From the NCBI RefSeq assembly GCF_000421605.1, contig NZ_ATXI01000002.1, positions 62,001 through 126,000 on the forward strand: a stretch of DNA of 64,000 nt. The letters are read 5' to 3'. This stretch comes from Thermodesulfobacterium thermophilum DSM 1276. GTDB lineage: Bacteria; Desulfobacterota; Thermodesulfobacteria; Thermodesulfobacteriales; Thermodesulfobacteriaceae. The notes under the pieces were generated by a model, which saw only the letters and a program-made list of their open reading frames with translations, ran no database searches and was not told the origin of the DNA. Numbering within the stretch: position 1 is the first letter of the stretch; every line of letters begins with the position of its first letter. The translations under genes were made by a program, and so were the position numbers. Below are positions 1 to 64,000 of this stretch, in pieces.

Positions 1-1011
1 TTCACTTATAGGAGCCACCACCGCAATAGACCAGATTAAAGGTTCCGGTTTTTCTTTTAATTTTATCGGAGCGTACGCAATAAGCTTCTTTATTTCACCT
101 TTAACCCCTCTATGCCACCCTGAAATATACCAACTTGTCCCTTCTTCTCCTTTAAGCATTTTTTCTCTTTGGATTTCGTTAATTCTTGTAAAAGCTATGG
201 TTGGTTTTTTACCTTTTCGGGCCTCAAAGGCATTTTGACCTATAAAAGACTTTTCTTCATGATAAAGAAAAATGCCTTTGTTAGAGATTACCCATGCATA
301 TCCTGTTTTTCCTGATCTTATGTTAAAGGCAACCTTACCTACCAAATAAGTCACGTCTACAGTAAAAACCAAAGCCCCTGAGAACAAATTGGTTGCCACA
401 GGGTGAGATTCATCTATCGATACCTGCCATACCGGTGTTACCATTTTCATGATAAGCTTTGGAGGGTTTTCTTCGGGAGTATTGGGACATCTTACTATTT
501 CACTAAATAATATTTCTCCTTTATTTGAAGGAAGGGCTGCCCATTTTAAAAATTTTTTGTCTTCGCTATCACATTTTTCTATAACATAGTTTGGGTTCTC
601 CATAACTTTATAAATTTTACCAGTCTTAGCCTCGATAAACTTTATCTCTTTAACCCCCTCATACTTTACACTTAAAAAAGTTATGTTCATTCTGTTCAAT
701 AAAGCAGGTTTTTCAGAATACTGAATCGCAGGGGAAAGACTAAGAAGGGTGAGTTCTCTTTCTAATAGTTCTATAGAATTCTCTATTTGACTCGCAGCAT
801 GCTTGGCAAGCATGAGTTGCTGCTGGTTAAAATCCTCTATCACAATCTCTCTAATCTTCCTGGTAGAAAACCATCCAAACATTAACGCTATGGTAAGAAG
901 AAAAAGCATCACAAAACTAATGGTTATTTGAAAGTATTTCAGATTAAAAGTAAATGGATGATATTTTTCTATTAGAGCTATTATTTTACTTACGATTGTT
1001 TTAGAAAACAT
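1..1011 (-). CDS. Cache-domain membrane sensor (partial, C-terminus beyond window)
   Basis: The ORF opens with ATG at 1011 and runs in frame off the left edge, giving 337 residues. Residues 1-28 are cytoplasmic, about 29-50 form one membrane helix (FVMLFLLTIALMFGW), and a long extracytoplasmic region follows. The region around KTGYAWVISNKGIFLYHEE and the later Trp/Gly-rich stretch are typical of double-Cache ligand-binding domains, where small molecules are sensed in the periplasm. The output module is not visible; a histidine kinase is most likely, but a chemoreceptor or diguanylate cyclase is possible. It is divergent from a PAS/AAA/Fis regulator at 1189, and the 177-base gap must hold both promoters. 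The neighbouring regulator lacks a receiver domain, so a classical two-component pairing is not shown. Confidence 0.75.
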   Translation of the reverse strand, partial: MFSKTIVSKIIALIEKYHPFTFNLKYFQITISFVMLFLLTIALMFGWFSTRKIREIVIEDFNQQQLMLAKHAASQIENSIELLERELTLLSLSPAIQYSEKPALLNRMNITFLSVKYEGVKEIKFIEAKTGKIYKVMENPNYVIEKCDSEDKKFLKWAALPSNKGEILFSEIVRCPNTPEENPPKLIMKMVTPVWQVSIDESHPVATNLFSGALVFTVDVTYLVGKVAFNIRSGKTGYAWVISNKGIFLYHEEKSFIGQNAFEARKGKKPTIAFTRINEIQREKMLKGEEGTSWYISGWHRGVKGEIKKLIAYAPIKLKEKPEPLIWSIAVVAPISE

Positions 1012-1188
1012 AATGTCGGTCTTTTTTAGTATTCAAGTTTAGAATTAAATTAATCTGTTTTTTTAGCTAAGTCAAGCAACTCTTTTTTCAAACCACAGGT
1101 TGATTTTTCTAAAGAAGTTTTTAAAATTAAATTTTTAGATGGAAAATATACTTTTTGGTTCATCTATTCACATAAAATTTGGTTAACC

Positions 1189-2550
1189 ATGAAGGCCAAG
1201 TATAATGAATCTTTTATAAAAATTAAAGATATTTTAGAAGCAATCCCTTATGGAACTGCTTTTTTAGACGAAAACTTTCGGGTGGTATTTATAAATTCAT
1301 TTTTAGAAGCTTTAACCGGATACAAGTCTGAGGAAGTTAAAGGGTTAGATATAAATCAAATAATAAAAACCAACGTTTTTAAAGAATTAATAGCTAGGTT
1401 AAGAAAAGAAGAAAAATTTTCGATAGAAGGAGACATAATAAACGTTCACCGACGCAAAATACCGGTAAAGATTACTGTAACGAGCCTTTCTCAAGGAAAA
1501 AATAGATGGTTCATGTTGGTGCTTGAAGATCTTTCACTTTTAAAGGACAAATCTCTTTTCTTGCCTCAATTTGGAATGGATTTCATTTTAGGCAACAGCC
1601 CGGCTATTTTAAAAATAAAAGAAATGTTACCTATTTTTGCGAACTCTAACGCCACTCTCTTGATAGAGGGAGAAACAGGCACAGGAAAAGATTTGTTAGC
1701 AGAGGTAATACATAAACTTTCTCCGAGGGCAAACCATCCTTTCATCAAAGTAAATTGTGGGGCTCTTCCGGAGCCTCTGTTAGAGTCAGAACTTTTTGGC
1801 CACGTAAAAGGTGCCTTTACCGGAGCTAATGCTGACAAACCAGGAATGATAAAATTAGCCAATGGAGGGACTCTTTTCCTTACAGAAATAGGAGACCTAC
1901 CCTTTACCCTTCAGGTAAAACTACTAACTTTTTTAGACGATAAAGAGTTTTATCCGTTAGGTAGTTCCCAAAAAGTAAAAGTAGACGTAAGGGTGATTGT
2001 GGCAACCAATAAAAATTTAAGACAGATGGTTAAAGAAGGAAAATTTAGAGAAGATTTGTTTTATAGACTGAATGTGTTAAAAGTACAACTTCCCCCTCTT
2101 AGAGAAAGGGGAGATGACATATTGATTTTAGCTGACTATTTTCTCAAAGAATTTTCTGAAAAAGCTCATAAAAAAATCAAAGGCTTTTCGGAACAAGTTT
2201 TAAAGGTGCTAAGGTCTTATAAATACCCTGGAAACATAAGAGAGCTAAAAAACATAGTGGAATATGCTGTTCATGTTTGTTCAGATGAATTGATTACAGA
2301 AAAACATCTCCCAGAATATTTATTTACTGCCATAAAAGAAGAGGAAGAAGACCAACAACAAACTTTAGCTAAAGATTGGTCTGCTATAAGAACTCAAAAA
2401 ATTGAAAGTTTTACCTGGGCTGAGATCGAAAAAAAAAGAATTATTGATGCGTTGACAAGTTGTAGGGGTAAGAAGACTGAAGCAGCTAAAATGCTTGGTT
2501 GGGCAAGAAGTACCCTTTGGAGAAAGTTAAAAAAATACGGGTTAGCCTAA
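1189..2550 (+). CDS. PAS-containing sigma-54-type activator (NtrC-like, no receiver domain)
   Basis: This is a three-part enhancer-binding protein of 453 residues. An N-terminal PAS domain (about 10-115) replaces the usual receiver. The central AAA+ domain has Walker A GETGTGKD near 161-168 and the sigma-54 contact loop GAFTGA near 208-213. A C-terminal Fis-type helix-turn-helix lies at about 412-452. Proteins of this kind remodel RNA polymerase-sigma-54 at -24/-12 promoters in response to a PAS signal. One oddity is the Walker B segment: it reads LFLTEIGD (Thr232-Glu233) where the family has LFLDEIGD, so the Mg-coordinating aspartate is missing. ATP turnover may therefore be altered. The next gene starts one base after the stop, so the two are cotranscribed. 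The target promoter is not evident. Confidence 0.9.
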   Translation: MKAKYNESFIKIKDILEAIPYGTAFLDENFRVVFINSFLEALTGYKSEEVKGLDINQIIKTNVFKELIARLRKEEKFSIEGDIINVHRRKIPVKITVTSLSQGKNRWFMLVLEDLSLLKDKSLFLPQFGMDFILGNSPAILKIKEMLPIFANSNATLLIEGETGTGKDLLAEVIHKLSPRANHPFIKVNCGALPEPLLESELFGHVKGAFTGANADKPGMIKLANGGTLFLTEIGDLPFTLQVKLLTFLDDKEFYPLGSSQKVKVDVRVIVATNKNLRQMVKEGKFREDLFYRLNVLKVQLPPLRERGDDILILADYFLKEFSEKAHKKIKGFSEQVLKVLRSYKYPGNIRELKNIVEYAVHVCSDELITEKHLPEYLFTAIKEEEEDQQQTLAKDWSAIRTQKIESFTWAEIEKKRIIDALTSCRGKKTEAAKMLGWARSTLWRKLKKYGLA

Positions 2551-2551
2551 A

Positions 2552-2866
2552 ATGAAAATATTGATTACTCTAGAAAAAGACCATGTAGCCCCAAGGTTTG
2601 ACCTTACCAGAGAAGTACTTATCGCAGAAAACAAAGGGGAAAAAGTAAGGACAGTTATTCTGCCACGTTCTTCTCCTGAAGAACTTTGCAGTTTTATTTT
2701 AGCAGAAAACGTTGACCTTGTAGTTTGCGGGGGGATAGAAGAAACTTATTATCAGTATCTTTTATGGAAAAAGATAAGAGTAATAGATAGGGTCATAGGC
2801 CCTGCAAAGGAAGTCTTAAAAAGAGTTATCGAAAATAATTTAAAAGAAGGAGAAATCGTAAAATAA
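2552..2866 (+). CDS. NifX/NifB-type dinitrogenase cofactor-binding domain protein
   Basis: At 104 residues this is about the length of the stand-alone Fe-Mo cofactor-binding domain family (NifX, NafY, C-terminus of NifB). It starts MKILITLEKDHVAPRFD, in which the V-x-x-R-F-D element is typical of the family, and it has the usual central VVCGGI strand-turn. No nif genes are present. In anaerobes, small members of this family often accompany metal-cluster or molybdenum/tungsten cofactor functions. It is directly downstream of the PAS-AAA regulator (1-base gap) and 72 bases before moeA, which fits a metal-cofactor role. That role is inferred from context. Confidence 0.75.
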   Translation: MKILITLEKDHVAPRFDLTREVLIAENKGEKVRTVILPRSSPEELCSFILAENVDLVVCGGIEETYYQYLLWKKIRVIDRVIGPAKEVLKRVIENNLKEGEIVK

Positions 2867-2900
2867 AAGTTCTTTTCAAACCTATCTAAAACCAAAAAGC

Positions 2901-2932
2901 TTGGTAGTAATTTTTTAAAAGTCTATTATAAT
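2901..2932 (+). promoter_or_regulatory. Candidate promoter giving a leaderless moeA transcript
   Basis: A perfect TATAAT lies at 2927-2932, six bases before the moeA ATG at 2939, with a weak TTGGTA at 2901-2906 and a long 20-base spacer. A start of transcription about 7 bases after the -10 would fall on the ATG itself. No Shine-Dalgarno sequence is visible in the T-rich stretch before the ATG. Confidence 0.45.
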
Positions 2933-2938
2933 TTTTTT

Positions 2939-4171
2939 ATGCTGGATAAACAATACCTATCCCTTAAAGAGGCCTTAAACCTTCTTTTAGACAAAGTCCC
3001 GTTTAAAAATCTCTCTATCGAGGAAATCCCTATAGAAGAAGCCTATTTTAGGGTCTCTGCAGAAGACATTTTTTCTCCTGAAGACCTCCCTGGGTTTAGA
3101 CGTTCTACGGTAGATGGTTTTGCCGTAAGAGCTCAAGACACCTTTGGGGCTAAAGACACCATGCCTGCTTACCTCATGGTAAAAGGCGAGGTGTTGATGG
3201 GAGAAGCCCCCTCTTTTGAGTTAAACCCAGGAGAGGCAGCTTATATACCTACCGGTGGTATGCTTCCTAAAGGAGCAGATGCGGTTGTGATGGTAGAACA
3301 TGTAAACGTAGTATCCTCAGACCTGATAGAGGTTTTAAAACCAGTAGGTCCTTTAGAAAACGTTATCTTGGAAGATGAAGATATTAAAAAAGGAGAGCTT
3401 GTTATCCCTGCAGGAACCAAACTTAAACCTCATCATATAGGAGGTCTTGCAGGGTTAGGCTTTACTAAAATAAAGGTGGTCTCAAAACCTAAAGTAGGAA
3501 TTATTCTTACCGGAGACGAGATCATCCCTCATCATGAAAAGGTGTCTCCGGGGAAAGTTAGAGACATAAACTCCTTTACCTTAGCAGGAATGATTATAGA
3601 AGAAGGTGGTATACCTGTTAAGTTTGGTATAGTCCAAGATGACTATCAAGCCATAAAAGAGGTGGTTACCGAAGCTCACCGTCAAACAGACATAGTGCTT
3701 ATTACCGGTGGGACCAGTGCAGGGACCAAAGACGTAACTGCTAAAATAATAGAGGAACTTGGTCCTCCAGGGGTTCTTTTTCATGGGGTCTCTATAAAAC
3801 CCGGAAAACCTGTTATCGCCGGGATATGCAACCATAAACCTGTATTTGGATTGCCAGGACATCCTGTAGCTGTATACATCTGCTTTTTTCTTTTTGTTAG
3901 ACCTGTTATGCAAAAATTGATGGGATTATCCTCTAAAACTTATACTCCTTTTGTCAAAGCTAAAATGGCTAAAAGCATCCAATCTCAAGCAGGTAGAACT
4001 GACTTTATCCGGGTTTATCTTGAGGAAAAAAACGGAGAACTTTACGCTGTGCCTCTTCTTTCTAAATCAGGGCTTATTATGTCGTTGGTTAAAGCTGATG
4101 GATTACTAATCATCCCTGATGACCTCCTTGGAGTAGAAAAAGACGAAGAAGTAGAAATCCTCATTTGCTAA
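2939..4171 (+). CDS. moeA: Molybdopterin molybdenumtransferase MoeA
   Basis: MoeA inserts molybdate (or tungstate) into adenylylated molybdopterin, the last common step of Moco synthesis in the cytoplasm. The protein is 410 residues, the normal bacterial length. Visible hallmarks are STVDGFAVRA near residues 57-66, the PTGGMLPKGADAVVMVEH block near 103-122, GIILTGDEI near 188, GGTSAGTKD near 257 and the GLPGHPVAV segment near 304. The start ATG has no ribosome-binding site but sits just after a good -10 box. It lies beside a NifX-type gene; moaE is at 13.7 kb, but no other Moco genes are in the window. Confidence 0.95.
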   Translation: MLDKQYLSLKEALNLLLDKVPFKNLSIEEIPIEEAYFRVSAEDIFSPEDLPGFRRSTVDGFAVRAQDTFGAKDTMPAYLMVKGEVLMGEAPSFELNPGEAAYIPTGGMLPKGADAVVMVEHVNVVSSDLIEVLKPVGPLENVILEDEDIKKGELVIPAGTKLKPHHIGGLAGLGFTKIKVVSKPKVGIILTGDEIIPHHEKVSPGKVRDINSFTLAGMIIEEGGIPVKFGIVQDDYQAIKEVVTEAHRQTDIVLITGGTSAGTKDVTAKIIEELGPPGVLFHGVSIKPGKPVIAGICNHKPVFGLPGHPVAVYICFFLFVRPVMQKLMGLSSKTYTPFVKAKMAKSIQSQAGRTDFIRVYLEEKNGELYAVPLLSKSGLIMSLVKADGLLIIPDDLLGVEKDEEVEILIC

Positions 4172-4271
4172 TTTTTTCACAAACATTTTAAAAATTTTTC
4201 TGGTTAACTAATCTGTACAAATAACGTTAACGAATTGTCTTCATTTAATTAATTTAAAAACGGAGGAGGTT

Positions 4272-5660
4272 ATGAGAAAGGCTCTGTTTAGCTTTTTATT
4301 TCTTTGGTTTTTGCTGCTAACCCCAGGATTTGGGTTGGGTTTGGACCACGAATTTGGAGGCTCTGTAAGGCTACGTTATGAGTTATGGGACAACATAGTG
4401 TCTATGGGGTATCAAAATCTCACAAAGAATACCAATAAAGACCGCAATTTCTTTAGACTCAGAATACAGGCTTGGGATAAAATTACCTTTAACAACTCTA
4501 CTTCCCTTTATGTAAGATTAGCTACAGAACCTAAGTATCACATGGGACCAAATTATCTGATCCTAAAGGATAATCAAGAAAGAAGGCATTTTGATCAGGA
4601 TGAAATCTTTGTAGACAATCTGTATATAGACCTTAAAAAACCTTTCGGCTTACCTGTTAACTTTAGGATTGGGAGACAAGATTTTCTTGGAAAAGATATG
4701 TATGGAGAAGGCTTTTTGATTTTAGAAGGGACCCCTAACGATGGCTCAAGGTCCTTTTACTTTAATGCTTTGAAAGCTACCTTACTTTTTAGCCCCAAAC
4801 ACACGGTAGACTTGGTTTTTGTCTCAAACCCTCAAAGGGATATTTACCTTCCTGTGATACATCCTTCTTATGATGATGGGAAAAACATAAGTTATATAGA
4901 ACATAAAAAAAGGCTTACAGCGTCTAACGAAAGAGGTTTTTGGGTTTATGGAAGGCATACTCTTTCTGAGGCTTTAAAAGTAGAGCCCTATTACATCTAC
5001 AAAAAAGAGGAAAAATCTCAGGTAATAAGCACATCAAGTTATATCCATACTGTAGGAGTTAGGGCAGTTTACAAAATCGGCAGTTATACGTTAAGAGGTG
5101 AGATTGTCAAACAATGGGGAGAATACCACAACGGTACCGATAGGTCTGGTCTTGGAGGATATGTCTTTTTAACCAGAAAGTTTGAAAAATGTCCTGTAAA
5201 GCCTGAAGTAGAAATAGGTTATGTCTATCTTTCAGGAGATGACCCTAAGACCAAGAAAAACGAAGGATTTAACCCACTTTTTTCCCGTGCCCCTCTTTGG
5301 AACGAACTTCTCTTTTATACCTATATCTATGAAACCTCCTCTAAAGGTGGGCCCATTCCAGGATACTGGACCAACCTAAAGGCTCCGATGATTACCGTAA
5401 AATTACATCCCTTTACAAACACTGAGTTTAAAATAAGCTATCAAAAACTTTTAGCAGACGAAAAGGCTACCTCTACTCCTAAGGATATGTTTGGAAACGG
5501 TAAAAACAGAGGGGACCTTTTAGCCTTACTTTTAAACCATAAGTTTAACAAAAACCTCTCTGGCTTCTTACAGTATGAGGTTTTAAACCCGGGAGATTTT
5601 TACTACGACCATTCTCTTACCGCAAACTTCTTTAGAGCTCAACTTCTCTACCAGTTTTAA
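4272..5660 (+). CDS. Outer-membrane porin-like beta-barrel (alginate-export-like family)
   Basis: The 462-residue protein begins with a clear Sec signal peptide (MRKALFSFLFLWFLLLTPGFGLG, cleavage near residue 23). It continues with alternating polar/aromatic strands and ends ..RAQLLYQF, with a C-terminal aromatic residue as in barrels inserted by BamA. The early SVRLRYELWDN and FRIGRQDF segments resemble the alginate-export/porin group common in Deltaproteobacteria and Thermodesulfobacteriota. Substrate unknown. The strong ribosome-binding site CGGAGGAGG sits just before the ATG. It stands alone between moeA and a strong terminator, suggesting its own, probably high-level, transcription. Confidence 0.8.
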   Translation: MRKALFSFLFLWFLLLTPGFGLGLDHEFGGSVRLRYELWDNIVSMGYQNLTKNTNKDRNFFRLRIQAWDKITFNNSTSLYVRLATEPKYHMGPNYLILKDNQERRHFDQDEIFVDNLYIDLKKPFGLPVNFRIGRQDFLGKDMYGEGFLILEGTPNDGSRSFYFNALKATLLFSPKHTVDLVFVSNPQRDIYLPVIHPSYDDGKNISYIEHKKRLTASNERGFWVYGRHTLSEALKVEPYYIYKKEEKSQVISTSSYIHTVGVRAVYKIGSYTLRGEIVKQWGEYHNGTDRSGLGGYVFLTRKFEKCPVKPEVEIGYVYLSGDDPKTKKNEGFNPLFSRAPLWNELLFYTYIYETSSKGGPIPGYWTNLKAPMITVKLHPFTNTEFKISYQKLLADEKATSTPKDMFGNGKNRGDLLALLLNHKFNKNLSGFLQYEVLNPGDFYYDHSLTANFFRAQLLYQF

Positions 5661-5671
5661 CCAGAGCTTTT

Positions 5672-5710
5672 ATCCCTCCTTAGGCCCCAAACCTAAGGAG
5701 GGATTTTTTT
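5672..5710. terminator. Strong hairpin terminator, likely bidirectional
   Basis: A perfect 13-base stem (5672-5684 with 5692-5704) closes a 7-base loop and is followed by a run of T. It lies between the porin gene (plus strand) and the radical SAM gene (minus strand), which converge here. The A at each stem foot supports some use in both directions. Confidence 0.9.
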
Positions 5711-5727
5711 CACTTTTTGGATTAGGC

Positions 5728-6999
5728 TTAAGAGTTAAAATACTCATAAATCTTCTGAGAAAGTTTCTGTTGAGCCTCCCAGTCTCCGAATAAAAGACCT
5801 TTACCTGTAAGGGATTTTATCAGTTTTATCAGATTTTCTGAAAGCTTACCAGGAGGTTTATGTAAGAAAGGGGTTTGGGGAAGTGGCATAAAGGTGTGGG
5901 CATGCACCACCGCCCCCATCTTTACTAAGTCCTCTATAACCTTTATGGTTTGTCTAACATCCTCTTCTGTTTCATAGGGCAATCCAAAGATAAAATCTAC
6001 TTTTGGGATTAAACCTGCTTTTACGGTTAATTTGACTGCCTGGTATACATCTTCTACGGTATGGCCCCTTTTACAAAGTTGTAAAATCCTTTCACTGCCT
6101 GACTGAGCTCCTATCACTAAATTATCGTTTGATGCGTAAGTTTTTACCAAAGAGATGGTCTCTGGGGTTACATGTTCAGGTCTTACTTCAGAAGGAAAAC
6201 TTCCGAAAAAGATCCTGCCTTTATCTTTAAGCAATCCCTTTATCCCTTTTAACAACTCCTCAAGGCGTTCTAAGTTTATGGTTTTTCCGTCTTCTGAGCC
6301 GTAAGAAAAGGCATTTGGGGTGATAAACCTTATATCACTAAGTCCTCTTTTTAAAAGCATCTCAACCATAGATAAAACCTTTTCTATAGACCTATGTCTT
6401 ACTTTAACCCCAAAAATCCTTGAGGTTTGACAAAAGTTACAGGCAAAGGGACAACCACGCGTAATTTCTAAAGGACCAAACCTTTTGAACCTTGGGATAA
6501 AAGGTAAAAACTGGTCAAGATTAACATATGATTTTCGAGGATTTACCTTGATTTCTCCGTTTATATCTTTAAAAGCTAGGCCTTCTACTGTTTCAAAAGA
6601 CTTTCTATTGAGTATACATTTCAAAAGTTCAACAAAGGTTTGTTCCCCCTCTCCTAAAACCACACAATCTGCACCTGCTTTAAGCACCCTTTTAAAATCC
6701 CCGGTAGTATGAGGTCCTCCGGCACAAACCAAAACCCTATCTTTATAAAGATTTTTAACCTCTGTAAGAATAGGGATTATTTCCCAGACCTGGGTGGTAA
6801 AAAAAGAAAAACAGGCTAACTGTAAAGGATAGGTTTTGAGACCTTCTGAAATCTCGGAAAATAACTCTTCTTTAGTCTTCGCAAAAGAGACTTCAACCTC
6901 AGAAAGTATTTCTTCCTTGGTTTCTAAGCTTCCTAAAAGAGCGGTTAGGCTGTATTTATTTTGAGGTAAGTCTAAAAAAACAATTTTAAGTGTTTTCAC
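5728..6999 (-). CDS. B12-binding-domain radical SAM protein
   Basis: The 423-residue protein has an N-terminal cobalamin-binding-like Rossmann fold (about 1-140, including VLVCAGGPHTTGDF and the VLGEGEQTF motif). A radical SAM domain follows, with the [4Fe-4S] motif RGCPFACNFCQTSR near 185. The downstream SGSERILQLCKRGHT and VDFIFGLPYETEEDV motifs are shared with methylthiotransferase and B12-dependent methylase relatives. It resembles the archaeal/bacterial MJ1487-type family of unknown substrate. It is the last gene of the minus-strand housekeeping run, 7 bases after argD, and ends at the shared terminator. The reaction (methylation or other radical chemistry) is unknown. Confidence 0.85.
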   Translation of the reverse strand: MKTLKIVFLDLPQNKYSLTALLGSLETKEEILSEVEVSFAKTKEELFSEISEGLKTYPLQLACFSFFTTQVWEIIPILTEVKNLYKDRVLVCAGGPHTTGDFKRVLKAGADCVVLGEGEQTFVELLKCILNRKSFETVEGLAFKDINGEIKVNPRKSYVNLDQFLPFIPRFKRFGPLEITRGCPFACNFCQTSRIFGVKVRHRSIEKVLSMVEMLLKRGLSDIRFITPNAFSYGSEDGKTINLERLEELLKGIKGLLKDKGRIFFGSFPSEVRPEHVTPETISLVKTYASNDNLVIGAQSGSERILQLCKRGHTVEDVYQAVKLTVKAGLIPKVDFIFGLPYETEEDVRQTIKVIEDLVKMGAVVHAHTFMPLPQTPFLHKPPGKLSENLIKLIKSLTGKGLLFGDWEAQQKLSQKIYEYFNS

Positions 7000-7006
7000 C
7001 CTAAAC

Positions 7007-8200
7007 TTAGGTTTTAATGTCTTTTAGGATTTCTTCAAGCTGAATCATAAAGTAGTCTATCTCTCTGTAATTAATGATAAGAGGAGGAGAAAGTCTTAAA
7101 ACATTAGGCTTGGGAGTAGTGGTTAAAATCCTTCTTTTTAATAGTTCCTGATAGATGGGTTTTACCTCTATGGTAAACTCAATACCTATCAACAGACCTT
7201 TTCCTCTTACCTGTTTGATAAGACCTGGATATTCTTCCTGATAAGCCCTTAATTTTTCCATGATAACTTTACCTTTAAGTTCTACCTCTTCAAGAAAGGT
7301 TGGGTCCGAGATCATTTCAACCACTTTACAGCCTACAGCACAGGCTATAGGATTCCCTCCGAAAGTAGAGGCATGGCTACCAGGGGTTAAAAAATCAATC
7401 ACTTCTTTTTTAGCAATCATGGCTGAGAGAGGAAGTCCGTTGGCTAAGGCCTTGGCAAGACACATCACATCAGGCTCTATCCCATAATGTTCATAAGCAA
7501 AAAGCCTTCCAGTCCTTCCTAACCCAGTCTGGATTTCATCAAAGATCAACAAAGCCGAATATTTTTGGCAAAGTTCTTTAGCTTGAGCTATAAACTCTTG
7601 GGTTAGTGGATAAACACCTCCCTCACCCTGGATGGGCTCCATGATTACCGCACAGACACTTTCATCAAAAGCCTCTTTTAGTTCCTGCAAATCGTTAGGC
7701 TCAACAAAAACCACCCCTGGGACTAAAGGTTCAAACCCTTCCCAATATTTAGGCTGACCTGTTACCGAAAGAGAACCTAAAGTCCTTCCATGAAAAGAAT
7801 TTTTTAAGGCAATAAACTTATGTTTAGATCTTCCAAAATTTTGATAAGCCCAGCGTCTGGAAAGTTTTAAGGCTGCTTCAACTGCCTCGGTACCACTGTT
7901 TGCAAAAAAAACCTTATCTCCAAAGGAAAGTTCTACCAACTTTTTGGCAAGCCTTACCTGAGGTTCGGTGTAATAAAGGTTTGAAGTATGCCATAAACAT
8001 TCGGCTTGTTCTTTTAAAACCTGAACAAGTTGAGGATGGGCATGTCCTAAATTACAAACAGCTATCCCCGCAGTAAAATCTAAATATTCTTCTCCTTTAT
8101 CTGTAAAAAGTCTTGTGCTTTCACCTCTAACAAACACAACAGGTTCTCTTTTATAGTTAGGAGCAAGATAAACTTCTCCAAGGTCTGCAAGATAACTCAT
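7007..8200 (-). CDS. argD: Acetylornithine aminotransferase
   Basis: This class III PLP aminotransferase of 397 residues is the standard ArgD length. It converts N-acetylglutamate semialdehyde to N-acetylornithine in arginine synthesis and can also serve lysine synthesis as succinyl-diaminopimelate aminotransferase. Visible signatures are NSGTEAVEAALKLSRR near residue 100, the metal-like LIFDEIQTGLGRTG near 218-231, and the PLP-lysine region CLAKALANGLP near 247. The last 7 bases before the next gene and 14 bases after murI place it in the same operon. A dapB gene 3 kb upstream in the same run makes a dual Arg/Lys role plausible. Confidence 0.93.
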   Translation of the reverse strand: MSYLADLGEVYLAPNYKREPVVFVRGESTRLFTDKGEEYLDFTAGIAVCNLGHAHPQLVQVLKEQAECLWHTSNLYYTEPQVRLAKKLVELSFGDKVFFANSGTEAVEAALKLSRRWAYQNFGRSKHKFIALKNSFHGRTLGSLSVTGQPKYWEGFEPLVPGVVFVEPNDLQELKEAFDESVCAVIMEPIQGEGGVYPLTQEFIAQAKELCQKYSALLIFDEIQTGLGRTGRLFAYEHYGIEPDVMCLAKALANGLPLSAMIAKKEVIDFLTPGSHASTFGGNPIACAVGCKVVEMISDPTFLEEVELKGKVIMEKLRAYQEEYPGLIKQVRGKGLLIGIEFTIEVKPIYQELLKRRILTTTPKPNVLRLSPPLIINYREIDYFMIQLEEILKDIKT

Positions 8201-8214
8201 CTTTCTCTCCTTTT

Positions 8215-9018
8215 TTAAAAGTTGACCATCTCTTCTATAGTAACTTTTTTCAACTCTACCTTTCTTCCTAAAAACATCCCGGCAATCTTTCCAAAATAGG
8301 CGGTTAAATCGGAAACAAAAATTTCTAACCCGTTTGTCTCTAAGGTTGACTTAAACTCTGGATGTTCTTCTATAAAATTAGCTACGTTAGAAGCTACCTC
8401 CTCTGATGGATCTACCAGTTTTATTCTTTTCCCTGCCTTTTCCTGGATAAGTTTTTTAATGATAGGATAATGAGTACACCCCAAGATTAAAGTATCTATA
8501 CCTCTCATTTTAAGAGGGATCAGGTATTTTTTTACTATCCTTCTGGTTTCGGGTTTTTTAAGCCACCCTTCTTCTATAAGTGGCACAAGTAAGGGAGCTG
8601 GGTTTGAATAAAGCTTTATCTCCGGGTCTTTTTCTGCAAAAAGCCTGTCATATACCTTGCTTCCTACGGTTGTCCTGGTACCGATCAGTCCTATTTTTTT
8701 ATTTTTGGTAAGCCTTAGGGCTTTTTCCATAGAAGGAGTAACCACCTCAAAAAAAGGAACCTCTGGGAAGGTCTCTTTTAATACTGGCATAGCGGTACTT
8801 GAAGCGGTATGACAGGCAACGACTATTATCTTAGCCCCAAGCTTTAGTAAAAACCTCGTGTTTTCAACGGCATATCTGGTAACTGTTTCTGGGCTTTTGG
8901 TCCCATAAGGAGTTCTTGCAGTGTCTCCAAAATAAACAATCTTGTAATTTTTTATCTTAACTAAAAGCTCTTTTACTACCGTAAGTCCACCTAACCCTGA
9001 GTCAAATACCCCTATCAT
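8215..9018 (-). CDS. murI: Glutamate racemase
   Basis: MurI makes D-glutamate for peptidoglycan by a two-cysteine, cofactor-free mechanism. The 267-residue protein has the full family signature: GVFDSGLGGLTVV at residues 3-15, YFGDTARTPYG near 30-40, the first catalytic Cys in VVACHTASS near 68, and the second in LILGCTHYPII near 180. Its ATG overlaps the stop of the upstream 97-residue membrane protein gene by 4 bases, so translation is coupled. Confidence 0.95.
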   Translation of the reverse strand: MIGVFDSGLGGLTVVKELLVKIKNYKIVYFGDTARTPYGTKSPETVTRYAVENTRFLLKLGAKIIVVACHTASSTAMPVLKETFPEVPFFEVVTPSMEKALRLTKNKKIGLIGTRTTVGSKVYDRLFAEKDPEIKLYSNPAPLLVPLIEEGWLKKPETRRIVKKYLIPLKMRGIDTLILGCTHYPIIKKLIQEKAGKRIKLVDPSEEVASNVANFIEEHPEFKSTLETNGLEIFVSDLTAYFGKIAGMFLGRKVELKKVTIEEMVNF

Positions 9019-9308
9019 TTCCCCATCCCAAAATAAAACTCAAGGCTTGCACCTACAGCCGTAAGCACAGCCAACCAAAGGGCCATTTTTATAAACTGGT
9101 CTCTGTTTAATCCTTTCTTAGTAAATTTAGCCAATAGTCCATTAAAAATGATCGTAATTCCTAAACCATAAAGTCCGCTTCCTATAAAGATCCTTCCAGA
9201 ATGCAATAAGGTTTTTATCAAATCTGAAGGATAGATCCTTAAGCTAAAAAGCACCCATAAAACTATAGCAGCAAAAACCTTCGGCTGTAAAAACCATCGT
9301 AGGTTCAT
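9015..9308 (-). CDS. Small three-helix membrane protein of unknown function
   Basis: The 97 residues show three hydrophobic segments: about 10-24 (VFAAIVLWVLFSLRI), 38-57 (GRIFIGSGLYGLGITIIFNG) and 74-92 (MALWLAVLTAVGASLEFYF). I do not recognise the family. It is translationally coupled on both sides: its start overlaps the DUF364 gene by 4 bases, and its stop overlaps murI by 4 bases. The gene is therefore real, despite having no recognisable domain. Confidence 0.75.
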   Translation of the reverse strand: MNLRWFLQPKVFAAIVLWVLFSLRIYPSDLIKTLLHSGRIFIGSGLYGLGITIIFNGLLAKFTKKGLNRDQFIKMALWLAVLTAVGASLEFYFGMGK

Positions 9309-10066
9309 TTTGTTACCCTTAGGTTAATTTTTTCAAGTATAGGTTTTGAGGCATTAGCCTTAAAAAAGGCTTGAGTTCCTTTACCTTCACAAATTTTAAT
9401 AAAAAGCTGATCAACGTCTCTTACTATGGCTCCGCAGAGCCAAGTTATGGGGGTAAAACGAAAAACCTCAGGACAAAGAGGTGTGGTTGGCCCCATCAAA
9501 ACCACCTCAGGTACCCCATAAAGGCCCTCTAAAACCTGCTCTAACGTCTTGTTAACCAAGGTTGAAGAAGTAATTATAGCCAGCTTAATCTTATCTTTGA
9601 TTTCTGCTAAAGGAAAAGTTCTTATGTCTTCCTCTTTTTCTAATACCCAGACCTTTTTAACCTTACCTTGAAGTTTGCGAAGCACAGGTTCAAATCTCCC
9701 TACCATAAGGATTTCATCTTTATAGTCAAACTTGAGTATTGAAAAAAGATCCCCCTCTACAGCATTTTTTAAATTTTCTTTCCTGCCAGAAAAGATAGCA
9801 TTGATGGTTGCAAGTCCTACGATCGACTCAATCTGGTTAGGAGAAAGATAGCCTTTTATCGCTATGTCCGCAGGTAATTTCCAAAAGTTAATACTATCAT
9901 CTAACTCGCAACAATTCTTAATTTCAGGCAAAAGTGTATAAGCAAGCCCTGTCCCACACCTTTCTACCTCAACCATCGTATAGTGAATTCCTATCACCAT
10001 TCTTTTTATTTTTTTAGCCCTGGCATACGGAAGAGCTCTTTCTACAAGCTCGGTATAAATTCCCAT
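9305..10066 (-). CDS. DUF364-type putative heavy-metal chelation protein
   Basis: The 253-residue protein fits the DUF364 / Rossmann-like family. It has an N-terminal half with the VVEVERCGTGLAY-type segment (here VEVERCGTGLAYTLL near 33) and LPADIAIKGYLSPN, and a C-terminal half with a Rossmann-like fold (KKVWVLEKEE; LAIITSSTLVNKTLEQVL). The end carries EVVLMGPTTPLCPEVF and GAIVRDVD. Family members from anaerobes often sit near metal-transport or cofactor genes, and a chelator/cofactor function has been proposed for the fold. Here it lies between an Mrp-type ATPase and a small membrane protein, which fits metal handling but does not prove it. Confidence 0.8.
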   Translation of the reverse strand: MGIYTELVERALPYARAKKIKRMVIGIHYTMVEVERCGTGLAYTLLPEIKNCCELDDSINFWKLPADIAIKGYLSPNQIESIVGLATINAIFSGRKENLKNAVEGDLFSILKFDYKDEILMVGRFEPVLRKLQGKVKKVWVLEKEEDIRTFPLAEIKDKIKLAIITSSTLVNKTLEQVLEGLYGVPEVVLMGPTTPLCPEVFRFTPITWLCGAIVRDVDQLFIKICEGKGTQAFFKANASKPILEKINLRVTK

Positions 10067-10085
10067 CTATCAGACCAACCCTAAA

Positions 10086-10880
10086 CTATCTTATCCTAAA
10101 GACCCTTTCAAGTATCTGGTCTACCAAATTTTGTAAGAGCTCCTTTTTCCCAGGCAATTGAAACAACTCGGTCAAATCCTCACACGAGGAAAGCTCCTCT
10201 ATAAAGGGAAGCTCAAAAAGTAGAGGAAGTTTAGTTTTTTCCAAAAACTCTTTAAAAGCCTCTTGTTGTTCAAAGACCCCAGAAAAATTCTTGATTATAC
10301 CTAAAACTGGTATCTCTTTTTCTCTTAAAATCCCCACAGTCCGCAAGGCATCTGCCAAAGCCATTTTGTTGGCAGTGGTAACCAGCACAAAACCCTCTGG
10401 TGCAAAAAGGTCAAGCATGGTAAGAAAGATATCTCCGGTACCAGGAGGTAGGTCGAGGACCAAAAAATCAAGAGGGCCCCATTCAACCTTCCCTACAAGC
10501 TCCTGTAAAAGTTTAGAAGCCATAAGCCCTCTCATAAAAACCGGCTCTTTTTCAGAAACCATAAGGGCTAAGCTCATTACCTTCAACTGAAAAGGACCTA
10601 ATACCGGCTTTATTTTTCCAAATTCGATCAAAGGAGGGGTATTCTTCAAACCCAAGGCAAGATTAACGTTAGGACCGTAAAAATCCAAGTCAAACAGCCC
10701 AACCGAGTATCCGTTAGCTTTTAAACCAAGAGAGATAAGGGTTGAGGCGGTAGTTTTTCCTACCCCTCCTTTACCACTTCCCACAGCTAAAACAAATCTC
10801 ACGTCCCTTAAGCCAGTATGTTTTTTAAGTTCTTCCCTTAAGGATTGTAAATCTTTAGTAGGACAACTTTTTCCTTCCAT
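10086..10880 (-). CDS. Mrp/NBP35-family P-loop ATPase (Fe-S cluster carrier)
   Basis: The 264-residue protein has the deviant Walker A GSGKGGVGKTT near residue 34-44, FDLDFYGPNVNLALG near 63 (Walker A'-like Mrp motif), and LDLPPGTGDIFLTMLD near 146, all diagnostic of Mrp/ApbC. Family members bind and pass on Fe-S clusters in the cytoplasm. The short C-terminus shows no CxxC pair, so if it binds a cluster at the dimer interface it must use other ligands; it may instead be a divergent ParA/MinD-type relative. It lies between dapB (14 bases) and the DUF364 gene (19 bases) in the operon. Confidence 0.85.
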   Translation of the reverse strand: MEGKSCPTKDLQSLREELKKHTGLRDVRFVLAVGSGKGGVGKTTASTLISLGLKANGYSVGLFDLDFYGPNVNLALGLKNTPPLIEFGKIKPVLGPFQLKVMSLALMVSEKEPVFMRGLMASKLLQELVGKVEWGPLDFLVLDLPPGTGDIFLTMLDLFAPEGFVLVTTANKMALADALRTVGILREKEIPVLGIIKNFSGVFEQQEAFKEFLEKTKLPLLFELPFIEELSSCEDLTELFQLPGKKELLQNLVDQILERVFRIR

Positions 10881-10894
10881 AAACCATCCAATCC

Positions 10895-11707
10895 CTAAAG
10901 ATTTCTTAAACCAAGGACATCCTGCATTCCATAAACCCCGGGCTCTTTACCAACCACCCAAATCGCAGCTTTGATAGCCCCTCTGGCAAAGGTTTCTCTC
11001 GAGCTTGCTTTATGGGTAAGCTCTATTCTTTCTCCTATTCCAGCAAAAAGCACCGTGTGTTCTCCTACGATGTCTCCTCCTCTTATCGTTTGTATTCCTA
11101 TTTCATTAGAAGACCTTTCTCCTATGATACCTTCCCTACAAAACCGATAATCCTTATCGCTCCTACCTAAAGCCTGAGCTATTACGTTAGCCAACTTCAA
11201 AGCCGTCCCACTGGGGGCGTCTTTTTTCATCCTATGATGGGCCTCTATGATTTCGATGTCATAACCTTCAGCAAGCACCTTAGCGGTAATCTCTACCAAC
11301 TTGCAAAGCAGATTAACTCCCATACTCATGTTGTAGTCCTGAACTAAAGGAAAGTTTTGTTTAGCCAGTTGATGGATCTCTTCTAGTTCTTCTTTGGTAA
11401 AACCTGTTGTTCCCAAAACATAAGCCTTTTTGTACTTAGCGTTGATTTTTATGTTTTCTAAGGAGGCTTTATGGAAGGTAAAATCTATGATTACATCTCC
11501 TTTTTCTATAACCTTTTCTAAACTTCCTTCTACGATGATTCCTGTTTTAGGGAGACCTACCACTTCTCCTACGTCTTTTCCTACAGCAGGATGTTCAGGA
11601 TGTTCAAAAGCCCCTACTAAATCTATTTCAGGATTATTAAAAATAAGGTTAATGAGGGTTTTACCCATCCTACCTGCAGCACCTGCTACTATGGCCTTTA
11701 CCGGCAT
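10895..11707 (-). CDS. dapB: 4-hydroxy-tetrahydrodipicolinate reductase
   Basis: DapB reduces hydroxy-tetrahydrodipicolinate with NAD(P)H in lysine and meso-diaminopimelate synthesis. The 270 residues contain the dinucleotide-binding GAAGRMGKTLI near 8-18, the VLGTTGF motif near 97, and the catalytic EAHHRMKKDAPSGTALKLA block near 155-173. A good ribosome-binding site (AAAGGAGGG) precedes the ATG. A 65-base gap separates it from the microprotein gene upstream. Confidence 0.96.
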   Translation of the reverse strand: MPVKAIVAGAAGRMGKTLINLIFNNPEIDLVGAFEHPEHPAVGKDVGEVVGLPKTGIIVEGSLEKVIEKGDVIIDFTFHKASLENIKINAKYKKAYVLGTTGFTKEELEEIHQLAKQNFPLVQDYNMSMGVNLLCKLVEITAKVLAEGYDIEIIEAHHRMKKDAPSGTALKLANVIAQALGRSDKDYRFCREGIIGERSSNEIGIQTIRGGDIVGEHTVLFAGIGERIELTHKASSRETFARGAIKAAIWVVGKEPGVYGMQDVLGLRNL

Positions 11708-11772
11708 TTTGTCCCTCCTTTGGGTTGTTTTTGATTATTTTTCTTTCCTCCTTCCAGAGGAAAAGGGAATTG

Positions 11773-11868
11773 TCAACAAGAATGGCTCCCCGTCTTAGAA
11801 AACACCTTAACCAAAAACAACCAAACCACAACTATCCCTAATATTACCAAAATCCCTTCTAAGCTCAT
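11773..11868 (-). CDS. 31-residue single-span membrane microprotein ending in Cys
   Basis: This short gene encodes a 31-residue peptide: MSLEG, a hydrophobic helix (about residues 6-23), and a basic/polar tail KVFSKTGSHSC. Its ATG overlaps the sbcD stop as ATGA, and the end of sbcD supplies a strong AAGGAGGAG ribosome-binding site 8 bases before the ATG. That arrangement is hard to get by chance and argues for real, coupled translation. I recognise no family. The C-terminal Ser-His-Ser-Cys would lie at the membrane face and could bind metal or be modified. It is too short to appear in routine gene calling. Confidence 0.6.
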   Translation of the reverse strand: MSLEGILVILGIVVVWLFLVKVFSKTGSHSC

Positions 11869-13055
11869 GAGGTTTTCTCCTCCTTACTTTTTAAAAATTC
11901 CTCTAAATATTCAGCAAAAACTTTAAAAAGAGGTTCTTCGATGTCTTCTCCCTCTACAAAACGATAAAACTTCCGAAAAAGATCCTTTTCATCTAAAATC
12001 TGGGTCTTATCTAAATGCCAATCGATACCTAATAAACTCCACTCCTTTTCTTCTTGCTTTACCTCCTCTTCATACTTTAATTCAAGAAGATTGGGGAAAA
12101 CCTTTTTTAACCGCTCATAGGGATAGGCAACCGGGGTTTTGTCCTTCAAAATTATTCTTACAAAACTCTCATCACCTTTAAGTATAAGATCCTTAAAATA
12201 GCCTTCGTAGGTTTTTAATCGATAAGGAGAGTCTATAGGGATCAGTTCGTAGCTCACCATTTGTTTTTCAAAAGAAATAAACCCAAACCCTTTATTATAG
12301 TTTGCCTCATCAAAACTATAAGGCATAGGACTACCTGAATAAAAAATCTTGGAGTTAGGGGACTGAAACCTATGAAGATGTCCGAAAAGACAGAGGTCAA
12401 AACATTCAAAAAGACTTATCGGAAAAATTTCTTCATTTCCTACTGTATTTTGCCATCTACCTCTTAGAACCTCTTCTCCAGAAAAAACTGCCTTGTCTAC
12501 CGCTAAATGCCCTACCAAAACCGCAGGTCTTTTTATTTCTATCTTAGAAAAAAGAAAACTTAAAAGTTCTGGTATAGACACCTGATCCTTTTCTTCTAAA
12601 AAGTCTAAACCCTCATTAGGAAACGATTCTTTTACCAGAGAAATCAACTCAAACACAGAAAGATGGGGGAGCAAATAAAAATAAACTCTCTCTCCGTTTT
12701 TCTCCCATACAAAGGGATTTATGAAAAAAGAGAGGTCGTCTGCTAAATAGATTTTTTCAGCCTCTAAAAATTCTTTAAAAAGACTGATCCTTTTAGAATC
12801 ATGGTTCCCTAAGATAAAAAGGATGGGAACCTTGGTTGAAGTTAACATCCTAAGAACTTCTTTATACCCCTTTAAGGTCTCATAATCTGGAATTGGTTTA
12901 TCCACTATGTCTCCTGATACTACGATAAGGTCAGGTTTTTGTTCTCTTACCAGAGGAAGGAATGTTTTTTCAAAGAAGCTGAGTTGATAATCTATCAATT
13001 TTTTGTTTTGAAGGATTTTTCCTAAATGCCAGTCAGAGCTGTGTAGAATCTTCAT
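11865..13055 (-). CDS. sbcD: SbcD/Mre11-type DNA repair exonuclease
   Basis: The 396-residue protein carries all five metallophosphoesterase motifs of Mre11/SbcD: HSSDWHLG at residue 5, VSGDIVDKP near 45, LGNHDS near 80, VGHLAVD near 182 and FGHLHRF near 226. SbcD is the Mn-dependent nuclease subunit that opens hairpins and double-strand ends together with the SbcC ATPase. No sbcC is adjacent: rlmE lies upstream (23-base overlap) and a microprotein downstream, so the ATPase partner must be elsewhere or absent. Confidence 0.88.
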   Translation of the reverse strand: MKILHSSDWHLGKILQNKKLIDYQLSFFEKTFLPLVREQKPDLIVVSGDIVDKPIPDYETLKGYKEVLRMLTSTKVPILFILGNHDSKRISLFKEFLEAEKIYLADDLSFFINPFVWEKNGERVYFYLLPHLSVFELISLVKESFPNEGLDFLEEKDQVSIPELLSFLFSKIEIKRPAVLVGHLAVDKAVFSGEEVLRGRWQNTVGNEEIFPISLFECFDLCLFGHLHRFQSPNSKIFYSGSPMPYSFDEANYNKGFGFISFEKQMVSYELIPIDSPYRLKTYEGYFKDLILKGDESFVRIILKDKTPVAYPYERLKKVFPNLLELKYEEEVKQEEKEWSLLGIDWHLDKTQILDEKDLFRKFYRFVEGEDIEEPLFKVFAEYLEEFLKSKEEKTS

Positions 13056-13662
13056 CGATCCTCAAGTCTGTTTTAGGTTTAAAATGTTGAGCAACGATAA
13101 ACATCTCTCGGCTTTCTTTTCTCGAACTCTTAGGTTTAAAAAGTTTAACACCTTTGAAGTATTTTTCAATTTGTTTTTTAAGTTGAGGAAGCTTCTGACC
13201 TTCAAAAACTTTTGCTACAAAGTGTCCACCAGGTTTTAAAGTTTTCAAAACCAATTCTAAAGCCTTTTCGACTAAACTAACAGACCTTACATGGTCTACA
13301 AACTTATCTCCGGTGGTCTTAGGTGCCATGTCACTAACGATTACGTCAAACTTATCTATTCCCAAAGCTAAAAAGTCTTGAGAAGTTAACTCAAAAACGT
13401 CCTTTAGCAAAAAAGTAAAATTAGGATGACTTATCTTAACCTCTTGCAAGTCAACCCCTATAACTCTACCCTCTTTCCCCACAAGTTTACACAGATATTT
13501 AGACCAAGACCCAGGAGCTGCCCCTAAATCAAGTACCACATCTCCTTTTTTTACCAACCGATAAGCCTCTTGGATTTCCATCAGTTTATAAACCGACCGG
13601 GCTGGATACCCTGCCTCCTTTGCCTTTTTAGCCCATGTATCGAACCAAGGATTATTAGCCAT
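13033..13662 (-). CDS. rlmE: 23S rRNA 2'-O-ribose methyltransferase RlmE (FtsJ/RrmJ)
   Basis: RlmE methylates U2552 in the A-loop of 23S rRNA, a late step of 50S assembly and a heat-shock-linked function in E. coli. The 209 residues match the family. The SAM site VLDLGAAPGSWSKYL is near 43-57, the catalytic aspartate lies in VSDMAPKTTGDKFVDH near 110, and the catalytic lysine in GGHFVAKVFEG near 146. The K-D-K-E tetrad appears complete apart from the first residue, which I place in the ARSVYKL segment. It overlaps sbcD by 23 bases. Confidence 0.95.
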   Translation of the reverse strand: MANNPWFDTWAKKAKEAGYPARSVYKLMEIQEAYRLVKKGDVVLDLGAAPGSWSKYLCKLVGKEGRVIGVDLQEVKISHPNFTFLLKDVFELTSQDFLALGIDKFDVIVSDMAPKTTGDKFVDHVRSVSLVEKALELVLKTLKPGGHFVAKVFEGQKLPQLKKQIEKYFKGVKLFKPKSSRKESREMFIVAQHFKPKTDLRIDEDSTQL

Positions 13663-13679
13663 AAGCCTCCCAAAAAAGT

Positions 13680-14039
13680 TTAGTGATATTTTTTTATTTC
13701 ATCTATCAAGAACTGCAAAGCCTCAAAGGCTTCGTATCTATGTTTAGCAAATATCGCAAATCCTGTAACCCTATCACCTACCTTTAAAAATCCTTGGTTA
13801 TGATAGATGATTACCTCTATCAAACCAAACTTTTCTATAGTTTTTTTTCTTATGTCTTCGAGATGGTTAAAAACTTCGTCTTTGATAAACATCCCTTCTG
13901 CAGGAACTACCTCTCCTCCCTTTAAATCATACTCTCTTACAAATCCATTAAACTCAACCACACAACCAAATTTTCCTAAAAGTTTTTTAGTCAGCTCTTC
14001 TTTTTTTTCTAAATAGGCTTGATAATCCTTAAAAACCAT
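13680..14039 (-). CDS. moaE: MoaE-like molybdopterin synthase large subunit, C-terminally short
   Basis: MoaE adds dithiolene sulfurs from MoaD to precursor Z. The 119 residues align by eye over FGCVVEFNGFVRE (25-37), VIIYHNQGFLKVGD near 78-91 and AKHRYEAFEALQFLIDEIK near 99-117. The chain stops at IKKYH, just after the residue matching catalytic Lys119 of E. coli. The usual PxWK(K/R) tail, with the second active-site lysine (Lys126), is absent. Another frame just past the stop reads TKLFWEAYG, so a small indel in the A-rich end is possible. The usual HRxG is HNQG here. Function is therefore uncertain. Confidence 0.7.
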   Translation of the reverse strand: MVFKDYQAYLEKKEELTKKLLGKFGCVVEFNGFVREYDLKGGEVVPAEGMFIKDEVFNHLEDIRKKTIEKFGLIEVIIYHNQGFLKVGDRVTGFAIFAKHRYEAFEALQFLIDEIKKYH

Positions 14040-14056
14040 AAGAGCCTCCTCCTATT

Positions 14057-14614
14057 TCATTTTTTTAGCTCTTTTATACGGGCTTTAGAGTATCTTTCTT
14101 CTTCACTAAAGATACATCCACAATACGACTGCCTATAAAGTTCAAGAGTTATAGCCTCTTCCTGACCAAGTTTATACCCTTTTCTAAAATCTTCATAAAA
14201 AAAAGGGATCTGATATTTATGGCTCAGGTCTTCAGCTATTTCTTTTATGAGGTTATGTTTTTGGTAAATACTATAAAGTAAGGTTGTAGTAAAGGCTTCT
14301 GCCTTTAATTCTAAGGCTTTTTTTACCGTTTGTCTAAGCCTTATAACATAACAGCGTTCACATCTTTTTTCAGGATTTTCACAAATCATAAAAGTTTCTT
14401 TAACAAAAAATCTAAGACCATAAGTTTTGTCCCAGATTATTTTAATCCCTTTTAGCGTTTCTACCTGTTCTAAGGCTTTAACCCTTACTTTAAACTCTCG
14501 ATAAGGGTGGATATTCGGGTTGTAAAAATATCCCAAAACCTCTATTCCTTTTTCCTTAAACCAAGACAGTGGATAAAGTAAACAAGGTCCACAACAAACA
14601 TGAATTAATATCAT
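14057..14614 (-). CDS. queH: Epoxyqueuosine reductase QueH
   Basis: QueH (DUF208) reduces epoxyqueuosine to queuosine in tRNA with Fe-S chemistry, replacing QueG. The protein starts MILIHVCCGPCLLYP, with the signature CCGPC. Later come CERCYVIRL near residue 105 and SYCGCIF near 168; these four-cysteine clusters bind the [4Fe-4S] and a nearby iron. I use the ATG at 14614, six codons inside the longest frame, because the family begins right before ILxHxCCGPC and the upstream alternatives are TTG codons. It appears to be the first gene of the minus-strand housekeeping run. Confidence 0.92.
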   Translation of the reverse strand: MILIHVCCGPCLLYPLSWFKEKGIEVLGYFYNPNIHPYREFKVRVKALEQVETLKGIKIIWDKTYGLRFFVKETFMICENPEKRCERCYVIRLRQTVKKALELKAEAFTTTLLYSIYQKHNLIKEIAEDLSHKYQIPFFYEDFRKGYKLGQEEAITLELYRQSYCGCIFSEEERYSKARIKELKK

Positions 14615-14695
14615 AAGTAAATAATACAACAATTTTAGTAAAAACCAACTATTTTAAATCTACAACCTTGTTTCAACACCTATTTAGGCTAAAGG

Positions 14696-15910
14696 CTAAT
14701 ACTTAAACAAGGTAGGTTGTCTCCAAATTATTTTAAGGACTATAGGAGAAATAAAGGTAGTGATACCAACGACAAAAACCATTACCGCATATAACATTTC
14801 GTCATAAACCCCGCTTATCCTGCCAAATTCAGCAAAAATGAGGCCAACCTCTCCTCTTGGCACCATAGAAAAGCCTACGCTTAACCTTTCTTTCCAATTA
14901 CCCTTAATCATAAACCCTACGACAAGTTTTCCTAAAATAGCTACTACTGAAAGAATAAGGCTTAAAAACCAAAAGGTAGCAGAGGAAAAATCTATCACTT
15001 TAAGGTTAAGTTGAAGGCCTACGTAAACAAAAAAGATAGGAGTAAAAAGATTTAATAACGGTTGGAGAGAGGTTTCTATCTTGTGAACGATTTCGCTATC
15101 GGTATTTAGTGTGATAGCAAAAGGAAGGGTAAACCTGCGAGAAAAGGCAATTCCTGCGGTAAAAGCTCCTAAGATTTCTGGAGATCCTATTTCATGAGCA
15201 GCATAGGCAAAAAACAACATCAAAGCTACCACAACAGGAGGAACAAAATCTACGGTAGACAACCTCTTAGCTATGAACGATATGATATAAGCTAAAAATT
15301 TTCCCAAAACCGGAGCTATCAAAAAAAAGGTTGCGATATATGTCATAAACAATAAAGTATTTTTTATCTCTACCGTTTGGGTTTTTGAAAACTCAAAAAG
15401 AATAGATAGAACAACTACCCCAAAGATATCATCAAGTACCGCTGCTCCCAACACTATTTGGGAGAATCTTTCGTTAAGTTTACCTAAGTCCTCAAGTACC
15501 CTTATGGTTATACCTATACTTGTAGCTGTAAGGGTACCTCCTATAAAAAGGGCTTGGGTGAGATTTAAGTCAAAAACAAAAAGAGAAACGCTCATACCTA
15601 ACAAAAAGGGGAAAACTGCCCCGATTAGAGCCACTTCTAAGGCCCAAAAACCCACCTTTTTTAGCTGCTTTAAGTCTGCCTCAAAGCCTATATGAAACAA
15701 CAAAAATATGATCCCAAGTTCTGCTAAAATTTGTATTACCTTGTTAACAGGAATTAATCCTAAGACACTCTGACCAAGCAAAACTCCTACTAAAATTTCT
15801 CCTATCACCGAGGGAATACCAAACTTTGCAAAAATATCTCCTGTTAACCTTGCCAAAAACAAAATAATCCCGATGTACAAGAAAAGTACATGAATTTCTA
15901 AGTTTTCCAT
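14696..15910 (-). CDS. CPA2-family cation:proton antiporter (membrane domain only)
   Basis: The 404 residues form about 12-13 membrane helices with CPA2/Kef family hallmarks: FGIPSVIGEILVGVLLGQSVLG (29-50), AELGIIFLLFHIGFEADLKQL near 63, GAAVLDDIFGVVVLSILFEFS near 153 and FVYVGLQLNLKVI near 295. The D-D pair of AAVLDD resembles the ion-binding aspartates of NapA-type Na/H antiporters. It lacks the cytosolic TrkA domains of KefB/C, unlike the next gene upstream (30 bases away). The pair probably handles K+ or Na+ and pH homeostasis. Confidence 0.85.
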   Translation of the reverse strand: MENLEIHVLFLYIGIILFLARLTGDIFAKFGIPSVIGEILVGVLLGQSVLGLIPVNKVIQILAELGIIFLLFHIGFEADLKQLKKVGFWALEVALIGAVFPFLLGMSVSLFVFDLNLTQALFIGGTLTATSIGITIRVLEDLGKLNERFSQIVLGAAVLDDIFGVVVLSILFEFSKTQTVEIKNTLLFMTYIATFFLIAPVLGKFLAYIISFIAKRLSTVDFVPPVVVALMLFFAYAAHEIGSPEILGAFTAGIAFSRRFTLPFAITLNTDSEIVHKIETSLQPLLNLFTPIFFVYVGLQLNLKVIDFSSATFWFLSLILSVVAILGKLVVGFMIKGNWKERLSVGFSMVPRGEVGLIFAEFGRISGVYDEMLYAVMVFVVGITTFISPIVLKIIWRQPTLFKY

Positions 15911-15940
15911 CTATCTACACCTCTTTAGATATTACAAACT

Positions 15941-17944
15941 TTAAGGTTCAAACTCTTTTAAATAAGCCTGAGCTTTTGCCAAATCCTCTTCTTTGCCTAT
16001 CAAAATTAACACATCCCCTTCTTCTATTTTTTCTTCAGGAGAGGGATTTATTAAAAACTCAGGGCCTCTTTTTATGGCTATGATGGTAACCCCTGTTTTT
16101 GATCGAAGTCCCAACTCTTTTATAGACTTCCCTGCCAATCTATTTCCCTTTTTAACCAGAAAGTTCTGGATGTTTTCTACTTTTAAAAATTCAAGCCCTT
16201 CTAAGAGTTCAAACTTTAAATCTTGGACGTTTCTAAAAGCGCTATAATGTTTGCTTCTCAGGTTCTCTAACAGCTCATAGATAACGTTTTTAGGAACTTT
16301 GTATACCTCTAAAACTTTTGCAAACATTTCTATAGAAACCTCAAACTCTTCAGGTATCACTTCATTAGCCCCTAATTTTAGCAACTCTTCCATCTCAGCC
16401 ACAAACTTACTTCTTCCTATGATGTAAAGCTGTGGATTTTCTTTTCTAGCTATAGAAACGATCTTTCTGGCTGCTATAACATCTCCCATAGAAACCACTA
16501 AGGTTTTAGCTTCTCTAACCCCAAATTTAAGTAGTATCTCTCTGTTGGTAGCATCTGCAAAAAAGATAGGTTCACCTTTTTGTCTGTACTTCTTAACTGT
16601 ATTAGGGTTCATTTCTAAAATAACGTAAGGTATTTTTAGGGTTTTTAGTCCATAAACGATGTTTTTTCCTGCTACCCCAAAACCTACTACTATCGTATGA
16701 TCTTTTAACTCGGCTTTTTCCTCTTTTATCTTTACAGCCCTTCTCTTTTGATAACGAACATACAGTTTAGAAGAAATCTTTGACAGGAAAAATTCTGTAA
16801 GGTTATGACTAAACTGAATCCAAAAAGGAGTTATAAACAAAGAAGCGATCGAAGCCCCCATAAACACCTGATAAAACTCTTCAGATAAAAAACCCATCCT
16901 TTTGCCTTCTAAGGCTAAAACAAAAGAAAACTCTCCTATCTGTAGAAGATAGAAAGTGGTTAAAAGGGCTACCCTTAGGCTTCTGTTAACCAGTAAGGTC
17001 GCTATAAAAATACCTGCAAACTTAACCAGCAGCATAACTCCTAAAAGGGCTAGCGTTTTTAAGAAATTGTTTAAAAGAAAGGTAGGGTTCAGTAAAAGCC
17101 CTATTGACACGAAAAATATAGCCATAAGAAGGTCTTTTAAGGGTTTGATTTCAGCTACGCTTTGATAGGCATAGTCTGATTCAGAAATCACTAATCCTGC
17201 TAAAAAGGCACCCAGAGCCAGAGAAAGACCTATTTGATAGGAAAAAAAGGCTGTTCCTAAAGCAAGGCTCAACAAGGTCATCAGAAAAAGCTCACGACTT
17301 TTGGTTTTAACTATCTGATGGAAGATATAAGGAACGGCGTAATAAGCTACCAAAAATAAACCGATAATAAACCCAAAGGATTTAAAAATCGAAAAAAAGA
17401 GACCTCCTAAGCTACCCTCTTTTCCTGCTAAAATGGGCAGCATAAGCATTACAAACACAACGGTTAAATCTTGAAAAATTAATACCCCAAAAGAGGTGCG
17501 ACCATACGGAGAGTTAATCTCTCCTCTATCCATCAGCATCTTAAGCACCAAAGCCGTGCTACTCATAGCTACAAGAAATCCATAAAAAACCCCATTTGAA
17601 AATGAGGTCTTTAAAAAGACTAAGCTTAATCCTAAAATCAAAAAGACTGTTAAAAAAACTTGTAGAAAACCCGTTAAGAGAACTTCGTTTCGGTAAGCTA
17701 TTAACTTTTTAATAGAAAACTCTATACCTATAGTAAACATCAAGAAAATAACACCCATCTCAGCCAGAGTTTCTATTAAATGAACATCCTTTAAAAGACC
17801 TATACCATAAGGACCTACTAAAATTCCAGTGATTAAGAACCCGATTACAGAAGGAACTTTAAGCTTAGTAGTTGCCCAGACAACAGGAATACAACCTAAA
17901 AAAATGAGCAAAAAACTTTTTAAAACCTCAATCAAACCTTCCAT
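15941..17944 (-). CDS. Kef-type monovalent cation:proton antiporter with TrkA-N and TrkA-C domains
   Basis: The 667-residue protein has an N-terminal CPA2 membrane domain (about 1-385; VPSVIGFLITGILVGPYGIG near 30, LAEMGVIFLMFTIGIEF near 64, FGVLIFQDLTVVFVMLML near 150). A TrkA-N (RCK) nucleotide-binding domain follows, with VVGFGVAGKNIVYGL near 423, and a TrkA-C domain occupies the last 90 residues (VKKGNRLAGKSIKELGLRSK). This is the YbaL/KefB-like layout: ligand-gated K+/H+ or Na+/H+ exchange in the inner membrane. A QD pair takes the place of DD in the ion site, as in Kef proteins. It is the first gene of a pair with the TrkA-less antiporter. Confidence 0.9.
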   Translation of the reverse strand: MEGLIEVLKSFLLIFLGCIPVVWATTKLKVPSVIGFLITGILVGPYGIGLLKDVHLIETLAEMGVIFLMFTIGIEFSIKKLIAYRNEVLLTGFLQVFLTVFLILGLSLVFLKTSFSNGVFYGFLVAMSSTALVLKMLMDRGEINSPYGRTSFGVLIFQDLTVVFVMLMLPILAGKEGSLGGLFFSIFKSFGFIIGLFLVAYYAVPYIFHQIVKTKSRELFLMTLLSLALGTAFFSYQIGLSLALGAFLAGLVISESDYAYQSVAEIKPLKDLLMAIFFVSIGLLLNPTFLLNNFLKTLALLGVMLLVKFAGIFIATLLVNRSLRVALLTTFYLLQIGEFSFVLALEGKRMGFLSEEFYQVFMGASIASLFITPFWIQFSHNLTEFFLSKISSKLYVRYQKRRAVKIKEEKAELKDHTIVVGFGVAGKNIVYGLKTLKIPYVILEMNPNTVKKYRQKGEPIFFADATNREILLKFGVREAKTLVVSMGDVIAARKIVSIARKENPQLYIIGRSKFVAEMEELLKLGANEVIPEEFEVSIEMFAKVLEVYKVPKNVIYELLENLRSKHYSAFRNVQDLKFELLEGLEFLKVENIQNFLVKKGNRLAGKSIKELGLRSKTGVTIIAIKRGPEFLINPSPEEKIEEGDVLILIGKEEDLAKAQAYLKEFEP

Positions 17945-18030
17945 AGTTATGAAATTATAACTAAAAAAACAAAAAAGTAAAAATTTTATGGGAAGTTAAA
18001 TAAATCTGAGAGTTTTAAAGAGTTTTAAAC

Positions 18031-18065
18031 AAAAAGCCCTGCTTCTAAACGAAGCAGGGCTTTTT
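18031..18065 (-). terminator. Perfect intrinsic terminator after the FKBP gene
   Basis: A 15-base perfect stem (18031-18045 with 18051-18065) with a 5-base loop (TAAAC) ends in T's on the minus strand, 6 bases beyond the FKBP stop codon. It separates this gene from the antiporter pair downstream. Confidence 0.93.
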
Positions 18066-18071
18066 GGACGA

Positions 18072-18536
18072 TTAAAGAACGATGTTTTCTTCGTCTGGGG
18101 TGAGGATTTTTTCTAACTTGATTTTAAAAATCAAGTCTTCTCCTGCTAAAGGTGGATTAAGGTCTAACACTATCCCCTCTTCGGTAACCTCTAAAATGGT
18201 TGCAGGAAAGGTCATCTCTCCTTGAGGAGTATCAACGATGAGGTTTAACATCAAGCCTGGCTCTGGAGCTACATCCAAACTTAATGCCTCTTTGGGGATA
18301 GATCTTACCAAATTTTCATCCTTGGGACCAAAGGCCTTTTCTGAAGGAATAAGCACCTCTTTTTCTTCTCCCTCTTCCATTCCGATCACCGCTTCAGAAA
18401 GTCCAGGGATAATCTCAGCAGAACCAACCTGAAAGATAAAAGGTTCTCCATCATAGGTGTTTTCAAAAACCTCACCGTTTTTCAGCTGACCTACACAATG
18501 AATGCTTACCACATCTCCTAACTGAACCTTACGCAT
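18072..18536 (-). CDS. FKBP-type peptidyl-prolyl isomerase (SlyD-like)
   Basis: SlyD-type FKBPs speed proline isomerisation and act as chaperones in the cytoplasm. The protein has the FKBP start VQLGDVVSIHCVGQLKNGEVFENT, a PFIFQVGSAEIIPGLSEAVIGMEEGEEKEV core, and the insert-in-flap segment between residues about 65 and 130 (PEKAFGPKDENLV...). A His-rich metal tail as in E. coli SlyD is absent. I place the start at 18536 (MRKVQLGD), because AAGGAG lies 7 bases before it; the upstream 15 codons have no family match. Its own terminator suggests a single-gene transcript. Confidence 0.9.
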   Translation of the reverse strand: MRKVQLGDVVSIHCVGQLKNGEVFENTYDGEPFIFQVGSAEIIPGLSEAVIGMEEGEEKEVLIPSEKAFGPKDENLVRSIPKEALSLDVAPEPGLMLNLIVDTPQGEMTFPATILEVTEEGIVLDLNPPLAGEDLIFKIKLEKILTPDEENIVL

Positions 18537-18676
18537 AACTAAACTCCTTATTTTTAGAAAATGATAGAAGCTGAAAGACAAGAGGATCGGACTCTTGAGT
18601 CTCTCATCCTTCTACCTTAATTTTTAACAATAACACATAAGAAGAAAAAAACAAGTCTGATCTAAAACAAAAGAAT

Positions 18677-19153
18677 CTAACAATTGTCTTTTAACACTAC
18701 CAAACCAAAACAAGCAATAACTTCCTTGTTACCTTCTAAAAGCAATCCTTCAGCACTTCTAGCTTTTATCCCTATATCTAAAGGAGAGAGCCCTGTAAGC
18801 TCTGCTATACGAGTTTTCATCAACTCGTAGTAGGGACTTAATTTAGGCTGGTCACAAACAAAGGTAAGGTCTATCTGGTGGATGGTGTACCCTTTTTCTT
18901 TTACTTTTGAAAGTGCTTGTTTTAAAAGCTCAGTACTATCTATATCCTTATACTTTGGGTTTTTATCAGGAAAAAGAATACCTATATCAGGCAAACCTGC
19001 AGCAGAAAGCATAGCATCTATAAGTGCGTGAAGCCCCACATCGCCGTCCGAATGTCCTAAAAGTCCCTTTTCAAAAGGGATTTCAACCCCGCACAACCTT
19101 AATGGCCTTCCTTCAACCAAACGATGCAAGTCAAAACTAAAACCAAATCGCAA
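18677..19153 (-). CDS. ispF: 2-C-methyl-D-erythritol 2,4-cyclodiphosphate synthase
   Basis: IspF closes the cyclic diphosphate in the MEP isoprenoid pathway. The 158-residue protein has the metal ligands of FDLHRL (Asp8, His10) and the GHSDGDVGLHALIDAMLSAAGLPDIGILFPD block (33-63) with the third His ligand. The KARSAEGLL segment near 130 is also conserved. No ispD is fused or adjacent. A 95-base gap to the FKBP gene suggests separate transcripts. Confidence 0.96.
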   Translation of the reverse strand: MRFGFSFDLHRLVEGRPLRLCGVEIPFEKGLLGHSDGDVGLHALIDAMLSAAGLPDIGILFPDKNPKYKDIDSTELLKQALSKVKEKGYTIHQIDLTFVCDQPKLSPYYELMKTRIAELTGLSPLDIGIKARSAEGLLLEGNKEVIACFGLVVLKDNC

Positions 19154-19290
19154 ACTCTTGCCCCTTATTAGAACTACATATAAAATATAGCATCTAAAAA
19201 GTTAAAAACCAAGGAATCTTGAAAAATATATTAAACTCTTTTAAAGATTGCGCTTTACAAGTCAAGCGTTACAAGTAGGCACTCTTTTGG

Positions 19291-19318
19291 TTGAACCTTT
19301 AGACAATTACGATATAAT
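19291..19318 (+). promoter_or_regulatory. Promoter of the CARF-nuclease-like gene
   Basis: TTGAAC at 19291-19296 and a perfect TATAAT at 19313-19318 are separated by 16 bases. The expected start of transcription, near 19325, leaves a short leader with a AAGGAG ribosome-binding site before the TTG at 19359. Two copies of TTACAAGT lie just upstream, 14 bases apart. Confidence 0.65.
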
Positions 19319-19358
19319 TTTTATAAATTACTTTAAATTAAACTAAAAAGGAGTTTGT

Positions 19359-20660
19359 TTGGTTAAAAAAGGATTAACCTCAGATAGAAAAGCATTAGTT
19401 TTATTGATAGGCACCAACCCTCTGGCAAACTATGTAATCCCTCTTTATTTTAAGACATTTCATAACTATAGAAATTTCGTTTTTATTTTTTCTGAAGATA
19501 ACCAAGTACAAAAAGGTACCCAAATTTATGCTGAAAGGGTAAAAAATCTTCTTCATCTACACCCCGACCAGGTATTTTTTGTTCCGCTAAAAGACATAGG
19601 CAACGTTCAGCAGATTATCGAAGATCTTGATATGGTGGGCATCTGGGAAAAATTTGATGAAGTCCATCTCAACTACAAACCTGGGACCAAACCCATGGTA
19701 GTTGGGGTCTATAACTTTTTAAAAAATCTTTATCAGACCCGTTTTTCAGCTTCTTACTTAGACACAAGAAGGTTTAAAATTGTGTATGACAGCGGAGACA
19801 TCTTTCCGGTATTAGGAGACCTGAGAAATTATCTTTTTCTTGACATTAAAACCTTACTTAAGTTATCTCTTTATGAAAAATTAAAAGCAGATAGCTGGGA
19901 AGATTTTAAGTTTAAAGAAACTTTACAAACCATTAAAAAAGTAGTTATAGAAGAAAACAGGATAGAAGAGTTTTTGTCCTGGCTTGAAAATCCTTTTAGA
20001 AGAATTTTTAAAAACGATAAAGACCTTTTTAAAACAGCAAAAAGGTTTAAAGAGCATCTTAAAAAACCTGAAATCAGAAGTTTTATAGAAACCTTAGAAA
20101 CATCTACCCCGGATTTTGTCTGGGAAATATTGGAAAGTTTACCAGAAGACAAGAAGCTTACTGAAGGAAGAAGCCTCTGGGTTCCACCTGAAAACCTTGG
20201 TAAAGAAGCCCTTAAACAAAGGGTCAAGGATTCTATAGAATTTTTAGACGGTCTTTGGCTTGAATGGTATGTATATGGAGAATTAAAAGAAAAACTTGAA
20301 GACCTTGGGCTTAAAGAAAAAATGCAATTTGGGCTTTCTCTTAAGGCTCAAAAAGACTCAAAACCTTTTGAACTGGATCTTTTTATCATAAACGGTTATC
20401 AGTTAATAGGTATCTCGATTACCACAGAAGACAGGTCTAACATCTGCAAGCTTAAAGGTTTTGAGATTATCCATAGGGTTAAACAGATAGGAGGAGAAGA
20501 AGGGAGAGCTTTTCTAATAACCGGATTGCCTAAAGAAAAAGTCAAAGAAACCCAGAAAGACCTTTCCTTTGTAGACGGAAGTTTAGAGTCAAAAATCGTG
20601 ATCTATGGAAGAGAAGACTGGAAAGAAATAGGCCTTAAACTTATAGACGAAGTTTTTTAA
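19359..20660 (+). CDS. CARF-domain protein with Card1/Can2-like nuclease-type C-terminus
   Basis: The 433-residue protein starts like a CARF domain: ALVLLIGTNPLANYVIPLYF near residues 12-31, a Rossmann-type strand-loop-helix that binds cyclic oligoadenylate in CRISPR ancillary effectors. The C-terminal part (about 285-433) resembles the DUF1887/Card1 (Can2) endonuclease fold: FLDGLWLEWYVYGEL near 292, FELDLFI near 335, then KLKGFEIIHRVKQIGGEEGRAFLIT. The family's ExK motif should follow ELD, but here that position reads GISITTED, so both Glu and Lys are replaced. Start is TTG with AAGGAG 6 bases upstream. It has its own promoter, and its stop overlaps the convergent J-domain gene by 4 bases. 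No cas genes or array lie within 19 kb on the left or 43 kb on the right. Confidence 0.7.
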   Translation: MVKKGLTSDRKALVLLIGTNPLANYVIPLYFKTFHNYRNFVFIFSEDNQVQKGTQIYAERVKNLLHLHPDQVFFVPLKDIGNVQQIIEDLDMVGIWEKFDEVHLNYKPGTKPMVVGVYNFLKNLYQTRFSASYLDTRRFKIVYDSGDIFPVLGDLRNYLFLDIKTLLKLSLYEKLKADSWEDFKFKETLQTIKKVVIEENRIEEFLSWLENPFRRIFKNDKDLFKTAKRFKEHLKKPEIRSFIETLETSTPDFVWEILESLPEDKKLTEGRSLWVPPENLGKEALKQRVKDSIEFLDGLWLEWYVYGELKEKLEDLGLKEKMQFGLSLKAQKDSKPFELDLFIINGYQLIGISITTEDRSNICKLKGFEIIHRVKQIGGEEGRAFLITGLPKEKVKETQKDLSFVDGSLESKIVIYGREDWKEIGLKLIDEVF

Positions 20661-21583
20661 TCTCCCTTTAGCTTAAGAAGTTCTTCCACCACCCTTCTAA
20701 GTCTTATAAAACCTTCTTTAGACCCTCCATGGTCTGGGTGTAATACTTTAGCCCTTTTTCTAAAAAGGCCTAATATCTCTTTTCTATTAGCTCTTTTTAT
20801 TTCTTCTATAGGTACCTCAAGATAATAAGAGGCTTCTTGATAAATCTTTTCAATCGAAACAAAAATCATAGGCTCTCTCGGATACCCCTTATGCTTTTTA
20901 AAACCCTCATCAAAATATAACCAGAGGTATCTACAAAAATAATTTTTTAAAAGCTCTTCTTTGTTTAATCCCATACAAAAACTTTCATCCTCTAAAACTT
21001 GGCAAAAATTTTTTAAAAACAAAACATCTACCTCTTCTTCTTTCATCTTATAAGGTAGTCTTAACACCCCAAAAATTGCCCTTACATACTTTATTTTTTC
21101 CCTATAAGGTAGCTCATCCTCCATATCCCAGAAAAAGTTTTCAAGCTCGTCTCTTGATTTTTCCATAAGGTTTTTTAAAAAAGGAAAAGGATGAAAAAGA
21201 AACTTGTCTGGTTCAAGGACCCCAAGCTTCAAAACCAAATACCTTTTTATATCAAAGGGATGTAATACCTCTAAATTAAGCGATTTTTTAGATTGTTTTC
21301 TTGTTTTAGGTTTTTCAAACTGAAGGATGATTCTTTGGGCTTCGGGATTTAAAAATCTGAAAAATAGTTTTTCTAATTCATGCTGATCGGTAGGATATCC
21401 TAAGGATTCTAAAACCTCCTCTAATTCTATAGAAAAGGCTACATCACTATAATAGGTGATATATTTCTCTGGATTGGTCCCTAAGTTTAATACAAGTCTG
21501 CTTTTCCAGTAAGGTGCCTCATAGTAGGATTCTTTAAGGCTGTATTCATAACCTCCTGGAACCGGTCTTCTTGCTATGTACAT
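20657..21583 (-). CDS. J-domain protein with large uncharacterised N-terminal region
   Basis: The last ~60 residues of this 308-residue protein form a J-domain, with the DnaK-stimulating HPD tripeptide in LFRKRAKVLHPDHGGSKEGF near 273-292. The N-terminal 230 residues are charged and match no domain I know. J-domain proteins recruit Hsp70 to specific clients. It lies 22 bases after the TPR/beta-barrel gene and is probably the last gene of the exopolysaccharide operon, so the client could be a component of that machine. That assignment is inferred from position. Its end overlaps the convergent CARF gene by 4 bases. Confidence 0.8.
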   Translation of the reverse strand: MYIARRPVPGGYEYSLKESYYEAPYWKSRLVLNLGTNPEKYITYYSDVAFSIELEEVLESLGYPTDQHELEKLFFRFLNPEAQRIILQFEKPKTRKQSKKSLNLEVLHPFDIKRYLVLKLGVLEPDKFLFHPFPFLKNLMEKSRDELENFFWDMEDELPYREKIKYVRAIFGVLRLPYKMKEEEVDVLFLKNFCQVLEDESFCMGLNKEELLKNYFCRYLWLYFDEGFKKHKGYPREPMIFVSIEKIYQEASYYLEVPIEEIKRANRKEILGLFRKRAKVLHPDHGGSKEGFIRLRRVVEELLKLKGD

Positions 21584-21605
21584 AATATTATGTTTCTTTT
21601 TTTAC

Positions 21606-23129
21606 CTAAAAAACATATTTTAGCAAAAATCCTGTTTGGTAGTACTTCCATCCAGAGGTCGTTCCTGCTGCGTAGTTTCCTCCCTCTATCGACATTTCAA
21701 AGTTCAAGTTTTCGTTAAGTTTAATACCTAAAGTACCTGTACCCCCATAGGCCTTATCATAAGACCAAAGTCCATAACGCCTAAAGGTTTGATGACCGAT
21801 AAAGGGTTCCAAATAAACGTAAACTTTCGGGTTTTCGTAATAAATAGTTAAAAACAATTGGTTTGACCAAAAATCATCAGGGTCAAAATATCCGTGTCTT
21901 TTCTGTTTATCAAAGTCTAAATAAACCACCCTGTATCCAAGGCTTACTGTAGGATTACCAAAGTTAATCTTATAACGAACAGAACCTTGGACAGAGTCTG
22001 CTTGGTTATCATCTGAATACCAACGACGATTATAATTAGCATAAAAAGAAATACGGTCTGTAACCGACTGATTAATAAAATAATTTATCGATAAAACTCT
22101 TATTACGTCTTCCATAAGCTCTGCGGTATCTGTAAGGACACTTTTATTAACACTTAATCCTGTACTCCCTCTACCAGCCAATAGATTTAACCCCACCCCT
22201 CCTATCACAAAGGTCTTATCTTTTCCTCCTTGAGAAAAACCCAAGGAAACAGAACCCCATAGAGGATGGGTTAACCTCTTACCTACTTCAAAGATTAATT
22301 CATCAGAGTAAGAGGTTCGCAGATTATCTGAGCCCTCCCTATAAAAATAATTGCCAACCACCCTAAAGTCTTTCAGATAGCTTTCAAACCCTAACCGATA
22401 GGTATAAACTTCGTTTTCGTCGGTATCATGAAAATAAGAAAATCCTGTTAATACAGCAGGATTAAAGATAGATTTTTTATACAACTCAAGGTCTTTTACG
22501 TCTTTTTCCTGATAAGGATACCCTGGCTTTAAGAGTTTAAAATTTTCTTCTAATTTAGAAGGTATCCTTAAACTACCATAAGCATAAGCCTTACCTAACC
22601 TGGCGTCAAAATCATCCCTTTTGGCAAGGATTTGATCGTACAGATCTAAAGCCTTATCAGGCCTTACCAAAAACCTCAAAGCATTAGCCTTAACCAACAA
22701 AGCTTCTTCATCAGCAGGGTCTTTTTTAAGCAAAGCGTCAACCATACTTAAAGCTTCTATCTGTCTTCCTTGCCAAGAAAGCACCCTTGCCAGCTGTAGG
22801 ATTGCCCTACGATTTTGAGGGTCTTTTCTTAAAACCTCTCTTAAAATCTCTTCTGATTCCTTTAGTTTTCCTCCCCAAGAAATTCTGGTAGCCATGGTAA
22901 TAAGCTCTTCTATCTCATACTCTTTATACAACCGAAGAGCTTCTATGTACTCTGTAGCAGCTTTTTTGATCTCTCCTTTTTTAAACAGCTCATCTCCTGC
23001 TTTTTTATGCTGAAAGGATTGTTCTTTGTTTTTATCTTGAGGAGTTAAACCCACGGTTTCAGCCAAACCATATCCTTGTCCTAAAAACCATAAGGTTAAA
23101 ATCAAGATTAAAACACCAAACTTTTTCAT
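21606..23129 (-). CDS. TPR plus outer-membrane beta-barrel protein (PgaA/YaiO-like exporter)
   Basis: A signal peptide (residues 1-23, ending GLAE) leads into TPR units over about 35-200 (for example EILREVLRKDPQNRRAILQL and ALLKKDPADEEALLVKANAL). The rest, about 210-507, is a run of amphipathic strands ending in LLKYVF, as in outer-membrane barrels of the YaiO type. PgaA, the export channel for poly-N-acetylglucosamine, has the same periplasmic TPR then barrel order but is longer (about 800). Its ATG overlaps the deacetylase stop by 4 bases. I infer that it exports and guides the operon's polymer across the outer membrane. Confidence 0.82.
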   Translation of the reverse strand: MKKFGVLILILTLWFLGQGYGLAETVGLTPQDKNKEQSFQHKKAGDELFKKGEIKKAATEYIEALRLYKEYEIEELITMATRISWGGKLKESEEILREVLRKDPQNRRAILQLARVLSWQGRQIEALSMVDALLKKDPADEEALLVKANALRFLVRPDKALDLYDQILAKRDDFDARLGKAYAYGSLRIPSKLEENFKLLKPGYPYQEKDVKDLELYKKSIFNPAVLTGFSYFHDTDENEVYTYRLGFESYLKDFRVVGNYFYREGSDNLRTSYSDELIFEVGKRLTHPLWGSVSLGFSQGGKDKTFVIGGVGLNLLAGRGSTGLSVNKSVLTDTAELMEDVIRVLSINYFINQSVTDRISFYANYNRRWYSDDNQADSVQGSVRYKINFGNPTVSLGYRVVYLDFDKQKRHGYFDPDDFWSNQLFLTIYYENPKVYVYLEPFIGHQTFRRYGLWSYDKAYGGTGTLGIKLNENLNFEMSIEGGNYAAGTTSGWKYYQTGFLLKYVF

Positions 23130-23923
23130 AGGTTCTCTCCTTTTGTAACCAAGTTTTTAAAATCTTCTAAACTAAAATAATGGTTTAAGTTAAACCTCGG
23201 GATAAATGGGGAATTTAAGGCAGGGTTATAATAAGTGCTCTCTATGGTTTCTTCTTCAGACATAAAGATATTTTTAAATCCAAGCTTTTTCAAAATCTTA
23301 ACATGCTCAGAAGTTAACCTTTCTCCCAAAGGAGACGAAAAGGTAGTAACCTCGATTTTTAGGTGTTTAAAAGCCTCTTCTTTAAACCTTAAAAGATCCT
23401 CCTCAAACTTTTTCAAGCTCAACTTTTTACTCCAGTTAGGAAAGTGAAAATCATAGCTATGGCATCCTATCTCAAGTAAGCCTTCATCGAGAATTTCTCT
23501 GTATTCATCCCAGCTTATGAACCAGCCTTTACCAACTTTACTACCTATAACATTCATCACCACCTTAAACCTATACTCTCTTAAAAGAGGATAGGCATAT
23601 TCCAAAAAGGTATAACTCCCGTCGTCAAAGGTAAGCATAATCTTTTTTCTTTTTTTTGCCAAACTTTGGTCTAATTCCTGTGGCAAGAGGGTCTCAAACC
23701 CTGATGAGTAGAGAAATTCCATCTGAGAAAAAAACTCCTCAGGGGTAACGGTATAAGGTGTAAGAGGTTCATAGGCTATCTCATGATAAAGTAAAACCGG
23801 GAAACTTTCCTCTTGAGAGGCATTTTTTTCCTCAAAAGAAAAAACCAAAGATTTAGAGGTCAAACTTCCAAGGCTTGATAAAAGCAGTAACTTTAACGTC
23901 TCTCTTCTGCTAATTTTTCTCAT
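23126..23923 (-). CDS. NodB-type polysaccharide deacetylase with Tat-like signal
   Basis: The 265-residue protein has a twin-arginine-like leader (ISRRETLKLLLLSSLGS), so it is probably exported folded to the periplasm. The NodB domain has LYHEIAYEPLTPY near 45, the metal/catalytic TFDDGSYTF near 97-105 and the metal-binding HSYDFHFP near 155. It resembles the N-terminal deacetylase half of PgaB/IcaB, which removes acetyl groups from poly-GlcNAc and thereby allows export. It overlaps its upstream glycosidase-like neighbour by 14 bases and the exporter by 4 bases. Confidence 0.88.
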   Translation of the reverse strand: MRKISRRETLKLLLLSSLGSLTSKSLVFSFEEKNASQEESFPVLLYHEIAYEPLTPYTVTPEEFFSQMEFLYSSGFETLLPQELDQSLAKKRKKIMLTFDDGSYTFLEYAYPLLREYRFKVVMNVIGSKVGKGWFISWDEYREILDEGLLEIGCHSYDFHFPNWSKKLSLKKFEEDLLRFKEEAFKHLKIEVTTFSSPLGERLTSEHVKILKKLGFKNIFMSEEETIESTYYNPALNSPFIPRFNLNHYFSLEDFKNLVTKGENL

Positions 23924-26294
23924 TTTTTAAGTACCTTTGTAAAATAAAATAACTCTTTTTTAAACGGGTATGAAAAGAGGGAACGTTCCATTTTTCCCAA
24001 ACATACGTATTAATTTTGTCTTTTTCTAAAGGATTAGGCCTAAAATCAAGTACTTTTAAAGCTCTGGGAGGGTTTAATGGGTCAGGCTTGTAACTTATCA
24101 CCACCACCCTAATACCGTCAGACTCCTTCCAAAGGATGTTTTTTTCCTTCCAAAACATCTTTCTTGAGCTTGGGTCTGAAAAATTTAAAAGCTCCCAAGG
24201 TAGCCTGATCTCTATCAAGTTATCTTTTATGTAAAAATCTGCTAAACTATCAAAAACTGGATTTTCTGGCTTAAGGCTACCAAACCTTAAACTACTTAAG
24301 TTATAAAACTTTGGACCAAAAAGTTTTTTAAAATCTTTGGTAATCCTTCTCATGTTGGTTTTACATAATATCAAGTTCCATTTTCCTGCAAGGCTTTTTT
24401 GCGGAAAAACCTCTTCTTTAGGAGAAAACAACTTATCGTGAGAAAGCATTTTATTATAAGACGAGGCTACAAGTAGTCTGGAATCTTTTTTTCCGGTAAT
24501 ATGCAACAAAAATTTTAACCCCACAGGAGAAATAAGGTTGATACCTGCAGGAAAAGAAAATTCGCCATATTCTTTATGCCCAGTATCTATCCCGACAAAA
24601 AATTGAGTCTCTTTTAAATTTATCTTTGTTGAGACCTCTACCAGGATGTACAAAAAACCCTCATCATTAGTAAGTCTTATCGATTTTATCTCTCCTTCTT
24701 TGTTTAGAGGGTTAAAGTTTTTGTAAGCTATGAAAGCTTCTTCCCATTCTTTAAGTTCACCAGATAAAGAAACTATCTTTTTAGGATATCCAGGATATAC
24801 TTCTAAAAGTCCGTAGTTTTCCTCTGGGTCCTGCAGATTAAACCATAGAGACTTTCTCTCTCTTGGTAAATAGTACTTCATAAAAAGCCAGTTTACTTTA
24901 AACCATTCGTCAGCCCAGCTAAAAATCACATATCCTGTACAGTTTGCCTTTTCAATGTCTTTGATCATCTCTACCAAGATTCTTCCTTGTTCAACCTCAT
25001 TTTTTCCACCATGAGTCCAACCATGGACTTGCCAGTGAGCAGAAGCTCTACTTGTAGGTATACCAAACTCTGCGATTAACAAGGCTTGCCCTTTATGATG
25101 TTCTTTGAGACGCTTTAAGTAAGCCAAATAAGGTCTTTTTTCTGTTAAAAACTCATAGTTCATAAAATCTGGATAGTAGGGATAAACGTGATATGAAGAA
25201 AAAAAACAGTTAAAAGAGCTTTTTATTTTATAGGTATCAAAAACTTCCATGTCTTCGTTCTCGTTACATTTTTTTAAGTTAGGTTTTACTCCGATAAAAA
25301 AAGACTCTTCATCTTCTATGTTGCTTTCCGTAGGATGTTCTATAGGGTCAAGGGGTATCCAGTTTACCACAGAAACCAACGGTAAATGCCCATAGGTCTC
25401 ATAAGAATAGTTTAAAAGATAGTCTAAAATCTGAGTATTCCACACCTCAAAGGGATTCCCTTTTTCTATGTAAAGATATTTTCCGTAGAAATCTTTATCT
25501 TTTCTCGCATAACGTTCGTTATATCCTTTAACCAAACAGGCTTCAGGTTCTCTTCCAAAAAGATATCCTAACAAGAAAGGGGATATATCCCACAGATATT
25601 TTCCCGAAGGGAACCCAGGTCTTTCAGAAAGGCTGGCATTTCCATGGACAGCGTCCACCACATCCTTTATATGGGTTTTCAACCTATTTAAAAACTCTGG
25701 ATCATCGAGCACCTCTGCCCTCTCAGGTTCATACCAAATTCCCTGCAGCAAAAAAAGCTTAGGCTCTTTTTGATTAAACTCATATAGTGCCTGATAAAAA
25801 CCAGGAGACTGAAGAGCATATACTCGAATGGTGTTTATCCCCATTTCATGGATTAATTGAAACCATTCCAAATAAGTTTTCATCTTTATCGGATACTCTC
25901 CAGGGAAATAACCTGGAAGAGCAAGCCCGAGGTTAACCCCTTTTATCCAGAATTTTTCCCAATGTTTTTGTTTTTTAATGTAAACATAGTCTCCTTCAGC
26001 CTTAAATCTAATTTCTTGATGGGAACGTTTAATTTGCACGTCTTTTAATAGCTCTCCTATTTCTTCTATCTTTTTTTGAGCCTTTTCATTTTGTGGGTCT
26101 ATTTCAAGTAATTTATGATAAGCCCAAAGGGCAGAGGAGAAATCATTGAGATGATAGTAAGCCTCAGCCACACCTAACCATCCCTCTTTTTTAAATCCTT
26201 GATTTATAGCCTCTTTAAATAAGTTTAAAGCTTCTTGATAATCCCCTCTATTTAAAGCCTCTTGTCCTAAAAACAAAAATTTATTCAACACCAT
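23910..26294 (-). CDS. TPR plus glycoside-hydrolase-like TIM-barrel protein
   Basis: This 794-residue protein begins with two or three TPR units (about 1-85). A (beta/alpha)8-type glycosidase region follows (about 110-490): WIKGVNLGLALPGYFPGEYP near 118, MGINTIRVYAL near 155, a candidate acid GREPEA near 248 and a candidate nucleophile in LIAEFGIPTS near 408, as in clan GH-A. The C-terminal third is beta-rich and could bind carbohydrate. No signal peptide or membrane helix is visible at the annotated start, which is odd for a polysaccharide hydrolase. It lies 4 bases after the GT2 gene. It may be the counterpart of PgaB's C-terminal hydrolase domain, split off as its own protein. Confidence 0.75.
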   Translation of the reverse strand: MVLNKFLFLGQEALNRGDYQEALNLFKEAINQGFKKEGWLGVAEAYYHLNDFSSALWAYHKLLEIDPQNEKAQKKIEEIGELLKDVQIKRSHQEIRFKAEGDYVYIKKQKHWEKFWIKGVNLGLALPGYFPGEYPIKMKTYLEWFQLIHEMGINTIRVYALQSPGFYQALYEFNQKEPKLFLLQGIWYEPERAEVLDDPEFLNRLKTHIKDVVDAVHGNASLSERPGFPSGKYLWDISPFLLGYLFGREPEACLVKGYNERYARKDKDFYGKYLYIEKGNPFEVWNTQILDYLLNYSYETYGHLPLVSVVNWIPLDPIEHPTESNIEDEESFFIGVKPNLKKCNENEDMEVFDTYKIKSSFNCFFSSYHVYPYYPDFMNYEFLTEKRPYLAYLKRLKEHHKGQALLIAEFGIPTSRASAHWQVHGWTHGGKNEVEQGRILVEMIKDIEKANCTGYVIFSWADEWFKVNWLFMKYYLPRERKSLWFNLQDPEENYGLLEVYPGYPKKIVSLSGELKEWEEAFIAYKNFNPLNKEGEIKSIRLTNDEGFLYILVEVSTKINLKETQFFVGIDTGHKEYGEFSFPAGINLISPVGLKFLLHITGKKDSRLLVASSYNKMLSHDKLFSPKEEVFPQKSLAGKWNLILCKTNMRRITKDFKKLFGPKFYNLSSLRFGSLKPENPVFDSLADFYIKDNLIEIRLPWELLNFSDPSSRKMFWKEKNILWKESDGIRVVVISYKPDPLNPPRALKVLDFRPNPLEKDKINTYVWEKWNVPSFHTRLKKSYFILQRYLKNEKN

Positions 26295-26298
26295 TTAG

Positions 26299-27702
26299 TT
26301 ATAACACCTTGGCTTTTTTGACTACCTCCCATTTCTTATAGCCCAACCAAAATTGGAGGGTAGCCTGAAACCTGAAAAAGCTGGTGATTTGTCTATAACC
26401 CAAATTTTCGGCTATTCCATATAGCATAAGCCTCAAAACTTGAGACCATCGAGGATACCTTTTAAAACTCATCTCTTCCAAAAAAATACCTCCTACTGAA
26501 AGAAAAATACCATAACCTATCGCTAAGGTTAAAAATAAAACCAAAAACTCAAAGCTTAATATTCCAAAAAAATAACACAAAAAAACTATAGGATAGCCTA
26601 AGGTTTCTACCACTGCCCCAACTGCTTCAAAAAGGTAAAAAGGCATAACCAAACATCCTATCCTTCCGTATTTGGGATTAAAAAACATTCCTTTATAAAA
26701 CCATAAAGTCTGTAATAATCCTAAATGCCATCTCCTTCTTTGTTTGGAAAGCTCTCCCAAGGTTTCAGGGACCTCAGTCCAGCAAACAGGGTCAGGAAGA
26801 AACCTTATGTAATAGGGGTCTCCTTTTTGTCTAAAATGTTTATGCAAACGTACTACTATTTCAAAATCTTCTGTAACCGTAAGGTTGTTAAAACCACCTA
26901 CTTGAAGCAAAGCCTCCCTGTTAAAAAGGCTAAAAGCACCTGAAAGAATCAAGGTACTTTTTAATCTTTCCCAGCCCAATCTTCCGAAAAGAAATCCACG
27001 AATGTATTCAACTATTTGAAAAATAGGCAAGGCTTTTTTAGGAAGTTCTATCGTAGAAACCTTGCCTTCTTGTAATTTTACCTCGTTTAAAACCCTAACT
27101 ACCCCTCCCAAGGCTAAAACAGGAACCTCACTTTCTAAAATCTTTCTACCTAACCTTAAAAGAGAATCTACTTCAAGTACAGTATCTGCATCTACGGTAC
27201 AAACATAAGGATATTGAGCAAAGTTTAACCCACAGTTAAGCGCATCAAACTTACCTCCTCTTTCTTTATCTACCACCAAAAGGTTCGGATACAGCAAAGA
27301 GCGATAAATTCCCCTTACCTCTGCTGTTTGCAGAGTTTTACGATAGATGAAAAATGGCAGTTTTTTCAACTGAAATCTTTCAGTCAGAATCTTCCAGGTT
27401 TCATCGGTGGAACCATCGTTAACCACTATTATTTCAAAATAAGGATAATCAAGGCTTAAGGCTGAGTGTATTGTCCTTAGAATTACCTCTTCTTCATTAT
27501 AAACCGGTATGATAACACTGACAGGAGGAAGCTGTGGATAAAGCTTTAATTCTTGGAAGTTATAAAACCTAAGGTATTTTAAGTATTCAACTATAGACAA
27601 AAAAGAAAGCAACAAAAGTAGAGTATAAAAGGTGTTTAAAGTAGCATAATAAAAACCAATAAAATAATTAAACCCGATTAAAAAACTTTTTAGAATTTCC
27701 AT
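26299..27702 (-). CDS. Processive family 2 glycosyltransferase, membrane-bound (PgaC/BcsA-like)
   Basis: The 467-residue protein has an N-terminal membrane segment (about 10-40), a cytosolic GT-A domain and several C-terminal helices (about 345-430). The processive-synthase signature is complete: VIIPVYNEEEVILRT near 61, DADTVLEVD near 170, the general-base motif TEDFE near 276 and QRRRW near 322. Such enzymes polymerise and translocate a beta-linked glycan through the inner membrane. A PilZ domain is absent from this protein. It is the polymerase of the exopolysaccharide operon; the sugar is not deducible, though the neighbouring deacetylase favours an N-acetylated one. Confidence 0.92.
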   Translation of the reverse strand: MEILKSFLIGFNYFIGFYYATLNTFYTLLLLLSFLSIVEYLKYLRFYNFQELKLYPQLPPVSVIIPVYNEEEVILRTIHSALSLDYPYFEIIVVNDGSTDETWKILTERFQLKKLPFFIYRKTLQTAEVRGIYRSLLYPNLLVVDKERGGKFDALNCGLNFAQYPYVCTVDADTVLEVDSLLRLGRKILESEVPVLALGGVVRVLNEVKLQEGKVSTIELPKKALPIFQIVEYIRGFLFGRLGWERLKSTLILSGAFSLFNREALLQVGGFNNLTVTEDFEIVVRLHKHFRQKGDPYYIRFLPDPVCWTEVPETLGELSKQRRRWHLGLLQTLWFYKGMFFNPKYGRIGCLVMPFYLFEAVGAVVETLGYPIVFLCYFFGILSFEFLVLFLTLAIGYGIFLSVGGIFLEEMSFKRYPRWSQVLRLMLYGIAENLGYRQITSFFRFQATLQFWLGYKKWEVVKKAKVL

Positions 27703-27712
27703 CTTCCCTCTC

Positions 27713-28897
27713 TTATGCCATTTTATAGTTTAAATCCAAAAAAGACTTTATCTTTTCGACATAACTTTTTAAAGGACCTTTAATCCCATCCTCTTTTAAT
27801 CTTTCCCAAACCCCACTCATTACCATTTCTTCTACCAAGCTATCCCTACCATATGGGTCTTTAATCTCAAGCAAAGAAGGCAATCTGACGATTAGCTCTT
27901 CTATAGGAAACTTAAATAACACCTTGGCTGCCTCTCTTCTTACTAAGGCATTTTTATCTTCTAACAGTGGGGTAACATAATCTACCATCTCAGGGGTTAT
28001 CTTCTTTTCTAAAACCTTTAAAGCTGAAAGCCTAACAAACCAGGATGGATGCCTCAAAAAAGGCAAAATTTCCTCTAAACTAACTTCTTTATCCAATTCA
28101 ACGGCTTTGCTCAACACTTTCAAGGCTTTAGCCAAGATTTCTGGATGCTCAAAATTAAGATGCTCTTTCACTATTCTGAGCAAGGTTTCATCTAAATGTT
28201 TAGAATAATAAAATCCTTCCAAAAGAGCCATCCTAAAGGAATTAGAGGGAGGTTGTTCTTTTAGGAAATCATAGATGGCAAAACTTGCCTGTTCCTTAAA
28301 TCTATCTATAAAATCGTTGATTATCAGACTAACCGATCTAAGGTTCAAAACCCTTTGTTTTTGCTTTTCATAAAGAAGATTTAAAAACGTTTTAAAATAG
28401 GCTTTATCAAGGAGTTTACCGCAACTCAAAAAACCTACAAAAGCTACCTCCGGGTCATCTTCCTTTTGTAAGGCCTCTAACATCCTTTCTAAACTTTTTC
28501 TCGAACCTAAAGTAGCCAATATTCTGAAGGCTTCTCCTCTTTCATAAGGTTTAGACGAATGAAGCTTTTTCTCGTATTCCTCTATAAAACCAAGCTCTTG
28601 AGCAAAGATTAAACTCTTTTCAGGTAACCTTGAAGAATAATTTAGAAGTGTCTCTAAAAGGGCCTGTCTCTCTAACGAAGAAGAAACTTTTAGCTTTAGT
28701 TTAAGTTTAGACAAATCTACTGAAGGGGCACGAAAGGGCTCCTCTAAAACCCGAACAAAATAGTTGCGAGCACGGTCTAATCTTTGATATTTTATCTGGG
28801 CCAAAAACCTCCTGATAAAATCATAAATAACCAAAAAGAGATTAACCGAAAAGATAACTAAAATTATAAAAGATAACACCTTTACCGTAAAAAACAT
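27713..28897 (-). CDS. Membrane-anchored HEAT-repeat protein
   Basis: One N-terminal membrane helix (about 4-26, VKVLSFIILVIFSVNLFLVIYDF) anchors a 360-residue alpha-solenoid of HEAT repeats, clearest around SKPYERGEAFRILATLGS (near 115) and FLRHPSWFVRLSALKVLE followed by LEDKNALVRREAAKVLFKF (near 275-325). HEAT solenoids are protein-interaction scaffolds. It is the first gene of the polysaccharide operon, 10 bases before the polymerase, so I infer a scaffold or regulator of the synthase at the inner membrane. It carries no c-di-GMP-binding motif that I can see. Confidence 0.82.
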   Translation of the reverse strand: MFFTVKVLSFIILVIFSVNLFLVIYDFIRRFLAQIKYQRLDRARNYFVRVLEEPFRAPSVDLSKLKLKLKVSSSLERQALLETLLNYSSRLPEKSLIFAQELGFIEEYEKKLHSSKPYERGEAFRILATLGSRKSLERMLEALQKEDDPEVAFVGFLSCGKLLDKAYFKTFLNLLYEKQKQRVLNLRSVSLIINDFIDRFKEQASFAIYDFLKEQPPSNSFRMALLEGFYYSKHLDETLLRIVKEHLNFEHPEILAKALKVLSKAVELDKEVSLEEILPFLRHPSWFVRLSALKVLEKKITPEMVDYVTPLLEDKNALVRREAAKVLFKFPIEELIVRLPSLLEIKDPYGRDSLVEEMVMSGVWERLKEDGIKGPLKSYVEKIKSFLDLNYKMA

Positions 28898-29104
28898 AAA
28901 ATAATCCTTTTTTAAAAGTTTATTTTTTAACTTACTATGTATTAATTGTAGAAATAAATAATTTTAAAGTCAACTAAAAATTTGGACATCGCAGGTTCAA
29001 AATTAAAATGTTACATATTACTTTCAAAGTCTAAATGTCATACAGGGGAAAAAACCTTTTTAAAAGAATAAAGAAATTTGGCATTTTAAAATCCTCTGTT
29101 ACCT

Positions 29105-29132
29105 TTGACAAACCTCAAATTATCCTTATAAT
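29105..29132 (+). promoter_or_regulatory. Strong sigma-70-type promoter before the secreted-protein gene
   Basis: Perfect TTGACA (29105-29110) and perfect TATAAT (29127-29132) are separated by 16 bases. Transcription from here would give a roughly 40-base leader, ending in a CGGAGGT ribosome-binding site before the ATG at 29177, and would continue into coaBC. Confidence 0.85.
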
Positions 29133-29176
29133 ATTTGTTTAATATAAAGCAAAATCGACTTTTATCGGAGGTAAAA

Positions 29177-29620
29177 ATGAAAAAGATGGTAAGATTACTT
29201 ATGGTGTTTACAGTCCTTTGCCTAATGGTTAACTTTAAGGAACTCTCTGCTCAAGAGGTCATAGATGTTACTAAAGAAGTAAACGTAACAGGTAACAACC
29301 CAGAGCTTATATATTATCCTGTTCCATTTATTCCTGTGTTAAAAGACCTTAGTTATCAGGGGGAACAAAGCGCTCTTTTAAAAACTGAAAAGATTATTAC
29401 CGGGATGTTGGTTTTTAAAGGAAATTACAAAGCCAATTCTTTGTTAGAGTTTTATAGAGTTCAGATGAAAAACAACGGTTGGGAAGAGGTGGGAAGTTTT
29501 ACCTCTAAGATTACCTTTGTAGCTTACAAACGCCCAGAAGGGCATGCCTTTATCTCTGTGTCTGAAGGTTATTTTTCTACTGAATTAAGGATCGTAATCA
29601 TCTTTAATAAAACTAATTAG
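29177..29620 (+). CDS. Small secreted protein of unknown function
   Basis: The 147-residue protein has a Sec signal peptide ending ELSAQ near residue 26. The mature part (PVPFIPVLKDL, then ITGMLVFKGNYKANSLLEFYRVQMKNNGWEEVGSF) is a compact domain seen in many periplasmic proteins and lipoproteins of Deltaproteobacteria; I cannot give a firm family name or function. I place the start at 29177, because GGAGGT lies just before it and a signal peptide begins right there; the 14 codons upstream add nothing. It is preceded by the best promoter in the window, suggesting high expression. Confidence 0.75.
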   Translation: MKKMVRLLMVFTVLCLMVNFKELSAQEVIDVTKEVNVTGNNPELIYYPVPFIPVLKDLSYQGEQSALLKTEKIITGMLVFKGNYKANSLLEFYRVQMKNNGWEEVGSFTSKITFVAYKRPEGHAFISVSEGYFSTELRIVIIFNKTN

Positions 29621-29661
29621 AATTAATTTTTAAAATTTTAAAACTCTTAGAGGAGAAAAAA

Positions 29662-30873
29662 TTGGTAGCTAATGGTCTTAAGGGGAGAAACATCCTTGTA
29701 GGGCTCACTGGGGGGATAGCTGTCTATAAGATCTGTGAGTTCATAAGAAAACTCAAAAATTCTGGAGCCAACGTTAAAGTAATCCTTTCTAAAGGTGCTG
29801 AAAAGTTTGTTACCCCTTTACTTTTGGCAAGTCTCTCTGGAGAAAAAGCTTATACTGACGAAGATTTCTTTAAACCAACCGGAGAAATTTTGCATATAGA
29901 CCTTGCCAAGTTTCCTGACGTTGTAATAATAGCACCTGCTACAGCTTCCTTTATGGCTAAACTTGCCTCAGGTCAGGCAGACGAGCTTTTACTTTCTACC
30001 CTGTTAGCCACCAAAAGCCCTGTATACATCTTTCCTTCCATGAATACTAACATGTGGGAGCATCCTGCTACCCAGAGAAATGTAGAAACCTTAAAATCAT
30101 GGGGATACAGGGTTTATGAACCTGCATCTGGGGCTCTTGCCTGCAATACCACAGGTAAAGGCAGGTTACCAGAGGTAGAAGAGATCTTTGAAACACTGCA
30201 AGCCCATTTTGTAAAAAAAGATATGTTAGGGCAAAAGGTTTTGATTACCGGAGGACCTACCAGAGAGTACATAGACGAGGTTAGGTTTATCACCAACGAT
30301 TCCTCTGGGAAAATGGCCTTTTTATTGGCTAAAGAGGCCTACTACCGAGGGGCTGAAGTATATCTTGTCTGGGGAGGAAAAGAACTTCCAGGTATCTTTC
30401 CAAGGATAAACGATTTTTTTGGAATACCTTATCCTAAGGTTTTTTCGGTATCTACCACCAAAGAAATGTTAGAAGTAGCTAAAACACTTTTTCCTAAGTG
30501 CAATTTGGCAATTTTCGCAGCTGCTCCATGTGATTTTAGACCAAAACAAACCCTGAAAGGTAAAATAAAAAAACAAGAAATTCTAACCTTAGAACTGGAA
30601 ATCACAGAAGACATAGCCAAAACCCTTTCTTCTCAAAAACAACCCAATCAGATAACCATAGGGTTTGCCTTGGAAACTCCAGAAAATTTAGAAAAATACG
30701 CCCTTCTCAAGAAAAAAGAAAAGAACTTCGATTTTATCATAGCCAATCCCATCAGCACCTTGTCTGCCGAAACCTCTGACTTTATCGTTTTCACTCCCAA
30801 AGACAAACTTGAGTTCAAAGAGGTTTCTAAGGCTTACTTAGCTAAGGTTTTGTTTGATTTAATCGGGGTGTAA
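29662..30873 (+). CDS. coaBC: Bifunctional phosphopantothenoylcysteine decarboxylase/synthetase
   Basis: CoaBC performs two steps of coenzyme A synthesis. The 403 residues show the flavin-dependent CoaC half (GLTGGIAVYKICEFIRKL at 13-30; PSMNTNMWEHPATQRN near 132; the substrate flap SGALACNTTGKGRLPE near 157) and the CoaB half (KVLITGGPTREYIDEVRFI near 192; AAAPCDFRP near 286). The start is TTG with GAGGAG upstream. Its last 40 bases overlap the convergent ahbD-like gene. Confidence 0.95.
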   Translation: MVANGLKGRNILVGLTGGIAVYKICEFIRKLKNSGANVKVILSKGAEKFVTPLLLASLSGEKAYTDEDFFKPTGEILHIDLAKFPDVVIIAPATASFMAKLASGQADELLLSTLLATKSPVYIFPSMNTNMWEHPATQRNVETLKSWGYRVYEPASGALACNTTGKGRLPEVEEIFETLQAHFVKKDMLGQKVLITGGPTREYIDEVRFITNDSSGKMAFLLAKEAYYRGAEVYLVWGGKELPGIFPRINDFFGIPYPKVFSVSTTKEMLEVAKTLFPKCNLAIFAAAPCDFRPKQTLKGKIKKQEILTLELEITEDIAKTLSSQKQPNQITIGFALETPENLEKYALLKKKEKNFDFIIANPISTLSAETSDFIVFTPKDKLEFKEVSKAYLAKVLFDLIGV

Positions 30874-31904
30874 GGGCATAAGGGTTCTTCTTCTAAATAA
30901 TCACCTGTAGCCTCATAGGCCCTGGCACGACACCCCCCACAAACCCTTATATATTCACATCTTCCGCATTTTCCCTTGTATTTAGAAAAATCTCTAAGAT
31001 TATTAAATACCTCTGAATTCTCCCAAACTTCCTTAAACGTCTGTTCTCTAAGGTTCCCACAAGGCACCTCTAAGTATCCACAAGTTTGTACTATCCCTAC
31101 ATGAGAAATAAAACAAAATCCAGTACCAGCAAGACAACCTCTGGTCATAGCATCAAGTCCAAAGTTTTCAACCGTCACCTCCTTTCCCTCTTTTTTAGCC
31201 CTTTGTCTTAAAATTCGATAATAAGTAGGGGCACAGGTAGCTTTAAGCTGAAGATTACACCTATCTCTTTGTTCGTAAAACCACCCTAAAATCTCTTCAT
31301 ACTTTTCTGCATTAATTCCACCTGTGGAAAGTTCCTTTCCTCTTCCTACTGGGACCAACAAAAAGATATGATGTGCCACCGCACCTAAGGATTTTGCAAG
31401 TTCATGTACCTTAGGGAGTTCTTCTAAATTTTGTGGGGTAATCGTGGTGTTTATTTGGAAAGGAACCCCCACTTTTTTTAAGTTTTCTATCCCTTTTAAA
31501 GCCCCTTCAAATGCCCCTGGAACTTTTCTAAAATTATCATGGCTTTCCGGGGTACTTCCATCAAGGCTGATACTAACCCTGGAAATGCCTGTTTCTTTAA
31601 TTTGTTGGGCTACTTCCTTGGTTATAAGAGTACCGTTGGTAGCAAGCACCGGTTTAAACCCTAAATCTATCGACCGTTTAGCTATCTGAAAAAGGTCTTT
31701 TCTTAATAAAGGTTCTCCGCCTGTAAGGATGATGATAGGCTCTGCCACCTCTTTTATTTCTTCAAGTATTCTGAAAATCTCTTCTGTGGTAAGTTCATTT
31801 GCATAAGGACCTTTAGAGGCTGCTGCCCTACAATGCACACAATCTAAATTACAACTTCTGGTAAGTTCCCAGGCAATAAGCCTTGGCTTAAATGTTTTTT
31901 CCAT
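30834..31904 (-). CDS. ahbD: Radical SAM heme synthase AhbD-like (SPASM)
   Basis: AhbD converts iron-coproporphyrin III to heme b in the siroheme-dependent pathway of sulfate reducers and methanogens. The protein begins KPRLIAWELTRSCNLDCVHCRAAA, with the radical SAM CxxxCxxC. It ends in an auxiliary-cluster region, GCLAGTGFCFISHVG and GKCGRCEYIRVCGGCRARAYEATGDYL cysteine-rich blocks, as in AhbD relatives. AhbC proteins start differently (as I recall). Start is taken at 31904 (MEKTFKP), because GAGGG lies before it, while the longer GTG start overlaps the phosphoesterase stop. It is the last gene of an operon headed by Fur and FeoA, consistent with iron/heme metabolism. A general tungsten/NirJ-type relative is the alternative. 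Confidence 0.72.
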   Translation of the reverse strand: MEKTFKPRLIAWELTRSCNLDCVHCRAAASKGPYANELTTEEIFRILEEIKEVAEPIIILTGGEPLLRKDLFQIAKRSIDLGFKPVLATNGTLITKEVAQQIKETGISRVSISLDGSTPESHDNFRKVPGAFEGALKGIENLKKVGVPFQINTTITPQNLEELPKVHELAKSLGAVAHHIFLLVPVGRGKELSTGGINAEKYEEILGWFYEQRDRCNLQLKATCAPTYYRILRQRAKKEGKEVTVENFGLDAMTRGCLAGTGFCFISHVGIVQTCGYLEVPCGNLREQTFKEVWENSEVFNNLRDFSKYKGKCGRCEYIRVCGGCRARAYEATGDYLEEEPLCPYTPIKSNKTLAK

Positions 31905-31915
31905 CCTTTTTACCC

Positions 31916-33082
31916 TCACATTTTATATCTTTCTCGTAAAAGAACTGCTCTACCTTCAGGCTGCTTTTCATTTTTTATGTTTATTAGTTCTATGATAACC
32001 ACATCAGGAGGAGTTAAAAACCTCATAGGAGGGCCTCCGGTCCCAACCCCTTTTGATACAAAAAGATAAGACCCCTTTCCCAAATATTTTAATCCCCTAT
32101 CAGTTTCGTATAAAAGTTTAACCAAAAAAGAGCCTATTCCTTTATATAGTCCTCCGTGGGTATGACCAGAAAGCATAAGGTTAAAACATCCGATGGTTTC
32201 TTTTTGAACCACCGGTTGATGTTTTAAAACTAACACAAACTTATCTCGAGGGATTTTACACAAAAAAGTGTTTTCATCAAAACCTGGACTACAGGCTTTA
32301 TAATAACGACAATCTCTATCGTCAAGACCAACTAAAACCAAAAAACTTCCTACTATCTCTGTTTCGTCTTTTAATACCTTAAACCCTGACTTTTCTATAA
32401 ACTCTAAAGCCTGTTTCCAGCCTCTGTAGTATTCATGATTTCCCATCACCGCATACTTTCCAAGAGGTGCGGTGATTTTAGCTAATTCTTCTACCAGATG
32501 GTCCTTTTTTCTCATGTTTCCATCAACTAAATCTCCGGTATTTACTATCAGATCTGGTTTTTCCTTTTCCCAGACTTTTTTAACCAGTTCAATCTTTTCT
32601 TGACCCAAAAAAGGCCCTAAATGCAGGTCAGAGATCTGCATGATCTTAACCTGACTTGCTTGAAGAGGAAGTTTATCTGTTCTTATCTGAAGCCTTATAA
32701 CCTCTAAACCAAGGGTTTCATAGTAACTGTATGCAGAAAACCCTAAGGCTAAAGGAACGGCACCTAACAAAATCTTTTTTGAAGTAAGGGCTTCCCAGCG
32801 AAAAACGATCTTTATTAAGTCAAAAACTACACAAAAAACGCAAAGATAAAGCACAAAACCGATCCACATAAGCACCAAAAAAGCCAACCACTTAGAAAAT
32901 AGAGGGTCTAAATATTGGTCAGCATACCTTATTAAAACCGGAGAGAATACAAGTAGGCTAAACAAAAAAACAAAAAATTTACGGAGATTACGTCTTTTAA
33001 CTAAGGGCCTAATCTTAGTAAGATAAAGATAGAGATAAATCAGAGAAAATACAGTAAAAAAGACTAAAAGAAACCAGAACAT
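31916..33082 (-). CDS. Membrane metallophosphoesterase (YkuE/YaeI-like)
   Basis: About four N-terminal membrane helices (1-130) precede a calcineurin-type phosphoesterase domain with MQISDLHLGPF near 149, VNTGDLVDG near 180, VMGNHEYYRG near 211, and LSGHTHGG near 306. Relatives with this layout include YkuE and YaeI-type enzymes, some of which act on phospholipid or UDP-diacylglucosamine substrates; the substrate here is unknown. It lies 12 bases after pstS and just before ahbD in the operon. Confidence 0.85.
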   Translation of the reverse strand: MFWFLLVFFTVFSLIYLYLYLTKIRPLVKRRNLRKFFVFLFSLLVFSPVLIRYADQYLDPLFSKWLAFLVLMWIGFVLYLCVFCVVFDLIKIVFRWEALTSKKILLGAVPLALGFSAYSYYETLGLEVIRLQIRTDKLPLQASQVKIMQISDLHLGPFLGQEKIELVKKVWEKEKPDLIVNTGDLVDGNMRKKDHLVEELAKITAPLGKYAVMGNHEYYRGWKQALEFIEKSGFKVLKDETEIVGSFLVLVGLDDRDCRYYKACSPGFDENTFLCKIPRDKFVLVLKHQPVVQKETIGCFNLMLSGHTHGGLYKGIGSFLVKLLYETDRGLKYLGKGSYLFVSKGVGTGGPPMRFLTPPDVVIIELINIKNEKQPEGRAVLLRERYKM

Positions 33083-33094
33083 AAAATCAAAATT

Positions 33095-34138
33095 TTATGG
33101 TTTTATCCCGTTTTCCTCCCAGTATTTATAAATTTTAGCTTTTACCTCTTCTGGAAGAGGAACATAAGCAAGCCTCACTGCTATAGCATCACCCTGTTTA
33201 AAGGCCCATTCAAAGAATTTAACCACTTCTTTGTTGACCTCCCCTTTCTCCTTAGATAGAAGGATATAGGTTAACCCTGCAATAGGCCAGGCTTTTTCTC
33301 CAGGGGCGTTGGTAATCCAAGCATAGAAATGTTTTTTTGGGTCTAAGTCTGCAGACTTAGCAGCTTCTTTAAAGGATTCTTCAGAAGGGGTAACCACAGC
33401 CCCTGAGGCATTTTTTAAACTTACCATAGAAAGTTTATTCTGTATAGCGTAAGCATACTCTACGTATCCAATCGTATAAGGGGTCTTTTTTACATAGTTA
33501 GAAACTCCTTCATTTCCTTTAGCACCTATTCCCGTTTTCCAGCTTACAGAAGTGCCTGTGCCTACCTCCTTCTTCCATTCAGGACATACCTGAGAAAGAT
33601 AATGAGTAAATATGGCTGTAGTACCTGACCCATCAGCCCTATAAACCACTAAAATTTCTTTATCTGGTAAAACCAAATCAGGGTTAAGTTTCTTTATCTC
33701 TGGATCGTTAAACTTTTTAATCTTACCTAAAAAGATATAACATAAAGTCTTTCCATCTAAAACCAGACTTTTTTCTTTAATATCCGGAATATTCACTACT
33801 GGAACCACCCCTCCAATAACCGTAGGAAATTGAATAAGTTTGTTTTCTTCCACCTCTTTAGGAGTTAAAGGCTTGTCAGTAGCGCCAAAATCAACGGTTT
33901 TTTCGATAATCTGTCTTATACCTCCTCCAGACCCTATAGATTGATAGTTTATCTTAATACCGGTAGACTTATAGTATTCGTTTGCCCAGTTAGCATAAAG
34001 AATGTAAGGGAAACTTGCCCCTGCTCCGTTAATGAATTTAGAGGGCTTGGCAGGCTTTTCCCCTCCCCCTTTACAACCATAAAGACCTAAAAGTACCACC
34101 CAAACAAAAAAAAGTCCTAATAAGGATTTTATCTTCAT
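33095..34138 (-). CDS. pstS: Phosphate-binding lipoprotein PstS
   Basis: PstS captures phosphate in the periplasm for the PstCAB importer. The 347-residue protein has a lipoprotein signal (GLYGCKGGG; the acylated Cys is near residue 22), the start of the mature domain NGAGASFPYILYANWANEYYK, the phosphate-contact segment VYRADGSGTTAIFTHYLS near 167, and GAKGNEGVSNYVKKTPYTIGYVEYAYA near 205. No pstC, pstA, pstB or phoU is nearby. Its start overlaps the PilZ-PyrE stop by 4 bases, so it is translated from the Fur-headed operon. Confidence 0.93.
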   Translation of the reverse strand: MKIKSLLGLFFVWVVLLGLYGCKGGGEKPAKPSKFINGAGASFPYILYANWANEYYKSTGIKINYQSIGSGGGIRQIIEKTVDFGATDKPLTPKEVEENKLIQFPTVIGGVVPVVNIPDIKEKSLVLDGKTLCYIFLGKIKKFNDPEIKKLNPDLVLPDKEILVVYRADGSGTTAIFTHYLSQVCPEWKKEVGTGTSVSWKTGIGAKGNEGVSNYVKKTPYTIGYVEYAYAIQNKLSMVSLKNASGAVVTPSEESFKEAAKSADLDPKKHFYAWITNAPGEKAWPIAGLTYILLSKEKGEVNKEVVKFFEWAFKQGDAIAVRLAYVPLPEEVKAKIYKYWEENGIKP

Positions 34139-35103
34139 AAGCTTACCCCCTGCATCTTTCTTTCATAAGCCTTAATGATTTCAGAGAAGGTAAAAATTGG
34201 CATGAATTCATATCCCTTCTCTTCTATTTTTTCCTTACCTCCTTCTTCTCGGTCAACCAACGCCATAACCTTTACTATCTTGATATTTTCCTTTTCCAAG
34301 GCCTCTATAGCCTTTATCACAGACCCCCCGGTAGTAACCACATCTTCTACCAAAACAACCTCCATGCCAGGCGAAACATTTCCCTCTATTTGTTTAGAGG
34401 TCCCATATTTTTTAGGTTCCTTCCTGATCAAAAGTCCTTCTAAAGGATAATCCTCTTCCTGTGCCTTAGAAAGAACAGCACAAACTATAGGGTCAGCCCC
34501 TATACTCATACCTGCAACTCCATCGACCCCAAGAAACCTTATTTCTTGCCAGAAGGCACAACCTATTAACTCAAAGCTCTTAGAATAAAGGGTAACCTTT
34601 CTGCAGTCTAAGTAATAAGGACTTTCTTTTCCGCTTGCTAAAACAAAAGGCTTATCTGGAGAATAAAGAAAAGCCCTTTCTAAAATAAACTCTAAAAGGG
34701 CATCCCTCTTGGCTTTTATACAGATTTCAATGACACTCTGCACTAAAGGATGAGCTTTCCCTAAAAACCTTCTTAGTTCCTTAAACGCTTTATCTTCAGA
34801 AGGAAGGTTATAATAAATCAAATTTTTTAGATGTTCAAAGCTTTCTGGAGAAATATAGGTAAACTTTATTCCAAACCCTTGTCCTGGAACCGTCCTAACA
34901 ACTATTCCTTTGATAAAAATCTTTACTTCAGGGCTTAAAAACAAAACCAATACCACCTCTTTATCAAGGTCAGGGCAGAAATCACTTTCTAAGAATACCC
35001 CTCCATAGCTTATGTCTTTAATCTTTGCTGAGTAACTTGCGTTTCCTATCAAAAACTCCACATCTACTGGGATGGGAATACGGGTGAATTGACGTTTTTC
35101 CAT
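34135..35103 (-). CDS. pyrE: PilZ domain fused to orotate phosphoribosyltransferase
   Basis: The N-terminal ~100 residues form a PilZ domain with both c-di-GMP-binding elements: R4-x-x-x-R8 (RQFTR) and D30-x-S-x-x-G35 (DISYGG). A helical linker (about 100-130) leads to a complete orotate phosphoribosyltransferase domain (about 130-322). That domain includes FVLASGKESPYYLDCRKVTL, a GVAGMSIGADPI segment, and the PRPP loop VLVEDVVTTGGS near 248-260. PyrE makes OMP from orotate and PRPP in pyrimidine synthesis. Free-standing PyrE is normally about 190-210 residues. Start at 35103 overlaps the feoA stop as TGATG. The fusion suggests second-messenger control or localisation of pyrimidine synthesis, but that is inference. 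Confidence 0.9.
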   Translation of the reverse strand: MEKRQFTRIPIPVDVEFLIGNASYSAKIKDISYGGVFLESDFCPDLDKEVVLVLFLSPEVKIFIKGIVVRTVPGQGFGIKFTYISPESFEHLKNLIYYNLPSEDKAFKELRRFLGKAHPLVQSVIEICIKAKRDALLEFILERAFLYSPDKPFVLASGKESPYYLDCRKVTLYSKSFELIGCAFWQEIRFLGVDGVAGMSIGADPIVCAVLSKAQEEDYPLEGLLIRKEPKKYGTSKQIEGNVSPGMEVVLVEDVVTTGGSVIKAIEALEKENIKIVKVMALVDREEGGKEKIEEKGYEFMPIFTFSEIIKAYERKMQGVSL

Positions 35104-35390
35104 CAGAGCCAACCCCACCTATGCTTTTTTTTCTTACAAGGCTTACATTCACATTCGGGCTTAACTACTTTACCTAAAAGATCTACCACTATATTCTTAG
35201 CTATGTCAAAACTTATAACCACTCTGGACGTATCGTTTTTAAGTAAAAAATTCCTTCCCCAGACCCTTAAGACCTCAAACACATCTCCTTTTCTTAATCC
35301 CATCGCCTCTATTTTTTTTATTATAGCATCTTCTCCTAAAAATTCCTCTATCTTTACCTTATCACCACATTTAGCCTCTACCAATAACAT
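35103..35390 (-). CDS. FeoA-domain protein with Cys-rich C-terminal tail
   Basis: Residues about 1-75 form an SH3-like FeoA domain (IIKKIEAMGLRKGDVFEVLRVWG; then VVISFDIAKNIVV). FeoA helps the FeoB ferrous-iron transporter. The last 20 residues add PECECKPCKKKKHRWGWL, with three cysteines and a basic patch that is not part of FeoA and could bind metal. No feoB is in the window. I place the start at 35390 (MLLVEAKCGDKV) after a GAGGGGG ribosome-binding site; the longer frame overlaps fur. It lies 16 bases downstream of fur, a pairing that supports iron-linked function. Confidence 0.82.
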   Translation of the reverse strand: MLLVEAKCGDKVKIEEFLGEDAIIKKIEAMGLRKGDVFEVLRVWGRNFLLKNDTSRVVISFDIAKNIVVDLLGKVVKPECECKPCKKKKHRWGWL

Positions 35391-35406
35391 AGAAAAAAAA
35401 CCCCCT

Positions 35407-35841
35407 CTATTCCTTATACCTACAACGACTACATATCCCGAAAATTTCAAGATGGTAGGTCAGAGGAGAAAAAGAAATTTTCTTCATCTCCTTTTTTAAA
35501 AGCTCATCTAATTTATTTTCTACCATCTCTTCTACTTGGTTACACTTTATACAGATAAAATGTAAATGAGGCTTTTTTTTCAAGGTTACTTCATAATAAG
35601 AACGACCACTTTGTCTGTAAACTTCTTGAATATAACCCCCTTCTATCAAAAGAGGAATGGTTCTATAAACTGAAGCTTTAGAAATTTTATGTCCCTTGTT
35701 CTTTAGACTAAGATATATATCCTCCACATCAAAATGGTCAGAATAACTTAAAACTTCTTTAAATATCTCTTCTCTTTCTGGGGTATATTTTAACCCCTTA
35801 GACTTGATAAATCTGCGAAAAGTTTCCACCTCTTCTAACAT
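35407..35841 (-). CDS. fur: Fur-family metal-dependent repressor
   Basis: The 144 residues show the Fur winged helix (KYTPEREEIFKEVL; HFDVEDIYLSLKNKGHKISKASVYRTIPLLIEGG). The C-terminal dimer domain has the HLHFICIKCNQVEEM and GICSRCRYKE zinc-site cysteines. Fur proteins repress iron-uptake genes when iron-loaded; a zinc or peroxide sensor (Zur/PerR) cannot be ruled out by eye. It heads an operon with FeoA, PilZ-PyrE, PstS, a phosphoesterase and AhbD, which favours iron. An AT-rich inverted repeat upstream could be its autoregulatory operator. Confidence 0.88.
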   Translation of the reverse strand: MLEEVETFRRFIKSKGLKYTPEREEIFKEVLSYSDHFDVEDIYLSLKNKGHKISKASVYRTIPLLIEGGYIQEVYRQSGRSYYEVTLKKKPHLHFICIKCNQVEEMVENKLDELLKKEMKKISFSPLTYHLEIFGICSRCRYKE

Positions 35842-35860
35842 GAAACAAACTCCATATTAT

Positions 35861-35877
35861 TTGATTTTCAAATTCAA
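35861..35877. promoter_or_regulatory. Possible Fur operator upstream of fur
   Basis: The sequence TTGATTTTCAAATTCAA is an imperfect inverted repeat (TTGA...TCAA, with an inner TTGA-TTT-TCAA) located 20-36 bases before the fur start codon, in very AT-rich DNA. This spacing is normal for autoregulation. The match to known Fur boxes is only approximate. Confidence 0.3.
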
Positions 35878-35879
35878 TT

Positions 35880-36700
35880 AATAAATAATAATTACCAAAA
35901 CCTAAGATGTCAAGCCCCAGCATCATCCCCCATTTTGCCGATAGAAAATAAAAATAATCTCCCACATCCTCTTTTAACCTCAATAATTATAAATTCCTCT
36001 TTCAGATCCCTCTCCTGTTTTGGAACGATTTACCAACCTTCCAGGTGCCATATTTAAGGAAAGACATGAAAGTCAACAATGATCTGTCTACATTTCAGGA
36101 ACTCACAAAGATCGTATAGTCTTAGGTGCTCAGGCTGACACAGTTTGGCATGATTTGAATTGTATCATTTTATAAATCCTACGTAGAAGTGGTCACTCTT
36201 TGCTTATTACAGATGAAAAGGAACTTGGACCAATAGGTAGGCATTTCTTAATAGAATGTTGTCTTGATATTGCTGAGGAACTGAAAAACTCGCATTAATT
36301 CATGGTACAGTTTGACAGAAAAAACTTCTGCGATTTTGAATGCTATAACGTAGGAATAGATGACTTCAGAGATTATATAAAATTAAAAAACCGGATATGA
36401 ACACTAAATTACATCAGGTTATACAGATATCGTAATTCTTTGCCGCAATATTAATATTTGTGGAGTTAATCTTAGAATAGGATTTAAAGATGAACATACC
36501 TCAAACGAATATTATAATTAAATTCACTTGATATTGCGACAAAATGGCTCTCTAAAACCGATCTTCTCCATTTTCCTCTATTTTAACAAATTTTGTTATT
36601 CGTCCACCTTTCATCCATCAAACAAATCAATCTCGCTATTGCTAAATTGAATATTTTAACTTTATTTAAAATTAAAAATTAATTTGAACCTACACAATTT
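35880..36700. other. 820-base stretch with no intact gene; decayed coding remnants
   Basis: No open frame of useful length spans this stretch. Short plus-strand pieces in different frames look like a decayed protein gene: RIVLGAQADTVWHDL near 36110, SGHSLLITDEKELGPIGRHF near 36190, and KNFCDFECYNVGIDDFRDY near 36320. I do not recognise the parent protein. The pieces follow one another in the same orientation, separated by stops and frameshifts, which suggests a single former gene of some 150-200 codons. The stretch abuts the tRNA-Lys promoter. Confidence 0.4.
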
Positions 36701-36711
36701 AAAAACCTGCC

Positions 36712-36739
36712 TTGACAAAAAAAGAGAAAAGAGTAAATT
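36712..36739 (+). promoter_or_regulatory. tRNA-Lys promoter
   Basis: Consensus TTGACA (36712-36717) and TAAATT (36734-36739) are separated by 16 bases, with the mature tRNA starting 17 bases after the -10. The right-hand repeat has the same elements with a 17-base spacer. Confidence 0.75.
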
Positions 36740-36755
36740 TAAAAATATCATCTCT

Positions 36756-36828
36756 GGGCCGTTAGCTCAAACGGTAGAGCAATGGACTCTTAATCCATAG
36801 GTTGGAGGTTCGAGTCCTCCACGGCCCA
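36756..36828 (+). tRNA. tRNA-Lys (anticodon CTT)
   Basis: A 73-base cloverleaf is visible by eye: acceptor GGGCCGT/ACGGCCC, D arm GCTC...GAGC with G18-G19, anticodon stem ATGGA/TCCAT with loop CTCTTAA, and T arm GGAGG/CCTCC with loop TTCGAGT, then discriminator A. The anticodon CTT reads AAG lysine codons. No CCA is encoded. A T-run follows immediately and probably ends transcription. A damaged inverted copy lies at 42959-43031. Confidence 0.97.
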
Positions 36829-36864
36829 TTTTTCTTAAGCTATTCAATCACATTCTCTAATAAT

Positions 36865-37665
36865 TTAGTTGTCATCATAAATCTGTCCTTTATTAAACTC
36901 AAAAACCCTTAAAGTATTTTCTAAACTATTTTTCTTGCAAAACTTTTTAACATCAGCCCAAGAAATATAACCCCAATTTTCTATTCCCCAGTCTTTATTT
37001 TTACTGAATCTATAATTTTTCAAGGTTTCCTGATAAAATCTATTAAGCTCTGAAGTTTTACTTGGAACCAAAGCTACAAATAATGCTTCTTTACTATATG
37101 GAAGTAATAGTTCTGTTGCTGTTAAAACCACCTCGTTATTCCCAATTTTTCTGGGCAAACACTTTTTATGAGTTCTTTTATCTTGTTTTGATAAACATTC
37201 TGGGAAAACTACTCCTTCTTTTAATTGTTTTATACCTCCAGTTTGTAAAGCTTGAACCATTTTGACTTTAAAGTATAATTGAACAAACAAATTTGATCTT
37301 GATGAAGAACTTTTAGAGATTTTAGATGCCTCTTGATTATTTTCAATAAATAATGCTTCAAACTTATCAAACTCATCTTTTATATTCCAAGACGATTTTT
37401 GAAAAGTTTTTACTTTTGCTTCAATAAAAATAACTTGCTTTTTATCTTGATTATCAAGCAAAAGAACCACATCTGCATCGCCAAAATCAGAGAAAGATTG
37501 CTCAATTAATATTTTTGCTTCGGATATTTGAAAATCGACAGTTCGATATGGAAAAGACATCAAAGATAAAAACTGGTTAAGAAGATTTATACTTTTCTGA
37601 GAATACTTTATCTCATAAAATAGTGAATTAATAATGCCTCTTTCTGAGTACCCTATAATTTCCAT
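36865..37665 (-). CDS. PD-(D/E)XK-superfamily nuclease-like protein
   Basis: The 266-residue protein has a recognisable nuclease core: FGDADVVLLL (Asp63/Asp65) on one strand and VIFIEAKVK (Glu82-x-Lys84) on the next, the classic D...ExK arrangement, early in the chain. The C-terminal 180 residues (EVVLTATELLLPYSKEALFVALV; WGIENWGYISW) match no domain I know. A strong AAGGAGGAG ribosome-binding site precedes the ATG, so the gene looks alive. It stands alone between tRNA-Lys and decayed insertion sequences, inside the inverted-repeat segment, a typical setting for horizontally acquired defence or restriction genes. That role is inference; no methylase partner is present. Confidence 0.6.
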   Translation of the reverse strand: MEIIGYSERGIINSLFYEIKYSQKSINLLNQFLSLMSFPYRTVDFQISEAKILIEQSFSDFGDADVVLLLDNQDKKQVIFIEAKVKTFQKSSWNIKDEFDKFEALFIENNQEASKISKSSSSRSNLFVQLYFKVKMVQALQTGGIKQLKEGVVFPECLSKQDKRTHKKCLPRKIGNNEVVLTATELLLPYSKEALFVALVPSKTSELNRFYQETLKNYRFSKNKDWGIENWGYISWADVKKFCKKNSLENTLRVFEFNKGQIYDDN

Positions 37666-37699
37666 TTCTCCTCCTTCTTAATTCTAAGTTTATCTTTAT

Positions 37700-38400
37700 C
37701 ATTTTTACCAAAAAGGGAGCCCTTTACCCCTAAAATTTAGACACAATTAATGAAGCACTACCGCCGATATATTAGAAATTTATATTCTTTCATGTTTTCC
37801 CATTTTTTAATCTGTCTAAACAATTTATAAATAATTCTATGCCTTTACCTGGTTCAAACAGAGATTATAGCGCCTGACAATATACAAGCAGAAAAACAGA
37901 CAGCCAAGATGACTTAAGGAATTTCTTGGATATAAACCCATCCTTACGGCATTTAAAGAGAAACCTTTGATAGTCTATCATGAATTTAAAGAAGGCAATA
38001 GGAATGATTGGCATGTAAGGCAAGGCAGTTAGTTTTGAAGGTTGGGGTGGGGGTTGACAGGTTAAGTGAAAGTTTTTGAACATAAAAACACGTTTAGAGA
38101 AGTTAAATGGATTGATGTAAAAGGAGGGATAGTAGAGTTTATATTTGTGTAGATTAAGAGGAGGATAAAGGGAAATACGTTTAGAATTAGGGGAAAAAAG
38201 ATTGAGAGAAGTAGTTTACAGGTAAAAAATGGAATAGATTTTATATGAGAAATGAGAAAAAACTATAAAAATTAACTAAGCAATATGATTTTTAAGTCTA
38301 AAGATTACAGAAAGATTTTTTATTTTATTCTCTATCGGCAAATTTGGGGGGAGAAAAGCTTCCTTGAGTTTTTGAAAATATGGGTTATATTTTCAAAATT
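37700..38400 (+). pseudogene. Decayed stretch with a transposase-like fragment
   Basis: Between the nuclease-like gene and rpmE, 700 bases hold no intact frame. The plus-strand piece at about 37915-38031 reads LKEFLGYKPILTAFKEK then PLIVYHEFKEGNRND, which resembles the part of DDE transposases (IS1380/IS4 type) just after a catalytic Asp, where the xxREGN motif occurs. A second piece at about 38067-38150 (FEHKNTFREVKWIDVKGG) is unrecognised. The assignment to a specific IS family is tentative, and no terminal inverted repeats were found. The last 60 bases probably contain the rpmE-prfA promoter. Confidence 0.35.
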
Positions 38401-38429
38401 AAATAAAATTTTTGGAGAGGTGTAAAGAG

Positions 38430-38651
38430 ATGAAAAAGGATATTCATCCAAAATACTATCCTGATGCAGTTATTAGGTGTGCTTGTGGTAATGAACTAAG
38501 GGTAGGGTCTACTAAACCTGAAATTAAAGTAGAGATTTGCTCTAAGTGCCATCCCTTCTTTACCGGTGAGATGAAATTTGTTGATACTGAAGGAAGGATC
38601 GAAAAATTTATGAAAAAATACGCAAACTTTTATCAGAACCAAAGCAAATAA
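38430..38651 (+). CDS. rpmE: 50S ribosomal protein L31 (zinc-binding, C+ type)
   Basis: The 73-residue protein starts [21 protein letters not shown] and holds four cysteines (two in CAC, two in CSKC) that bind zinc, followed by [20 protein letters not shown], the L31 signature. I use ATG 38430, preceded by GGAGAGG; the longer TTG frame starts inside that ribosome-binding site. It is followed two bases later by prfA, the usual bacterial order. Confidence 0.97.
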
Positions 38652-38653
38652 GT

Positions 38654-39757
38654 ATGAGTTTATCTAATCTTTATTTAACCAAACTGGAGACGATAGAAAA
38701 GAAGTTTGAGGACTTGGCGGCTAAACTTTCAGACCCTGAAATTATTTCAGACCCCTCTGTTTATGCCAAGCTTGCCAAGGAACATTCCGAACTTACAGAG
38801 ATTGTATCTGCTTTTAAAGAATACAAAAAAGTTCTTAAGGAGATAGAAGAAAACAAAGCCATCATAGAAGAAGAAACTGACGAGGAACTGGTAGATTTAG
38901 CTAAAGAAGAATTAAAGATTTTAGAAGAACGTTTAGAGGAACTGGAAAACTTGCTTCCCATACTTCTTCTTCCTAAGGATCCAAACGACGAAAAAAATGT
39001 TATCTTAGAAATCAGGGCTGGCGCAGGAGGAGAAGAGGCAGCTCTTTTTGCTGCTGAGCTCTTAAGGATGTACCAGAGGTATGCTGAAAGAAAAGGCTGG
39101 AAGTTTGAGGTCCTTGATGCCAACGACACCGGACTGGGTGGTTTTAAAGAAGTTGTGGCCAAAATAGAAGGAAAAGGGGCTTATTCTCGTCTAAAGTATG
39201 AAAGTGGGGTACATAGGGTACAAAGAGTACCTATTACTGAAAGTTCTGGAAGGATTCATACCTCTACGGTAACGGTAGCTGTTCTTCCTGAGGTAGACGA
39301 GGTCGATATCGACATCAACCCTGATGAGCTTAAGATTGAAACCATGCGTGCAAGTGGACATGGAGGACAACACGTAAACAAAACAGAAAGCGCGGTAAGG
39401 ATTACCCATATTCCCACTGGCATCGTGGTCACCTGTCAAAACGAAAGAAGTCAGCATCAAAACAAAGCTACCGCGATGAAAATCTTAAGGGCCAAACTTT
39501 ATGAGCTTGCTCAAAGGCAACAACATGAAAAAATCCAAAAAGAAAGAAAAGCTCAGGTAGGCACCGGAGAGCGCTGCGAAAAGATAAGAACCTATAACTT
39601 TCCTCAAAACCGGGTCACTGACCATCGCGTCGGTATCACCATCTACAACTTGCCAGAGGTCCTTGACGGAGACTTAGACGAGTTTATAGATGCTCTGATT
39701 GCCCATCACAGAGCAGAAATGTTAAAACAAGAAGAAAGTCTCAGCATGGCAGCCTAA
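38654..39757 (+). CDS. prfA: Peptide chain release factor 1
   Basis: RF1 ends translation at UAA and UAG. The 367-residue protein carries the catalytic GGQ loop in [20 protein letters not shown] near 235-254, preceded by [17 protein letters not shown], and the RF1-type stop-recognition domain lies before it. The family-typical downstream prmC (methylates the GGQ glutamine) is not next in line; instead an Mth938-domain gene follows 21 bases later. It forms a two- or three-gene unit with rpmE. Confidence 0.97.
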
Positions 39758-39778
39758 ACCCTCGATAAAAAGGGGCAT

Positions 39779-40132
39779 ATGATCGAACATTATAGCTTTG
39801 GAAGTCTTACTTTCAAAGGGCAAAACTATATCAAAGACCTTATCATACTCCGTACTCAAGAAGAAGAAAAAGTCTTTAGTTCTTGGTGGAGAAAAGAAGG
39901 GCACAAACTTCATGTGGAAGATTTAGAAGAAATCTGGGATAAAGGAATCAAATTTTTGATAGTAGGAATGGGGGCAAATGGATTGATGCAAGTTACCCCA
40001 GAAGTAGAAACAAAAGCTAAACAGTTAGATATAACTCTTGAAGCCTATCCTACCGCCAAAGCTACCGAAAGGTTTAATGAACTTTATTCTAAAGGTGTAG
40101 CTTTAGCCGGCGCCTTTCATCTCACCTGTTAA
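39779..40132 (+). CDS. Mth938-domain protein (DUF498/NDUFAF3-like)
   Basis: The 117-residue protein has the family layout: IEHYSFGSLTFKGQNYIKDLII at the start, WWRKEGHKLHVEDLEEI, then FLIVGMGANGLMQVTPEV near 60 and YPTAKATERFNEL near 90. It matches the MTH938-like fold found in archaea, bacteria and the mitochondrial complex I assembly factor NDUFAF3. The bacterial function is unknown. AAAGGGG precedes the ATG, 21 bases after prfA. Confidence 0.85.
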   Translation: MIEHYSFGSLTFKGQNYIKDLIILRTQEEEKVFSSWWRKEGHKLHVEDLEEIWDKGIKFLIVGMGANGLMQVTPEVETKAKQLDITLEAYPTAKATERFNELYSKGVALAGAFHLTC

Positions 40133-40145
40133 TCTCTGTTAAAGT

Positions 40146-41396
40146 TTAGTTCCAACTCCAGAGATTTTCTCTGTTATAAGGCTTAGAAACTGTGGGTTGT
40201 TCTGTTTGGGTAAGGTTCGGTCTTTCCTGCAATTCCTGAGAATAGGTTTGAGGCTTTCCGGTATATCCCTGTGGTTGAGTTTCAGAAGGTGTTGGTTGAG
40301 GTTGATAAATTGGGGGAGGGGTGTTTGGTAAAGTAGTAGGATAAGAAGAGGGGGTTTGAGTTTGGGGGGAAGGTGGAGTATAAGGTTGGGGGGGCAGTTG
40401 AGGTACTTGGATAACCTGTGTCTGATATCCCTGTGGAGCCTTTTCTTTTTTCTCTTTTATAAAAGGAAACTGAGAGAGAAACTTGGAAAGTATCCCCTCT
40501 TCCTCTTCTTGATAATAGTAATATGGAGAAGCAGAGTAAGGATAATATGGAACTCCTCCATAATACCCAGGATAAGGTGCTGGTAATCCAGAGGTTGCGT
40601 TGGTTTGATTTGAAGAGGAAGATTTACGGTTAGTTTCTTCGTCTTCAGCCCAGCCAACAGTTCCCTTAGTAACGTCTATTACCAACCCTTTAGTAAGAGA
40701 CTCTTCTACATCTACATCTGTAAAGCCTTTAGCCCTTTTTACCTTAGGCTTAGATTCACCTGTACGAGGAGGGAAAAGATAGGGATAATAGTAGTAGTAT
40801 CCTCTCTCTGGATGTTCTTTGCTTATACCATAAGAAGACATGGCATACATAGGTTCAGCACGATAAAAATCTTCCTCTGTACCTTCTATGTATACCTTTG
40901 CCTTAAAGGCAAAACGCGTAAGCTGAGGGATAATCTCAGAAACACCCTTTAACTCCTGGAAAAACTGAACTGGCTTTTTAGGAGAGGTTAAACTAAGCAT
41001 TTGAGCATCTATGCTTACCGCTTCTCCTAAAACCGTAACACTTCCCCAGATCACGTAATCTACATTAAACCTTTGCCCAAGGGATTGAGCTGTTTCTTTG
41101 TTGATTTTTTTTACTTCTTTTACTACCCCTTTTACCAACTCAGGGTCAACTACCTCTATTTTATTAGGAGCAAACAACCTGCTAACCAGCATCTCAGGGA
41201 TGGCTTCCTTCAAATAAGATAAATCTCTCTCTGCATAAACGTCAAAAGGTAGGACCAAAACCCTTTTTACTGTCCCATTATCTTTAATCTCTTCAGCCTT
41301 TAATGAAAAATTCTCCAAACATAAAAAAACTCCAAACAAACTGAACAATACAATATTTATCACGATTTTTGGGAAAAAATTGGTCACTTTTTTCAT
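40146..41396 (-). CDS. TolB-N/CsgG-like exported protein with Pro/Gln/Tyr-rich tail
   Basis: A signal or anchor segment (about 10-34) leads into a domain (about 43-175: VKRVLVLPFDVYAERDLSYL, KEAIPEMLVSRLF, ETAQSLGQRFNVDYVIWGSV). This resembles the TolB-N/CsgG-type domain that in related bacteria often precedes FG-GAP propeller repeats. Here the second half (about 180-416) is low-complexity instead: YYYYYPYLFPPR, PYYPYSASPYYYYQEEEE and a long Pro/Gln/Thr-rich tract. Such tails often mediate wall or protein contacts. Function unknown. It is convergent with the Mth938-domain gene, with a 13-base gap. Confidence 0.7.
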   Translation of the reverse strand: MKKVTNFFPKIVINIVLFSLFGVFLCLENFSLKAEEIKDNGTVKRVLVLPFDVYAERDLSYLKEAIPEMLVSRLFAPNKIEVVDPELVKGVVKEVKKINKETAQSLGQRFNVDYVIWGSVTVLGEAVSIDAQMLSLTSPKKPVQFFQELKGVSEIIPQLTRFAFKAKVYIEGTEEDFYRAEPMYAMSSYGISKEHPERGYYYYYPYLFPPRTGESKPKVKRAKGFTDVDVEESLTKGLVIDVTKGTVGWAEDEETNRKSSSSNQTNATSGLPAPYPGYYGGVPYYPYSASPYYYYQEEEEGILSKFLSQFPFIKEKKEKAPQGYQTQVIQVPQLPPQPYTPPSPQTQTPSSYPTTLPNTPPPIYQPQPTPSETQPQGYTGKPQTYSQELQERPNLTQTEQPTVSKPYNRENLWSWN

Positions 41397-41555
41397 GTTT
41401 ACCTCACTTTAAACCGATTTTAAACATTTTTCCATCTAAAGGTTACCCTATTTTTAAATTTTGTCAAAAAATGAGAAATGGAATAGCTCTTAAATTTTCT
41501 CTTCTTACGTTAAACCCTTAAAATAAGGGTTCCACGTTACCATTCCTACTACCAT

Positions 41556-42075
41556 CTAAAAAAGGATATTTACCTGCCATGGACTTTCTTGCTTGGATAT
41601 GTGCTTGTTTAATCTAAACTTGGAAGCCTTTTTTATTACTGGATCTGTGCCTGTATATTTTATGAGTTTCTTTGCACTGGAAAATCTAAGAACATCTTTT
41701 ACTTCAGCGATAAAATGGAGCTTTATTTGTTGATTTTGATCATGGTCTATTTCTTCAAGGAGCATATCTTCAAGTTTTTGGATTCTTGGTTCAAGGAAGA
41801 GGCACATTTCGAGTTAGAAGATGAGGGTTTGAGAAAGATAGAAGGTTGTGGATACCGATGAAATTTTTAGCAAGGTTTATGATGTCTTGAGGGGAGAAGT
41901 AAGGGTTTCTACCTTTGGAGGGAGGCGTTGATGATGTTGGAGAGGTCTGTGAAAGAAGCCTTTTTGAGGTAATGAGCTCCGGGGGACTTAAGAAGGATGT
42001 TAAGGAAGGAGAGAGGGAATTGAGGGGCAGAAGACTCCATTTGAGATTTTTAAGCCTAAGGGTTGTGGATTCCTT
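41556..42075 (-). pseudogene. Decayed IS110-family transposase (frameshifted, truncated)
   Basis: Minus-strand pieces in three frames read in order as the middle and C-terminal parts of an IS110/IS902 transposase. These are LLKSPGAHYLKKASFTDLSN (near 42010), then PQDIINLAKNFIGIHN (near 41880), then the C-terminal transposase_20 motif DVLRFSSAKKLIKYTGTDP followed by KKASKFRLNKHISKQES (41807-41556). At least two frameshifts separate them, and the N-terminal catalytic DEDD part is missing. It sits beside a frameshifted transporter gene, in the segment between the two tRNA-Lys copies. Confidence 0.72.
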
Positions 42076-42166
42076 GTCCCGCTTTATTTTGTGGGTTTTC
42101 ATATTATTACTATACACCACAAAATGCATTAAACAAAAACTAACATAAAAATTGCAGGAGATAGTT

Positions 42167-42915
42167 ATGCAAATTGATAACCTACATATTATTTTAACTG
42201 CTGGATTGTTTGTTCTTTCTGTTATCTCTGGAATGCTTGGGCTTGGAGTAGCTTTTGCAGCGATTCCTTTTCTTGGACTTTTCCTGCAGGATCTAATTCA
42301 TCAAATTCAGCCATTGAGTCTTTTGCTTAATGGTATAACTGCGCTTTTAGCTACTCTTGGTTTTGCAAAAAGCGGCCTTGTTGACTGGAAAAGGGCAATT
42401 GTACTTTCGATAGTAACCACTGTTTTTGCACCAGTTGGAGCATATATAGTGCAGTTTATAGAGCAAAAGTATGTCTGGTTTGTGTATTTTTGGCTGTAAT
42501 TTATCTTGCCTACAGACTTTTTAAACCACCTAAAAAAAGGGAATCAAAGGAGAATTTTAACTTAGCTCTAATACTTGCTGTGCCAATATCTGTTTTAAGC
42601 GGATTTCTCGGAGTTAGTCCTGGATTTTTACTTATGCCCACCCTTATTATTGTCGGCATAGAACCAAAAAAAGCAGCAGGCATCAATGCCTGGGCATTAA
42701 CACCTCCTTCCTTTTCTTCTCTTATTCCACACATCAAAACTGCATATTGGGATACTTCTTTGGTATTTCCTCTGGTAATAGCAGGTGCTTTAGGTTCTTT
42801 CATGGGTGCAAGACTTACGAGTCTATGGTTACCAAGCCACCAACTAAGACAGCTTTTCGGTGTATTAATTGTCTTAGTAACGCTATATAAAGTTTTTACT
42901 ATGCTTAATCATTAA
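42167..42915 (+). pseudogene. TauE/SafE-family sulfite/anion exporter, broken by one frameshift
   Basis: Two overlapping frames together make one normal 249-residue TauE/SafE permease with about eight helices. The first (42167-42499) has SGMLGLGVAFAAIPFLGLF, and the second (from about 42490) has SGFLGVSPGFLLMPTLIIVGIEPKKAAGINAW: the two family repeats. Adding one T in the T5 run near 42487 restores YFLAVIYLAYRLF across the junction. Start 42167 has AGGAGA upstream. In sulfur-metabolising bacteria this family exports sulfite or organosulfonates. It is either a true pseudogene or a sequencing error in a homopolymer. Confidence 0.85.
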
Positions 42916-42921
42916 GATGTT

Positions 42922-42949
42922 AAAAAACCTTAAGGATGATATTTTAAGG
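42922..42949 (-). terminator. Weak hairpin plus T-run after the second tRNA-Lys copy
   Basis: On the minus strand CCTTAA (42949-42944) can pair with TTAAGG (42933-42928), followed by six T's. It lies 10 bases past the tRNA copy and also just after the TauE stop on the other strand. The 6-base stem is weak. Confidence 0.35.
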
Positions 42950-42958
42950 ATAAAAAAA

Positions 42959-43031
42959 TGGGCTGTGGAGGACTCGAACCTCCAACCTATGGATTAAGAG
43001 TCCATTGCTCTAACGTTTGAGCTAACGGCCC
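42959..43031 (-). tRNA. Second tRNA-Lys (CTT), probably decaying
   Basis: The anticodon arm and T arm are identical to the copy at 36756, and the length is the same 73 bases. Two changes harm it. Position 68 is A instead of G (base 42964), leaving a C5-A68 mismatch in the acceptor stem. G19 of the D loop is T (base 43013), removing the G19-C56 contact that locks the D and T loops. The promoter looks intact, so it may be transcribed but poorly folded. It is likely a tRNA pseudogene. Confidence 0.8.
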
Positions 43032-43085
43032 AGAGATGATACTTTTAAATTTACTCTTTTCTCTTTATTTTGTCAAGGCAGGTTT
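42959..43085 (-). repeat. Right copy of inverted tRNA-Lys repeat
   Basis: This is the reverse-complement partner of 36703-36828, including the TTGACA/TAAATT promoter (17-base spacer here, 16 in the left copy). The repeat ends 20 bases from the topA stop codon. Confidence 0.92.
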
Positions 43086-43105
43086 AAAAATAAAATTTAT
43101 CCTCC

Positions 43106-44764
43106 CTATGTGGAAACCCTCGAAGGAAAACGACAGGTCTTTATCAGTTCATAGGCCTCTTTTACTACACTTTCATAAGTAGCTTCGCCCCTGGCAACAA
43201 GGTCAAGCTTTTCTTCCATCTCTGCGGTATATTTATAGTCCATAAAAACTTTGGCTCCCTCTAAAAGCAAGCTACATACTAATCTACCTAACTGGGTGGG
43301 CTTAAGAAACTTTCCTTCTTTTTCTATGTAGTTCCTTTTAAACAACACATCCAGGATGGTTGCATAGGTAGAAGGCCTTCCAATCCCTAAGCTTTCAAGT
43401 TTTTTTACTAAGCTGTGGGGGGTATATCTTTCAGGAGGTTTGGTCTTATGTTCTCTTATTTCAAAAGAGAGCACCTTGAGCTGGTCTCCTTCTTTTAGCC
43501 CAAGAGGTAGGTCATAGTTGTCTGTCTCTTTTAAAACCTTTAAAAATCCTTCAAAAATCAGGGTTTTCTGCTTGGTAACCAAAAACCATCCCTTAGGTAA
43601 AAGAACTTTTCCAAAAACATAGGTTAACTCCAAAAATTCCGCCTGACTCATTTGGCTTGCTAAGAAAAAGTTTTTAATCAACGTATAAAGGGCCTTTTCT
43701 TTTGAGGTCAAATTTTTGGGATCTTGGAAAAGGTTGGTAGGTCTTATACATTCGTGGGCGCCTTGTTCAAACTTAGAGACTTTAACTCTCCTTTCCTTTC
43801 CCACGTATTTTTCTCCGAAATTGGCAAGGATAAACTCTTTAGCAGCCTTTTTGGCAACTGGACTGACTCTCACTGAATCAGTACGCATATAAGTGATCAA
43901 TCCTTTTTCATAGAGCGCCTGAGCAAGTGCCATCGTCTCCTTGGGACTAAATCCTAATGAACTTCCTGCTGCCTCTATAAGAGTGGTGGTTTTTAAAGGA
44001 TAAGGAGGTTGTTTTAGAGCCTTTTTTTCGGTTATGTTGTTTAACGAAAGGGTTTTACCAGCTAAATAATGGTTAAAAAAATCCTCTAACTTTTTAGGGT
44101 CTTTGTCTTTATATAGCCCTTTTTTAAACCATAAATCAAGTTCGTAAACGTTGTTATTTTTATCTTTTACCTTAACCCTTAAGGAAAAACTGGTTTCAGG
44201 GAGAAAGTTTTCTATCTCTTCTTCACGTTCAACAATCAGCCTCAAAGCAGGACTTTGGACCCTTCCTGCTGAAAGAGGAAGGTTAAGGGCTTTAGAAAGT
44301 TTAGGAGAAATTAGATATCCTATGATACGGTCTAAGACCCTTCTTGATTGGTAAGCAAGGTAAAGCCCTTTATCAAGGTCTCTTACAGAATTTAAGGCCT
44401 GTTTTACCCCGAACTCAGTAATTTCTATAAGGTCTACCCGTTTAAAGATTAAGTTTTTGTTAGCAGAACTTAGGTATTCATAGAGGTGAAAACTTATGGC
44501 TTCCCCTTCGCGGTCTGGGTCGGTAGCTAAATAGACTTCTTCAACTTTAGAGGCTAATTTTTTCAGGTCTGAAAGTATCTTTTTCTTTGAACTCATATAA
44601 TAAAAGGAAGGGTGAAAGGTGTTTAAATCAACTCCCAAGGTTTTTGGAGGCAAGTCTTTAATATGACCAAAGGTAGCTCTAAAGATAAACTCTTTTGAGG
44701 ATAAGATCTTTTGTAAAGTTTTAACCTTGGTAGGAGATTCAACGATAAAAAGCTTTTTACCCAT
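43106..44764 (-). CDS. topA: DNA topoisomerase I (type IA), without zinc-ribbon C-terminus
   Basis: TopA relaxes negative supercoils. The 552-residue chain has the Toprim domain (LFIVESPTKVKTLQKIL at 5-21; YLATDPDREGEAISFHLYEYL near 80-100), LSAGRVQSPALRLIVEREEEI near 165, and the active-site tyrosine in GLITYMRTDSVRVS near 289. The core ends normally (FMDYKYTAEMEEKLDLVARGEATYE) and the protein stops about 20 residues later. Most bacterial TopAs continue for one to several zinc ribbons (T. maritima 633, E. coli 865 residues). The stop is only 20 bases from the inverted tRNA-Lys repeat, so truncation by rearrangement is possible. Confidence 0.93.
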   Translation of the reverse strand: MGKKLFIVESPTKVKTLQKILSSKEFIFRATFGHIKDLPPKTLGVDLNTFHPSFYYMSSKKKILSDLKKLASKVEEVYLATDPDREGEAISFHLYEYLSSANKNLIFKRVDLIEITEFGVKQALNSVRDLDKGLYLAYQSRRVLDRIIGYLISPKLSKALNLPLSAGRVQSPALRLIVEREEEIENFLPETSFSLRVKVKDKNNNVYELDLWFKKGLYKDKDPKKLEDFFNHYLAGKTLSLNNITEKKALKQPPYPLKTTTLIEAAGSSLGFSPKETMALAQALYEKGLITYMRTDSVRVSPVAKKAAKEFILANFGEKYVGKERRVKVSKFEQGAHECIRPTNLFQDPKNLTSKEKALYTLIKNFFLASQMSQAEFLELTYVFGKVLLPKGWFLVTKQKTLIFEGFLKVLKETDNYDLPLGLKEGDQLKVLSFEIREHKTKPPERYTPHSLVKKLESLGIGRPSTYATILDVLFKRNYIEKEGKFLKPTQLGRLVCSLLLEGAKVFMDYKYTAEMEEKLDLVARGEATYESVVKEAYELIKTCRFPSRVST

Positions 44765-44994
44765 TGCCGTGTTTTGCCTTAAAATTTTTATAAAATGTGT
44801 TAATATCAGGCACTACCGGTCAAAATAAGCAGATTTCAACGATAGAGGATTTTTACCACTAAATAACCGTTTTTCTAATATTGGTATCGCTAATATCAGG
44901 TATTTTTAAAATAGCACCATCTAAGTTTATGGCAACTGTTGGCTATTCTGAGTTTTATTTTTAGAATATAGAGGTTAAAATAAGGCTAAGTATT

Positions 44995-46539
44995 ATGAAG
45001 GATATTGAGTTTAATCCACAGTTTAAAAAGGCCTGGGAACTTGTTGCCAACTCTCATCAAAATCTTTTAATAACCGGTCGTGCTGGGACTGGCAAGTCCA
45101 CCTTTCTTAGGTATTTAATAAAAAAACTTCCTAAGTCTATGGTAGTCCTTGCTCCTACTGGGGTTGCGGCTCTTAACGTAAGGGGGCAAACCATCCATTC
45201 GTTTTTTGGTTTTAGGCCAGACATAACCTTAGATAAGGTATATCGGCTTCAACCCAACGAAGATCTAAGAGAGGTTTATAAACACCTTAACACATTGATT
45301 ATCGACGAAATTTCTATGGTAAGGGCAGACCTTTTTGATTGTATAGAGGCTTTTTTAAGAAGATGGGGCCCTTCCCCTAAGAAACCCTTTGGTGGAGTTC
45401 AGATGGTGCTTATCGGAGACCTGTACCAACTACCTCCGGTGGTTACCTCAAAAGAAAAAGAAATCTTTAACCATCTTTATGAAACACCTTATTTTTTCTC
45501 CTCTAAAGCCTTTAAAGAAACCCCTTTTGAGTTTGTCGAGTTTGAGAAGGTCTATCGTCAAACTGACTTGACTTTTATCGAAATCTTAAACCAGATAAGG
45601 AACGGGATGTTAAAAGACGAAACTTTAGAAATACTTAATCAAAGGGTAATACCTAATTTTGAGCCTGAAGAAGACGAGGTATATGTCTATCTTACCACCA
45701 CCAACGCTAAAGCAGAACAGATAAACCTTACCAGGTTAGAAAGACTTCCAGGCAAATCCTTTGAGTTTTGTGGCAAGATCCACGGTAAGATAGAAACAGA
45801 GGATTTACCAGCTCCGTTAGAATTAAAGATTAAAGAAGGTGCCCAGGTAATGCTTGTAGCCAACGACCCTCAAGGTAGATGGGTAAACGGAGACATAGGA
45901 AGGGTGGTATACATAGACCCTGAAGAGCAGTTAATAGAAGTAGATTTACAGCGAGGATATCTTGTTGAGGTAACTCCTTTTAAATGGGATATATATGAAC
46001 ATTATTTTGATAAAACCTCTTCTAAAATAGAGGTAAGATCTGTAGGACATTTTGTCCAGTTTCCTTTAAAACTAGCCTGGGCGATAACCATCCATAAAAG
46101 TCAAGGCCTAACTTTTAAAAACCTCGTAATAGACTTAGAAAGAGGCACCTTTGCCCATGGACAGTTATATGTCGCCCTTTCTCGAGGGATTAGTCTTGAT
46201 GGGATCGTGCTTACCAAACCTGTTAAAAGGGGTCATATAAAGTTAGACAAAAAGGTGGTAAAATTTTTAACAAACTTTCAATATATCAAGGCAAGCGAAA
46301 AACTTGGCTTAAACGAAAAAATTGAAGCCATTAGAAAGGCTATAGAACAAAACAGAGAAATAGAAATTGTTTATTTAAAAAGTTCAAACATAAAAACTTG
46401 CAGAAGGATTGTGCCTTTAGAAATGAAAGAGATGAGTTATCAAGGTAAAACCTTCCTTGGTCTAAGAGCTTTTTGTAAACTTCGAAGTAAGGAAAGGGTT
46501 TTTAACATAGAAAAGATCCTTGAAATTTCCGAAGTCTAA
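44995..46539 (+). CDS. PIF1-like superfamily 1 helicase with WYL-like C-terminus
   Basis: The 514-residue protein has the SF1B helicase motifs: LITGRAGTGKSTFLR at 25-39 (Walker A), VVLAPTGVAALNVRGQTIHSFF near 50-71, LIIDEISMVRADLFD near 102, MVLIGDLYQLPPVV near 136, and WAITIHKSQGLTF near 362 with YVALSRG near 390. These are typical of PIF1/RecD-like 5'-3' helicases. The last ~75 residues (IRKAIEQNREIEIVYL ... RIVPLEMKEMSYQGKTFLGLRAFC) look like a WYL domain, a ligand- or nucleic-acid-sensing module frequent in defence regulators. It is divergent from topA across 230 bases. Its cellular role is unknown. Confidence 0.85.
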   Translation: MKDIEFNPQFKKAWELVANSHQNLLITGRAGTGKSTFLRYLIKKLPKSMVVLAPTGVAALNVRGQTIHSFFGFRPDITLDKVYRLQPNEDLREVYKHLNTLIIDEISMVRADLFDCIEAFLRRWGPSPKKPFGGVQMVLIGDLYQLPPVVTSKEKEIFNHLYETPYFFSSKAFKETPFEFVEFEKVYRQTDLTFIEILNQIRNGMLKDETLEILNQRVIPNFEPEEDEVYVYLTTTNAKAEQINLTRLERLPGKSFEFCGKIHGKIETEDLPAPLELKIKEGAQVMLVANDPQGRWVNGDIGRVVYIDPEEQLIEVDLQRGYLVEVTPFKWDIYEHYFDKTSSKIEVRSVGHFVQFPLKLAWAITIHKSQGLTFKNLVIDLERGTFAHGQLYVALSRGISLDGIVLTKPVKRGHIKLDKKVVKFLTNFQYIKASEKLGLNEKIEAIRKAIEQNREIEIVYLKSSNIKTCRRIVPLEMKEMSYQGKTFLGLRAFCKLRSKERVFNIEKILEISEV

Positions 46540-46580
46540 AAACTTTATTGTTTTTAAAAATACGGTATTATTTAAAATCT

Positions 46581-47153
46581 ATGAACCTTATGTTAAAAGA
46601 CATGCTAAAACTTCCCAATCTTTTAAGCCTTTATCGACTGATTCTTGCGATAGTTTTTCCGATTTTATGGACCAAAAATCTTCCGGTTTATGTGTTTTTG
46701 CTTCTTCTTCTGACAGGGGGACTTAGCGATGCTTTAGATGGATTTCTTGCCAGGACTTTTCACTGGGAAACCAAGCTGGGAAAGATCCTTGACCCTATAG
46801 CAGATAAAACGTTTATAAACGTGATGTTTTTCTTGCTTTATTATGATCGTCTTCTACCTTTTGATTTTTTTGTCATCGTTTTAGTTAGAGACTTAGGTAT
46901 TCTTCTTGGGGCTGTTTATCTTTATTTACGGTCTTCAAAAAGGATAGAGTTTCAACCAACCTACTTAGGAAAGGTTTCAACTGCCTTACAGATAGGGTTT
47001 ATCTTTACCTATCTTTTCCATTTGCTGGTCCTTCGGTTAAACCCTACGTTTATTTTTGTGTTTGGCCAGCTGGTTATCTTTTTTACCTTAGCCTCTGGTT
47101 TTCATTACACCTTGCTTTTTATTAAGATTTATAAGACTTCACCTAATAAATAG
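46581..47153 (+). CDS. pgsA: CDP-alcohol phosphatidyltransferase (PgsA-like)
   Basis: The protein has the CDP-alcohol transferase signature D-x2-DG-x2-AR-x8-G-x3-D-x3-D in SDALDGFLARTFHWETKLGKILDPIADK (near residues 48-75) and five or six membrane helices. The N-terminal KLPNLLSLYRLILAIVFPIL resembles PgsA, which makes phosphatidylglycerol-phosphate in the inner membrane; a cardiolipin-synthase-type relative is possible. I choose ATG 46581 since the 11 codons before it are unlike the family. No good ribosome-binding site is visible. Its end overlaps the convergent mtaB by 25 bases. Confidence 0.85.
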   Translation: MNLMLKDMLKLPNLLSLYRLILAIVFPILWTKNLPVYVFLLLLLTGGLSDALDGFLARTFHWETKLGKILDPIADKTFINVMFFLLYYDRLLPFDFFVIVLVRDLGILLGAVYLYLRSSKRIEFQPTYLGKVSTALQIGFIFTYLFHLLVLRLNPTFIFVFGQLVIFFTLASGFHYTLLFIKIYKTSPNK

Positions 47154-48472
47154 TCTCCTTCTTTAGCTATAAACCTGACCTTTAATACCTTCCCTTTGGC
47201 TAAACATAAACCTTGAGGTAACATGATTTTATGGGAGATGTAGTTTTCTGAAAGGGCTTGAGCCTCAGTTTCTTTGATGGTCTCAACCACCGCCCTTCTA
47301 ATTTGGCCCACTTCTTGGGATAAAAAAACTTCCCTTTTTTGGCTCCCTAAGTTTTTTAAAAAGTTTACCCGAGATTTTATTATCTCAGGGGGGACCTTTG
47401 GGGTTATTTTTTCTGCTTGAGTGCCAGGCCTTGGAGAAAAAGGGAAAACATGGAGCCAGTTTAAAGGAGACTTTTCTATAACTTCTTTGGTTTTTTGAAA
47501 ATCCCATTCATCCTCTGACGGAAATCCTACGATTACATCTGCTCCAAAGGTTGCCTGGGGATAAAGGTTATAAAGTTTTTCTAAAACGATTAGGTAATCT
47601 TTAGCGGTATAGTGTCTGTTCATAAGGGCTAAGATTCTGTCAGAACCACTCTGTAGAGGGATATGAAAATGGGGGGCTAAAAAGGCACTGCTTTTAGCAA
47701 ACTCTAAAAATTCAGGGGTTATTTCTGTTACTTCTAAAGAAGAGAGCCTTAAAATCAGGTCTTTTTTTTGTTTCTCAAAGAGTTTTTCTATTTCCCAAAG
47801 TAGGTCTGGTAGATTCTGTTTGGGCATCAGATCTTTTCCCCACTGCCCAAGATGGATCCCTGTAAGTACTATTTCTTCGTAGCCAGCAAGCAAGACTTTC
47901 TCGATTTCTGCTAAAACCTTTTCTAAAGGCAAACTCCGAGGCGTTCCTCTTGAATAAGGAACTATACAATAACTACAAAATTGGTCGCACCCATCCTGAA
48001 TTTTGATAAAGGCCCTTGAGCGAGAAAAGTATCTTTCTATAAAAAGGGCCTCAACTTCTTTTTCTTTAGAAAGACCTTCGATAAAAACCTCTGGTTCAGA
48101 GAAGGTATAGCCTTTTAAAAAAGGAAGTTCTTCTAAAAAGATGTCAATTTTTAATTTTTCTTTCTGCCCTAAGAGAAGAAGATTTTTAATCTGAGCCTTT
48201 TCTCCCCAACCTTTAAGGTTATCCGGATAAGCCTGAGGGTAACAACCTGCAACGATGATTAAATCGGGGTTTAACTTATTCCATCTTTTAATAAGCTTCC
48301 TTCCCTCGGCTTCTGCTCTTGCGGTAACTATACAGGAATTAAGGATGAAAAAATCAGCTTCTTCCTCTTTTTCAGTCAGTATATACCCTTTTTTTGTGAG
48401 TTTTTCTACGATGTAAGCACTTTCTACTTGGTTTACCTTACATCCTAAGGTTTTGATAAAAAACTTTTTCAT
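47129..48472 (-). CDS. mtaB: tRNA ms2t6A37 methylthiotransferase MtaB
   Basis: MtaB adds a methylthio group to t6A37 in tRNAs reading ANN codons. The 447 residues show the N-terminal MiaB-type domain with three cluster cysteines (TLGCKVNQVES at 8-18, NSCIVTARAE near 47, VAGCYPQ near 76). The radical SAM site IQDGCDQFCSYCIVPYSRG lies near 157-175, and FGADVIVGFPSEDEWDF near 285. KVNQ in place of the QMN of MiaB marks the MtaB branch. A TRAM-like domain closes the protein. It may be cotranscribed with the ATP-grasp gene (6-base gap). Confidence 0.92.
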   Translation of the reverse strand: MKKFFIKTLGCKVNQVESAYIVEKLTKKGYILTEKEEEADFFILNSCIVTARAEAEGRKLIKRWNKLNPDLIIVAGCYPQAYPDNLKGWGEKAQIKNLLLLGQKEKLKIDIFLEELPFLKGYTFSEPEVFIEGLSKEKEVEALFIERYFSRSRAFIKIQDGCDQFCSYCIVPYSRGTPRSLPLEKVLAEIEKVLLAGYEEIVLTGIHLGQWGKDLMPKQNLPDLLWEIEKLFEKQKKDLILRLSSLEVTEITPEFLEFAKSSAFLAPHFHIPLQSGSDRILALMNRHYTAKDYLIVLEKLYNLYPQATFGADVIVGFPSEDEWDFQKTKEVIEKSPLNWLHVFPFSPRPGTQAEKITPKVPPEIIKSRVNFLKNLGSQKREVFLSQEVGQIRRAVVETIKETEAQALSENYISHKIMLPQGLCLAKGKVLKVRFIAKEGDYLLGEVL

Positions 48473-48478
48473 GATTTT

Positions 48479-49273
48479 TCATAAAACTTCTTCTAAAAAT
48501 TTTTTGATAGCTTTTTTGAGTAAGGTCTCGTAGCGTTTTTCTCCTAAAGCTCGCCTTCCAAAGGTAAAATTAAATTCGTTTACCAGGGGTTTTTTGTCTT
48601 TAAAAAGAAAGTCTATGGCTACCAGATTAAATCTTGTTTTGGCTATAATTCTTTTGGTAAGTTCAACCACCCTTCTTTTTAACCCCCGTTGAGGAGGAGG
48701 GATTATGGTACCTTCTTGCACCAGGTTTTTCTTAAACCCTCCTGCCCTGAAGAAAACCAGAATGGTATCCCCAATAACCACACTTCTTGCGTCAAACTCC
48801 TCAGGTATGTATTCCTGGAAGACCACCCCATATCTACCAGACCTCTCCCAAGTCTTAAGCGTAGGTAAAAAGTTGTAAAAATCCTCTTTAGTTTTTAAGA
48901 GAAAAACCTCTGTCCCCTCATCTCCCCAGTTGCCTTTAACCACCACAGGAAAGCTGAGTTTTATTCCCTTGCGATAGGGGTTTTCTTCTAATCCACAAAG
49001 CCTTGGCAATACCACACTCTCTGGATGAGGAAGTCTTAGGTTTTTACACATAAAAATTTGTCCGATTTTCCCAGGATATTGAAACCTTAAAGTATATTCA
49101 GGAAAAACAGGAACACCTGAATTTTTTACCAAAAAATAAAGGTCTGAAGTAACTGTAGGAGGGAAGATCACTGCCTTGGCTTTGGATAAAAGGTCAAAAA
49201 AATCCTTATCTAAAGGTTCGAACAAAAAATAGTTAACATCACCTTTAAAAGTAGGCAAAAAGGATATAATCAT
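48479..49273 (-). CDS. ATP-grasp-type ligase of unknown substrate
   Basis: The 264-residue protein has ATP-grasp elements: FPVVVKGNWGDEGTEVFLLKT near 108-128 (ATP-binding lysine), VVFQEYIPEEFDARSVVIGD near 149, and the metal-binding end LVAIDFLFKDKKPLVNEFNFTFG near 217-239. This is the RimK/GshB-like arrangement, joining a carboxylate to an amine via an acylphosphate. No substrate can be named. It is downstream of a SPASM radical SAM gene (46-base gap) and a DAHP synthase, on the same strand. Confidence 0.75.
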   Translation of the reverse strand: MIISFLPTFKGDVNYFLFEPLDKDFFDLLSKAKAVIFPPTVTSDLYFLVKNSGVPVFPEYTLRFQYPGKIGQIFMCKNLRLPHPESVVLPRLCGLEENPYRKGIKLSFPVVVKGNWGDEGTEVFLLKTKEDFYNFLPTLKTWERSGRYGVVFQEYIPEEFDARSVVIGDTILVFFRAGGFKKNLVQEGTIIPPPQRGLKRRVVELTKRIIAKTRFNLVAIDFLFKDKKPLVNEFNFTFGRRALGEKRYETLLKKAIKKFLEEVL

Positions 49274-49319
49274 AAGGACTTTATTTTACCTCTATTTTTT
49301 AATTTTACTACTTTAGGGA

Positions 49320-50294
49320 TTAAAAGACTAACTCAATCCTTGCTTTGGGACAGGTTGCACAAACCGGTGGTTTAGCTCGAGAAAGATGAGCCTCTCGAAA
49401 CTCTTTATATTCCTGTTTATTCCATATAGCCTTAAGGGTTTCTTGATGGATGTTACCAAAATAGACGTTTGTTTTTTGTTTGACTGGAATTCCTGTAAAC
49501 ACGCATGGGGATACCATTCCAAGGGAGTTAATGAAAAGGCTTTTTATCGGGTTTTCGCTACATACCCTTCCTTGAGAACAAGGCGACGGTAGGTTGAAAA
49601 TCATCTTTAAGCCCAAGGATTTAGCTTTTTCAGCCACTTTTTCAGCCCGCTTTTTAAGGAGGTTAAAATCCTCTTCAGTTTGAGGAGCAAGACATTCCTC
49701 CTCTAAATCTTTAGAGGGGACGAAATCAAGAAGGCTAACTATGATTTCTCTTATACCATATTCTGCCAAAAATTCAGGTAATCTTTCCAGTTCATACTCG
49801 TTTGATCTGAGAAGCATGTAAGCTATATGAATTTGAGGATTTTGCTGTTTTAACGTCTTAACAGAGTTTATGGTTTCTATAGCTTTCAAAACCTGATTAA
49901 GAGAAGTTCCTTTTCTTAAACGGTCGTTGGTTTCTATCCCTGCTAAAGAAAGGGCTAAAACGTCAACCTTAGAAAACACTATTTTTTCTGCAAGGTCTTC
50001 GTTTATTAAGGTGCCATTTGTGGTAAAACCTACTTTAACTCCCTGGGCTTTAGCCAGCCTTACCATCTCAAAAAACTCAGGATTAAGAAGGGGTTCCCCC
50101 CAGCCCTGTAGATAAACAAGTTTAGTTTTTTTAAAATAAGGAAGGAGTTTCTTAAAAGTAGCTAAACTTAAATTGGCCCCTAACCAGTCTTTTCGCCAGA
50201 CGGTATGGGGACAATAAAAACATTGTGCATTACACAGACCTGAAACTTCTATCTGTATCCAGTCAAAAGAAGGTAAAAAAAAGGCACTAAACAC
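49320..50294 (-). CDS. SPASM-type radical SAM protein
   Basis: The 324-residue protein carries the radical SAM motif GLCNAQCFYCPH near 19-30 (CxxxCxxC), YLQGWGEPLLNPEF near 58 and a C-terminal SPASM-like cysteine set (VSPCVFTGIPV; PPVCATCPKARIE). It resembles the general SPASM/peptide- or cofactor-modifying group; substrate unknown. Its start overlaps the end of the DAHP synthase gene by 8 bases, so the two are translationally linked. Confidence 0.82.
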   Translation of the reverse strand: MFSAFFLPSFDWIQIEVSGLCNAQCFYCPHTVWRKDWLGANLSLATFKKLLPYFKKTKLVYLQGWGEPLLNPEFFEMVRLAKAQGVKVGFTTNGTLINEDLAEKIVFSKVDVLALSLAGIETNDRLRKGTSLNQVLKAIETINSVKTLKQQNPQIHIAYMLLRSNEYELERLPEFLAEYGIREIIVSLLDFVPSKDLEEECLAPQTEEDFNLLKKRAEKVAEKAKSLGLKMIFNLPSPCSQGRVCSENPIKSLFINSLGMVSPCVFTGIPVKQKTNVYFGNIHQETLKAIWNKQEYKEFREAHLSRAKPPVCATCPKARIELVF

Positions 50295-51399
50295 CCTTAT
50301 CTTTTACCAACTTTTTAAGCTCTAAGTAGGTTTCTCTCACCTTATATACATACTCAAGATAAAGAGGAAGCTCCTCTAATGGCAAGGCCTGAGGCCCATC
50401 ACATAAAGCCTTTTCTGGGCAGGGATGAAACTCTACCAGGATGGCATTGGCTCCGGCAATTACCCCCTGTGCAGTTATATGATAGATGTCTCTAATACCA
50501 TCTGGAGCTTTTACTCTGGAACCTATAGGATGAGAAGGGTCTATGCATACAGGCAATCTGGTAAGTCTTTTGACTACAGGAACATGGGCAAAATCTACCA
50601 GGTTTCTATGAGGATCTCCTAAGTGAGTTCTAACCCCTCTTAGGCAAAAGATGATGTTGGTATTTCCTTCTGAGGCTATGTATTCTGCGGCATTCAAGCT
50701 TTCTTCTAAGGCAAGGCCATATCCTCTTTTATAAAGTACAGGAAAATCAAGCTGTCTGCCTACAGCTTTTAATAATTCAAAATTTTGGGCGTTTCTTGTC
50801 CCTATTTGTAGGATAACCCCACAAGGATGGCCTGTTAGGTCCAGGGCTTCTCTGATTTCATCTATATGATGAGGAGAGAGCACCTCCATCACTATTACTT
50901 TAATCCCATATTTTCTTGCTAAGTCAAACAGCCAGGGAAGACATTCTTTTCCTAATCCCTGGAAGTCATAAGGCGAGGTTCTTGGTTTATAAGCCCCCAT
51001 TCTGGCACAACACACCCCGTTTTCTTTTAAAGCTTTAAAAATAGCTTCAGCATTTTCATAAGTATCTACAGCACAAAGCCCTGCAAAGATATGGAAAGAA
51101 TCCTGACTAAATTTTAGGTCTTTATAGGTGAAACCAAAATCAGTAAGAACCCCATGCCTTCCTATCAACCTATATTTAGCAGTAACGTTTATGGCTTTTT
51201 CAACCCCTGGTAAGCTTTCTATATCTTCCTGAGACACCATATAGTCTTCTCCTATCAGGTGTACTTCAAGTAGCGTACGGGTAACCCCTTTGTTTTCTAT
51301 CACCTTGATCTGTAAGTGAGGAAATCGTTCGAGATATTTTAATAGGGAATGAAACTCAGGGCTTTCTTGAGTAACATGAGGTTCCATAATGATGATCAT
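50287..51399 (-). CDS. aroF: 3-deoxy-7-phosphoheptulonate synthase (type I-beta), divergent
   Basis: DAHP synthase opens the shikimate pathway. The 370-residue protein has the T. maritima-type N-terminal ferredoxin-like regulatory domain (about 1-95) and a TIM barrel. Metal ligands are kept: Cys in FAGLCAVD, His in DPSHPIGSR, Glu in LVEFHPCPEKALCDG with its Asp. The substrate loop GAYKPRTSPYDFQGLG is also intact. Several motifs differ from the usual: AGLCAVD for AGPCSVE, IFCLRGVRTH for (L/M)ERGIRTF and DPSHPIGSR for DPSHGTGKR. It could be the housekeeping enzyme or a paralogue working with the overlapping radical SAM gene. No other aromatic-pathway genes are nearby. Confidence 0.85.
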   Translation of the reverse strand: MIIIMEPHVTQESPEFHSLLKYLERFPHLQIKVIENKGVTRTLLEVHLIGEDYMVSQEDIESLPGVEKAINVTAKYRLIGRHGVLTDFGFTYKDLKFSQDSFHIFAGLCAVDTYENAEAIFKALKENGVCCARMGAYKPRTSPYDFQGLGKECLPWLFDLARKYGIKVIVMEVLSPHHIDEIREALDLTGHPCGVILQIGTRNAQNFELLKAVGRQLDFPVLYKRGYGLALEESLNAAEYIASEGNTNIIFCLRGVRTHLGDPHRNLVDFAHVPVVKRLTRLPVCIDPSHPIGSRVKAPDGIRDIYHITAQGVIAGANAILVEFHPCPEKALCDGPQALPLEELPLYLEYVYKVRETYLELKKLVKDKGV

Positions 51400-51565
51400 G
51401 ATAAACCCTCCTTGAAGTCTTTGATTAAACTTTTTTAAATTTTAGTTAATACCTATTTAAAAAAATTGCAACCCCTGTTTTTTACTGTTTCAGAGGCTTT
51501 TAAAAAACTTTTTTCAAGCTATATTTAATTTTGAGTTTGAATAAAAACTAACGAGTTGAAAGGAA
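51400..51565. other. Divergent intergenic region, glycan cluster to the right
   Basis: These 166 bases separate the minus-strand DAHP synthase from the plus-strand glycan cluster and should contain both promoters. The DNA is very AT-rich, and I see no convincing -35/-10 pair or operator. A GAAAGGAAATG ribosome-binding site lies directly before the first glycosyltransferase. Confidence 0.5.
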
Positions 51566-51991
51566 ATGAGCCATAAAATTCTAATCCTTGATACAGGAAA
51601 AGAATGGGGCGGAGGGACTATTTCCTTAATCGAACTTTTAAAACGAATAGACAAGAAAAAATATAATTTTACTGCTTTGTTTTATCACAACTATAACAAA
51701 GGGGTTGAATCTAACGTTCAAAAGGAACTTGAAACTTTAGGGGTAAAGTTTATTGTTTTGCCACAACAACCTAAATCGTTGAAAACCAAATTGATAAAGG
51801 AATTTTTGAGAGTTCTTCTGTTTTTCAATCAAAAATTAAGAAAATATGCAATTTTTTGGGTAGATTATTTCTTTCGCATAAAACCTAACGCCAAAATTAT
51901 CGCAAAACTTGTAAAAGATTTAAAGATAGACTTGATATACATGAACAATCAGCCTGCAACCAATCTTGAAGGAATCTTAGCTGCAAAATGA
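51566..51991 (+). CDS. Family 4 glycosyltransferase, N-terminal half (split gene, part 1)
   Basis: The 141 residues form the N-terminal Rossmann half of a GT-B enzyme: ILILDTGKEWGGGTISLIELLKRI is the usual GGA-type start, and DLIYMNNQPATNLEGILAAK its end. It stops exactly where the inter-domain segment should continue. The next frame begins MTNIPAVLHCRTIP and overlaps as ATGA. One extra A in the AAAA run at about 51986-51989 would fuse them as ILAAKMTNIPAVLHCR. So this is either a frameshifted gene, a sequencing error, or a naturally split pair kept in step by coupled translation. Confidence 0.8.
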   Translation: MSHKILILDTGKEWGGGTISLIELLKRIDKKKYNFTALFYHNYNKGVESNVQKELETLGVKFIVLPQQPKSLKTKLIKEFLRVLLFFNQKLRKYAIFWVDYFFRIKPNAKIIAKLVKDLKIDLIYMNNQPATNLEGILAAK

Positions 51992-52776
51992 CAAATATTC
52001 CTGCTGTGCTTCATTGTAGAACAATACCTAAGTTAAATAAATTTTTAATAAAACAAACTAACCTCTGGGTAGAAAAAATAATCTGTGTTTCAGATGGAGT
52101 AAGGGATTTTTTGGTAGAAAATGGTATTTTCTCAGAAAAATGTGTGGTGGTTTACAATGGAATAGATATCCATTTAAACCCTTCTATGCCTCCTAACGAA
52201 ATAAGAAAAAATTTAGGCATTTCTGAAAAAGATGTCGTTATAGGCACAGTTGGAACTTTATGTAAAAGAAAAAGAGTAGATGATTTTATTGAGGTAATGT
52301 TTTTGTTAAAAAAGCAAATCAAAGAACCTTTTAAAGCAGTTATAGTAGGAGATGGCCCAGAAAAGGAAGAGTTGATAAAATTGGTTAGAGAGAGAAATTT
52401 AGAAAAAGAGATTATTTTTGCTGGTTTTCAGTCTGACCCTATTTCGTATATTAACGCCTTTGATGTGTTTGTGTTGACATCAGAAAGGGAGGGATTCCCT
52501 CGTGTTATTTTAGAATCTATGCTTATGGGGAAACCGGTTGTGGCCTCAAAGATACCTGGAGTTCTTAGTTTGGTGGTAGATGGAGAGACAGGTTTTCTTG
52601 TTCCCCCTAAAAATCCTCAAGGATTTACAGAAAAAATTTCGCTGTTGATAAAGGATCCTCAGTTGAGAAAAAAACTAGGAGAACAGGGAAGAAAGAGGAT
52701 TTTGAAGAATTTTTCTATTGAAAAATATGTAGAGGGAGTAGAAAAAGTTTTCGCAGAAGTTTTAGGAAAAAAGTAA
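51988..52776 (+). CDS. Family 4 glycosyltransferase, C-terminal half (split gene, part 2)
   Basis: The 262 residues contain the remainder of the N-domain and the full donor-binding domain of GT4. These include VEKIICVSDGVRDFL near 28, VVYNGID near 54, IGTVGTLCKRKRVDDFIEV near 83, VIVGDGPEKEEL near 115 and the sugar-nucleotide signature EREGFPRVILESMLMGKPVVAS near 166-187. With part 1 it makes a normal enzyme of about 400 residues. It probably adds a sugar to LPS core or a capsule/O-antigen unit at the inner membrane. Confidence 0.85.
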   Translation: MTNIPAVLHCRTIPKLNKFLIKQTNLWVEKIICVSDGVRDFLVENGIFSEKCVVVYNGIDIHLNPSMPPNEIRKNLGISEKDVVIGTVGTLCKRKRVDDFIEVMFLLKKQIKEPFKAVIVGDGPEKEELIKLVRERNLEKEIIFAGFQSDPISYINAFDVFVLTSEREGFPRVILESMLMGKPVVASKIPGVLSLVVDGETGFLVPPKNPQGFTEKISLLIKDPQLRKKLGEQGRKRILKNFSIEKYVEGVEKVFAEVLGKK

Positions 52777-52783
52777 AATTGAT

Positions 52784-53911
52784 ATGCTTTACCTATTGTT
52801 AAGTTACCTTTTTTATCCTTTAATCCAGTTTATTATCAGTTTAAAGAATAGAAACAAAGAATTTCGAAAAATTTTGGTCATTCAGGCTGCAAAAATAGGG
52901 GATTTTATTTGTACTACGCATGTGTTTAGAGAGATAAAAAAAGCCTATCCTGAGTCTCGTTTAACTGTAATGGTTAATCCTATGGTAAAAGAACTTGCAG
53001 AAAATAATCCTTACATCGATGAAGTTGTTTTTTTTTCACCCAAGGACTATAAAGGGTTTTTAGGTAAGATCAAACTTGCCAATTATATAAAAAAAGGAGG
53101 ATATGATTTAGGTATAGCACTTAATCCAAACCTACCTTTTACCATAGGTCTTTTATGGGGGTTGGTTCCTACAAGGATTTCTATATTGCCTAATTTTTGC
53201 GGGTTAACCTTTCGCCTTGCCTCTAAATTTTATACCTATTTAGAACCGCATGTTTCAGGTCAGCTGGTGGTTGAAACCTATTTAAAACTTTTAGGAAAGA
53301 TAGGAATCCAAAGCAACAACCTTTCTAAAGAAGTTTATAAAACTTCAGATGCAGACAAAAAAGTAACAGAAGTCTTACAAGGTATAACCAAACCACTTGT
53401 TGGAATATCAGTTAGTAGTGGAAATAAACTTAAGGAGTTAGAAAACGAAAAAATCGCAGAAGTTATAAATAAAATTTTACAAGAAAAAGATTGTTATATC
53501 GTTCTGATCGGATCCTCTCAAGATAAACTTAAGGCACAAGAGGTATTAAAACTGGTTAAAAATAAAGAAAAAGTTTTAGATTTGACAGGAAGATTTAGTT
53601 TAGGAGAACTACCAGCCCTACTTGAAAGACTTTCTGTCTTTATAGGAGTTGATACAGGAATAACCTACATGGCAGATGCTTTAAAAATTCCTATTGTTTA
53701 CATCCCGGGACCCATAGACATCTCTGAGCAACATCCTACAGAGAGTAGAATATTTTGGGTTAGGGAAAACCTCAGTTGCGCACCTTGTAGTTTTGTTTTT
53801 AAAACCGTTAGCTTTTGTAAAAACAACATAAGAACCTGTGTTAAATTGATAGACCCCGAAAAAATCGTAGCCGGAGTTAAAAAATTTTTAGAAACTTCTA
53901 AAGAAAATTGA
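52784..53911 (+). CDS. Family 9 glycosyltransferase (heptosyltransferase-like)
   Basis: The 375-residue protein fits ADP-heptose:LPS heptosyltransferases: KILVIQAAKIGDFICTTHVFREIKKAYP near 29-56, GKIKLANYIKKGGYDLGIALNPN near 95, then VGISVSSGNKLKELENEKIAEV near 207, and FIGVDTGITYMADALKIPIVYIPGP near 290. An N-terminal hydrophobic stretch (MLYLLLSYLFYPLIQFII) may tether it to the membrane. It lies 7 bases after the split GT4 and overlaps the kinase gene by 4 bases. Confidence 0.87.
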   Translation: MLYLLLSYLFYPLIQFIISLKNRNKEFRKILVIQAAKIGDFICTTHVFREIKKAYPESRLTVMVNPMVKELAENNPYIDEVVFFSPKDYKGFLGKIKLANYIKKGGYDLGIALNPNLPFTIGLLWGLVPTRISILPNFCGLTFRLASKFYTYLEPHVSGQLVVETYLKLLGKIGIQSNNLSKEVYKTSDADKKVTEVLQGITKPLVGISVSSGNKLKELENEKIAEVINKILQEKDCYIVLIGSSQDKLKAQEVLKLVKNKEKVLDLTGRFSLGELPALLERLSVFIGVDTGITYMADALKIPIVYIPGPIDISEQHPTESRIFWVRENLSCAPCSFVFKTVSFCKNNIRTCVKLIDPEKIVAGVKKFLETSKEN

Positions 53912-54663
53912 ATAAAATATTAAACATGTATGTTTCAAAGATCTCTGATTTTGAAGTTGTTGATGCACATTTGCCGTTTTTTTATAAAATTTTCGACCCT
54001 AATTTGTTAAGACTCAACCTCCCTGCTCCTTTTTTTGAACGAGAAAAACGCTACAGACAAATCAAAGGTTATGAGGTAAACGGACAGAAATTTTATATCA
54101 AAATCTATACTGCCCACTTTGAGGAGGCAGAGGCTGAGTGGGAAAATCTTTTAAAGCTAAAAGCTTTAGGTTTTTCTGTCCCTGAACCTTTTTTCAGGCA
54201 CAAATCTTTCGATAAGGTTGAAATAGCAACCTTTGCCCTAAAAGGGGTTCCCCTTTCAAGTTTAATACCAAAGAGCCAACAAAACCAAGAATTTTTACTC
54301 TACAGACTTGCAGAGCTGATTTCAAGAATGCATTTAAAAAATTTTTTTCATCAAGATTGTTATCTAAACCATTTTTTCTGGGATGAACATAGCCAAAACT
54401 TAGGGTTTTTAGACGTATCAAGGGTTATCAAAGATCCCAAAATTCCCCTAAGGTATCAAATCAAGGATTTAGGCCAGCTTGGCTATTCTTTTGAGGAGTA
54501 TTTTGGAAATAGCGGACCGATCCTATTTGAGAAGTTCCTATCTTATTATTTAGGTCTGGTTAACCAGTCTTCTAAAGGGTTGCTAAAATTTTTAGTAAAA
54601 CTCAAAGTCTGGTTAATCAGAAGAAGAACACTCAAAGCCAAAAAAAGAGGGAAAAAACTATAA
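53908..54663 (+). CDS. LPS core kinase-like protein (WaaP/InaA family)
   Basis: The 251-residue protein is an atypical kinase of the WaaP/InaA/KdkA type: KFYIKIYTAHFEEAEAEWENLLKL near 55 (ATP-binding lysine), AELISRMHLKNFFHQDCYLNHFFWD near 132-156 (catalytic loop) and LGFLDVSRVIKDP near 160 (metal Asp). Such enzymes phosphorylate heptose or Kdo in the LPS inner core. The longest frame starts with TTG overlapping the previous stop; an ATG six codons later (53926) is an alternative start. It is one of two kinases of this type in the cluster. Confidence 0.8.
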   Translation: MNKILNMYVSKISDFEVVDAHLPFFYKIFDPNLLRLNLPAPFFEREKRYRQIKGYEVNGQKFYIKIYTAHFEEAEAEWENLLKLKALGFSVPEPFFRHKSFDKVEIATFALKGVPLSSLIPKSQQNQEFLLYRLAELISRMHLKNFFHQDCYLNHFFWDEHSQNLGFLDVSRVIKDPKIPLRYQIKDLGQLGYSFEEYFGNSGPILFEKFLSYYLGLVNQSSKGLLKFLVKLKVWLIRRRTLKAKKRGKKL

Positions 54664-54698
54664 TTTCAATTTTTTGAAAATAAGCTAAAATAGCGGGT

Positions 54699-56258
54699 AT
54701 GAAAGACAGGGTTGATAAAATCGGGATAGTAGTTTTACTCATTGGATTTGTCCTCAGACTCTATGAGTTCTGGTCCATAGAGCTTATTTCTCGCGATTCT
54801 CCCCTTTATCTTTATCAGGCGATGGTCCTTGCTACAGGCAACCTCAACCTTTTAGACCTTTGTGGCCTTTCTTCAAGGATAAGGGAAATTAACCTTTTTT
54901 CAGTTGCGATCGTTCCGTTTTATTATCTTTTTAGAGATTGGGAGGTTGCAGGAAAGTTGGTTTCTTTTGTCTCAAGCTCTCTTTCTTTGGTTTTGCTTTA
55001 TTCAATCATGAGAAGAGTTTTTAAAGCTCCTATCCTTTATTTAGTTTTATTAGCCTATAGCTTTAATCCAACCTTGATAAAAGAGTCTGCAGAGGTGATG
55101 AGGGAGTCTTTTTTTACCTTTTTAGTCCTTTTGGGAGTCTGGTTTTTTATAAAAGGTTATCAGGAGTCAAGCAAAAAAAAGGTTATTTTTTTTGTGTTAG
55201 CCAATCTTTTCTGGGTTTTATCTTCTTGGGTAAGGGTTGAAGGGGTATTTCTCATAGGGTTAACTTTCTTGTATCTTCTTTTCTGTTTTATCTTTGGAAA
55301 AGACAAAAAATCAGCCTTAAACACCTTGGTTAGCTTTTCTATAATACCTTTTATCCTTCTTTTAGTGGGTATAGGTTATGTAAGTTTTTATAAAGGGTTT
55401 TTTTTGGTTGAATTAAAGGGCAAGCTTTCTTGCTTAAACCCCTTTGAACAGCCCTTCGCAAAAGAGTTAAAAAACTTCAGATATTTAGACATTCCTATGC
55501 CTTCTCCTTATTTCTGGGATATTTTAAAGCAGAACCTTTGGCTGATTGCCTTTGGAACTACTTTTTTTTATAAATTTATCCCTGCTCTACACTTCCCTAT
55601 CTTTCTTTTATTTTTAGCAGGATTTAAAAACTTAAGAAGTTTTCTTAAGGAAAACCCTTTAACTACATACTTTTTGGTAATTTCAGTGGGATATTTTGTG
55701 GGACTCTGGTATTTTACCTTTGCTAAATGGTATATGGAAAAAAGATATATGTTGCCCCTTCTCTATTTTGTAAGTCCTATCGTGGGGGTAGGAATGCTTA
55801 ATGTTAAAACCTTTTTAGAATGGAAATTTAGGCTTTCTTCTGACAAGATTATAGGACTTCTTATGGCCTATATCGTAATTTTTTCAGGTATTAAGGTGTT
55901 TCAGCCAGAAAGGGTAGATAAATTAGGGATTAAACAGGTAGCCTTAGATATAGCAAGGTCTCTTCCAGAGGAAGAGCTAAAGGTTTGCTCGGAAAAAGCC
56001 TGTAAAAATTTAGTTTTTACCAGAGAAGGAAAACTTCTTTTTTATATTTCAAACTACAAAAAGGTTCCTCTGTGTCCCGCAATCGAATGGAGAGATTTTT
56101 ATGTTAAACTTGGGAAAAGGACTGTGGATGAGGTGGTAAACTACATCACTTCTAAAGGATATAAATTTGCTATCCTGGAACGAGAAATATTTAAAGAAAA
56201 CACCTTTGTTTTAAAACAACGGTTAGAATTCTCAGGTATCAAAGTTTATGTTTTATAG
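54699..56258 (+). CDS. GT39/ArnT-type membrane glycosyltransferase
   Basis: The 519-residue protein has about 11-12 membrane helices. Its first periplasmic loop holds an acidic pair-like ISRDSPLYLYQAMVL near 31, as in the GT-C/ArnT/PMT group, which transfers sugars from lipid-linked donors on the periplasmic side. A soluble C-terminal portion (about 430-519) follows. Lipid A or glycan modification is likely, given the surrounding LPS genes. Acceptor and donor are unknown. Confidence 0.78.
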   Translation: MKDRVDKIGIVVLLIGFVLRLYEFWSIELISRDSPLYLYQAMVLATGNLNLLDLCGLSSRIREINLFSVAIVPFYYLFRDWEVAGKLVSFVSSSLSLVLLYSIMRRVFKAPILYLVLLAYSFNPTLIKESAEVMRESFFTFLVLLGVWFFIKGYQESSKKKVIFFVLANLFWVLSSWVRVEGVFLIGLTFLYLLFCFIFGKDKKSALNTLVSFSIIPFILLLVGIGYVSFYKGFFLVELKGKLSCLNPFEQPFAKELKNFRYLDIPMPSPYFWDILKQNLWLIAFGTTFFYKFIPALHFPIFLLFLAGFKNLRSFLKENPLTTYFLVISVGYFVGLWYFTFAKWYMEKRYMLPLLYFVSPIVGVGMLNVKTFLEWKFRLSSDKIIGLLMAYIVIFSGIKVFQPERVDKLGIKQVALDIARSLPEEELKVCSEKACKNLVFTREGKLLFYISNYKKVPLCPAIEWRDFYVKLGKRTVDEVVNYITSKGYKFAILEREIFKENTFVLKQRLEFSGIKVYVL

Positions 56259-56267
56259 CGTTTTTGA

Positions 56268-57320
56268 ATGAAAAAAATCATTCTTTTAAGGCCAAAAATA
56301 GGTTTTGGGATCGGTGGGGCTGAGGCCCACGCAGCAAACGTAGCCTTAAAGCTTTTAGAACGAGGGTTTAAGGTAGGACTAATTGCCCATACCATATCTT
56401 TCCCAGAAGAGATCCTAAAAAATTTGGAGCTATATCAGGTAAAATGGAAAGGCTTTGGGTCAGTACCTAAACATCTTTTCTTTATCTCCCAAGCTAAAAC
56501 AATCCTTGCCAATCTTTCTTCCTACAAACTCATAAGCTTTTTTCGCTATCCCTATCCCTCTGACCTTTTTATCCTTTGCGACCCTTTGATAGCCTTTTTA
56601 CAGCAACAAAAAGCTTCAATTTTTAGACGTTTTAGCCTTAGATATAAAATCCTTCTAACCTTTGAAAAAAAAGCACTTGTTAACGCAAAAAAGGTGGTTT
56701 CTCTTTTTTGTCTTGGCAAAGAGTTGATCAAACAGTTTTATCCAGAGGTCTACAGTAAAACTGTAGTTTGTTATAGGGGAATGGATTTTAAAAGATTTAA
56801 CCCCTCTTTGAAAAAGCTAAAAACAATTTGTAGAAAAGAAAAAGGTTTCAGAGAGGAGGATTTTTTGCTTCTTTTCGTAGGGTATGATGCTAAAAGGAAA
56901 GGGCTTTCTCTTCTGATGGAGGTTTTACCAGAACTTCCAGAAAGGGTGAAGTTGCTTGTGGTTGGGATAGAAGGAATTTCCACCAAAAGGGTGTTCTTTT
57001 TAGGTAAAACTAAAGAAATAGAAAAATACTATGCTATGGCAGACCTTTTTGTTCTTCCTACGAGGTATGACCCTGGAGCCATGGCAACGCTTGAGGCTTT
57101 AGCTACAGGAACTCCTGTGGTTACCACTTTTTATGATGGGACAAGTGAGTTTGTTAAGGAGGGACTTAATGGATTTGTGGTAAACCGAACAAAAGAAGAC
57201 TTAAGGCAGGCAATTTTAAAGGCCTTGGCCCTTAGGTTTGATCCAGAAAGGATTTCGCAAACTGTAAGTCATCTAACCTGGGATAGTTATGTGGACTGCC
57301 TTATTTCCCAACTGGAATAG
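56268..57320 (+). CDS. Family 4 glycosyltransferase (LPS core type)
   Basis: The 350-residue GT-B enzyme has PKIGFGIGGAEAHAANVALKLLERGF near 9-34, VCYRGMDFKRFNPS near 166, LLLFVGYDAKRKGLSLLMEVL near 199 and the donor motif PTRYDPGAMATLEALATGTPVVTTFYDG near 264-291. That last motif is closest to WaaG-type glucosyltransferases (as I recall). It acts in the cytoplasm on LPS core. It overlaps the following kinase gene by 32 bases. Confidence 0.87.
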   Translation: MKKIILLRPKIGFGIGGAEAHAANVALKLLERGFKVGLIAHTISFPEEILKNLELYQVKWKGFGSVPKHLFFISQAKTILANLSSYKLISFFRYPYPSDLFILCDPLIAFLQQQKASIFRRFSLRYKILLTFEKKALVNAKKVVSLFCLGKELIKQFYPEVYSKTVVCYRGMDFKRFNPSLKKLKTICRKEKGFREEDFLLLFVGYDAKRKGLSLLMEVLPELPERVKLLVVGIEGISTKRVFFLGKTKEIEKYYAMADLFVLPTRYDPGAMATLEALATGTPVVTTFYDGTSEFVKEGLNGFVVNRTKEDLRQAILKALALRFDPERISQTVSHLTWDSYVDCLISQLE

Positions 57321-58056
57321 CTTTAGGTTTTACTTTTTTTCTGAAGAAGCTAAAGAGGTTTTTAATCAGCTTAAAACAGCCCCCTTTTTGGCTAAACCTA
57401 ATAAAATTACTCCGTCTCATCTAAACTTTTTGATATCTTTAGAATCTTCCGGAAAAATAGACTTTTTTGTTAAAGCGTTTATCCCCAGGTTTTTTAAAAA
57501 AAACAGGGTTAAAAGTTATTTGGAGGTAGTAAAATCCTTAAAAAAATTAGAGGTCCCTATAGTCGAACCGTTGTTTTTGTTTTGGAAAAGTCCTCAGGTT
57601 GCGTTTCTAAAAAAAGAGACCTTTTACGGTGGGATTGTTTTTCCCTATCTTTCCCAAGGTTTTTTAGGTTTTAAAGACTTTTTAGAAAGAGAAAAACTTT
57701 TAGAAGATTTGGTCAGGTTTTTGTTTGGTCTTCATCAAAAGGGTGTTTTTATAAAAGATACTAAGTTCAATAATTTCTATCATACAAATGAGGAAGGGTT
57801 TAAGATTTTTGACCTTGACGGGGTAAAAGTGTATAAAACCCCACTCGATAAAAAGCTCCGTCTAAAAGACCTATCAGCCCTTGCTATGACTTTAGAATGG
57901 AGTGGTATGAAAGGGGCAACAAAACGCATTTGGGAGGTTTATGCAAGCCTTTATTCAGGGCTAACTCAAGAAGACTTTTTGTTTTTTTTAAAACAGGTAG
58001 AAAAAAGAAGAAAAAAAAGAGAAAAACATTTTGCCCTAACCCGCAGCACAGTTTAA
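57289..58056 (+). CDS. Second LPS core kinase-like protein (WaaP/InaA family)
   Basis: The 255-residue protein has kinase-like landmarks: FFVKAFIPRFFKKNRVKSYLEVVKSLKKL near 58, GLHQKGVFIKDTKFNNFYH near 146-164 (catalytic loop with IKDTKFNN) and FKIFDLDGVKVYK near 171 (metal-binding DLD). A very basic C-terminal segment (KRRKKREKHF) could bind membrane or LPS. The start overlaps the GT4 gene by 32 bases; a downstream start cannot be excluded. It resembles the 53908 kinase only in layout. Confidence 0.75.
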   Translation: MWTALFPNWNSFRFYFFSEEAKEVFNQLKTAPFLAKPNKITPSHLNFLISLESSGKIDFFVKAFIPRFFKKNRVKSYLEVVKSLKKLEVPIVEPLFLFWKSPQVAFLKKETFYGGIVFPYLSQGFLGFKDFLEREKLLEDLVRFLFGLHQKGVFIKDTKFNNFYHTNEEGFKIFDLDGVKVYKTPLDKKLRLKDLSALAMTLEWSGMKGATKRIWEVYASLYSGLTQEDFLFFLKQVEKRRKKREKHFALTRSTV

Positions 58057-58488
58057 CCCCAGGGTTAGATCAAAATACCTTGTCCCTTAAATAGATTTTA
58101 GTTAGATCATCATTCTGTCCCTATAAAGCTTTCTCTTATACTAAAGTAATTTTTTCAACAACCCATCAAGTGTCCTCTTCAATTCTACTAAAGATAGCTC
58201 GTTATACTGCCTCATTAATGCTGCTTCGTTAAAACCTTTTTCACTTCCTAAGACACACTTGAACTCTCCATCATCCTCTGCTAAAAGTGTATTAGCCAAA
58301 AACTCTTTCTTACCCCTACTGTCAGCCAAATAAACACACCTACTTCACCTTGTTTTTCAAGTATCCCAAAAAATTATCAAAAAATTACAAAATTTTACAA
58401 AAATCTACAGTTAAGCCATCTTTAAATCTTCAAAAAATCAAAACATTTTTCTGGCATTAAATTTGAATATCTACTATAAGACCATCGA
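58057..58488. other. 432-base gap with no convincing gene
   Basis: This gap separates the LPS genes from the chemoreceptor gene. A 62-codon minus-strand frame (58141-58329, TTG start, with LLAEDDGEFKCVLGSEKGF) is present, but it lacks a ribosome-binding site and a recognisable family; it may be a remnant of a mobile element. The right-hand 150 bases are extremely AT-rich and probably hold the chemoreceptor promoter; I see no certain -35/-10 pair. Confidence 0.4.
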
Positions 58489-58512
58489 TTGAAGAGTTCA
58501 AAGGAGATGAGG

Positions 58513-59898
58513 ATGTTTAAGTTTTTAGTTAGCTGGAGAATGGGTAAAGATTTAAACAAAAATGGGAAAAAGTCTTACAACAATCATTTTATGAAAGAGG
58601 TAATAAGAAACGCCTTAAACCTTGTGGAACTTGCGCCTTTAATCAATAAAGAATCAGAAATTCTTAATGAAGTTACCAAAGAACTTAACCTTGAGATTAA
58701 AAGCATTAAAAAAGAAGTTAACTCTTTAAAAGAAATAGCCAGCCAAATTTCTTTTTCCTCTATGGAAAACTTAAAAAGGGTGGGTATAGTTAATGAAAAC
58801 GTGGAACACATAAAAAGAAGTTTTAAAGATACAGAACAGAGCATGCTTTTTGTTAAAAAAGCTGTAGATGAGCTTGTTGAGGCCACTAAAGAAATATATA
58901 ATACCGTTGAGATTATATCCACTCTTACCAAAACCATAAACAAGATTGCTGATAAAACCAAAATTTTAGCTCTAAATGCTTCTATAGAAGCTGTAAGAGC
59001 AGGACAAAATGGTAAGGGATTTGCGGTAATAGCTCAAGAGGTGAGAGAGTTAGCCCAGGCAACCACAGAAGCTACCAAAGATGTTACCATAAAAGCAAAA
59101 GAAATTTTTGGCACCATAGAAAAAATAAAAGAAAAAATGAGCTCTATAGACCATCAAGTTCAAAGAACCTACAACCTTGTTTGTTTAAACCGAGAAAAAT
59201 TAGAACAAATTAATCAACCTATTAAAGAACTAACTCTTAATGCAGAAAGTCTAAATGAAATTTCAGCTAACCTTGACGGAACCACAGCTACTCTTTCTAA
59301 TACCATCTCCAAACTCTCTGAGCTTATCGAAAAAACCACTCATTCGTCTTCAACATTAAAAACCTATTCAGAAAGGCTACACTCCTTATCAGAAGAGCAA
59401 ATTTTAACAGTTGGAAAGGCCAGGGTTGACCTCTACGACTATGCAAAAGAAATAATTCAAGAAGCTGCTTCTTCGTTTGAGCTAAGGTCTATGCATAGAC
59501 CTACCATGGAAAACTATCTAAAGAGATTGATACAACAACATGAAATATTTGAACTTCTTTACATCACAAACGACCAGGGCATCCAGATTACAGACAACAT
59601 TGCTCGGTGGGATTTCAGAGCAGCCTATGGTTCAACAGGATATGGAGAAAACTGGTCAAGTAGACCATGGTTTATAAACGTAAAGGAAAGCCTTGATACC
59701 TATATTTCAGATATCTATGTCTCCTTAGCCACCAATTCTTATTGTCTTACCATTTCCTGTCCTATCTTCGACGATAAACACAGACTGATAGGGGTGCTTG
59801 GTGCAGATTTAGATCTAAAGAAGGTTATAGAAGGTGATAGATCATTAACTCAAAAAATAAATGGCCTGGATAAAGTTGATACAAAAACCCTCTCTTAA
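58513..59898 (+). CDS. Soluble methyl-accepting chemotaxis protein with C-terminal Cache-type sensor
   Basis: The order is reversed from ordinary receptors. The coiled-coil signalling hairpin comes first, with the CheA/CheW-binding tip [20 protein letters not shown] followed by [22 protein letters not shown] (near 150-195). A PDC/Cache-like sensor follows at the end (about 330-450: [58 protein letters not shown]). No membrane helix is visible, so it should be cytoplasmic. Start 58513 is chosen because AAGGAG lies 6 bases upstream; an ATG two codons earlier abuts that site. No che genes are in the window. Confidence 0.87.
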
Positions 59899-60069
59899 AG
59901 ATGTCTAACTAATATCCATTTTGAGCTTCTAAAATAGATTTCTATCTCCAGTTTTACCCATAACTACTAAAAGGACCCATCCCTTTTTTACACTCAACCC
60001 CTTTTAAACCTTGACTTTTTGCGAAAATTGATTATTTATTATAACAAATAATGTTATTTAACGTTAACT

Positions 60070-61263
60070 ATGATAACATTAAAAAGTTTTCTTAAAGAAT
60101 CATTTCCTACAATTTATCACATTTCTGTTACTGGAAAATGCAACGCAAGCTGTGAAGGCTGTTTAAACGGGTTAATCTATGGTGAAAGGAGGGCTTTTGC
60201 CTCTTCTTGGGAGGAAGATCCAGAAAAAACCTTTCAGGCGATAAACTGGCTATTAGATCAAACAAACGGAAATCCTGTCTTTATAGCCTTTTATGGAGGA
60301 GAACCTCTTCTTGTTTTTGAAAAAGTCCAAGATATTTTTTACAGAATAAAAAATTATTATCCACAGAAAAACCTAAAGTTTTTTCTTTACACTAACGGAA
60401 ATCTCCTTAGAAAAGCTGTAGAAAAGGACCCAGAGTTTTTCAGCCAGTTAGAATTATTGATCATCTCTATCGATGGAACAAAAGTTCAGCACGAAAGGGT
60501 AAGGAAAGGGACCTCATTAGACCAGATTGAAGCAAGTTTGGAGTTTTTAAAATCTCACTGCCAGACCAAAACACTTATGTGGTCCACCTTGAGAGAAGGG
60601 ATGAGTTTTAGAGATTGCTTAGAAGAGTTTTTTACTCTTAGGCAAAGAGGGCTGGTTGACTTTTTCTTTTGGCATCTGATAGAAAAAGACTGTCCTATAC
60701 AAAATTTCTCTGCTTTTAGAAGTTCTTACTTAAAAGACTTGAGTTATCTTTTTGAAAGGTTTGTGGCTGAGCTTTTTAAAGGAAAAATCCTTCCAGTACT
60801 GCCGTTGGCTGAGCTGTTTTTCTTTTTATTACAAGGTATCAGAAGGGGTCAAACTGGGTGTGGAGTAGAAAAAATGAGAAGTTTTGATGTTCTTTCGGGT
60901 AAAATTCTACCATGCGTAGACATGGGAGAAGAATTGATTTTAGCTGATTTTCGCAAAGATGAATTTAAAAATCTCGATTTATCAAAATTGCAGGACAAAC
61001 TTTTATCCTTAGTTTCTTATAAGGACTGGTTAGGCTGTAACACCTGTGAGGCAGAGTTTTTCTGTGGAGGGAGATGCCCTGTACTTATTAAAACCTCACC
61101 TGAAAGAGCGATGCAATACTGTGTTCTTATTAAAGATCTGGTTAGTCTGGCCCAAACCTTTTTACCTGAAGTCAAAAAAGCCCTAAAGGCCCACAACCTC
61201 TCAGAAGAAAACCTTTATTATCCCTATGGCTACCTTAACCTTCTTACAGATGTAATTCCCTAA
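60070..61263 (+). CDS. SPASM radical SAM enzyme (anSME/peptide-maturase-like)
   Basis: The 397-residue protein begins with TGKCNASCEGCLNG near 21-34 (CxxxCxxC), a FIAFYGGEPLLVF motif near 70, and LLIISIDGTKVQHERVRKG near 132. The C-terminal SPASM region holds auxiliary-cluster cysteines (LPCVDMG near 280; GCNTCEAEFFCGGRCPV near 318; YCVLIKD). This layout is typical of anaerobic sulfatase-maturating and RiPP-modifying enzymes. No sulfatase and no candidate precursor peptide were found in the flanking 170 or 120 bases. It stands between a chemoreceptor and the CDP-sugar genes. Confidence 0.82.
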   Translation: MITLKSFLKESFPTIYHISVTGKCNASCEGCLNGLIYGERRAFASSWEEDPEKTFQAINWLLDQTNGNPVFIAFYGGEPLLVFEKVQDIFYRIKNYYPQKNLKFFLYTNGNLLRKAVEKDPEFFSQLELLIISIDGTKVQHERVRKGTSLDQIEASLEFLKSHCQTKTLMWSTLREGMSFRDCLEEFFTLRQRGLVDFFFWHLIEKDCPIQNFSAFRSSYLKDLSYLFERFVAELFKGKILPVLPLAELFFFLLQGIRRGQTGCGVEKMRSFDVLSGKILPCVDMGEELILADFRKDEFKNLDLSKLQDKLLSLVSYKDWLGCNTCEAEFFCGGRCPVLIKTSPERAMQYCVLIKDLVSLAQTFLPEVKKALKAHNLSEENLYYPYGYLNLLTDVIP

Positions 61264-61386
61264 TATTAGAACATCTTCTGTTCACCTAAATCAGTTAGCC
61301 AAACTTGACCCACAGAGCATATAAAATATAATAAATTTTCTAAAGTAGAAAACCAAAAAACCGAAAAAATTAAAAAAGGAGTTGGT

Positions 61387-62445
61387 ATGAAAAAACTTTA
61401 TTTTGCCATACCTACCTGGAACAGGGCTAAAAAGCTTGAAAAGTGTATAAGAGCTATTGCAACTCAGATAGTTGAACTTGGGGAACAAGATAACATCGGA
61501 ATTTTCGTTTCAGACAACTGTTCAACCGATGATACCTTTAAAGTTCTGTCTAAACTGAAAAAAGAATTCCCTTTTCTTGAATATACCCGGTTATCTAAAC
61601 ATGTGGATATGGCTACAAACGGAGCCAATGTAGTTAGGTTTTCTAACGGTGAATATGTTTGGATTTTTGGAGACGATGATATTTTACTTAAAGATGGGTT
61701 AAGGATGGTATGGCATGTTCTAAACACCAAAGAGGTAGATATCATCCATGCAGGAAATGGTTGGCTTAAACCTCATAGTTATAAAATCTACGAAGGCACT
61801 GTCCTTGAGTTTGCCAATAAGATGGGATTCAACCAATTTCTTGGGTGGATAACCTCTGTAATTCATAAAAAAGAGCTACATAACATACCTTGCAACATCC
61901 CTCCAAAATATAAAGAAAGTTTTACTAAATCTGCCTTTTCTCATGTGTTGCGATTTCTTTGTGTAGCTGCCTATTCCCCTGCGGTGGTGATAGACTTTCC
62001 TATAGCAGAACCGATGGAACCACAAACCGAAGAAGACATTAAAAGATGGGATGAAGAAAACATAGTTTGGAGATACTATCTTACTGTTGAGGGGTTGCAG
62101 GCCCTTTTTGAGATGGAAATCATAAAAGAAAAATTAAAGCCTACGTTTTTTAAATATCTCGAGTATTATCTATGGGATAGGTTTATACTCAACATGATAG
62201 CCGCAGAGCTTAAGGAAATACCGTTTCCAGAAAAAGGGTGGGATTTAATCCTTGCTATGGCAGACATGATCGATGACCCTGGACTTGCTAAAAAGATTCG
62301 TGAAACTACCATGGCGGCAAGACAGTTGTGTGAAACCAGAAGGTTTATTAAAAACCATCTCAAAGAGATTGAGGAAACCCTGACTCAACTTTATCACGAA
62401 GCTAATACCTTACTTTTTGAACCAGGATGGGGAGGTAAATCCTAA
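61387..62445 (+). CDS. Family 2 glycosyltransferase
   Basis: The N-terminal ~120 residues are a GT-A domain: YFAIPTWNRAKKLEKCIRAI near 4-23, FVSDNCSTDDTFKVLSKL near 39-56 and WIFGDDDILLKDGL near 97 (the DDD metal motif). The C-terminal half (about 180-352) is helical and unlike common GT2 tails. A GGAGTTGGT ribosome-binding site precedes the ATG. Its stop is followed immediately by the rfbF start, indicating cotranscription with CDP-sugar synthesis. Confidence 0.83.
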   Translation: MKKLYFAIPTWNRAKKLEKCIRAIATQIVELGEQDNIGIFVSDNCSTDDTFKVLSKLKKEFPFLEYTRLSKHVDMATNGANVVRFSNGEYVWIFGDDDILLKDGLRMVWHVLNTKEVDIIHAGNGWLKPHSYKIYEGTVLEFANKMGFNQFLGWITSVIHKKELHNIPCNIPPKYKESFTKSAFSHVLRFLCVAAYSPAVVIDFPIAEPMEPQTEEDIKRWDEENIVWRYYLTVEGLQALFEMEIIKEKLKPTFFKYLEYYLWDRFILNMIAAELKEIPFPEKGWDLILAMADMIDDPGLAKKIRETTMAARQLCETRRFIKNHLKEIEETLTQLYHEANTLLFEPGWGGKS

Positions 62446-63216
62446 TTGAAGGCTGTGATCCTTGCCGGAGGGTTAGGCACAAGGCTTGCCGAAGAAACCC
62501 ATCTCAAGCCCAAACCCATGGTAGAAATCGGAGGAAAACCCATCCTGTGGCACATCATGAAGATCTACTCAGCCTACGGAATAAACGACTTCATCATATG
62601 CTGCGGATACAAAGGTCATATCATAAAAGAATTCTTTGCCAACTACTTCATCCATACCTCAGACATAACGATAGACCTAAAGTCCAATCAAATGGTAATA
62701 CATAACTCTCAGGTTGAAGCCTGGACAGTTACCTTGGTTGACACAGGAGAGTTTACCCAAACAGGAGGTAGGCTTAAAAGGGTTGCCAAATATCTGGAGG
62801 GAGAAGAAATTTTCTGTTTTACCTATGGAGATGGGTTAACAGATGCAAACCTAAGGGAAGAGATAGAATTCCACAGACAGCATGGTAAACTGGCTACTGT
62901 TCTTGCTGTGCGTCCGCCTGGCAGGTTTGGGGCCTTGATACTTGAAGGTTCTACGGTTAAAGATTTCAAAGAAAAACCTGTAGGAGATGGAGGTTGGATA
63001 AACGGAGGTTTTTTTGTGCTTTCTACTAAAGTAATAAAATTGATAAAAGGAGACCATACAAAATGGGAAGAGGAACCCTTGGAGATACTTGCTCAGCTTG
63101 GGGAGCTCGTTGCCTTTAAACACGAAGGATTTTGGCATCCTATGGACACGTTAAGAGACAAAAACTACTTAGAAGAACTATGGAGAAAAGGAAAAGCCCC
63201 TTGGAAAGTATGGTAA
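62446..63216 (+). CDS. rfbF: Glucose-1-phosphate cytidylyltransferase
   Basis: RfbF makes CDP-glucose from CTP and glucose-1-phosphate, the entry to 3,6-dideoxyhexoses such as those in O-antigens. The 256 residues show the nucleotidyltransferase start [31 protein letters not shown] at 3-33, [13 protein letters not shown] near 125 and [15 protein letters not shown] near 184, as in RfbF. The start is TTG, directly after the previous stop codon, with GGAGGT upstream. The downstream dehydratase overlaps its end by 7 bases. Confidence 0.94.
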
Positions 63217-64000
63217 AGTCTGATTTCTGGTTAGACAGGCCTGTTTTTGTAACCGGAGCTACCGGCCTTTTAGGGAGTTGGTTGGTAAAAAGACTGTTAG
63301 AACTAAAAGCTGAGGTGGTATGTTTAGTAAGAGACTGGGTACCTCAAAGTGAACTTGTGCTTTCAAAAACGATTGAAAGGGTAAAGATAGTAAGAGGGGA
63401 TGTTAGGGACCAAAAGCTTTTAGAAAGGGTTTTAGGAGAATATGAGATAGATACGGTGTTTCATCTGGCAGCCCAAACCATAGTAGGAATAGCCAACCGG
63501 AATCCTGTTTCAACCTTTGAGACAAACATTCAGGGCACCTGGTCGCTTCTTGAGGCCTGCAGGCGTTCTCCTCTGGTAAAACAAATAGTTGTTGCCTCCT
63601 CAGACAAGGCCTACGGAGAACATGAAAACCTCCCCTATACCGAAGAAACGCCCCTTCAAGGCAAACATCCCTACGATGTTAGTAAAGCCTGCGCAGACCT
63701 GATTGCTCAAACCTATGCTTATACCTATGGACTTCCTGTAGTAATAACCAGGTGTGGAAACCTTTATGGAGAAGGAGACTTAAACTGGAATAGAGTTATC
63801 CCTGGCACCATCAGGTCTATTTTAAAAGGACAGAGGCCCGTGATACGCTCTGACGGAAACTATGTACGAGACTATTTTTACGTAGAAGATGGAGTAAGTG
63901 CCTATTTAAGCCTTGCTGAAAAACTTTCTGAAAACAAAGATTTAGCAGGACAGGCTTTTAATTTCTCCAACGAAGAACCGATAAGTGTAATAAATCTTGT
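63210..64000 (+). CDS. rfbG: CDP-glucose 4,6-dehydratase-like SDR enzyme (partial, runs off window)
   Basis: The frame opens at ATG 63210 ([11 protein letters not shown]) and remains open for 263 codons to the window edge. It is an extended short-chain dehydrogenase: [18 protein letters not shown] near 12-29 (NAD site), [11 protein letters not shown] near 82, [16 protein letters not shown] near 129, and the catalytic YDVSKACAD near 156-164. SDR enzymes of this group remove water from the NDP-hexose to give the 4-keto-6-deoxy sugar. Pairing with rfbF makes CDP-glucose the likely substrate. GDP-mannose dehydratase-like alternatives are less likely in this context. Confidence 0.85.

Follow-up and report, generated by a model that had tools for sequence, protein, structure and literature searches.

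We found that a 64,000-nucleotide stretch of DNA from Thermodesulfobacterium thermophilum DSM 1276, hereafter the window, encodes a PilZ domain and an orotate phosphoribosyltransferase (OPRT, the product of pyrE) in a single polypeptide, and the best overall explanation of this architecture, one that we hold with about even confidence, would be control of the OPRT by c-di-GMP in cis. The original prediction had placed the fusion in one reading frame, and both its coordinates and its frame proved correct: the gene is a single minus-strand ORF in which both domain profiles exceed their cutoffs (Table 1). If translation began instead at a GTG at position 35118, the protein would gain five residues (MGLAL) and its gene would run into the end of the FeoA-domain gene. 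All 21 fusion proteins identified match both Pfam PilZ and TIGR00336, and the recurrence of this domain pair in 21 separate genomes indicates that the pairing is not due to chance. An assembly error or a one-off fusion was likewise ruled out by these 21 genomes, which differ in the genes surrounding the fusion.

Table 1. Features of the fusion gene and its immediate neighbors, in window coordinates
Feature	Position	Strand	Remarks
pstS-type phosphate-binding protein gene	33095..34138	-	Next downstream; its ATG overlaps the TGA stop of the fusion gene (34135-34137) as ATGA
PilZ-PyrE fusion gene	34135..35103	-	322 aa plus stop, from ATG; in 21 genomes
Orotate phosphoribosyltransferase domain, residues 132-317	34153..34710	-	TIGR00336; VIA-align; starts of unfused PyrE
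PRPP-binding motif VLVEDVVTTGGS, residues 250-261	34321..34356	-	Conserved positions across fusions
OPRT flexible catalytic loop RKEPKKYGT, residues 227-235	34399..34425	-	Alignment with E. coli PyrE and human UMPS
C-terminal helices of ancestral PilZ protein and short junction, residues 98-131	34711..34812	-	Merges into OPRT helix 1
PilZ domain, residues 2-97	34813..35100	-	PF07238; modeled alone, matches PA4608/MapZ
DxSxxG motif D30-I-S-Y-G-G35 (S32)	34999..35016	-	Alignment of fusions
RxxxR motif R4-Q-F-T-R8	35080..35094	-	Both Arg constant
FeoA-domain gene	35103..35393	-	Next upstream; a TTG start could extend it to 35450
Fur-family regulator gene	35407..35841	-	Upstream of feoA

The full-length fusion was modeled with AlphaFold as a monomer on 35 homologues, giving a mean pLDDT of 90.3 and a pTM of 0.84. 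The model contains a PilZ barrel, helices spanning residues 86 to 99 and 103 to 117, and a long helix of residues 119 to 144 that runs into the OPRT fold. In this predicted structure, the C-terminal helix of the PilZ half is continuous with the first OPRT helix across the junction.

The OPRT half was described in the original prediction as a complete enzyme with a normal PRPP loop, a description that our analyses bear out. TIGR00336 matched residues 151 to 308 with 133.4 bits, against a curated equivalog-domain cutoff of 106.8 bits, and VIA-align of residues 127 to 320 to solved OPRTs gave Z scores of 22.9 for 2P1Z (Corynebacterium diphtheriae), 22.2 for 5HKI (Mycobacterium tuberculosis) and 20.1 for human UMP synthase (UMPS; 2WNS). 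Like these three proteins (Z 20 to 23), the fusion has a whole OPRT fold and a PRPP motif, but they carry no receptor domain, and UMPS is fused instead to OMP decarboxylase. Both the catalytic loop and the PRPP motif are present, and E253, D254, T257, T258, G259 and S261 of VLVEDVVTTGGS show no variation among the 21 fusions. Where E. coli PyrE has a histidine in the loop (RKEAKDHG), all 21 fusions have a tyrosine. The same YGT is found in human UMPS (in the 2WNS alignment) and in the unfused PyrE of a relative (L049). Thus, the tyrosine is an ordinary variant that gives no sign of inactivation, and we rejected the idea that the His-to-Tyr change renders the OPRT inactive.

Statements about the host genome as a whole rest on profile searches of an assembly rated 100% complete. 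The original prediction had left the existence of another pyrE to be checked; the fusion is the only PyrE above the family cutoff, and the weaker matches were ComF-like, HPRT and PyrR proteins, all below it. The genome also contains the OMP decarboxylase gene, pyrF. From its standing as the sole PyrE and the presence of pyrF, the fusion protein would be expected to convert orotate and PRPP to OMP. Uracil salvage may be available through PyrR, and therefore, while the fusion is the only recognized de novo OPRT, the cell need not rely on it exclusively for UMP.

The PilZ profile PF07238 matched residues 2 to 97 with 61.5 bits, against a Pfam gathering cutoff of 22.5 bits. Since the VIA-align list for the whole protein was filled by OPRT folds, the PilZ half was modeled (pLDDT of 86.0, pTM of 0.77) and searched separately. 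Foldseek recovered the PilZ β-barrel, with PA4608/MapZ as the first match, followed by c-di-GMP–bound VCA0042, BcsA, MotI and others. PA4608/MapZ from Pseudomonas aeruginosa (PDB 2L74, 5XLY and 5Y4R) is the nearest solved PilZ protein by both sequence and fold, with a profile E value of 1.7e-08 over 115 residues and a Foldseek E value of 4e-06, and the similarity includes the C-terminal helices.

Canonical PilZ domains bind c-di-GMP through RxxxR and [D/N]xSxxG motifs. As originally predicted, both are intact in the window gene, as R4 to R8 and D30-I-S32-Y-G-G35. Neither RxxxR arginine varies among the 21 fusions, and two stand-alone relatives have both as well. These arginines account for two of only five invariant positions among the 99 PilZ columns; G76, F77 and S88 are also invariant in the PilZ half. 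[D/N]xSxxG is preserved in the window gene and throughout the Thermodesulfobacterium fusions (13 of 13). It is kept in three of the seven fusions of a second genus (g2) and altered in the other four, those of G003 and G007 among them, and both the fusion of a third genus (g6) and the stand-alone PilZ relatives have DxAxxG. The PilZ half evolves faster than the OPRT (mean pairwise identities of 47.5% vs. 67.4%). Its dN/dS over nine pairs was 0.08 to 0.16 in most, largely around 0.1, and 0.29 in one. These values, which for the nearest pairs approach those of the OPRT, indicate that the PilZ half, like the OPRT, is under purifying selection.

The host also has machinery for c-di-GMP synthesis and degradation, as shown by 21 GGDEF and 6 EAL matches, and GGDEF domains occur in all 30 genomes of the family, hence in every fusion-bearing one. 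In a tested PilZ case, replacing the RxxxR arginines was reported to abolish c-di-GMP binding, and the same source describes some PilZ-fold proteins that do not bind c-di-GMP (PMC11800159). The retention of the motifs, taken with their canonical role and the effect of the RxxxR replacements, makes it quite probable that c-di-GMP binds the RxxxR/DxSxxG site of the PilZ half. Judged from these motifs, the Thermodesulfobacterium fusions are likely to bind c-di-GMP, with less certainty for those of g2 and g6; because DxSxxG is altered in four of the seven g2 proteins, some fusions may have lost control by c-di-GMP.

The fusion was found in 21 of the 30 family genomes, distributed over three genera. 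A search among close relatives returned only T. hveragerdense DSM 12571 (NZ_AUIT01000018.1), whose protein is 97% identical to that of the window. Within the genus of the window (g1), 13 of 14 genomes carry the fusion, and the remaining genome, which gave no match, is 70% complete; all seven g2 genomes and the sole g6 genome carry it as well. PyrE is unfused in seven relatives, comprising the one g4 genome and six g5 genomes, and no PyrE match was obtained in one g3 genome (64% complete). In a sample of 395 genomes from the phylum, every match covering both halves, among the matches listed, came from g1, g2 or g6, and a very divergent PilZ half could escape this search. Outside these genera, some matches in the sample lay in long open frames or extended past a stop, as might be expected of a fused or neighboring PilZ; 12 such places were inspected and contain no PilZ, and in G156 and G346 an ordinary PyrE ORF follows the stop. 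The plasmid collection gave matches to the PyrE side only, none reaching 80% of the query.

In a phylogeny built from the OPRT half, all 21 fusions grouped in one clade (support 100/100), and the unfused PyrE proteins from two g5 genomes were its sister group (90/87). Within the sampled genomes, this topology points to one fusion event, with no loss among the 21 descendants. Five g4 and g5 genomes contain, elsewhere in the genome, a match 35 to 41% identical to fusion residues 1 to 117 or 1 to 118. Where read, this match is a stand-alone PilZ protein of 123 aa that ends in LGEA, as does the linker of the fusion, and unfused PyrE starts align at fusion residues 129 to 133. Two near-complete proteins have thus been joined end to end. 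The remaining PilZ proteins of the host genome are of other types, and descent of the fused PilZ from a MapZ-like stand-alone PilZ protein is the best explanation. Separately, a 617-aa ORF (L038 in G008, 992-2845) encodes a methyl-accepting-chemotaxis-like protein whose C terminus is a PilZ domain of the type found in the fusion, C-terminal helices included, and frames of 653 to 660 aa with PilZ matches were also seen in G004 and G002.

We propose a mechanism in which the N-terminal PilZ receptor would act through its C-terminal helix, which joins it to helix 1 of the only OPRT recognized in the cell. c-di-GMP, probably dimeric as in other canonical PilZ proteins, would wrap the RxxxR segment onto the barrel, and the ligand-bound barrel would then shift against the OPRT. 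OPRT works as a dimer in which a loop of the partner subunit completes the active site (a feature also found in the title of 1ORO), so that a barrel rigidly fixed to helix 1 could change dimer assembly or loop closure. Given this architecture, we consider it an evenly balanced proposition that c-di-GMP binding moves the PilZ barrel with respect to the OPRT dimer and thereby alters OPRT activity or assembly. The broader proposal, that the activity of the sole OPRT is under direct c-di-GMP control and that a lifestyle signal would thereby gate de novo UMP synthesis, also derives from the architecture and is slightly more tentative. The effect could be inhibition, resembling that of MapZ on CheR1, or activation, which would fit the greater UDP-sugar need of sessile cells.

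That a PilZ domain can act on an enzyme is supported by two known systems. The MapZ structures were solved with c-di-GMP and include a c-di-GMP–bound MapZ–CheR1 complex (5XLY), and in the cellulose synthase BcsA, c-di-GMP binding is reported to move a gating loop (PMC12564702). Like MapZ, with which it shares RxxxR and D-x-S at ∼25 to 27% identity, the PilZ half would act on an enzyme; however, MapZ is a separate protein that acts in trans on a chemotaxis methyltransferase, whereas here PilZ is fused to a biosynthetic enzyme. The covalent attachment of PilZ to a catalytic part is shared with BcsA, but BcsA carries out membrane polymer synthesis, while the output of the fusion would be soluble pyrimidine synthesis and its PilZ domain is N-terminal.

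The relationship to MapZ also bears on a different reading, that c-di-GMP governs the location or contacts of PyrE rather than its turnover, with the bound PilZ domain docking on another protein and so recruiting UMP synthesis. MapZ is an adaptor that works by protein–protein contact, the fused PilZ retains its own C-terminal helices, and surface residues such as G76, F77 and S88 are invariant beside the arginines. Against this, the neighbors of the gene vary among genomes and no candidate partner is linked to it, and we consider docking unlikely, although it fares best among the alternatives to control in cis.

Somewhat less likely is that PilZ keeps its ancestral job on another target and that PyrE is the passenger of a chance fusion, the two functions being independent. 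The occurrence of the same PilZ type on its own in g4 and g5 genomes implies a function that predates the fusion, and among the genomes with the fusion, none gave a match to a separate protein of this kind. Splitting should be easy if the halves were independent, yet the fusion has never split in 21 descendants spanning three genera and several gene orders.

The decay of DxSxxG in four of seven g2 fusions, and its replacement by DxAxxG in g6, would be compatible with a PilZ half that has become a structural part, contributing heat stability or oligomerization, and is no longer a c-di-GMP switch, a role that might suit the thermophilic Thermodesulfobacterium hosts. We judge this a shade less probable again, because RxxxR is constant in all 21 fusions and every one of the 13 Thermodesulfobacterium fusions keeps [D/N]xSxxG, and because an unfused PyrE suffices in the related g4 and g5 genomes of the family. 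Production of PilZ and OPRT as separate proteins, through internal initiation or cleavage, is highly improbable for the window gene, which has no ATG in the junction, has lost the ancestral PyrE start Met and offers just TTG 95 and GTG 121 in codons 60 to 170, both without a Shine–Dalgarno-like sequence, although most g2 fusions carry an ATG in frame at alignment column 162, three codons past the old PyrE start, and internal initiation may thus operate in g2.

With control of the OPRT in cis as the favored reading, its novelty can be delimited. The known targets of PilZ receptors are motility, polymer secretion and transcription. PilZ–enzyme fusions are known; pyrimidine synthesis would be a new output for them. 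We found no report of the PilZ–PyrE domain pair in the open-access literature; subscription papers or domain-architecture databases may list it without discussion. The original prediction held that direct second-messenger control of de novo UMP synthesis would be new. c-di-GMP control of a metabolic enzyme as such has a precedent in the Streptomyces glycogen-debranching enzyme GlgX, reported to be allosterically regulated by direct c-di-GMP binding (PMC9530166). Unlike the fusion, GlgX has no PilZ domain, binds c-di-GMP at a subunit interface and belongs to another pathway; such direct control is therefore not wholly without parallel, albeit outside PilZ.

What distinguishes the present case is the attachment of the receptor to a core biosynthetic enzyme with no recognized second copy. 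The joining of the only recognizable UMP-pathway OPRT to PilZ suggests that c-di-GMP tunes pyrimidine synthesis. In E. coli, pyrimidine supply is reported to act on the biofilm program, linking UMP synthesis and biofilm (PMC3281075); the fusion, if the proposal is true, would be the reverse arrow, from messenger to pyrimidine supply. The family supplies natural controls, with intact and altered motifs and unfused PyrE, and the object of study is one soluble thermophilic protein.

The order Fur–FeoA–PilZ/PyrE–PstS is a conserved neighborhood in most of the window's genus, and the fusion persists across differing gene neighborhoods between genomes. The pstS-type gene is likely on the same transcript as the fusion. 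This minus-strand run (33095-35841) thus combines an iron regulator with a pyrimidine enzyme and a phosphate-binding protein. The original prediction had also tied the fusion to an exopolysaccharide operon, a link that our analyses weaken. Between 21606 and 27702 the window encodes TPR proteins together with a polysaccharide deacetylase and a PgaC-like glycosyltransferase, but a convergent gene on the opposite strand (29662-30873, +) intervenes before the pyrE run, and the two sets of genes are not one operon. The PgaC-like cluster does adjoin the fusion in the 97%-identical T. hveragerdense; it was not found within ∼10 kb of the fusion in six other genomes (G009, G010, G013, G015, G006 and G029). 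Because gene order is not conserved, we rejected a functional link on that ground. A need for UDP-sugars is a plausible biochemical tie to pyrimidine supply, one without conserved linkage.

Two further features of the window were observed. Two genes downstream of pstS lies a gene for the radical-SAM heme b synthase AhbD (30834-31919, −; 556 bits against a cutoff of 500), which points to a siroheme-based heme pathway. On the other side of the run, a 117-nt inverted repeat (36717-36833, +, and 42954-43070, −; 97% complementary) contains two facing tRNA-Lys(CTT) genes. The ∼6.1 kb between them includes a peptide-chain-release-factor gene (38654-39757) and two ORFs with no Pfam match at 1e-5 (36865-37665, −, 266 aa, and 40146-41396, −, 416 aa), and recombination between the repeats could flip this segment.
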